This document shows positions 1 through 32,503 of a stretch of 32,503 nt of DNA, one piece after another (the first letter of the stretch is position 1; each line of letters begins with the position of its first letter). The stretch lies in contig MFVF01000005.1 of the NCBI GenBank assembly GCA_001785965.1, forward strand, positions 11,329 through 43,831, written 5' to 3'. Both the position numbers and the translations under genes were made by a program. Source of the DNA: Candidatus Nomurabacteria bacterium RIFCSPLOWO2_01_FULL_42_20 (GTDB lineage: Bacteria > Patescibacteriota > Minisyncoccia > Phycocordibacterales > CAZVEC01). The notes under the pieces were generated by a model, which did no database searches, had not been told where the DNA came from, and saw only the letters and a list, made by a program, of their open reading frames with translations.

Positions 1-303
1 GGGTCGTTTTCTGGCAAGGATTACACCAAGGTTGATCGCTCTGCTGCTTATATGGCGCGCAAAATTGCCATAGATCTTTTGCGCTCGCATAATGCGCGCG
101 AAGTGTTCACCAAGCTTGCCTATGCCATAGGGAAACCAGATCCTGTCATGGCAGTTGCTTTAATTGACGGAAAGGAAGAGATAATTGCCGGCTACGACCT
201 GACACCTAGAGGAATAAGGAAGGCGCTCAAGCTCGACACCCTCCGATATGCCGATACTTCTTTATGGGGCCACTTCGGCCGCGCCTTTCCATGGGATAAG
301 TAG
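1..303 (+). CDS. metK: S-adenosylmethionine synthetase, C-terminal part (truncated by window start)
   Basis: Frame 1 is open from base 1: GSFSGKDYTKVDRSAAYMARKIA...LAYAIGKPDPV, typical MetK C-terminal sequence; stop TAG at 301-303. Confidence 0.85.
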   Translation, partial: GSFSGKDYTKVDRSAAYMARKIAIDLLRSHNAREVFTKLAYAIGKPDPVMAVALIDGKEEIIAGYDLTPRGIRKALKLDTLRYADTSLWGHFGRAFPWDK

Positions 304-322
304 TGTGTTTCTTCTGATTTAT

Positions 323-1261
323 ATGAGTAAGCTTCTTTCTATTGTTATTCCCACCTATAACGAAAAGGAAAATATACCGCTCGCGTACCGGGGAGTGATT
401 TCAGCTTTCAATAATTTGCCGAATTATTCCCGCGAATTGCTTTTTGTGGACGACGGTTCAAATGACGGAACGGATGAGGTTCTGAAAGAGCTGGGAAAAA
501 ACAATAGAGAAGTGAAATTTTTGCGCCTCTCGCGGAATTTCGGCAAAGAAATAGCCGTCTCGGCGGGGCTTCATCACGCGGAAGGCGACGCAGTCGTCGT
601 GATGGACGCGGACCTTCAGCACCCGCCGGAACTGATTCCTCTATTTGTGAATAAATGGAAAAACGGAGCCGAAGTCGTTGTGGGGGTCAGAAGTAAAAAC
701 AACAATGAAGGATTGGTCAAAAAACTTGGCTCGATTGTTTTTTATAAAATTATGAATCGAATCAGTGAGACCCCGATTATTCCCTGCGCGACCGACTTCC
801 GCCTTCTGGACAGGAAAGTGGTTGATGTTTTTTGTAAATTGACTGAAAGAAAAAGAATGACGCGAGGGCTTATTGACTGGCTGGGGTTCAAGCGGGATTA
901 TGTTTATTTTGAAGCGCCGGCGCGGATAAATGGAGAAGCTAATTATTCTTTCAAAAAATTGTGGCGCTTGGCTTTCGCTTCTTTTGTCTCGCATAGTCTT
1001 TTTCCCTTGAGGCTTGCCGGTTATCTTGGCGTCTTTATCACGGTAATTTCAGCGATGACCGGACTGTTTGTCGCCATAGAAAAATATGTTTTAGGAGATC
1101 CCTGGGGACTTTCTTTTTCCGGCACCGCCATTCTCGCCCTCATGATACTTTTTCTGGTCGGAATTATTTTATCCTGTTTCGGCCTAGTGGCGCTGTATAT
1201 CGCCAATATCCACAACGAAGTGCTTAACCGGCCGCTCTATATTATCAGCGAAAAAAATTAA
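323..1261 (+). CDS. Glycosyltransferase family 2 (DPM1/ArnC-like) with C-terminal TM helices
   Basis: MSKLLSIVIPTYNEKENI, DDGSNDGT, DADLQHPPE motifs; start chosen at the Met preceding the GT2 fold rather than 248. Confidence 0.88.
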   Translation: MSKLLSIVIPTYNEKENIPLAYRGVISAFNNLPNYSRELLFVDDGSNDGTDEVLKELGKNNREVKFLRLSRNFGKEIAVSAGLHHAEGDAVVVMDADLQHPPELIPLFVNKWKNGAEVVVGVRSKNNNEGLVKKLGSIVFYKIMNRISETPIIPCATDFRLLDRKVVDVFCKLTERKRMTRGLIDWLGFKRDYVYFEAPARINGEANYSFKKLWRLAFASFVSHSLFPLRLAGYLGVFITVISAMTGLFVAIEKYVLGDPWGLSFSGTAILALMILFLVGIILSCFGLVALYIANIHNEVLNRPLYIISEKN

Positions 1262-3217
1262 ATGGAAAAAAATCATTTTTGCAAAATTTCAGTTTTAATG
1301 CCCGCTTATAACGCCCGAAAATACATCGGTGAAGCTATTGAAAGCGTTTTGAATCAAACATTCAAAGATTTTGAATTTATTATTATTGATGATTGTTCAA
1401 CGGATAAAACATGGCAGGCAATAGAAGGTTACGCAAAAAAAGACGGCAGAATTATTGCTTTAAGAAATGAAACAAACCTAAAAATGTCCCATACTCTCAA
1501 CAAGGGACTGGCGCTGGCTAAGGGCAAATACATTGCCCGGATGGACGCCGATGACTGGAGCTACCCTGAAAGGCTCTATAAGCAGTTCGTTTTTATGGAA
1601 AATAACCCGGAAATAGGAATTTCCGGCGGATCCATGAATATTTGCGATGAAAATTTAAGCGCAAAATCGCTTCGGAAGTACAATCTCACGGACAGAGAAA
1701 TAAGAAAAAATATTTTTAAATACAGTCCGTTTTGCCATCCTCTGGTAATAATAAAAAAAGAAGTTTTTGATAAGATCGGCCGATATGACGCGAATTTTAA
1801 TCCGGCTGAAGACTACGAATTATATTTTAGAATAGGCGAGTTTTATAAATTTGGAAATTTAGACGACATTCTTTTGAACTACAGAGTAGTTGAAAAATCA
1901 ATGACAACCGGCTTCACAAAAAAAATGGAATTAAAAACAATTGCAATAAGGAAAAAATATTCTAAAAAATATAATATGTCTTTTTTTGACAGAATTTACA
2001 ATTTTTTGCACTGGATGTCAGTTTACTTAGTCTCTGCCAAATTTAAAATAAGATTGTTTAATTTTTTAAGAAATAAGTATCCGTTGTATAAAATAATAGC
2101 CATCTGGCACGGAGTATACCGGAAAAACGGCGTTCATGAGCCTAATATTTTTAGCGATGGCGTTTTTTTGAACAAACATTTCCCGAATAGAATAATAATC
2201 AGCAATTCGCTTTATACGGGAGGGAAAACCACAGTATCATTTTATATGGGCAATAATTTAATAAGAAAAAAAGAATTCCTCTGGATAAGGCGCTTGCCTG
2301 ATATTTTGCGCTACACTGTTGAGTCGGCATTGAATTTATTTTTTCTGGCTAGATACGGAAAATACGCGACTGTGCTCTCTGTTGACCCATTATCTTCTCT
2401 CATGCCATGCGTTCTTAAAAAAACAGGGCATATAAAAAAAGTTCTCTTTCTTTCTCCGGATTACGCGAGAAAAAGATTTGATAATCCGCTTCTGAATAAA
2501 ATTTATTTTCTTATTGACTCATTTTGCACCCATGCCGCGGATGTGAATATTTGCAATGCTCAAACTGTCATAGATTACAAAAAACATAAATATCCAGACA
2601 TTAAAAATAAGCAATTTCATATGCCAAACATTCCGCCGTCATGGATTATTGAGAAATATAAAAATATTCAGAAAGTCAGAGGCAAGGTAATTTATGTCGG
2701 AGATCTTGGCAAAGATGCGAATATTGGCGGATTTAAGGAGTTATTTGAAGCTGTTAAGGGCTTGGAAAAAGAAATCTCGGATATAAAGCTGTTTGTGGCC
2801 GGCGACGGAGATTACAAAAATAAATTAATTGAATTTGCGGGGAACCGCGAGAGCATTGTTTTTTTGGGGCCGCTTTCGCATGAATCGGCCATTAAGCAAA
2901 TAGCGGAATCAGAAATAGGGATAGCCATGTACAACGGCGATAATAATTATGATGAATTTAGAGATTCAATGAAAGTGCGGGAATATCAGTCTTTGGGCGC
3001 CATTCCAATAACCACCAATGTGGTCAGATCGAACAGAGATGAAATACTGAAGCACAGCAGCGGAATTCTGATAGATGAATTTAAGTCTGATTGCCTCAAG
3101 AGGAGCATATTGTCAATTATGAAAGACGAACAATTCAAAAATAATCTTAGGCATAATTGCTTTTATAACTCTGAAATATATAAAAATAAATACGCAGATT
3201 TGCTAAAACTAATATGA
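1262..3217 (+). CDS. Two-domain glycosyltransferase: N-terminal GT2 fused to C-terminal GT4-like domain
   Basis: N-term SVLMPAYNARKYIGEAIESVLNQTF...DDCSTD...RMDADD; C-term VIYVGDLGKDANIGGF...LFVAGDGDYKNKL...VFLGPLSHE GT-B-like. Confidence 0.8.
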   Translation: MEKNHFCKISVLMPAYNARKYIGEAIESVLNQTFKDFEFIIIDDCSTDKTWQAIEGYAKKDGRIIALRNETNLKMSHTLNKGLALAKGKYIARMDADDWSYPERLYKQFVFMENNPEIGISGGSMNICDENLSAKSLRKYNLTDREIRKNIFKYSPFCHPLVIIKKEVFDKIGRYDANFNPAEDYELYFRIGEFYKFGNLDDILLNYRVVEKSMTTGFTKKMELKTIAIRKKYSKKYNMSFFDRIYNFLHWMSVYLVSAKFKIRLFNFLRNKYPLYKIIAIWHGVYRKNGVHEPNIFSDGVFLNKHFPNRIIISNSLYTGGKTTVSFYMGNNLIRKKEFLWIRRLPDILRYTVESALNLFFLARYGKYATVLSVDPLSSLMPCVLKKTGHIKKVLFLSPDYARKRFDNPLLNKIYFLIDSFCTHAADVNICNAQTVIDYKKHKYPDIKNKQFHMPNIPPSWIIEKYKNIQKVRGKVIYVGDLGKDANIGGFKELFEAVKGLEKEISDIKLFVAGDGDYKNKLIEFAGNRESIVFLGPLSHESAIKQIAESEIGIAMYNGDNNYDEFRDSMKVREYQSLGAIPITTNVVRSNRDEILKHSSGILIDEFKSDCLKRSILSIMKDEQFKNNLRHNCFYNSEIYKNKYADLLKLI

Positions 3218-3975
3218 GACGCCTAAAAGAAAAAATTATAGAGATGTCCGCTAAAAGCAAGGAAGGTCACATACCCAGCGCCTTGTCCGTTTTAGATTTA
3301 TTATGGGTTTTGTATGATCGGGTTTTGAATATTTCTCCGGAGGGAGCAAGTAGTCCTGACAGGGATATATTCATTTTAAGCAAAGGGCATGCTTCACTCG
3401 GCCTATATGTTGTTCTGGCGGAAAAAGGATTCATAAATTCTAAATCTTTGGATGATTTTTGCAAATTTAAAAGCGACTTAGGCGGCCATCCTGATAGAAC
3501 AAAAATTTCCGGCGTGGAGGCCTCTACCGGTTCTTTAGGCCACGGCTTGCCCATGGCTGTCGGCGCGGCCTTAGGCTTTAAAATTAAGAAGCAAAAAAAT
3601 AAAGTCTATGTGATCGTCGGCGACGGAGAATGCAATGAAGGCACGATTTGGGAATCGGCGCTACTGGCCAGCAATCACCATCTCGATAATCTGTGCTGCA
3701 TTGTTGATTATAATCATTCCGGAGACCGCGCTCTAAAGCTCGGAAACTTGGAAGAAAAATTTAAATCATTTGGCTGGACAGCGGCCTCGGTAGACGGACA
3801 TGACCAGGAAAAAATTTACCAGGCCTTGATGAAAAAAAGCCTAAACAGGCCGGTTGCTATAATAGCGCGCACAATCAAAGGCCATGGCTCTAAAATTATG
3901 GAAAATAACCCTGTCTGGCACCATAAATTTCCCAAGGGAGAGGAGCTGGATATGATTTTAAAAGAATTAAATTAA
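3214..3975 (+). CDS. Transketolase N-terminal subunit
   Basis: SKGHASLGLYV, GSLGHGLPMAVGAALG, TPP motif VGDGECNEG...N. Confidence 0.9.
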   Translation: MRRLKEKIIEMSAKSKEGHIPSALSVLDLLWVLYDRVLNISPEGASSPDRDIFILSKGHASLGLYVVLAEKGFINSKSLDDFCKFKSDLGGHPDRTKISGVEASTGSLGHGLPMAVGAALGFKIKKQKNKVYVIVGDGECNEGTIWESALLASNHHLDNLCCIVDYNHSGDRALKLGNLEEKFKSFGWTAASVDGHDQEKIYQALMKKSLNRPVAIIARTIKGHGSKIMENNPVWHHKFPKGEELDMILKELN

Positions 3976-3979
3976 TGCA

Positions 3980-4858
3980 ATGCGCAAGCAATTTGTAAAG
4001 ACAATTGAAGAAATATTGAAGGAAGACAAAAGACTAGTGCTACTTTTGGGCGATATTGGCGTTTTTGGTTTTAGGGATTCCTTGAGCCGTTTTCCCGACC
4101 GCGTTTACAACATAGGCATATTAGAGCAAGCAACAATCGGTTTGGCCGCCGGGCTGGCCATGCAAGAGCTGATTCCAGTGGTTCACACCATTGCGCCGTT
4201 TGCCACTGAAAGATGCTTTGAACAAATTAAAAATGATTTCGGTTATCAAAAACTCGGCGGCAACATTGTGAGCGTCGGCGCTTCCTACGACTATGCCGCT
4301 CTCGGCTGTACCCATCATTGTCCGGCCGATGTGGGAATATTAATGAACATTCCGGATATACAAATAGTGGTGCCGGGCGCGGCTTCCGAATTTGATTCTT
4401 TATTCAAACAGGCTTATGCCAATGGAAAAATGACATATTTCAGGCTAAGTGAGCGGGAAAATCAAATAGAATTTCCGGTTAAATTAGGCTGTGCCAATGT
4501 TGTCAAAAAAGGGAAATTGGGAACAGTCATAGCTGTCGGCCCGCTCTTGGATAAAGTCATGAGCGCGACGAAAGATTTGGATGTTACGGTGATTTACCTT
4601 GCGACGATTAGGCCTTTTGATTTTGAAACAATAAGTAAAAATATTGCCGGAGGCAAAGTCTTGATCTGCGAACCTTATTACAGCGGGGCGATTACCGGAG
4701 ATATAATAATGGCTTCAAAACAGCCTCTTAAGATTGACTTGCTCGGAGTTCCCAAAGAGTTCTTAAATAAATACGGCACAATGGAAGAGCATGACGGGCA
4801 TATCGGCTTTACTGAAAAAGATATATTTAATAGGGTAAAACAATTATGCCAAGCATGA
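3980..4858 (+). CDS. Transketolase C-terminal subunit
   Basis: LGDIGVFG...NIGILEQATIGLAAGLA...HTIAPFATERCFEQIKNDFGY. Confidence 0.88.
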   Translation: MRKQFVKTIEEILKEDKRLVLLLGDIGVFGFRDSLSRFPDRVYNIGILEQATIGLAAGLAMQELIPVVHTIAPFATERCFEQIKNDFGYQKLGGNIVSVGASYDYAALGCTHHCPADVGILMNIPDIQIVVPGAASEFDSLFKQAYANGKMTYFRLSERENQIEFPVKLGCANVVKKGKLGTVIAVGPLLDKVMSATKDLDVTVIYLATIRPFDFETISKNIAGGKVLICEPYYSGAITGDIIMASKQPLKIDLLGVPKEFLNKYGTMEEHDGHIGFTEKDIFNRVKQLCQA

Positions 4859-5961
4859 TTTTGCTAAATCACATGGATAAATTCAATAAAATTTTGGAAG
4901 AAGACGCGATTTTAATAAGTAAGAGAGTCAACCTTGAAGAGCTTTTAGGCAAACAGCTTATTATTACCGGCGCATCCGGCCTGATCGGCATAAATTTTTT
5001 AATGTCGTTAAAAGAATTCAGCAGGAAAAACAAAAAGCAAAAACTTCCGCAAATTACGGCGATTTTTTACAATGACGTTCCGAAATATTTTAAAGAAATC
5101 TTAAATTTTGAAAATCTGACAATTAAAATAGGAGATATTACGGATCAAGGTTTTGTAGATTCTTTTCCGGAAGGGGATTATATAATACACGCCGCCGGTT
5201 ACGGCCAGCCGGGCAAATTTATGCAGGACAAAATTAAAACCATCGCTATTAATACGGCGGCAACGCTGTATCTGCTGAAAAAATTAAAAGCCGGCGGCAA
5301 GTTCTTATTTTTGAGCACAAGCGAAGTATATAGCGGTTTATCAAATCCGCCATTTAGGGAAAACCAGATCGGGACGACGAATACAACTCATCCTCGAGCC
5401 TGTTATATAGAAGGGAAAAGATGCTGTGAAGCCATCTGCAATATATATTTTGAAAAGGGAATTCTAGCCAGATCCGCCCGTCTTTCCTTGGCTTACGGCC
5501 CCGGGACAAAGCCTGGGGATATGAGAGTTTTAAACTCTTTTATTGAAAAAGGCTTGACCGGGAAAATTGAAATGATGGATCAGGGAGAGGCCAAGCGGAC
5601 CTATTGCTATGTTTCTGACGCCGTAGAGATGATGTGGAATATTTTGCTTTTCGGCAGACAGCCCGTATATAACGTTGGCGGTTTTTCTGATGTTACCATA
5701 GCAGGTTTGGCAAACAAAATAGGAAAACTTTTAAATGCCGAAGTGGTAACGCCGACGAACGAAGGTGAGGAAGGTACTGAGGTCAGTAGACCGAATGTGC
5801 CACCCCATGATAGAAAAATAATTGGCGCTCCGGATGATGTCCGATTAGACATGAGCCTGGCGGCGGAAGAATTTAAAAAAAGAAAAAATGATTATGTAAG
5901 TTTGGACGAAGGCCTTAAAAAAACCATTGAATGGCAAAAAGAACTTTATAAAATAAAATGA
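4855..5961 (+). CDS. NAD-dependent epimerase/dehydratase (SDR, nucleotide-sugar)
   Basis: IITGASGLIGINF Rossmann motif; LSLAYGPG; possible starts 4846, 4855 (ATGA overlap with upstream stop) or 4873. Confidence 0.85.
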   Translation: MILLNHMDKFNKILEEDAILISKRVNLEELLGKQLIITGASGLIGINFLMSLKEFSRKNKKQKLPQITAIFYNDVPKYFKEILNFENLTIKIGDITDQGFVDSFPEGDYIIHAAGYGQPGKFMQDKIKTIAINTAATLYLLKKLKAGGKFLFLSTSEVYSGLSNPPFRENQIGTTNTTHPRACYIEGKRCCEAICNIYFEKGILARSARLSLAYGPGTKPGDMRVLNSFIEKGLTGKIEMMDQGEAKRTYCYVSDAVEMMWNILLFGRQPVYNVGGFSDVTIAGLANKIGKLLNAEVVTPTNEGEEGTEVSRPNVPPHDRKIIGAPDDVRLDMSLAAEEFKKRKNDYVSLDEGLKKTIEWQKELYKIK

Positions 5962-7031
5962 ATAAGATAAATAAAAAAGAAAGATTTTTTATCACCGGCG
6001 GAATGGGCTACATCGGATCACTTTTTGCCATAGAAGCTTTAAAAAAAGGGCACGCTGTCTGCCTTTATGATTCCTTGATGTACGAACAGAATCGGAAGCG
6101 CATACTTAAAGAAATATCAGCCGGTAATACAAAGAGCGCTCTGCTCCAATTTATCATCGGGGACACGAGAAATACGAAACTTATCACCGAATCGTTAAAA
6201 AAATTCAAACCAAGTTATGTCCTGCATCTGGGAGAACTAAGCAGTGTCTACGCGTGCAATCACCATCCGGCGCTGACGGAAGATATTAATTATAGAGCGT
6301 CAAAAAAAATATTTGATATTTGCGAAAAATTTAATATCAAAGTTATTTACAATTCATCCTCCAGCGTGTATGGCGTTCAAAAAGATTTTAAGCTCTCGAA
6401 AGAAGAAGACATTCTCCCTCCGCTCTCCGATCATTATTGCCGTTATAAGATAAAAATGGAGGAATATATCAAAAATAAAGTTAAGAAAAATCCTGATTTC
6501 AAAATAATAGTTTTTAGGCCGGCTACGGTCTTTGGCTTGTCGCCGCGTTTCCGCATAGAACTCTTGCCCAACCACTTTACTTATTTGGCTGTCGCCAAAA
6601 AAATGATACGGGTGTCGGAATTAAACGCTTATCGGGCGGCTATAGATATAGACGAATTATTATTGGGTTATTTCAAGGTCATAGAAAAGGATAAATGGGA
6701 AAGTTTAATCTACAATATTGGCCACCATAATATGAATAAAGGTGAATTTTCCAGAGGAATTCAAAAAGTTGTAAAATGCGACATCGGCATGGCGCCGGAC
6801 ATCGGCGATCTTAGAAATTTGCAGATTGATTGTTCCAAATTTAACAATGAATTTGATTTTCATCCGAGCATTCCCTATGAAAAAAGCGTTAAAAAAGTGG
6901 CTGGGTGGATAGAAAAAAATCTTCATACTTTGGAGCGGACTAACTTTGCAGAATATTTAAATATGCCCCTTAATAATTGGCATAAAATTTGCCAGTCAAA
7001 CGTATCCATAGAGCCAACTCAAAAAAAATGA
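5958..7031 (+). CDS. NAD-dependent epimerase/dehydratase
   Basis: FFITGGMGYIGSLFA; NSSSSVYG; YCRYK (YxxxK); FRPATVFG. Confidence 0.87.
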   Translation: MNKINKKERFFITGGMGYIGSLFAIEALKKGHAVCLYDSLMYEQNRKRILKEISAGNTKSALLQFIIGDTRNTKLITESLKKFKPSYVLHLGELSSVYACNHHPALTEDINYRASKKIFDICEKFNIKVIYNSSSSVYGVQKDFKLSKEEDILPPLSDHYCRYKIKMEEYIKNKVKKNPDFKIIVFRPATVFGLSPRFRIELLPNHFTYLAVAKKMIRVSELNAYRAAIDIDELLLGYFKVIEKDKWESLIYNIGHHNMNKGEFSRGIQKVVKCDIGMAPDIGDLRNLQIDCSKFNNEFDFHPSIPYEKSVKKVAGWIEKNLHTLERTNFAEYLNMPLNNWHKICQSNVSIEPTQKK

Positions 7032-7072
7032 CCCGCATTTCTTTTTTTCTAATGAAAAAAGAAATGCGGGTC
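7030..7072. terminator. Bidirectional intrinsic terminator between convergent genes
   Basis: 18-bp arms GACCCGCATTTCTTTTTT (7030-7047) / AAAAAAGAAATGCGGGTC (7055-7072); T-run on either strand. Confidence 0.85.
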
Positions 7073-7079
7073 TGCAATA

Positions 7080-7742
7080 TTACTTCGGCCACGGATGGAG
7101 GCCTGCTTCTCTAAACTGTTCGGCAAAACGAATCTGGAACTCGCGTATGTAATCGAAATACTTCTTCCCGATTTCCTTTGCCTTCGGCAATCGAAGCATC
7201 GGTTCCCATTCCAGATTGTAGAAGGTCGCATCATAACAACACTTAATATTATTGAAAGTGGAGTCGGGATGGCGGCTGCCTAAACTTTCTAGGATGCATG
7301 CAGGGATGTCCGGGCGGTGTTGTCCGCCGCGAATTAGGTTGATCGGTCCGATATTAGCCAGCCGGTCGGCATCCTTAAGCGCCACAGTCACCGGACCATC
7401 AGCCGGATCGTTTTTCTTTGAATGATCATGTACCGCCAATCGTATTTCTCCGAGTTCGCATACCGTGAATTGGTTAGAAACGAGCCCGATACATTCTTCA
7501 AGAATCATTTCTGCCTCATCGGGCAAAAAGTGGCGGTCCAAACTATGCATAAGTCCCGCAACCCATGCCATCTCTCCCACTCGCTCATTTTCAGCGATTA
7601 TGGCGGCATACTGCGCCACCAGAAGGTCATGGTCAAATCCATGCCCGCGGGTGTTTTTTGTTTGCGAGTGGATTTTTTCAATCCTCTTGTAAAGAGCCGC
7701 AAACTTTGCTCTGTTGTTTACAAAAATTTCTTTGTTATCCAT
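7080..7742 (-). CDS. HD-domain phosphohydrolase-like protein
   Basis: RGHGFDHDLLVAQYAA...AGLMHSLDRH...HDHSKK...DADRLANIG; SD-like GGAGGTGG just upstream of MDNKEIF. Confidence 0.75.
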   Translation of the reverse strand: MDNKEIFVNNRAKFAALYKRIEKIHSQTKNTRGHGFDHDLLVAQYAAIIAENERVGEMAWVAGLMHSLDRHFLPDEAEMILEECIGLVSNQFTVCELGEIRLAVHDHSKKNDPADGPVTVALKDADRLANIGPINLIRGGQHRPDIPACILESLGSRHPDSTFNNIKCCYDATFYNLEWEPMLRLPKAKEIGKKYFDYIREFQIRFAEQFREAGLHPWPK

Positions 7743-7850
7743 CTGTTCCACCTCCATTTTTGGGTTAATTTTTCAATGAATTATTTCTAGACATAGTATA
7801 TATTAAATGTCAATAACTGTAAACGTATTGCGATTTGGGAGTTTTTTGTT

Positions 7851-7950
7851 TATAATATAAGCGCGTCAAATTATGGTTTCCGCCCCTAGGCGGATCAGCC
7901 TTTGGCTGAAGCACACCCCCTTTTATTTTTTTGGGGCGGTGTGTTTTTTT
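7851..7950 (+). promoter_or_regulatory. Putative promoter plus structured leader with terminator-like hairpin upstream of the methyltransferase
   Basis: TATAAT at 7851-7856; palindrome 7880-7909; hairpin CACACCCCC(7912-7920)/GGGGCGGTGTG(7933-7943) followed by T7; ATG at 7963. Confidence 0.6.
7880..7909. repeat. Double-hairpin palindromic element (family A), in a 5' leader
   Basis: CCGCC-CCTA-GGCGG-A-TCAGCC-TTT-GGCTGA. Confidence 0.8.
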
Positions 7951-7962
7951 GTTTTAAAAGCT

Positions 7963-8970
7963 ATGAAAACAAATATTAATTATAAAGATATCGAAAAACT
8001 GTTTGATGATAAATTAAGCGATTATGTCAAAAATAAGATTACCGGCTACAAGCTGGCTTATTCTCCGCTTAGTGAAAATGAGAAGGAGCAGGTTTTAATC
8101 AGAATCGTCAATACTCTGCTTGACCCGTTTTTAGTCTACTCCGGACCGCATAGATTAAAGCAGTGGGAAAAGGGCTGGGGCCAAAATCTTGCAGAGTTTA
8201 AAAAAGAAAAAACAGCTGATTCAGTGTTTCCTCATTACCACGGCAAATACGAAATCAATCGGCTTAATCAAAGTTTTGTCAAAGGCATGTCGCCAAATTA
8301 CGAAAGAAACATGCTTTATGTCATTCTCGATTATGTTTTTGACAAATACTTGAGAGAAGCGGAAAATATTTATGAATTCGGATGCGGCACCGGCCATAAT
8401 CTTCTGAAAGTCCGCGAAGTCAATCCGTCCGCCAATCTTTTTGGCCTTGATTGGGCAAAATCATCGCAAAAGATCATTAAGCAAATGTCCGATTCCGGCT
8501 TAGCGGGAAATATCAGGGGATATAACTTCGATTTTTTTAAGCCGAGTAAAAAAATAAAACTTGCAGATAATTCGACAATTTATACCGTCGCGGCTATTGA
8601 GCAGATCGGCTTAAATTATAAGGCGTTTGTTTCTTACCTGTTAAAAAACAAGCCGGATATTTGCCTGCATGTAGAACCGATCGCCGAACTGCTTGATGAA
8701 AACAAGCTGATTGATAATTTGTCCATTAAGTATTTTAGAAAAAGGAATTATTTAAATGGCTACCTGGATTATCTAAAAAAGCTGGAAAAAGAAAATAAAA
8801 TACAAATACTTGAAGCCAAAAGGACTTACATCGGGAGCCTGTTTATCGAAGGTTATTCAATAATCGCCTGGAAGCCCGTCTACAGGTGCGCATCATCACC
8901 CGATGCGCCCGTTTGCCGCGCTTCAAAGGACGGTGCGCGGCATGATTTCGCTAAATCAAATGACAAATAA
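7963..8970 (+). CDS. SAM-dependent methyltransferase-like protein
   Basis: IYEFGCGTGHNLLKVREV...LFGLDWAK motif I; start MKTNINYKD preferred over 7873 because 7873-7962 is the leader. Confidence 0.7.
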   Translation: MKTNINYKDIEKLFDDKLSDYVKNKITGYKLAYSPLSENEKEQVLIRIVNTLLDPFLVYSGPHRLKQWEKGWGQNLAEFKKEKTADSVFPHYHGKYEINRLNQSFVKGMSPNYERNMLYVILDYVFDKYLREAENIYEFGCGTGHNLLKVREVNPSANLFGLDWAKSSQKIIKQMSDSGLAGNIRGYNFDFFKPSKKIKLADNSTIYTVAAIEQIGLNYKAFVSYLLKNKPDICLHVEPIAELLDENKLIDNLSIKYFRKRNYLNGYLDYLKKLEKENKIQILEAKRTYIGSLFIEGYSIIAWKPVYRCASSPDAPVCRASKDGARHDFAKSNDK

Positions 8971-9874
8971 CATATCAGAACAAATTGCGCGTAACTTATG
9001 CAAAGAGAATTATAAAATTGATCAAAATGGAATATTGCATTCCGAATATTTAAGAGACCCTGAAACGCTCCATTCAAAAAATGTTTGGGAGAAAATATAT
9101 AACTTTGACATGGACGCGTTTAAAAAGGACAGAGATGATTTTTTCAGGAGCAAGCTGGAAGATCATATAAACCACATAAGAAAAAGTTATGTATTTAACC
9201 CCAGCTCTATCTGTTTAGAGATAGGCTCCGGTCCCGCGTATATCGGAGAATATATTATGAAAGAGTTTGATTCTTTTTATGCGGGAATTGATTTTAATTA
9301 TGAAATGCTTTTAACGGTAAAAAAATATTTTGACCAAAAAGGTTTTAAAAAATATCTCTTGATATACGGGGATATAAAAAACATGCCTGTTAAAGACAAT
9401 GTAATCGATTTCATATACGGCGGGGGAGTCATTGAGCATTTTCCCAATACGGGCCTTGTTTTAAGAGAACTTTACAGGGTCTTGAAAGCAGGCGGAGTGT
9501 CTTTCAATTCGGTTCCTTGCTTCAATTTCTCGTGGATTTTTCTTAGGTCTTTTGCAAATATTCCGTCTACAGGTGCCGCCACGAACGGCGGCCCGAGCGC
9601 GCCGATTTTTTTAAAGAAAGTTTTTGAGTACATCCATATTGGGCTTTTAAAAAATAAAATTCTGGATAAGTTTTACGGCTACGAGTTAAGCTTTACGAGG
9701 AATTCATTGAGAAAATTGCACGAAAGAAACGGCTTTAAAGATATAACCATCGGGCCCTTTGCCTGCCATCCGTCGATAAGAAAATTAAGGAATCCAATTT
9801 TAAGGAAATTATATTTTAATGTTCAAAAATCCGGCCTGACATCCTTTTTCCATTATGTCTTTGCTAAAAAATAA
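8960..9874 (+). CDS. SAM-dependent methyltransferase
   Basis: ICLEIGSGPAYIGEYIM; DFIYGGGVIEHFPN; LRELYRVLKAGG. Confidence 0.85.
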   Translation: MTNNISEQIARNLCKENYKIDQNGILHSEYLRDPETLHSKNVWEKIYNFDMDAFKKDRDDFFRSKLEDHINHIRKSYVFNPSSICLEIGSGPAYIGEYIMKEFDSFYAGIDFNYEMLLTVKKYFDQKGFKKYLLIYGDIKNMPVKDNVIDFIYGGGVIEHFPNTGLVLRELYRVLKAGGVSFNSVPCFNFSWIFLRSFANIPSTGAATNGGPSAPIFLKKVFEYIHIGLLKNKILDKFYGYELSFTRNSLRKLHERNGFKDITIGPFACHPSIRKLRNPILRKLYFNVQKSGLTSFFHYVFAKK

Positions 9875-9924
9875 TGCCCGGCACCTGGTATGATTCTACT
9901 GAATCACATATTTTGCTAAATCAT

Positions 9925-10923
9925 ATGCGCAACATTGTTATACAAATATCAAATTACAACAGATTAAAAAAAAATAAGATATTTGATATTGATATTGACC
10001 CTAATTTGTCTGTTTATGTTACATTGAAGGATTTTTTACGAGCGCATGGAATTTCTCTCTTTACCCCTGATATGATAAATAGCAGTGAAACGGAATGCGC
10101 CATTTATATGAATGTGCCATATCCATGGGATATTGAGAGTTGGAAAAAAATTATTCGAACTAAAAATAATATATTGTTTGCCGTAGAACCGCAAATGATT
10201 AACCCGTTTAACTATTCGAAAATCCTCCAGATGTTTTTTAAGAAAATATATACGTGGAATACAGCGCTCGTAGATAATGAAAAATATTTTCAATATAATA
10301 TTGCTCAATCAAATATTGGTTTGGATATTAATACAAAGCCTTTTACGTCCAAGAAGTTTTTAACGTTTGTGGTGGGGAATAAAGGTTTACCACTTATTCT
10401 TTCTATATTGGTGAAGATGGGCATCTTTTCAGAAAAAGAACTCTACAACGAAAGATTAAAAGCACTGGAATATTTTGAAAATAATATACCAGAAAACTTT
10501 GATCTTTATGGAAAGGGTTGGAATAAACCAAAAGATTCTAAAAAATATAAAACATATAAGGGGTCCGTAGATAATAAGATTGAGGTAATTTCAAATTACA
10601 AGTTTTGTTTGTGTTTTGAAAATGCAACAGAAATGAACGGATATATAACTGAAAAAATATTTGATTGTTTTAAGGCAAAGTGTATACCAATTTACTGGGG
10701 AGCGAGTGATATAGAGAAATATATACCAAAAGATTGCTTCATTGATTTTAGAGTTTTTGGCGGCTATGGCGAGCTGATTCTTTATCTTAAGAACATGAAA
10801 GAAGAAGAATATAACAGGCGGATTGACAGCATTGAGAAACTTTTGCTCGACGAGAAATTTATGCGTACTTGGTTTGAAGACGGCTGGGTAAAAGATTTCT
10901 CTAAGAAATTAGGAATTTTATGA
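9925..10923 (+). CDS. Glycosyltransferase family 10 (alpha-1,3-fucosyltransferase-like)
   Basis: YKFCLCFENATEMNGYITEKIFDCFKAKCIPIYWGASDIEKYIP matches the GT10 C-terminal signature; ORF may start at 9874. Confidence 0.85.
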   Translation: MRNIVIQISNYNRLKKNKIFDIDIDPNLSVYVTLKDFLRAHGISLFTPDMINSSETECAIYMNVPYPWDIESWKKIIRTKNNILFAVEPQMINPFNYSKILQMFFKKIYTWNTALVDNEKYFQYNIAQSNIGLDINTKPFTSKKFLTFVVGNKGLPLILSILVKMGIFSEKELYNERLKALEYFENNIPENFDLYGKGWNKPKDSKKYKTYKGSVDNKIEVISNYKFCLCFENATEMNGYITEKIFDCFKAKCIPIYWGASDIEKYIPKDCFIDFRVFGGYGELILYLKNMKEEEYNRRIDSIEKLLLDEKFMRTWFEDGWVKDFSKKLGIL

Positions 10924-13121
10924 TCATTCCCATTATTGTTTTTTCAGCTTTTGTTCTTTCCATTTCATATAAAATGCTGCCCGCCAGCGGGCTCGTAAGC
11001 TATGTGGATACCGTCTATTTTTTCCCTGACAGTGTCTTTAATTTTTTTTCTACTTGGCGGGAATCTTTTTTGGGAACTTATAATCCTTCTCTTTTTGGCA
11101 TACCTATTACCGGAAATTTTCCTAGAATTTTGGATTTTTTCGGCGTTTCGGACAATGTCGCATCCTATCTTTTAAACTACGCGCCGGTCCTGATTTTGTG
11201 CCTTTTGGTGTTCTATATAACCAAAAAAATATCAAATAATAATTTTTACGCTTACTTTGCTGGGTTTTTCATCATCCTCAATAATTTCATTTTTCAGCAA
11301 TTTCTGATATGGCCCGGGCATTATTTCTATAATGTCATCGGACTGGTTTTGCTTTTCTATCAGACTTATAAAATATTCAAGCGGGATGACGGGTTGAAAT
11401 TAAAAGACATCGCTATCTTGATTCTGATTTCTGTTTTTGCCATTCATCCTGTTTTCTTTGCGATATATTCGGCTTATCTTTTTTGCTTTTTTATATTTTA
11501 TTTCCTTAAGATTAAGAAAAATAAAGTCAAATACGCTCTTTCAGTTTTGGCCGTGTTTGCCGGAATCGCTACCATTCATTTGTATTGGATTATTCCTTTT
11601 GTTTTAAACAGTTTCTACCAGTCAGTGGCCGAAAGCTACAACGGAAATTTAATGGCCATACTTGATAGCTATGCCAAAATGGTTACTTATTCAAATTCAA
11701 TCAATTATTACAATTATCCCGGCCTTTTTTCTTCACTGCTTAATAAGGACATCGGGCAATATTTGTTTTATTTCATATATTTCGGCCTGCTTATCGGCGT
11801 AGTCTATAAAATTAAAGAACAAATAAACACTAAAGGAAGAAATTTCCTATTTTTTATGCTCTTGGTGTATGTGATTTTCTTTGCCTTGGCCATGGGCCCG
11901 AAGGAAAAGTTTTTGGGCGACGCCTGGATGTATGTTTTTAACAATGTTCCATTTTTTGGATTTTTCAGATCTTTCACCAGATTTCTGATCGTCTCGCTAA
12001 CCTCGTCAATATTCATATTCGCCCTGTTTATTAGGGGATGGACGGCTTTGCCAAAGCGCAAAAATTTCATTGTCGGAATAGCGGGCATGTTTTTGCTCTC
12101 GGCTAACTTGATATTTTTTACTGGGAACCTAGATGGTGGAATAGGACCTGCAAAAATACCAGAGGAATATTATAAGGTTAACGAGAAATATTTTAAAAAT
12201 GATCCCGCGAATTTCAGCTTCATTTCATACCCCAATGTTCCATACGAAGCGTATACTTGGTCCATAAACAAAAATATCGATTTATTTATTTCCGACATAT
12301 ATTTCAATCTTTATTTTTTTTCAAAACCGGCGGTTTATAACGATCTCTCGGTTCAAATACAAAGAAGAGACAATTTTTTTAAGGACCTTTTTAAATTTGA
12401 ATTTAAGCCGTATGAAAATCTTGATAAAGATTTATCTCTTTTAAATACTAAATATGTTTTTGTCCATAAGGATCTTGTGGATATTCTGAATAAAGGCGTT
12501 TTGAATAGAGGCGAGGCGTATAAATATGATAATTATATCAAGCATTTCGAAAATAACCCGAAATATATTTTAAGAGAAGAAAACAAATATTTTTATTTGT
12601 TTGAATTCAGAGATTTTCCGCCTATTTTATCCGCCGAAGGTTTGTCTTTTTACCGCATTTTTGACACCAAATATAAGTTAATTATAAAAAATCTTAAAGC
12701 AAAAACCGATCTGTCCTTCCTGTCTTCTTTCCATCAGGCCTGGTATTTGTATTTGGCAGAGAGCGCCGATAATAGCGGAACCCTTCGGTACGAGAGAACT
12801 ATTTTTGAAGGGGAAGAATTGTCATACCTTTGGAGAAAGCCTGTTTTTGACGATACGCACAAAACAGTTTACGATTACGCCAACGGCTGGGAAATAGACC
12901 CTGATTACATAAAGAAAAATTTTGACAGAAATTTTTACAAAGAAAACCCCGATGGCTCCATTGATATAGAATTAACTTTGTATTTCAAGCCCCAGTCATA
13001 TTTTTATTTAGGACTCATCATATCCGGGTTTATGTTATTGACCTGTGTTGGATATTTAACTTTTTATTCCATTAGAAATAAAAAAAGAAAACGGGAGCCT
13101 TTAGTGGTGAATATTACTTAA
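10920..13121 (+). CDS. Large multi-TM membrane protein (GT-C/YfhO-like architecture)
   Basis: About 12 hydrophobic helices then an extracytoplasmic domain and a C-terminal TM; starts at ATGA overlap with the GT10 gene. Confidence 0.6.
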   Translation: MIIPIIVFSAFVLSISYKMLPASGLVSYVDTVYFFPDSVFNFFSTWRESFLGTYNPSLFGIPITGNFPRILDFFGVSDNVASYLLNYAPVLILCLLVFYITKKISNNNFYAYFAGFFIILNNFIFQQFLIWPGHYFYNVIGLVLLFYQTYKIFKRDDGLKLKDIAILILISVFAIHPVFFAIYSAYLFCFFIFYFLKIKKNKVKYALSVLAVFAGIATIHLYWIIPFVLNSFYQSVAESYNGNLMAILDSYAKMVTYSNSINYYNYPGLFSSLLNKDIGQYLFYFIYFGLLIGVVYKIKEQINTKGRNFLFFMLLVYVIFFALAMGPKEKFLGDAWMYVFNNVPFFGFFRSFTRFLIVSLTSSIFIFALFIRGWTALPKRKNFIVGIAGMFLLSANLIFFTGNLDGGIGPAKIPEEYYKVNEKYFKNDPANFSFISYPNVPYEAYTWSINKNIDLFISDIYFNLYFFSKPAVYNDLSVQIQRRDNFFKDLFKFEFKPYENLDKDLSLLNTKYVFVHKDLVDILNKGVLNRGEAYKYDNYIKHFENNPKYILREENKYFYLFEFRDFPPILSAEGLSFYRIFDTKYKLIIKNLKAKTDLSFLSSFHQAWYLYLAESADNSGTLRYERTIFEGEELSYLWRKPVFDDTHKTVYDYANGWEIDPDYIKKNFDRNFYKENPDGSIDIELTLYFKPQSYFYLGLIISGFMLLTCVGYLTFYSIRNKKRKREPLVVNIT

Positions 13122-14190
13122 GAAGATAAAGAAGCTGAATCTCTTTGGCGCTTAAGACTCGGTTGTAAATGCGGATTTCGCCGAGAAACCCTTTCCAGAA
13201 AAGAGGCAGGCCGCGCCCTATGTCCAATGTTTTATCGCCTTTTGTAAAAACTGAATGGGTTTTATTCTCGGCTATTATTTCGCCGTTTCTGTATATTTTC
13301 ATGCCGTCAATTCCTGAAATGAAAACCCAATGAGCCGTTTCATCATACCACGGCAATTTAAATTCAGTCGTCAATCTTCCGCCCGCATCTATGTCCCCGT
13401 AATCCCACATTATCATGTTGCCGACCCAGGGAAAATGTATGTTGATTCTGTTCGCGCTGTCATCAGGATTAGCTATTATGACGGAAGTAGTTTTAGCTTC
13501 ATCGGGCTTTGCCCAGAACTCAATCGTTATCTCGGCTCCAGGAGAATCGAGTCCGCTTAAGCCGATATTCTCGTAATCATCAACACCATTAAAACTTTTA
13601 TTGAATTTCCGATGGCCGGCCAATCCGGAAGCTTTCGCCCAAATATTGAGATCCGAACCAATTTCAAATCTATTTAGATCAGTGCCGCCGTCGCTCCCGG
13701 CAGATTGTTTAAGAAATTTGTCTGAATTCAGCAATGAAGTTAGAACCCAACCTTCTTGTCCCGCGGCATATGCGTAATAGAAAAGGCCGTCGGCGGAATT
13801 AACGGGATCCGCGGGCAGAATTTTTAAAAAAGAACTGCCGGATAATTCAGTAAAATCCACGGGTATCCAGCCCTTGCCGTTTGTCTTTTGGTAATTATTT
13901 TGATTTGAACAATGGTAGGACCAGCCCGCTGGCAAAGAAGGAAGATCAAGGTTCGCGCAACTGGGGTCATTGGAGGGGAGCGATATGTAGACCGCATTGC
14001 TTGGAGCGGGAAGCGTGACTTTTAAAATACTATTCAAGAAATTAAGATCATTGATGCGCGTTCGGTCTTGACCCTCAATTGCCAGTTCTTTCAAATACGG
14101 CTTGCCGTATTGCATATACGAAGAAACGGCAATGGCAACGATACCAAGGTAAATGAGAATTTTTAGCACGATGCTTCTATTAATTTTCAT
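13114..14190 (-). CDS. LamG/concanavalin-like domain surface protein with N-terminal TM (pseudopilin-like)
   Basis: N-term KILIYLGIVAIAVSSYMQYG; C-term FNGVDDYENIGLSGLDSPGAEITIEFWAKPD...GEIRIYNRVLSAKEIQLLY. Confidence 0.75.
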   Translation of the reverse strand: MKINRSIVLKILIYLGIVAIAVSSYMQYGKPYLKELAIEGQDRTRINDLNFLNSILKVTLPAPSNAVYISLPSNDPSCANLDLPSLPAGWSYHCSNQNNYQKTNGKGWIPVDFTELSGSSFLKILPADPVNSADGLFYYAYAAGQEGWVLTSLLNSDKFLKQSAGSDGGTDLNRFEIGSDLNIWAKASGLAGHRKFNKSFNGVDDYENIGLSGLDSPGAEITIEFWAKPDEAKTTSVIIANPDDSANRINIHFPWVGNMIMWDYGDIDAGGRLTTEFKLPWYDETAHWVFISGIDGMKIYRNGEIIAENKTHSVFTKGDKTLDIGRGLPLFWKGFLGEIRIYNRVLSAKEIQLLYLLK

Positions 14191-14313
14191 ATGATTTAAC
14201 AAAATCATGTCGCGTAATGTCGATTGAAACGCGACACTTAATTTAATGATAGCATACAAAGATATTTTGGGTTAAAAAACTAGACGCAGTTTTGCTTTTG
14301 GTGGGATTTAGGG

Positions 14314-14386
14314 TAAAATATAAAAATTGGTTAGCACGAACCGAGCGATTGGGCGTGTTTTTTATTAATACAGAGGTAAAACCTCA
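14314..14386 (+). promoter_or_regulatory. Promoter-like -10 and leader with hairpin/T-run, then an RBS hairpin
   Basis: TAAAAT 14314-14319; TTGGTTAGCACG...CGTGTTTTTTATTAATA; GAGGT-AAA-ACCTC (14373-14385) directly before ATG 14387. Confidence 0.5.
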
Positions 14387-14902
14387 ATGAATAAAAAAGG
14401 ATTTCTATTTTTGAGACAGCATTTATTGGAGGGACTATTATTGCTTGTCATAATCGGTTTTTTCCTTGTTCAGCGTTTGGACGTTATTTTTATGGCGGCC
14501 ATTATTTTCGCTTACCTCGTCATTGTTTTTCTCAATGACAATTTTCTTTATCGAATAAAAAAGGGAGCGGGGGACGTTAAAAAAAATAGGCAGTACGGGA
14601 TATTGTTTTTGATGATTATTGCTTTGATGCTTATCTGGCAGTTTAGCCCCGAATCAATAATATTCACTGCTATTTTTATCGCCTTCGCGCTTTACCGGTG
14701 GGACGGCAGAATTGTCGCCGGCGGAGCCTTGATTTCTCTAGCTTCGTCTCTTTTTCTTTTGATTGTGGAGAGAGACGCCTTGGCTGAACAAATGACTCTC
14801 TACGCTTTCTATCTTTTCGCCATAGCCGCGGTTTTGGCCATAATTGAATATAAACGATCCCAAAAATTAATAACCAATGTCAGAAAAATTAGAAAAATAT
14901 AA
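14387..14902 (+). CDS. Hypothetical membrane protein
   Basis: 171 aa, multiple hydrophobic helices. Confidence 0.6.
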   Translation: MNKKGFLFLRQHLLEGLLLLVIIGFFLVQRLDVIFMAAIIFAYLVIVFLNDNFLYRIKKGAGDVKKNRQYGILFLMIIALMLIWQFSPESIIFTAIFIAFALYRWDGRIVAGGALISLASSLFLLIVERDALAEQMTLYAFYLFAIAAVLAIIEYKRSQKLITNVRKIRKI

Positions 14903-16328
14903 ATTAGAACTTTTTGCCATAGCCGGAACAATTATTGTTCTATGGCAGATGCTTTTGCCGGGTTATGTTTTAACTTTAGACATGGTCTGGGGAGGAAGTT
15001 GGATTACGCAGAAACTGTTTTTGATCGCCTTGTTTTTCGCGTTATTTTATTTGCCCGTTAAGTTTTTTCCCTTTGACATAGATTCTAAATTTAAATATTG
15101 GGCGGGGATTTTTTTTACCGTCGATCCTTTCGTTTATGAGAGATTCTTGGCCGGCCACTGGCTCTTGCTCTTGCTTTATGCCATGTTGCCGCCCCTTGTT
15201 TATTATTTAGTTAAATTATTTCAGAATTTCAAAAAATATTTCCTTTTTTTCTCTTTTTGGCTTCTTGCGGCTCTCTTAATATTTGGTTTTTATTTTGAGC
15301 ATTTTACTCAAATTTTGAAAATTTCCAATCCGGAATATTGGCAAATTTTCAAAACATCAAGTTTCCTAATCGGAGGATCATCGGCTAAGGTCATTATGCT
15401 TTATGGTTTTTGGGGTGAAAGCTATCCGTGGGCCAGTTACTTTATTTGGCCCAAGCTTTCTTTGGCCTTGCCGGTTTTTGCTCTTATTGCTGGTCTGGTT
15501 ATTTTAGGCATCAGAGCCGCTTGGCTGAAAAATAAAAAATTAACCCTTGTTTTCTTGTCAGTGTTTGCCTTGAGTTTTATTTTTGCTTCTGGTATTGGGG
15601 ACGGTCCGTTCAAACAATTAAATCTATGGCTTTTCGAAAATATTCCTTTTTGGCGAGTCTTTCGGGATACCACTAAGTGGCTGGCGCCAATGACTTATAT
15701 TTATGCTGTTTTCGGCGCGATGGGGGTAAGCTTTGTTAAAAATTTTATAATTTTTAATTTTATAAATAATTTTTCAATGAATAAATTTTTTCCGCCAAAG
15801 GCGGATCAGCCTATGGCTGAAAACATTAAGAAATTTAAACATTATTTTGAAATTAAAAATTTGAAATTAAAAATTATTAATGTTTTTGTTGCCGCTCTTT
15901 TTATTTTGCCGCTTATCTATACGTATCCGATGATTGGCGGCTTTGCTCGCCAAATAAAACCGGTTTGGTATCCGGAAAGCTGGTATCAGGTAAACAATAT
16001 TTTAAAACAAGATTCGAAATGCAAGGCGCTTTTCCTGCCCTGGCATTTATATTATTCGCTTTCCTTCAATAATAATTTGATCACGGCCAATCCTGCGCCT
16101 AAATTTTTCGATTGCGAGATTGTCTTTAGCCAGAATATTGAAATGGAAGGAATGAAACAAGAGGTTTGGCCAGATTGGCAAGACGGAGCCCAGAAAATAA
16201 AATACGTTATTTATACCCCGGATCTTGAAGGGGCTGATATTTATGACTATTCATTTTTAAAATCAGACGCCTTTAAGGAAATTTACCAGCATAAAGACAT
16301 TATTTTATTTAAAATTCAGCTGAAGTAG
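14877..16328 (+). CDS. Hypothetical multi-TM membrane protein
   Basis: 483 aa, many TM segments, overlaps upstream gene; contains an in-frame palindrome at 15792-15820. Confidence 0.65.
   Translation: MSEKLEKYKLELFAIAGTIIVLWQMLLPGYVLTLDMVWGGSWITQKLFLIALFFALFYLPVKFFPFDIDSKFKYWAGIFFTVDPFVYERFLAGHWLLLLLYAMLPPLVYYLVKLFQNFKKYFLFFSFWLLAALLIFGFYFEHFTQILKISNPEYWQIFKTSSFLIGGSSAKVIMLYGFWGESYPWASYFIWPKLSLALPVFALIAGLVILGIRAAWLKNKKLTLVFLSVFALSFIFASGIGDGPFKQLNLWLFENIPFWRVFRDTTKWLAPMTYIYAVFGAMGVSFVKNFIIFNFINNFSMNKFFPPKADQPMAENIKKFKHYFEIKNLKLKIINVFVAALFILPLIYTYPMIGGFARQIKPVWYPESWYQVNNILKQDSKCKALFLPWHLYYSLSFNNNLITANPAPKFFDCEIVFSQNIEMEGMKQEVWPDWQDGAQKIKYVIYTPDLEGADIYDYSFLKSDAFKEIYQHKDIILFKIQLK
15792..15820. 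repeat. Intragenic double-hairpin palindromic element (family A)
   Basis: CCGCC-AAA-GGCGG-A-TCAGCC-TAT-GGCTGA; in frame as PPKADQPMAE; near-identical to 7880-7909. Confidence 0.8.
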
Positions 16329-16378
16329 TTATCCACACCCACCCTTGTTTTTGACTTGCCCCGAGCGCAGTCGAGGGG

Positions 16379-16436
16379 TATAATTAATCTGCGTCAGAAA
16401 TATTTGGTTGGCACACACTTATTTGTGTGTTTTTTT
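16379..16436 (+). promoter_or_regulatory. Promoter plus leader hairpin/T-run upstream of the peptidoglycan-binding protein
   Basis: TATAAT 16379-16384; ACACAC-TTATTT-GTGTGT (16413-16430) then T-run; ATG at 16456. Confidence 0.6.
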
Positions 16437-16455
16437 ATTAATAAAAAAATAATAT

Positions 16456-17235
16456 ATGACCAATATTTCAAGAAAAGTTTTCTATTTGCTTGTTTTATCA
16501 TTGCTGATCTTTGCTTCCGGTAATTTCGGCCAAGGCGACTTTTTGGGCGTCAAAAAAGCTTTCGGTTACGGCGGTAGCGGCGGATCAGTGGGCCGAACTA
16601 CTGTCGTTCCAACTCCGATTCCAACAGCTCCGGCGGTTACGGCCCCAACTCCGGCTGTTTCAACAGTCCCGGCTCAAGTCCTGGGCATTGAGACTTTCCG
16701 CTTCACGGAAAAACTAGGTTTTGGTTCAAGGGGCGACGAAGTGCGGGAATTACAAAAAGTTCTGAATGAACGAGGCTTGTATGCCGGCAAAATTGACGGC
16801 ATTTTTGGTTCGATAACTTTGACTGCTTTGCGAAGTTTCCAAATGGATAATAACTTGAAGCCTGTAGGTTTTGTCGGACCGGGCACTCAATTGGCTCTTA
16901 ACAATTACCTTTCTTCCAAAACAGAAACTCCCGTCGCCGTTCCCGCTCTCGCTCTTGCTACGCCGGGCTCGCCCGGCGTAGCCTTGGCGAAGCCGGGCGA
17001 GCAAGCCTTGGAACAAGGCGCGCTTAAGTTTGAGAAAAATCTCAAACTTGGTTCAAGGGGCGATGATACGACAAAGCTTCAAAAAGTCTTGAAGGAACTT
17101 GGTCTTTATGCCGGTAAAATTGACGGCATATTCGGCAGATTAACATTTTCTGCAGTTAAAAATTTTCAAGCCGCTAACGCCTTGCTGTCAGACGGCGTAG
17201 TTGGTCCTAAAACCAAAGAGATTCTAAACAAATAG
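16456..17235 (+). CDS. Secreted protein with two peptidoglycan-binding (PG_binding_1) domains
   Basis: Signal-like N-term; repeated LGSRGDEVRELQKVLNERGLYAGKIDGIFGSITLTALRSFQ / LGSRGDDTTKLQKVLKELGLYAGKIDGIFGRLTFSAVKNFQ. Confidence 0.9.
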   Translation: MTNISRKVFYLLVLSLLIFASGNFGQGDFLGVKKAFGYGGSGGSVGRTTVVPTPIPTAPAVTAPTPAVSTVPAQVLGIETFRFTEKLGFGSRGDEVRELQKVLNERGLYAGKIDGIFGSITLTALRSFQMDNNLKPVGFVGPGTQLALNNYLSSKTETPVAVPALALATPGSPGVALAKPGEQALEQGALKFEKNLKLGSRGDDTTKLQKVLKELGLYAGKIDGIFGRLTFSAVKNFQAANALLSDGVVGPKTKEILNK

Positions 17236-17237
17236 AA

Positions 17238-17918
17238 ATGCTCCTGCGCATTTTAGCTTTTCTTTCAGCGCTTGCCCTTGTTGCCTGGCTTGTTTTTCAA
17301 ATCAGCGTGAATTTTTTGCCGGCGCGCCTGCCTGCCGGTCAGGCAGGGCTTCTCTCGGCCGTTGTTTCAAGTACTCTGGTTGAACTTTCAAATGAAAACC
17401 GGCGCGGGCAAAATCTGTCCGCGCTTAAACAGAGCCCGGCTTTGTCCGAAGCGGCCAGGCTCAAAGCCGCCGACATGGTCCTCCGCGGCTATTTTTCTCA
17501 CAAAGATCTGGAAGGCAACCCGCCTTGGCACTGGTTCGATAAAGTGGGATATGAGTATAAATACGCCGGCGAAAATCTGGCGCTTAATTTCAGCGAATCA
17601 AAAGAAGTCATGCAGGCTTGGCTCGGGAGCCCCGCTCATCGGGCCAATATTTTAAACAGCAAGTATCAAGAAATAGGCATTGGCATTGCGGAGGGAACTT
17701 ATCAGGGACAAAAGGCGATTTTTATCGTCCAATTTTTGGCCGCGCCAACCAAGGCCCAAGCCGCTAAGAAAATCCGCGAATATGGCTCGGTCATGGGAAG
17801 CGTCATGGAGGCCGGTTTATGGCCTTTCCGGGAAATGCTTGAAAGAAATATTCTTGAGAAATCGCTAGGCGATTCATTTGGCAGATCGCCCATTATCACT
17901 GCGCTAATCCCAAGGTAA
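17238..17918 (+). CDS. CAP/SCP domain protein with N-terminal TM
   Basis: LVELSNENRRGQNLSALKQSPALSEAARLKAADM...GYFSHKD...YAGENLALNFSE...AWLGSPAHRANILNSKYQEIGIG. Confidence 0.9.
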   Translation: MLLRILAFLSALALVAWLVFQISVNFLPARLPAGQAGLLSAVVSSTLVELSNENRRGQNLSALKQSPALSEAARLKAADMVLRGYFSHKDLEGNPPWHWFDKVGYEYKYAGENLALNFSESKEVMQAWLGSPAHRANILNSKYQEIGIGIAEGTYQGQKAIFIVQFLAAPTKAQAAKKIREYGSVMGSVMEAGLWPFREMLERNILEKSLGDSFGRSPIITALIPR

Positions 17919-18302
17919 TTTTATATCAGTTTCGATTATTGTTGTGTAATCCGTCTTGAATGACGATTTGGAGAGGCAAAATAAAGTGAAAGTTTTGAGC
18001 AAACTTGGGCTGGCTTCCTCCGCCAGTTTTTTGATTAAGGATAAAGTCAGCCCGGTGCGGCAAATATCATCAACCAAAAGAACTTTTTTGTCCTTGATCC
18101 ACTCCGGCTTGTCAAGATAAACTTTATTTTGCCTGTCAATGTAAGCCGCGATAAGCGGTTTGTCTAACTTTGCGGCGATAAGCGCCGCGGGAATCAAGCC
18201 GCCTCGGCTGACGCCAATTACCAAATCAAAATCCGCCAATTCTGCTTGGTGTTCGATCACAAATTGATTTACTTTTTGCCCGATTGAATTTAAATCATTC
18301 AT
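17904..18302 (-). CDS. Phosphoribosyltransferase (xanthine/hypoxanthine type)
   Basis: DLVIGVSRGGLIPAALIAAKL...VLLVDDICRTGLTL PRPP loop. Confidence 0.8.
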   Translation of the reverse strand: MNDLNSIGQKVNQFVIEHQAELADFDLVIGVSRGGLIPAALIAAKLDKPLIAAYIDRQNKVYLDKPEWIKDKKVLLVDDICRTGLTLSLIKKLAEEASPSLLKTFTLFCLSKSSFKTDYTTIIETDIKLPWD

Positions 18303-18417
18303 AAATATTCTACGAAATACGAAAAATTATGAAAGTACGAACTACGAAATATTCCATGCGAATAACGCGAAAAAATTCCTTTAGCATGATTCGTATAAAT
18401 TAATTTGTAATTTCGCA

Positions 18418-19077
18418 TTATAATTTATTTCGTAGAATACTAATTACTTCATTATCTTCGACCTGCGGAAAATACTCATAATAGGCGCCGACGGCCCCGA
18501 GATAATTTTTATCAATATCCAGCGCCACCAATTCTATACTTTCACTTTTCCCGCCAGAGGCGGGTCCGCCTTGGGCGGAGATCTTTTTGGCTGTGTCAGA
18601 TGGAACAACGGGTATGGCGACCACGATTTTTTTGGGATTTAAATGCTTTATTTCAGAGATGGCAAGCATCATTGTCAGCCCAGTGGCAATGCCGTCGTCA
18701 ACTATAATAGCAATTTTATCCTTGGCTGGGGTAATGGGCTTATCGCCGAAATATTTTTTTCGCCTTCCTATTGCTTCATTTTGTTTGGCTTTAATTTCAT
18801 TCAGAAGCCATTTTTGATCAACCCCTTTCTTTTCTTCTTCATTAAAGATAGTGTCGCCATCTTCAGAGACGGCGCCAATGGCGTATTCTGGGCTGTAGGG
18901 ATGGCCGATTTTTTTGGCAATGAGGACATCAAGCGGAGCGGAGAGTCTTTTGGCGACAACATCTCCTAAGACAACCCCGCCGCGGGGCAGGGCGTAAATA
19001 ATGGGATTTTCTCCCCCATACTTAATCAATTTTTCAGCCAGTTTTTGCCCAGCTTCAGCTCTGTCCCGGAAAATCAT
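18418..19077 (-). CDS. Phosphoribosyltransferase family protein
   Basis: FRDRAEAGQKLAEKL...IIYALPRGGVVLGDVVAKRL...IAIIVDDGIATGLTM; start MIFRDR. Confidence 0.85.
   Translation of the reverse strand: MIFRDRAEAGQKLAEKLIKYGGENPIIYALPRGGVVLGDVVAKRLSAPLDVLIAKKIGHPYSPEYAIGAVSEDGDTIFNEEEKKGVDQKWLLNEIKAKQNEAIGRRKKYFGDKPITPAKDKIAIIVDDGIATGLTMMLAISEIKHLNPKKIVVAIPVVPSDTAKKISAQGGPASGGKSESIELVALDIDKNYLGAVGAYYEYFPQVEDNEVISILRNKL
18550..18579. repeat. Intragenic double-hairpin palindromic element (family B)
   Basis: CCCGCC-AGA-GGCGGG-TCCGCC-TTG-GGCGGA; in frame as SAQGGPASGG in the phosphoribosyltransferase. Confidence 0.8.
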
Positions 19078-19103
19078 ATTAGTCAATTGTATCACAAAAT
19101 TTT

Positions 19104-19257
19104 TTGATATATGGATTACCATATATCAACGGCACTCGGACATTGAGCAAATGAATTTGCTCATGCTCCTCGTTTGTTGATATATGGATTACCATATATC
19201 AACGGCACTCGGACATTGAGCAAATGAATTTGCTCATGCTCCTCGTTTGTTGATATA
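19104..19257 (+). repeat. Tandem pair of an identical 73-bp two-hairpin module (19104-19176, 19177-19249) plus partial third start
   Basis: TTGATATATGG-ATTA-CCATATATCAA CGGCACTCGGACAT TGAGCAAAT-GA-ATTTGCTCA TGCTCCTCGTTTG, twice exactly, then TTGATATA. Confidence 0.95.
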
Positions 19258-19286
19258 ATATTAGAATGTTCGTTTTTTAGGTTTTT

Positions 19287-19994
19287 ATGGCTAAGTCTAA
19301 GAAAAAGAAAAAAAGTATTTTATTTAGGGTTTTAATTTTTATTTTGAGCCCGTTTTCGCAGCAGGTTCGCTATCTTATGCTCAAGCTGATGAAAAGATTT
19401 CGGAAGCCGGATGACGGGCGCCCGATTATTGCCGCTTCCGATCATATTTTAGGAGAGATATTACTGCCGTCTATTTTTGCTACTTTTAAAAGTGATAAAT
19501 TTCGAGAGCTTGCCAATTTTAAAAAATTGCCTGTTGCCGAGCACGATCGCATCTTCAATGAGCTTGAGGTTGCGGGTGTATGTCTGGCTGTTTTTTATCT
19601 TGCGGCCATAAAATCGATGCGAAAGCTCGAAGATTACCATTTCTGGCAGAATGTTGAAGAACATTTGCCCGGACAACTGCAAAGAATGCTTATCGGCTAC
19701 GGCGTGGACGGATCCAATGCGAAATTAATGAAAGAGCTGATAGACATGAGGCGCAAGGAATACGAGGAGCTTTCCGAGATATCCTGGGATATGACCGAAG
19801 AACAAAACCCTGAGTTTAGAACTTTGCCGCCGCAAATGAAAGGTTTTGCCTCAAAAATGCAAGCAGCCGCCATTGGTACCGCTGACCATATTCGGCGCGG
19901 CAAAATTAAGAAGGGAGATCCGCTCATAAAATATTTAATCTACTGGTTTTTAGATATGCGCCGAAAAATGGAAAAGTTTGTGAAAAATCTTTAA
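19287..19994 (+). CDS. Hypothetical protein, 235 aa
   Basis: Intact ORF directly downstream of the 73-bp modules; no recognised domain. Confidence 0.6.
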   Translation: MAKSKKKKKSILFRVLIFILSPFSQQVRYLMLKLMKRFRKPDDGRPIIAASDHILGEILLPSIFATFKSDKFRELANFKKLPVAEHDRIFNELEVAGVCLAVFYLAAIKSMRKLEDYHFWQNVEEHLPGQLQRMLIGYGVDGSNAKLMKELIDMRRKEYEELSEISWDMTEEQNPEFRTLPPQMKGFASKMQAAAIGTADHIRRGKIKKGDPLIKYLIYWFLDMRRKMEKFVKNL

Positions 19995-20045
19995 AGGAGA
20001 TGTAATAATCCTCGACAACTTAAGATAGTTAAGATTGTATATCAA

Positions 20046-20085
20046 ATTAACATTCTAACATTCTATAGAATGTTAGAATGTTAAT
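20046..20085. repeat. Perfect 40-bp palindrome
   Basis: ATTAACATTCTAACATTCTATAGAATGTTAGAATGTTAAT equals its own reverse complement; each half contains ACATTCTA twice. Confidence 0.95.
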
Positions 20086-20145
20086 GTAAGGGTGTTGTTT
20101 GAATAAGCGGAAACGGCAATCTTAATCTATGCTACAATGGGGACG

Positions 20146-20556
20146 ATGGCTTATCAAGTTTTAGGGCATACAGCTGATCTAAGAATGAAAATCTCCGGCA
20201 AAAATATGGAAGAGCTTTTTTTAAGCGGGGTTTCGGGAATCGCCGAAATAATTAAACCTGGTGCTTGTTCTGATTTTAAAAAAGATGTTGAAAAAGAAAT
20301 AAAGGTTGATGCATCGGATGCCACGGTTTTGCTTATCCAGTTTTTATCCAAAGTTCTCACTTATTCTCACACAGAAAAAGCCGTTTTTTGTGAAGCCAAT
20401 TTTTCTAAATTAACCGAAATAGAAATTGAAGCCAAAATCTTCGGCCAAAAAATTGACGAATTTGAAGAAGACATTAAAGCAGTCACTTACCACGAGGCGG
20501 AAGTAAAAAAGAACGAGCGTGAGGAATACGAGACGATGATAGTTTTTGATATATGA
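20146..20556 (+). CDS. Archease (RtcB cofactor)
   Basis: MAYQVLGHTADLRMKISGKNMEELFLSGVSGIAEII...FEEDIKAVTYHEAEV; alternative start 20137. Confidence 0.88.
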   Translation: MAYQVLGHTADLRMKISGKNMEELFLSGVSGIAEIIKPGACSDFKKDVEKEIKVDASDATVLLIQFLSKVLTYSHTEKAVFCEANFSKLTEIEIEAKIFGQKIDEFEEDIKAVTYHEAEVKKNEREEYETMIVFDI

Positions 20557-21092
20557 GAATTTTTGTCTCTGTAAAAATAGGAAAAGAACTGGAAAATAAA
20601 ATCATTGAATGGCAAAAAAGCCGCGATGATTTAAAAGTACGCTGGCTCAAGCCGGAGAATTTGCATATTACTTTAATTCCGCCATGGGAAACCCAAAATA
20701 TTGAAGAGGTCAAAAATAAGTTAAAGAGCTTGCCCCGTGGTGAGCAAAGCGAACTTTACGGGGGTGAATTCGATATATTATTTAATAAAGTTTCTTTCGG
20801 GCCAAAGCCGGAACATCCGCGGCTTATTTGGGCCGAGGGGAAGTCGCCGGAAAATTTTAAAAAACTTCGAAAAAATACAGAGCAAATTTTAGGCGTTTAC
20901 AACAATCACCCCGATGAATATATTCATGTTACTTTAGCTCGTTTTGATCCGCGTGATTTCAAGAAACTCAAAACAAGAGAATTGAATGAGCAGGTTGATT
21001 GGAAGGATAAAGTGAAATCCGTCATTTTATACCAATCTCAAACCCTGCCCGAAGGAGCCAAATATACAATTTTAGAAGAGATCAAAATATGA
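20553..21092 (+). CDS. thpR: RNA 2',3'-cyclic phosphodiesterase / 2'-5' RNA ligase family
   Basis: MRIFVSVKI; two HxTx motifs, LHITLIPPW and IHVTLARF; ATGA overlap with archease. Confidence 0.88.
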   Translation: MRIFVSVKIGKELENKIIEWQKSRDDLKVRWLKPENLHITLIPPWETQNIEEVKNKLKSLPRGEQSELYGGEFDILFNKVSFGPKPEHPRLIWAEGKSPENFKKLRKNTEQILGVYNNHPDEYIHVTLARFDPRDFKKLKTRELNEQVDWKDKVKSVILYQSQTLPEGAKYTILEEIKI

Positions 21093-22486
21093 AAAAAGAA
21101 GATTTAATTAAAATAAACGACTATATCTGGGAGATACCAATCCGCCGGCTGGCGGACGGAAGCGATATGCGCGTGCCCGGGCGGATTTTCATCTCAGAAA
21201 AAATGCTGACTGACGCTTTTCGGGATCAGTCAATGACTCAAGTGATCAATGTTGCCGCCTTGCCGGGGATTTACAAGTGGTCGCTCGCCATGCCGGACTT
21301 GCATGAAGGCTACGGCTTTCCGATTGGCGGCGTGGCCGCCTTTGATATAGAAAAAGGGGGCGTAATTTCGCCTGGAGGCGTTGGTTTCGACATCAATTGC
21401 GGCGTGAGAATTTTAAAAACTGGCAAAAAATACGAAGAAATCAAAGATAAAATCCCGGATCTGGCGGCTCTGCTGTTTCGGGAAATTCCGTCTGGGGTAG
21501 GGAAAAGCGGAAAATTAAAGTTGTCTAATGAAGAACTTGATCTAGTTTTGAAAAACGGAGTGGACAGAATGATTGAACTCGGTTACGCCACGAAAGACGA
21601 CAAAAAACATTGCGAAGAAGGCGGGCATTTGGAGGGAGCCAATCCGGAATATGTTTCGAGTGAAGCCAAAGCTCGCGGCCATGATCAGCTTGGCACGATG
21701 GGGGCGGGCAATCACTTCGTTGAAGTGCAAAAAGTGGAAAAAATATTTGATGAAAAAATAGCTAAAGAAATGGGGCTCTTTGAAGGACAAGTGACTATAA
21801 TGATCCATTGCGGTAGCCGCGGTTTAGGCCATCAAGTAGCCACTGATTACATTGATTTATCGCTCCGAAGCATGGGGAAGTACGGCATCAAAGTTATTGA
21901 CCGCCAGCTCTCCTCTGTGCCTTTTTCCTCGCCGGAAGGACAAAAGTATTGGGGAGCGATGCAGGCGGCGGCTAATTTCGCCTGGGCCAACCGCCAGCTT
22001 ATCACTTATTCGGCGCGCAATGTTTGGAAAAAAATTTTTGGGAATGAAGATTTGAAATTGATTTACGACGTAGCCCACAATTTGGCCAAGCTTGAAGAAT
22101 ATGACGGCAAAAAACTTATTGTCCATCGCAAAGGAGCGACAAGGTCTTTTCCGGGAGAGCCGGTTTTGATTCCAGGGTCAATGGGTACCGCTTCATATGT
22201 TTTAATCGGGTCGGAAGATGGAATGGAACTCTCTTTCGGCAGTGCTTGTCACGGCGCCGGCCGGGTGATGTCGCGGACACAGGCCAAGCGCCAGATCCGC
22301 GGCTCTGCCTTAAAAGAAGAGCTGGAAAAAGAAGGAATTATCGTGAGAAGCGGTTCAATGTCGGGCCTGGCCGAGGAAGCGCCTCTGGCTTATAAAGACG
22401 TGGAGGAAGTGGTTAATGTCGTTCATAATGCCGGCTTGGCCAAAAAAGTAGCGCGTCTTAAGCCAGTGGCCGTTATAAAAGGGTAA
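21089..22486 (+). CDS. rtcB: RNA-splicing ligase RtcB
   Basis: MPDLHEGYGFPIGGVAAFD, GGVGFDINCGVR, GAGNHFVEVQ, HCGSRGLGHQ, GSACHGAGR; ATGA overlap with thpR. Confidence 0.97.
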   Translation: MKKEDLIKINDYIWEIPIRRLADGSDMRVPGRIFISEKMLTDAFRDQSMTQVINVAALPGIYKWSLAMPDLHEGYGFPIGGVAAFDIEKGGVISPGGVGFDINCGVRILKTGKKYEEIKDKIPDLAALLFREIPSGVGKSGKLKLSNEELDLVLKNGVDRMIELGYATKDDKKHCEEGGHLEGANPEYVSSEAKARGHDQLGTMGAGNHFVEVQKVEKIFDEKIAKEMGLFEGQVTIMIHCGSRGLGHQVATDYIDLSLRSMGKYGIKVIDRQLSSVPFSSPEGQKYWGAMQAAANFAWANRQLITYSARNVWKKIFGNEDLKLIYDVAHNLAKLEEYDGKKLIVHRKGATRSFPGEPVLIPGSMGTASYVLIGSEDGMELSFGSACHGAGRVMSRTQAKRQIRGSALKEELEKEGIIVRSGSMSGLAEEAPLAYKDVEEVVNVVHNAGLAKKVARLKPVAVIKG

Positions 22487-22509
22487 GTGGTTGATTAAAA
22501 TTAATTTTT

Positions 22510-22590
22510 TTAATATATGGATTACCATATATCAACTGCGTTCGGACATAAAGCAAATAAACTTGCTTTTGCTCCTCTCTTGTTGATATA
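22510..22590 (+). repeat. Third, diverged copy of the 73-bp module (22510-22582) followed by TTGATATA
   Basis: TTAATATATGG-ATTA-CCATATATCAA CTGCGTTCGGACAT AAAGCAA-ATAAAC-TTGCTTT TGCTCCTCTCTTG TTGATATAAT; same 73-bp length. Confidence 0.9.
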
Positions 22591-22598
22591 ATAAATTC

Positions 22599-23255
22599 AT
22601 GAAAAAAATTATTTGGTGGATTTTGATTTTGGCTATTATCGGGCTGGCGGTCTGGGGGATGGCCAAGCTTGCTTCAATGCCGAAAATAGATCGAAGCGGC
22701 ATTGACGGCACTATTTACAATATTGAAATTTCGGAGGCGGATTGGATTAAGGGAAACAAGGAAGCAAGTGCTGTTTTGGTTGAATATTCAGATTTTCAAT
22801 GCCCGGCCTGCGGAGCTTATTATCCGTTGATGAAGCAAATCACCGAAGATTTCGGAGATAAAATCGCCTTTGTTTACCGGCATTTTCCGCTGAAACAAAT
22901 TCATAAGCACGCAACGCTTGCCGCCGAAGCGGCCGAAGCGGCCGGCCAGCAGGGCAAGTTCTGGGAGATGCATGACTTAATTTTTGAAAATCAGCTGACC
23001 TGGTCGAACAAAATCAGTTCCAAGGATACGTTTGTTGAATATGCCGAGCGGCTCGGCCTGAATGCCGAGAAATTTAAGAGCGATTTAGAAAGCAAAGAAA
23101 TTAAAAATAAAGTCGAGTCTGATTACTTGAGCGGAATTAGTTTTGGCGTCAATGGCACCCCGACATTTTTCTTAAACGGCAAGAAGCTGGCTAATCCGCG
23201 CGCCTATGACGAGTTCAAGCAAATTATAGAACAAGCGATCAGCGATAATATTTAG
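22599..23255 (+). CDS. Membrane-anchored DsbA/thioredoxin-family protein
   Basis: N-term TM; VEYSDFQCPACGAYYPLMKQI (CPAC); GVNGTPTFFLNGKKL. Confidence 0.9.
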   Translation: MKKIIWWILILAIIGLAVWGMAKLASMPKIDRSGIDGTIYNIEISEADWIKGNKEASAVLVEYSDFQCPACGAYYPLMKQITEDFGDKIAFVYRHFPLKQIHKHATLAAEAAEAAGQQGKFWEMHDLIFENQLTWSNKISSKDTFVEYAERLGLNAEKFKSDLESKEIKNKVESDYLSGISFGVNGTPTFFLNGKKLANPRAYDEFKQIIEQAISDNI

Positions 23256-23270
23256 CATATGGATGCCAAA

Positions 23271-23777
23271 ATGAATAAAAAACAAGACATAGTGAAATTA
23301 GCAAAAGCGGGAAATGAGCCGGCGGAATTTGCCTTAGGTAAAAAGGGTATTTTAATTTGTCCTGAAGACGATAGTTATTATTTCAAAAAATCTTGGCACA
23401 ATGGAAGAAGGGCTTTTTTGAACAGAAGAGAAAATCACGATCTTTCATTCAGGAAGGTTCTTTGTCCGGCCGATCTCATGATCAAAAACGGCCTCTGGGA
23501 GGGCAAGGTTATCATTGAAAATCCGCCGAAAGACAAATTGACCGAAATTAAAAATTTAATTCGAAATTTTGACAAAGTAGCTCAAGCGAAAGATACTTTA
23601 GACCGGATAATCAAAATTGATTCCGAAAAAGGCAATTTAATCGTCACCACGACCGAAAACCAAATGGCTCACAAGCTGGCCAAGAAAATTCATGATGCTT
23701 TCAAGAAAGTCAGCCTCAAAACTTCTTATCAAAAGGCCCCCGGCGACGCCGAAATCGTCTGGGTTAAATTTCAATAA
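23271..23777 (+). CDS. Hypothetical protein, possibly BCAM0308-like
   Basis: ICPEDDSYYFKKSWH, VLCPADLMI, DRIIKI, LIVTTTENQMAHKLAKKIHDAF layout. Confidence 0.45.
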   Translation: MNKKQDIVKLAKAGNEPAEFALGKKGILICPEDDSYYFKKSWHNGRRAFLNRRENHDLSFRKVLCPADLMIKNGLWEGKVIIENPPKDKLTEIKNLIRNFDKVAQAKDTLDRIIKIDSEKGNLIVTTTENQMAHKLAKKIHDAFKKVSLKTSYQKAPGDAEIVWVKFQ

Positions 23778-23784
23778 AATACCC

Positions 23785-25023
23785 TTAAACTCGGCTGAAC
23801 CTTTGCTTAAAGACAATTTGGGTCAGCACAAAAGAAATCAAGCCGATCACAATTAGAATTCCTCCAAATAAGAGGGCGACGTTTGGGCTTATTTTTTCCC
23901 AAATCAGTCCGCCGGCGACGCCGGCAATCAGGAAACCAAACCCGTTTAGGCCGTTTAAGAAGCCGTAGGCCCGGCCGCGGCTTAGGGACTCCGTTAATTT
24001 AGCGGCATAAGAGCGGTGAATGCCGTCGGTCGCGCCTTGGAATATGCCGTATAAGACGAAGGCCAAAACCAAGACGGCGGGAGAAGTTGAAACGGCGGCC
24101 AGGACAATATAAGTCATAATGAGGAAAAAATAGCCGATGATGATCATTTTGCGGTGGCCGAATTTATCGGCGATGCGTCCGGCTAAAATGGAAGTGCCGG
24201 CAAAGGCGATATTGGAAATTGAATAAAAAAGCGGAATGGTAGCCAAGGCGAGTCCGGCGTCTCTGGTCTTCAGAAGCATCACCGCCAGTGGCAGGCTTCC
24301 CATAGACAAAGTAAAAGCTGAAAAGAGATAGCTTTTGAAACGGCGGGAGAAGCGCGCCGGTTTGAAGCCGCTTTCTGAAGTCTTAAAGGCCAAGGTAATA
24401 TCCTTGATCCAGAAGAGACTGCCGACTGCGAGGAGGCCCAGGAAAAAAGCAACCAAAAAAACTAAATTAAATCCCTCGGGGAAGCGAGACAGAATAAAGA
24501 AAGCGACCAAGGGCCCGAGAATTGCTCCGATGGTATCCATGGCGCGCTGGTAGCCGAAGGATTTGCCGGTTTCGTCTTTAGAGGTGGAAAGAGAAACGAT
24601 CGCGTCTCTAGGCGCGTCGCGCAGTCCCTTGCCGACTCGGTCGGCGAGACGGAGACCGAGCGCGCCGGCGACTGTGCCGACTAAAATATAGAAAGGACGG
24701 GTTAGGGTCGAGAGACTGTAGCCCAGAACCACGAATATTTTTCTTTTTTGAATTTTGTCGGAGAGTCGGCCGGAGTAAATTTTTATGAAATTAGAAGCCG
24801 CGTCGGCTAGGCCTTCCACCAACCCAAGCGAAGCCGCGCCGGCTTTGAGCACCGAGGCGAAAAAAGCCGGGAAGATTGAGAGAATCATTTCCGAAGAGAA
24901 ATCATTTAAGAGGCTGGTTAGGCCCAAAACGAAGACATTTTTCTCCAAGCCCAATATTTTTTTTCTTTGACTAGCCTCCGTCCCGCTTTGCGGGACGGAG
25001 GCGGCTTGTTCTGATTTCTTCAT
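23785..25023 (-). CDS. MFS transporter
   Basis: About 12 hydrophobic helices; GLVEGLADAASNFIKIYSGRLSDKIQKRK, GRIADKFGHRKMI. Confidence 0.88.
   Translation of the reverse strand: MKKSEQAASVPQSGTEASQRKKILGLEKNVFVLGLTSLLNDFSSEMILSIFPAFFASVLKAGAASLGLVEGLADAASNFIKIYSGRLSDKIQKRKIFVVLGYSLSTLTRPFYILVGTVAGALGLRLADRVGKGLRDAPRDAIVSLSTSKDETGKSFGYQRAMDTIGAILGPLVAFFILSRFPEGFNLVFLVAFFLGLLAVGSLFWIKDITLAFKTSESGFKPARFSRRFKSYLFSAFTLSMGSLPLAVMLLKTRDAGLALATIPLFYSISNIAFAGTSILAGRIADKFGHRKMIIIGYFFLIMTYIVLAAVSTSPAVLVLAFVLYGIFQGATDGIHRSYAAKLTESLSRGRAYGFLNGLNGFGFLIAGVAGGLIWEKISPNVALLFGGILIVIGLISFVLTQIVFKQRFSRV
24974..25002. repeat. Intragenic GC-rich palindrome
   Basis: GCCTCCGTCCCGC-TTT-GCGGGACGGAGGC, 13-bp arms; in frame as ASVPQSGTEA at the MFS N-terminus. 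Confidence 0.85.
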
Positions 25024-25073
25024 AATGCCTTAATTTTAGCATTTGCCCCAATAAAATAGCCACTTTTTAGCCC

Positions 25074-25101
25074 TTGACTTTTTATATTTATATGCTATAC
25101 T
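25074..25101 (+). promoter_or_regulatory. Sigma70-like promoter
   Basis: TTGACT (25074-25079), 16-bp spacer, TATACT (25096-25101). Confidence 0.65.
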
Positions 25102-25178
25102 TTTTCTGTAGTTAAATCCTAAATAAATCGTATTTTTGAAAATAAAATAAGTTTCTAAACCCTTTAAAATCTACTGAA

Positions 25179-25736
25179 ATGAAAAAAATACTGTTGAAAT
25201 TCCGGATCAACCCCAGGAAAGCTGGAAAGTTGATCGAAGCAGGTTGCCCTGTTATCTCCAGGACAGCTAAGCACGAAAAAACGCTCATTGACAAACATGC
25301 AAATGAGGCAAAAAAAATTGGTCAAAATCCCCATCTCTACGGCCGCACAGATGCTGCGGGCAATAAGCAAGCTGATTCAGGCAATCAGTTTGTCATCGGC
25401 GGCGAGGACAAAAAGGCCTTCAAAAATATATGCGCAGGTCTTCTGTGGAATGACATTCCGCAGAACCTTAAAATGCATCTCACCCACATCAATCTCTTTA
25501 AAAAAGAGGGCGATGAAATGTATTTCATGACCCTTGCCTTTGACGATGGTGAAAAGATCCACCTTTCAAAGGAATTACATAAAGAGGTCAAAGCCATAAG
25601 TAACACTGCATACAAATGCGTGTATGTTTGGAACAATCCAAATGGGGTGATCACCATTAATTGCCTGCATGTAGCCGATAAAGCTATGCACAACATACGG
25701 ATTAAAAATGGATCCGTGGCATGTGAGTCAATTTAA
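25179..25736 (+). CDS. Hypothetical protein, 185 aa (orphan monocistron)
   Basis: Intact ORF between a good promoter and an intrinsic terminator; no recognised family. Confidence 0.65.
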   Translation: MKKILLKFRINPRKAGKLIEAGCPVISRTAKHEKTLIDKHANEAKKIGQNPHLYGRTDAAGNKQADSGNQFVIGGEDKKAFKNICAGLLWNDIPQNLKMHLTHINLFKKEGDEMYFMTLAFDDGEKIHLSKELHKEVKAISNTAYKCVYVWNNPNGVITINCLHVADKAMHNIRIKNGSVACESI

Positions 25737-25750
25737 AGGTGTAACTAAAA

Positions 25751-25790
25751 AGAAGCCCATGCTACCAAAATTGCATGGGCTTCTAACTTT
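25751..25790. terminator. Intrinsic terminator
   Basis: AGAAGCCCATGC (25751-25762) / GCATGGGCTTCT (25773-25784), then AACTTTTTATT; A-rich on the other flank. Confidence 0.85.
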
Positions 25791-27200
25791 TTATTCCAGG
25801 CCCAGATCTCCTCTGAGATGAGGGGCAAAAATATTTTTTATGTTTGCCAATGAACCTAAATTCGAGGCTTCTTTTGTGTCAACATAATCTTTTTTAACCC
25901 ACTCCGGCATTGGCACGCCGCTTGTCGTATTAAATAAAAACATCAAAATAGTGGTGGCGTATGCGGCTTTGGGCAAGCTGAAATAAATGGCCACGCCCTC
26001 GTTTAAGATTTTATAACCATGAATCTCCGGATAAATTTTAGTCGGCAGTTCAGTGTATTTGGCTATTTTAATGAAGGGAAAAATTCTAAGATTTTGGATG
26101 AAATTTTCAACTCCTTCTTTCTTTAAAAAATTGGCATAAAAATCGAGGACACTTTTTTCTTGGCTGATAATAAGCGGTATTGTTTTGGGCGGCTCTATTT
26201 TGTCTTTGACTATTGCCGATAATATTAAATTTATCAAATAGCTGGCATAAGATTTAGCCCAAAAGTCTATTTGATCCGGCATGGTTGATAAGGCTTTTTG
26301 ATAATTTGCGGAGTCTTTTTCTAAGGATTCCAATATTGTTCTTTCAATTCTGAAAGAATAGGGGAGCTCGTCTAATATTTTTTTCATCTCAGTCCACGAT
26401 CCATAATACCCCTTGGCTTTTTCTCTTAACTTTGCTAAATAAGGCCACTCGAAAGGGGAATCCTTGGTCAAGATGGTTTTTACGAGTTCTTCCGGCTTTC
26501 CCTGAAATAATAATTTGCCAAAATGGTGCGAAAGAAAGCGGGGAGAGCCGAATCTTTGCGGTCCATAAAAATTAAAAACCCCTTCTTTTTTAATTTTTTC
26601 TAAATTTTTAACAAAAGAATTTTCTTCTATCCTGCCTTTTGTTCTGACAAATAATGTAAAACGATTTCCAGCAAGCGCGCCGACTGTTACTACGCCCTTA
26701 CCTTGCCTTAAGTTTTTAAGCAATATTTTAGGTATATTTATGTCTTCAACGTCCTTTTTTTCTACCTTTCGGAAACTGATTCTCTGGGCCGTCAAAGCTC
26801 CCGCGTCTTTGATTCCGGCATACGCCACTCTGGATATATCAATGTTTAAATATTCGGCAATTCTTTTTACGGCATCAAGGGTTGAAAGGCCTATTTTTAC
26901 CATATCTGTAAAAATTGTTTCTCCGGTGACGTCTTCTACATTTTCTCTCTTTTCAATTTCATCTGCGGTGATTATTTCTCCTTCTTTTGTTATTTCTTCC
27001 ACTATGAAATCAAAGGGATGTAGTTTTATATATCCTTCAGGCAGGTCATTACTTTCAATTCCAATGCCGATATGGGGGAGCAAGTCTCGATCGTGTTTTT
27101 TGGGCGCAATAAATTCTTCCGGATATTTTTCCTTTAGTTTGCTAATTATCTCTTGCTCTTTTTCCCATAAATAATTATTGTTTTCAATGTCGGGTTTCAT
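25791..27200 (-). CDS. truD: tRNA pseudouridine(13) synthase TruD
   Basis: HPFDFIVEEI, VAYAGIKDAGALTAQRIS (catalytic Asp motif), FNFYGPQRFGSPRF. Confidence 0.88.
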   Translation of the reverse strand: MKPDIENNNYLWEKEQEIISKLKEKYPEEFIAPKKHDRDLLPHIGIGIESNDLPEGYIKLHPFDFIVEEITKEGEIITADEIEKRENVEDVTGETIFTDMVKIGLSTLDAVKRIAEYLNIDISRVAYAGIKDAGALTAQRISFRKVEKKDVEDINIPKILLKNLRQGKGVVTVGALAGNRFTLFVRTKGRIEENSFVKNLEKIKKEGVFNFYGPQRFGSPRFLSHHFGKLLFQGKPEELVKTILTKDSPFEWPYLAKLREKAKGYYGSWTEMKKILDELPYSFRIERTILESLEKDSANYQKALSTMPDQIDFWAKSYASYLINLILSAIVKDKIEPPKTIPLIISQEKSVLDFYANFLKKEGVENFIQNLRIFPFIKIAKYTELPTKIYPEIHGYKILNEGVAIYFSLPKAAYATTILMFLFNTTSGVPMPEWVKKDYVDTKEASNLGSLANIKNIFAPHLRGDLGLE

Positions 27201-27979
27201 TCTTTGGTTTTTGTTTTAGTTTCTACGAAAGCATGCTGGTCCCAGAACTTTTTATTATACTCAAGTTCTTCAGCAGATTGAAATTTAGCATTTGGAAAAG
27301 GTGGAGTGATAATACCAGGGTGGACGGCAAAGAGCTGTGGGTTGTCTCTATTATCAAACCAGGCAAACACGGCTGTAATTGTTTCGGTTGCTGGAGGATT
27401 TTCTAGTTGAATAAATTTTGTAGCCTGTTGGTCAGCTTCTTCTTTTTCCCCTCTTTGCTTCTGATAAGTCAAATTTTCCAACTCTTTAGTTATCTTTACT
27501 AAATTACTAAAACCTATTGGGATATTAGGATCAAGTTCAAAATTTTGCTTTAACTCTGGGGTAAAAGTTACACTAAATATGCAACGTTTTTGTTTCCCTT
27601 TTCTGAACCATTGAATATCTTTAGATTCAATGATTTTTTCTGCTCCCTGAATTACAATTTCTTTGATTTTTTCAGGACTGTTCAGTCGTTTTTGTTCTTG
27701 GTTGAATTTTCCACCGGCCGTGGAAATTTGTGAATCAATGTATTCTTCATTGATTATTGTTTCTTGTCCAGTATAAGGATTGATCATTTTTTGCCCAATT
27801 AATTTTTGCCTAAATTCCTTTTCTAAGGAAGATAAGTGTCTTAAAATGTGTAATTCTGAATCCAAAGGTAAATCAACCGAATAAATTTCGTTCTTAGACA
27901 GTTTTTTATCTGGAGACCCATAAAAACGAACACCCTCAACTTCGATAAAGTTTTCCGGCGTTTTTTCTAATTTCATCAT
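27197..27979 (-). CDS. Hypothetical protein, about 260 aa
   Basis: ORF overlaps truD start by 4 bp; start MMKLEK chosen; no recognised domain. Confidence 0.6.
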   Translation of the reverse strand: MMKLEKTPENFIEVEGVRFYGSPDKKLSKNEIYSVDLPLDSELHILRHLSSLEKEFRQKLIGQKMINPYTGQETIINEEYIDSQISTAGGKFNQEQKRLNSPEKIKEIVIQGAEKIIESKDIQWFRKGKQKRCIFSVTFTPELKQNFELDPNIPIGFSNLVKITKELENLTYQKQRGEKEEADQQATKFIQLENPPATETITAVFAWFDNRDNPQLFAVHPGIITPPFPNAKFQSAEELEYNKKFWDQHAFVETKTKTKE

Positions 27980-28027
27980 ACATTGATTATACCACGAATT
28001 TGGATTTTTGTGATACAATTTTTGTAA

Positions 28028-28297
28028 ATGATAAGGCATATCAATCTCAAAATTTATGGACAGGTGCAGGGGGTGTTTTTTCGGCAGGGAGTTAAGGATA
28101 TGGCCTTGGAGTTGGGACTGGCTGGATTTGTTCGCAATGAGCCGGACGGCTCGGTTTATCTTGAGATCGAGGGGGAAGAGAGCGCCTTGGAAAAAATGGC
28201 GGAATTTTGCCGAAAGGGTCCGCCGGGCGCCAAAGTGAATTCACTTGATATTTCCGAAGGAGCGGTTCAAAATTTCACGGGCTTTAATATTGTTTAA
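28028..28297 (+). CDS. Acylphosphatase
   Basis: LKIYGQVQGVFFRQGVKDMALELGLAGFVRNEPDGSVYLEIEGEESALEKM. Confidence 0.93.
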   Translation: MIRHINLKIYGQVQGVFFRQGVKDMALELGLAGFVRNEPDGSVYLEIEGEESALEKMAEFCRKGPPGAKVNSLDISEGAVQNFTGFNIV

Positions 28298-28362
28298 AAA
28301 CGATTGAAGTATTTCAAACAGTCTGATAGACTGGCAAAGGCACTTTAAAAAATCAAAATATA

Positions 28363-29148
28363 ATGAATAAACCAAAAGGAAAACTAATTGCAATTGGCGG
28401 CAATATCAATATGAAAATCAGCAATGCCGATAATATTCTAAGACGCATTGTGAGAGAAACAAATATTGATTCGCCGCGTATAGAGATCATCCCCACTGCT
28501 TCCGGCTCCCCAGAAAAAGCCGCTGCCGAATACAGGATGGCGTTCCGGCGGCTTGGCTCTGATGCAAGGGTACTGCCTATTGCGGGCCGGCGAGATGCCA
28601 AAAATAAAAACTTTCTTCTCTCCCTAGAGAAAGCTGACGGAATAATGTTTACCGGCGGCAACCAAAGGCGGCTTGTCAGAATTTTCAATAACACCGAATT
28701 CCTTGAAATTTTGAAAAGCCGTTATAAGGAGGGTAATTTTCTCATCGCCGGCACAAGCGCCGGCGCCATGGCCATGCCTCACGTTATGATCATAGGCGGA
28801 AGAAGCGCCAAAGGGCTTCAAAAGGGTGAGGTTAAAATGGGCCTTGGTTTTTCTTTTACCCAAGGTCTTATCATTGATTCTCACTTTGATAAGCGCGGCC
28901 GCTTTGGCCGGCTCATTTCCGCTTTAGCCGAGAACCCATCTCTCATAGGAATAGGTTTGAGTGAAGACACCGGTGTGATAATCACGTCAGGATATGATCT
29001 TGAGGTTATTGGATCAGGAACTGTTTTTATTTTCGACGGTCATCAAATCGGCCGAAATTACTTTTCAATTCTAAGAAAGGGAAGGTTGATTTCTGTTGAA
29101 AACATTATCACCCATGTTCTGTCAGCGGGGGACAGGTACGATCTCTGA
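28363..29148 (+). CDS. Cyanophycinase-like peptidase (family S51)
   Basis: IIPTASGSPEKAAAEY, IMFTGGNQRRL, IAGTSAGAMAM nucleophile motif, GLSEDTGVII. Confidence 0.85.
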   Translation: MNKPKGKLIAIGGNINMKISNADNILRRIVRETNIDSPRIEIIPTASGSPEKAAAEYRMAFRRLGSDARVLPIAGRRDAKNKNFLLSLEKADGIMFTGGNQRRLVRIFNNTEFLEILKSRYKEGNFLIAGTSAGAMAMPHVMIIGGRSAKGLQKGEVKMGLGFSFTQGLIIDSHFDKRGRFGRLISALAENPSLIGIGLSEDTGVIITSGYDLEVIGSGTVFIFDGHQIGRNYFSILRKGRLISVENIITHVLSAGDRYDL

Positions 29149-29167
29149 AAAAAAGTTTTAGTGAAAA

Positions 29168-29193
29168 GCGGGAAATAACTTCCCGCCTTTTTT
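29168..29193 (+). terminator. Intrinsic terminator
   Basis: GCGGGAA-ATAAC-TTCCCGC (29168-29186) followed by CTTTTTT. Confidence 0.8.
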
Positions 29194-29197
29194 ATTT

Positions 29198-29273
29198 ACC
29201 CCCACACCTTTCATGGCATAGTTTCGGCACTGCCGAAACGCGCAAAGCGCAATGCCATGAAAGGTGTGGGGGT
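29198..29273. repeat. Long inverted repeat enclosing two hairpins (three-way-junction fold)
   Basis: 22-bp arms 29198-29219 / 29252-29273; inside GTTTCGGC-ACT-GCCGAAAC and GCGC-AAA-GCGC. Confidence 0.9.
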
Positions 29274-29644
29274 TAACTCCACTTCTCTTTCATTTCTTTG
29301 GCTTGACTGCCTTCAAAATTATAACCGGCTCCCGCCCAGTCCATGAGGCCGCCTTCGAAGGCGGAGACATTTTTATAACCGGCCGCCGCCAGCTTAGCGG
29401 CTGATTCGCCGGAGAGCGGGCAAGAGAAACTGGCGCAGTAAACAACAATCTCCTGATTTTTATCTGGGAAAGTTTTTTCTACTTGGGCGACAAAATCGCT
29501 TTGATGGCCATCGATCATGACCGCTCCCGGCAAATGAGCTCGGTCGTAAGAAAATTCTCCCAATGTGTCAATCAGGGCAAAATTTTCCTTGCTGTCAATT
29601 TTCTTTTTTAATTCTTCATGAGTAATAACTTTAAAATTTTCCAT
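29273..29644 (-). CDS. Rhodanese-like domain protein
   Basis: FALIDTLGEFSYDRAHLPGAVMI, IVVYCASFSCPLSGESAAKLAAAGYKNVSAFEGGLMDW. Confidence 0.88.
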   Translation of the reverse strand: MENFKVITHEELKKKIDSKENFALIDTLGEFSYDRAHLPGAVMIDGHQSDFVAQVEKTFPDKNQEIVVYCASFSCPLSGESAAKLAAAGYKNVSAFEGGLMDWAGAGYNFEGSQAKEMKEKWS

Positions 29645-29694
29645 AGTCTTTTAAAAATTAACTGTTAATGCTTACAGATTATAATAGCACATTT

Positions 29695-29742
29695 ACCCCG
29701 TTAGAAATAGTGCCGATCTACGGCCGTGATTTCTAACGGGGT
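29695..29742. repeat. Long inverted repeat with internal hairpin
   Basis: ACCCCGTTAGAAAT (29695-29708) / ATTTCTAACGGGGT (29729-29742); inside GCCG-ATCTA-CGGC. Confidence 0.85.
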
Positions 29743-29800
29743 TTATTTAAAATATTTAACAAACATCTATTTTAATTTCTATCTCCATCAGTTATAATTT

Positions 29801-29882
29801 TATTAGCAACGTAGAGCGAGAGAAAAGAAAAAGTAATCTTTTTCTTTTCCGAGCCGAGGAGCTAATATAGTAAACTATATTA
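29801..29882. repeat. Composite hairpin element, possible divergent relative of the 73-bp module on the minus strand
   Basis: GAAAAGAAAAAG-TAAT-CTTTTTCTTTTC; TATTAGC/GCTAATA; TAATATAGT-AA-ACTATATTA. Confidence 0.6.
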
Positions 29883-29915
29883 CAAATGAGAAAAAAGAAG
29901 AAACCAAAATTGAAC

Positions 29916-30155
29916 TTAAGAGTTATATGTGGTGTCGCTCCTGCGTTCAATGGCCATTATATTAATGTCTTTGGCAATTTTGGAGAAAATTATGCGTATT
30001 TTTCCTTTTCGGATACGAAAAGTATCTTGGCGCCCTTTCAGTTTTTTAACGTCTAAACCTCGCCAATCCAGCGCGGCAATTTTTACAAGCAAAAATTCTA
30101 TAACTTCTCTTTCCTCGTTATCGAATTTGGAAAGCAGTTTTTTAAGGCTAGGCAT
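29916..30155 (-). CDS. RelE/ParE-type toxin
   Basis: IAALDWRGLDVKKLKGRQDTFRIRKGKIRIIFSK; start overlaps antitoxin 3' end. Confidence 0.78.
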   Translation of the reverse strand: MPSLKKLLSKFDNEEREVIEFLLVKIAALDWRGLDVKKLKGRQDTFRIRKGKIRIIFSKIAKDINIMAIERRSDTTYNS

Positions 30156-30378
30156 TTAGTTTCTTAAGCTCTTTTAAAATTTCTCTGGCCGAAATACCGT
30201 TTTTATTCAACTTAGTAAAGTCTGCTACAGTTTCCCATTTTTCCTCGTAAATCGGAGAAACTATCTTAAAAACCGGTTTTGATTTCCGAACAACTAAAAA
30301 AGATTGCCCCTTTTCAACACCGGCAATATAACTGTTAATATTTTCCCTCAAATCTTTCAAACCAATTATGTTTTTCAT
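30148..30378 (-). CDS. Phd/YefM-type antitoxin
   Basis: MKNIIGLKDLRENINSYIAGVEKGQSFLVVRKSKPVFKIVSP. Confidence 0.82.
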   Translation of the reverse strand: MKNIIGLKDLRENINSYIAGVEKGQSFLVVRKSKPVFKIVSPIYEEKWETVADFTKLNKNGISAREILKELKKLNA

Positions 30379-30384
30379 ATTAGG

Positions 30385-30406
30385 AAGTTTATCTTAAGAT
30401 AAACTT
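30385..30406. promoter_or_regulatory. Palindromic operator in the toxin-antitoxin promoter
   Basis: Perfect 22-bp palindrome AAGTTTATCTTAAGATAAACTT between minus-strand TTGACT and TAAACT boxes. Confidence 0.75.
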
Positions 30407-30426
30407 AAAGTCAAGCGCGAGCCTGT

Positions 30427-30455
30427 AATTAATCAAGAACCGTTCTTGCTTAATT
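30427..30455. repeat. GCAAGRAC palindrome, copy 1
   Basis: AATTAATCAAGAAC-C-GTTCTTGCTTAATT, one mismatch. Confidence 0.85.
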
Positions 30456-30486
30456 CAACATCCGAGTAATTAAAAAAGCGGCTGAA

Positions 30487-30618
30487 TTAGCCGCTAAAAA
30501 AAAGTTCAAGGTCATCGTTATCGCCCCTGTCTATTGTTACAGAACGAGCAGCCACGACCATTAAAACCGACAATATCACAAAGGCAACTCCGAATAAAAC
30601 TATTGTTCCTATTCCCAT
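30487..30618 (-). CDS. Small single-TM protein (43 aa)
   Basis: MGIGTIVLFGVAFVILSVLMVVAARSVTIDRGDNDDLELFFSG; not in the supplied track; stop lies in a terminator-like hairpin AGCGGCTAATTCAGCCGCTTTTTT (minus). Confidence 0.55.
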   Translation of the reverse strand: MGIGTIVLFGVAFVILSVLMVVAARSVTIDRGDNDDLELFFSG

Positions 30619-30664
30619 AGTTAGTAAAATTTAATTGTTGTTTATCTCTAACTACTTTATATCA

Positions 30665-30708
30665 TTTTTGTAAAATAAAGCAATATATTAAATATTTGTT
30701 TTTTAATT
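30665..30708 (-). pseudogene. Remnant of a paralogue of the 31579-31938 ORF
   Basis: 39/44 identity, no gaps, to 31653-31696; minus translation IKKQIFNILLYFTKN versus IKKRMFEIFLYFTKN. Confidence 0.55.
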
Positions 30709-30733
30709 AAGCAAGAACGGTTCTTGCTTAATT
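30705..30733. repeat. GCAAGRAC palindrome, copy 2
   Basis: AATTAAGCAAGAAC-G-GTTCTTGCTTAATT, perfect 14-bp arms. Confidence 0.92.
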
Positions 30734-30764
30734 TCGACCTCGGTATTTTGGCTAGTAGTACCTA

Positions 30765-30792
30765 TTTACAAAATATTATAGTGTGATATAAT
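30765..30792 (+). promoter_or_regulatory. Sigma70-like promoter
   Basis: TTTACA, 16-bp spacer, TATAAT (30787-30792). Confidence 0.6.
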
Positions 30793-30818
30793 GTGATAAA
30801 TCGAAAATTAAAAATTAA

Positions 30819-31247
30819 ATGGCTATGAGAAAAATCAACCTTTTGGTTACGGCAACAAGGACTGATGTCGATAATCAATTTAAGGGTACTATTACCTTTG
30901 AAAATGAACAAAATGATAAGGTTTCGTTCGAATACATCTGCTCTAACCCCGATAAACAAATTGATATTAAGTTTTCAAATAAAAATGAAAACTTCCACGT
31001 CAAAGGTCTGCCTTCAAGAGAATTATTTGACGGATTGAAAGATAATCAAAAATGGATATCTGCTTTATCGATTAATCTGATATTGCTCACTATTGAAAAT
31101 AGTGAAAATATTTTGTCATCGCATAACGTTGCTCGATTGAAGACAATGATCAATGCTGACGCGACAGGGCAAATGAGTGACTCGTATGATGTTGAAGAAG
31201 ACGCTTACCAGTTTGTTTTTGGGAATAAGACAGAAACTAAAAATTAA
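30819..31247 (+). CDS. Hypothetical protein, 142 aa
   Basis: Intact ORF downstream of a promoter; start may be 30825. Confidence 0.6.
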   Translation: MAMRKINLLVTATRTDVDNQFKGTITFENEQNDKVSFEYICSNPDKQIDIKFSNKNENFHVKGLPSRELFDGLKDNQKWISALSINLILLTIENSENILSSHNVARLKTMINADATGQMSDSYDVEEDAYQFVFGNKTETKN

Positions 31248-31252
31248 AAATT

Positions 31253-31441
31253 ATGATAAAAGTTAAAATTTTTAAGATAGACCACAAATATTTTGAGAAG
31301 GGTCGGCAGGAAATTGAAGCATGGCTAAAAAAGAATAAGGATTTAAAACTGAATGATGTCAAAATTATTCAGTCCACAAAATCCGGCGCCATGTTTGACG
31401 CCGAGACCATAATCTCAATTTTCTACAAGAATAAGAAATAA
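31253..31441 (+). CDS. Hypothetical small protein, 62 aa
   Basis: Follows the previous ORF by 5 bp and precedes a terminator. Confidence 0.55.
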   Translation: MIKVKIFKIDHKYFEKGRQEIEAWLKKNKDLKLNDVKIIQSTKSGAMFDAETIISIFYKNKK

Positions 31442-31451
31442 TTAACCACAA

Positions 31452-31476
31452 ACATCCCAATTCGGGGTGTTTTTTA
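31452..31476 (+). terminator. Intrinsic terminator
   Basis: ACATCCC-AATTC-GGGGTGT then TTTTT. Confidence 0.75.
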
Positions 31477-31494
31477 TTTAAGTAAGTGTTTCGC

Positions 31495-31525
31495 ATGTTT
31501 CGCAAGGACGGTCCTTGCGAAACAT
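31495..31525. repeat. GCAAGRAC palindrome, copy 3
   Basis: ATGTTTCGCAAGGAC-G-GTCCTTGCGAAACAT, perfect 15-bp arms. Confidence 0.92.
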
Positions 31526-31578
31526 ATTAAAAAAAGTATATCAAATAGCTCCGCTGGATAGGGGGCGTTAGAACTTGT

Positions 31579-31938
31579 TTAGCGGTTTAACTGCATCCAT
31601 TCCGAACTTTCCAGAAGAACGTTTAAATGTTGGCTAGTGTACCAATCATAATTTTTTGTAAAATAAAGAAATATTTCAAACATTCGTTTTTTAATTTGCG
31701 AACTTTCCTGAATAACCTTACTTTCTAAACGTTCCGCACTTTTCTTTTCTGCAAATTGGAAAAAGTTGTGAAGTATGGATGAAACCTCGCTTCCTTCCCT
31801 AGTGTTTTGTTTGTCAATTTCAAAGAGTTCTTTTGCCAAGTTTATATCCTCGGCCTTTATTTTTCGATATTCTAAAAACCGCTTAAAATGACGGCTCTCG
31901 AAAAAACTCTTATATTTTTCTTTTTCTAGATTTTCCAT
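31579..31938 (-). CDS. Hypothetical protein, 119 aa
   Basis: Intact ORF; partial paralogue upstream supports it being real. Confidence 0.55.
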   Translation of the reverse strand: MENLEKEKYKSFFESRHFKRFLEYRKIKAEDINLAKELFEIDKQNTREGSEVSSILHNFFQFAEKKSAERLESKVIQESSQIKKRMFEIFLYFTKNYDWYTSQHLNVLLESSEWMQLNR

Positions 31939-32029
31939 AATTTACTCCGAATCGTGGAGGATGTTACTTGCATCATAGCACGGCAAAAGGAGTGTGTCTG
32001 TGTGCCTGATTTGAGATCAATTGTCTAAT

Positions 32030-32332
32030 TTATTTAATTAGTTTAGATTCAACCTTAGCCCTAAGATCGTTGAGTTCTTGTTGCATTTCTTTTTTTCTTT
32101 CATTAGAAAATTCTTGTTCACAATACTTATCCCAATTATCCAATCCTACTAATAAATCTTTAGCTGTTTTCTCCTTTCCATTAACTACAGGGAGTTCCCC
32201 TGTTTCTGTAAATTTCCTGATATCCTCCAATGCGGCTAACATGGCTTTTTGTTTTTCGACAAAATTCCTTACCTCATTTTCTGATAATTGTTTGCCGCCA
32301 TATTGAATTGGCCATTTAATTTCGTTTTCCAT
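32030..32332 (-). CDS. Hypothetical protein, 100 aa, charged/helical
   Basis: Intact ORF with plausible bacterial composition. Confidence 0.5.
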   Translation of the reverse strand: MENEIKWPIQYGGKQLSENEVRNFVEKQKAMLAALEDIRKFTETGELPVVNGKEKTAKDLLVGLDNWDKYCEQEFSNERKKEMQQELNDLRAKVESKLIK

Positions 32333-32503
32333 AGTTAAATTATATCATATCAGTTAATAATATCTGAAATTGCTCCCTCTGTACGACGAAATCCGAACGC
32401 ATTTTGAGCAAAATCCCGACGTGGAATGAATCGTCCCGCCACTGCCTCGCTTCACTCGGCAACACCAAAGAAAAATGTTCCTTGCTTCTCTGATATGGTG
32501 GTG

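Follow-up and report, generated by a model that had tools for sequence, protein, structure and literature searches.

Directly upstream of a gene for a GT10 (fucosyltransferase-type) protein, two similar short units lie in tandem and run up to the start codon, raising the question of what kind of element this is and how it came to be there. The window, i.e. the whole stretch of DNA analysed, covers 32,503 nt of Candidatus Nomurabacteria bacterium RIFCSPLOWO2_01_FULL_42_20. The first-pass annotation of this DNA had described the site (its copy 3, 9890-9927) as a tandem, partly degenerate start-codon element, and had considered both an RNA structure and a leader peptide. The two units, ATGATTCTACTGAATCACAT (9890-9909) and ATATTTTGCTAAATCATATG (9908-9927), overlap by 2 nt. 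The features of the locus are as follows, hairpins 1 and 2 being the two parts of the element described below.

9875..9883, plus strand: TGCCCGGCA, a 4-bp palindrome at the expected place of hairpin 1 of copy 3
9890..9907, plus strand: first (inner) hairpin 2 of copy 3, ATGATTCTACTGAATCAC, stem 9891-9896 with 9901-9906, C-G closing pair
9907..9924, plus strand: second (outer) hairpin 2 of copy 3, CATATTTTGCTAAATCAT, the family hairpin minus one G in the 5' arm
9925..10923, plus strand: GT10 (fucosyltransferase-type) gene, Pfam PF00852, E 2.8e-17

With its match to PF00852 the gene is real, and ATG 9925 is most likely its start codon. The sequence of copy 3 is more than chance: allowing up to 3 mismatches, its unit is matched twice in the window, compared to 0.00 times in shuffled sequence, and the family motif has 6 matches against 0.19 by chance. 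Both units are present as annotated, including the hairpin TGATTC-TACT-GAATCA (9891-9906), the short ORF MILLNHIFC followed by a stop, and HILLNHM in the GT10 frame; the second unit is the family hairpin lacking one G of the 5' arm. The comparison with copy 1 had been miscounted, as the first unit differs from it at three positions rather than two, the third being a G to A change in the loop. Within the window these differences leave the Leu-Leu codons synonymous.

Three further copies occur in the window, listed here with their covariance-model matches, the E-values of which are rough by construction of the model.

4848..4871, plus strand: copy 1, full hairpin 2 with hairpin 1 shrunk to ATGC-CAA-GCAT, E 2e-4
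8915..8958, plus strand: copy 2, complete element with hairpins 1 and 2, E 1.4e-16
14192..14235, minus strand: copy 4, complete element, E 2.4e-16

In copy 1 an ATGA forms the stop of the upstream transketolase gene, and an epimerase gene starts at 4873. Copy 2 is read through in frame by the upstream methyltransferase ORF (RASKDGARHDFAKS), with the next gene starting at 8960. At 8903-8970 the end of this ORF, with an element-encoded tail RASKDGARHDFAKSNDK, overlaps the start of the next methyltransferase ORF within copy 2. A LamG-domain gene (14190-13114) begins 1 nt downstream of copy 4. Hairpin 1 is intact in copies 2 and 4 and vestigial in copies 1 and 3; both this upstream, GC-rich hairpin and the minus-strand copy 4 (14235-14192) had been missed in the first-pass annotation. 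The whole genome of this organism (697 kb), searched with sequence patterns and the covariance model, holds 8 full copies, plus copies 1 and 3 as partial ones.

Aligned copies define the element as a double hairpin of about 44-47 nt, in which hairpin 1 (a GC-rich 7-bp stem with an 11-16-nt loop around a conserved TTYAATGGACG) is separated by one base from hairpin 2 (a 6-bp stem, TGATTY-NNNN-RAATCA). In 47 aligned sequences 99.3% of the stem cells are paired, and both sides have changed at six pairs. The closing T-A pair of hairpin 2 is replaced by C-G in 12 of 158 copies, and by itself hairpin 2 has little stability (-2.2 to -4.9 kcal/mol). Among 2054 pair cells 1992 (97%) are Watson-Crick, 25 A-C, 12 G-U and 25 other; in a set free of the search pattern there are 3 G-U against 6 A-C. 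Since these counts are small and biased by both the search pattern and the model, the rarity of G-U relative to A-C only hints at upkeep of a DNA palindrome as much as of an RNA. That the 5' arm might instead pair with GAC in the loop was not supported on inspection of the alignment by eye, because GAC persists there in copies whose 5' arm reads GCC in place of GTC. No element in the window or in 8 element-bearing loci matched Rfam above the gathering score, and a known structured RNA family was rejected on this basis. A description of the element was not found in open-licence papers, which is weak evidence of absence. The element is assigned to no described family that we found, and is filed as a variant among mobile palindromic repeats.

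The doubling seen in copy 3 has a parallel in the same genome. Copy C11 has two directly adjoining hairpins 2, an inner one closed by C-G and then an outer one closed by T-A, after which comes the ATG; because copy 3 shows the same inner/outer order, it is read as a decayed nested copy. As a partial copy it scores weakly with the covariance model (9883-9906, E 0.06 with its own genome searched), so the nesting rests on analogy with C11 and other copies, element-in-element arrangements being present in other genomes too. Copy 3 is probably a decayed, doubled copy of the dispersed repeat, one element having apparently entered another, and TGCCCGGCA is possibly the vestige of its hairpin 1.

The position of copy 3 is typical. 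Of the 158 distinct copies, all from Patescibacteria, 116 are followed within 12 nt by the ATG of a long ORF, 90 of them at exactly 1 nt, so that the label of a start-codon element was well chosen. On the opposite side no such ATG occurs within 12 nt in any of the 111 copies of the first set, for which random positions gave 5%. The GTDB copies were collected by pattern, and whole-genome searches with the covariance model agree on the start position: in two genomes (G229 and G157) 34 of 37 copies are start copies, 31 at 1 nt. A third genome (G015) departs from this, with 6 of 16; nested inner copies account for most of the difference. The genes downstream, named by eye from sequence, are mixed housekeeping genes (NusA, EF-Tu, DnaK, DnaJ, RNase III, ribosomal proteins) with no common theme evident, and two genomes retain the element before rnc and dnaJ. 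Ahead of the element, at a distance of 3-12 nt, there are 37 TATAAT-like boxes, against 12.5 in shuffles; in the subset where the box abuts the element, the latter would therefore be the whole 5' UTR. At 113 element starts the usual window holds no Shine-Dalgarno motif in any case, and such motifs are scarce at ordinary starts of these genomes too, a 5-base motif occurring at about 6-11% (larger sets, with crude start calls). A selfish repeat would not usually land 1 nt ahead of start codons, and this position points to either a function or a targeting step.

A second setting is within genes. All 14 intragenic copies are in the sense orientation and in one shared frame, encode a (G/R/S)RASMDGARHDFAKS-like peptide, and share the structure of the start copies. 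Their host genes include pgk, ruvC, UDG, secA and ileS (by eye, except pgk).

A GTDB scan gave at least 103 stretches. All but two of the matches listed come from Patescibacteria or from unnamed bins and contain the element in full; the other two, in Neisseria and a Bacteroidetes MAG, look like chance. At the level of the order it occurs in 35 of 247 genomes, with 23, 21, 16, 16 and 15 copies in some, and in a phylum-wide sample in 6 of 382. The 23 copies belong to Zambryskibacteria RIFCSPLOWO2_12. Even within one genus, G145 has 11 copies and G187 none found by the model; copy-rich G157 and copy-free G030 form another such pair. These genomes are draft MAGs with crude ORF calls; as far as they can be compared, the distribution among small Patescibacteria genomes is patchy, with gain and loss between relatives.

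Individual sites can be followed between relatives. The nusA site is filled in one genome and empty at the same ATG in seven family members with a readable start. The dnaK leaders of G145 and G187 align, with 44 nt extra directly before TATG, and ileS of the same pair differs by a net 39 nt, in frame. The pgk gene of the Nomurabacteria genome itself encodes 13 extra residues relative to its relatives and to the solved structures 1php and 1vpe. As the 44-nt core adds 39 nt in pgk and ileS, about 5 nt of target were lost, and no target-site duplication was seen by eye in the flanks of in-frame and start copies. By comparison between genomes the element behaves as a mobile repeat, because relatives have empty sites and copy numbers are patchy.

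In the reading we consider likely, Patescibacteria carry a short mobile DNA element that is non-autonomous, a double palindrome of 44-47 bp, and copy 3 is one of its decayed copies, probably a nested one. The sequences themselves show how the element is built, that its pairs are conserved, where, in which orientation and in which frame it sits, and that relatives have empty sites and uneven copy numbers. The element would insert as a folded hairpin (cruciform or single-stranded DNA) through an enzyme acting in trans. It would settle in the sense orientation directly 5' of a start codon, becoming part of the 5' UTR of an mRNA without a Shine-Dalgarno motif, or in frame within a gene, adding about 13-15 hydrophilic residues (consensus RASMDGARHDFAKS), and might thereby affect translation or mRNA stability. 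A more specific proposal, possible but on the doubtful side, is a mobile, portable 5' leader, inserted by start codons that lack a Shine-Dalgarno motif, whose two hairpins, with a single base left between them and the AUG, replace the native region of ribosome approach. If so, scattered housekeeping genes of a genome come to share one structure for translation initiation. A functional leader would also be a natural setting in which to test ribosome initiation on structured mRNAs without Shine-Dalgarno motifs.

The same position before start codons can be read as that of a cis-regulatory RNA, the double hairpin being a selected 5' UTR module (for translation control, protection of the mRNA 5' end, or protein binding) and its spread secondary. 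The preference for the last base before an ATG, its one-sidedness, the conserved pairs and loop, the TATAAT-like boxes that could make the UTR equal to the element, and its retention before rnc and dnaJ all fit this. However, the genes concerned share no evident theme, most relatives lack the element, the same structure recurs in the in-frame copies, G-U pairs are fewer than A-C mismatches (unlike typical RNA), and Rfam is silent. The RNA-structure model of the first-pass annotation stands as regards conserved pairing, but covers only part of the picture, given the gain and loss of the repeat, its in-frame copies and the few G-U pairs, and we regard a cis-regulatory RNA as rather unlikely. The companion model, a translated leader peptide (MILLNHM-like) from the element ATG, is rejected as hardly credible. 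It could draw on the synonymous Leu-Leu changes in the window and on the 1-nt spacing, which puts the element ATG in the frame of the gene, but among the 91 copies followed at 1 nt by an ATG, 17 have an in-frame stop after the first ATG and ahead of the gene, and 22 different heptapeptides occur; 20 of 158 copies have another sequence in place of the first ATG, and about a fifth of start copies are spaced otherwise, mostly out of frame. A leader-peptide attenuator was discarded on the same stops and lost ATGs, a conserved translatable short ORF being absent.

Turning from expression to movement, the short palindromes, dimer-like units and intragenic copies would fit a repeat of the REP type that a RAYT (Y1 tyrosine) transposase mobilises. 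REP sequences are short, palindromic dispersed repeats, some intragenic but mostly located after genes (PMC3733652), and the element resembles them in being short, palindromic, dispersed and partly intragenic. Y1 proteins (PF01797) occur in 146 of the 247 genomes of the order, including the Nomurabacteria genome and most copy-bearing ones. PF01797 is nevertheless missing from G192 (16 copies) and G142 (5 copies), which is weak evidence against a Y1 mover since MAGs are incomplete, and the tie between RAYT and the element is not clear. Unlike the GTAG/CGTC superfamilies of REP, the element has no unpaired tetranucleotide tag at its end: GTAG is absent, and although 34% of copies have a C ahead of hairpin 1 (CGTC), the next GTC or GCC is paired. 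It also lies upstream of genes, not downstream, and a REP/RAYT system is accordingly judged improbable. No mobilising enzyme was found, PF01797 having been checked in the 247 genomes of the order. Hairpins at gene boundaries in a polysaccharide locus could also suggest an attC-like site between glycan genes, for recombination or for the attachment of cassettes, but most copies are before unrelated housekeeping genes or within genes and no cassette array was seen, making such a site very improbable.

Among known kinds of repeat, the mobile element proposed here appears to work most like the Rickettsia palindromic elements, judged by its in-frame spread. The latter are palindromic repeats without coding capacity of their own that lie in frame in unrelated essential protein genes, their presence varying between relatives (PMC10969869); likewise, the Patescibacteria element occurs in frame in unrelated ORFs (14 copies; 13 residues in pgk, 39 nt in ileS) and is absent from relatives. 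The likeness is one of description. The Rickettsia elements are about 150 bp, compared to two adjacent hairpins in 44-47 bp here, and the Patescibacteria element is mostly found directly before start codons. The double-hairpin elements of fungal mitochondria, as cited in PMC5910586, have two hairpins in a row and are described as mobile; the shared layout with these organellar elements is a resemblance in design, not homology. MITEs are also small and non-autonomous and can form in-frame fusions, but by eye the element shows no terminal inverted repeats with target duplication, each hairpin being its own palindrome. With it, the mobile repeats of bacteria would include one that halts a single base ahead of start codons and is also found in frame in essential enzymes, in a phylum known almost solely from sequence. 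For annotation it poses a hazard, as it creates false N-terminal extensions (MILLNHM..., MISQNHM...).

Related and unrelated repeats were also noticed. A short-loop variant of the element (e.g. TATAAGGACTT; loci L069, L136, L137 and L141) occurs in several genomes with similar AT-rich and CTCGCGC...CCCCT flanks and no ATG after it, and is possibly a fixed noncoding site. At another locus (L027) a lone hairpin 2 makes up the loop of a long, GC-rich and terminator-like hairpin, which has runs of A and T on its flanks. Within the window, a second dispersed repeat of about 88 nt with two palindromes, ending in TTGATATAATA, is found at 19100-19187, 19173-19260 and 22506-22593, shortly upstream of genes at 19287 and 22599. 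It has 13 matches in the whole genome, about 11 in the query sense, and may carry a promoter. A 41-nt inverted repeat pair (85%; 30418-30458 and 30702-30742) encloses 243 nt, and a 44-nt direct repeat (89%; 30665-30708 and 31653-31696) has its copies 988 nt apart. Between two genes, two 25-nt arms (29195-29219 and 29252-29276), 96% complementary and 32 nt apart, could be a terminator or a small repeat.
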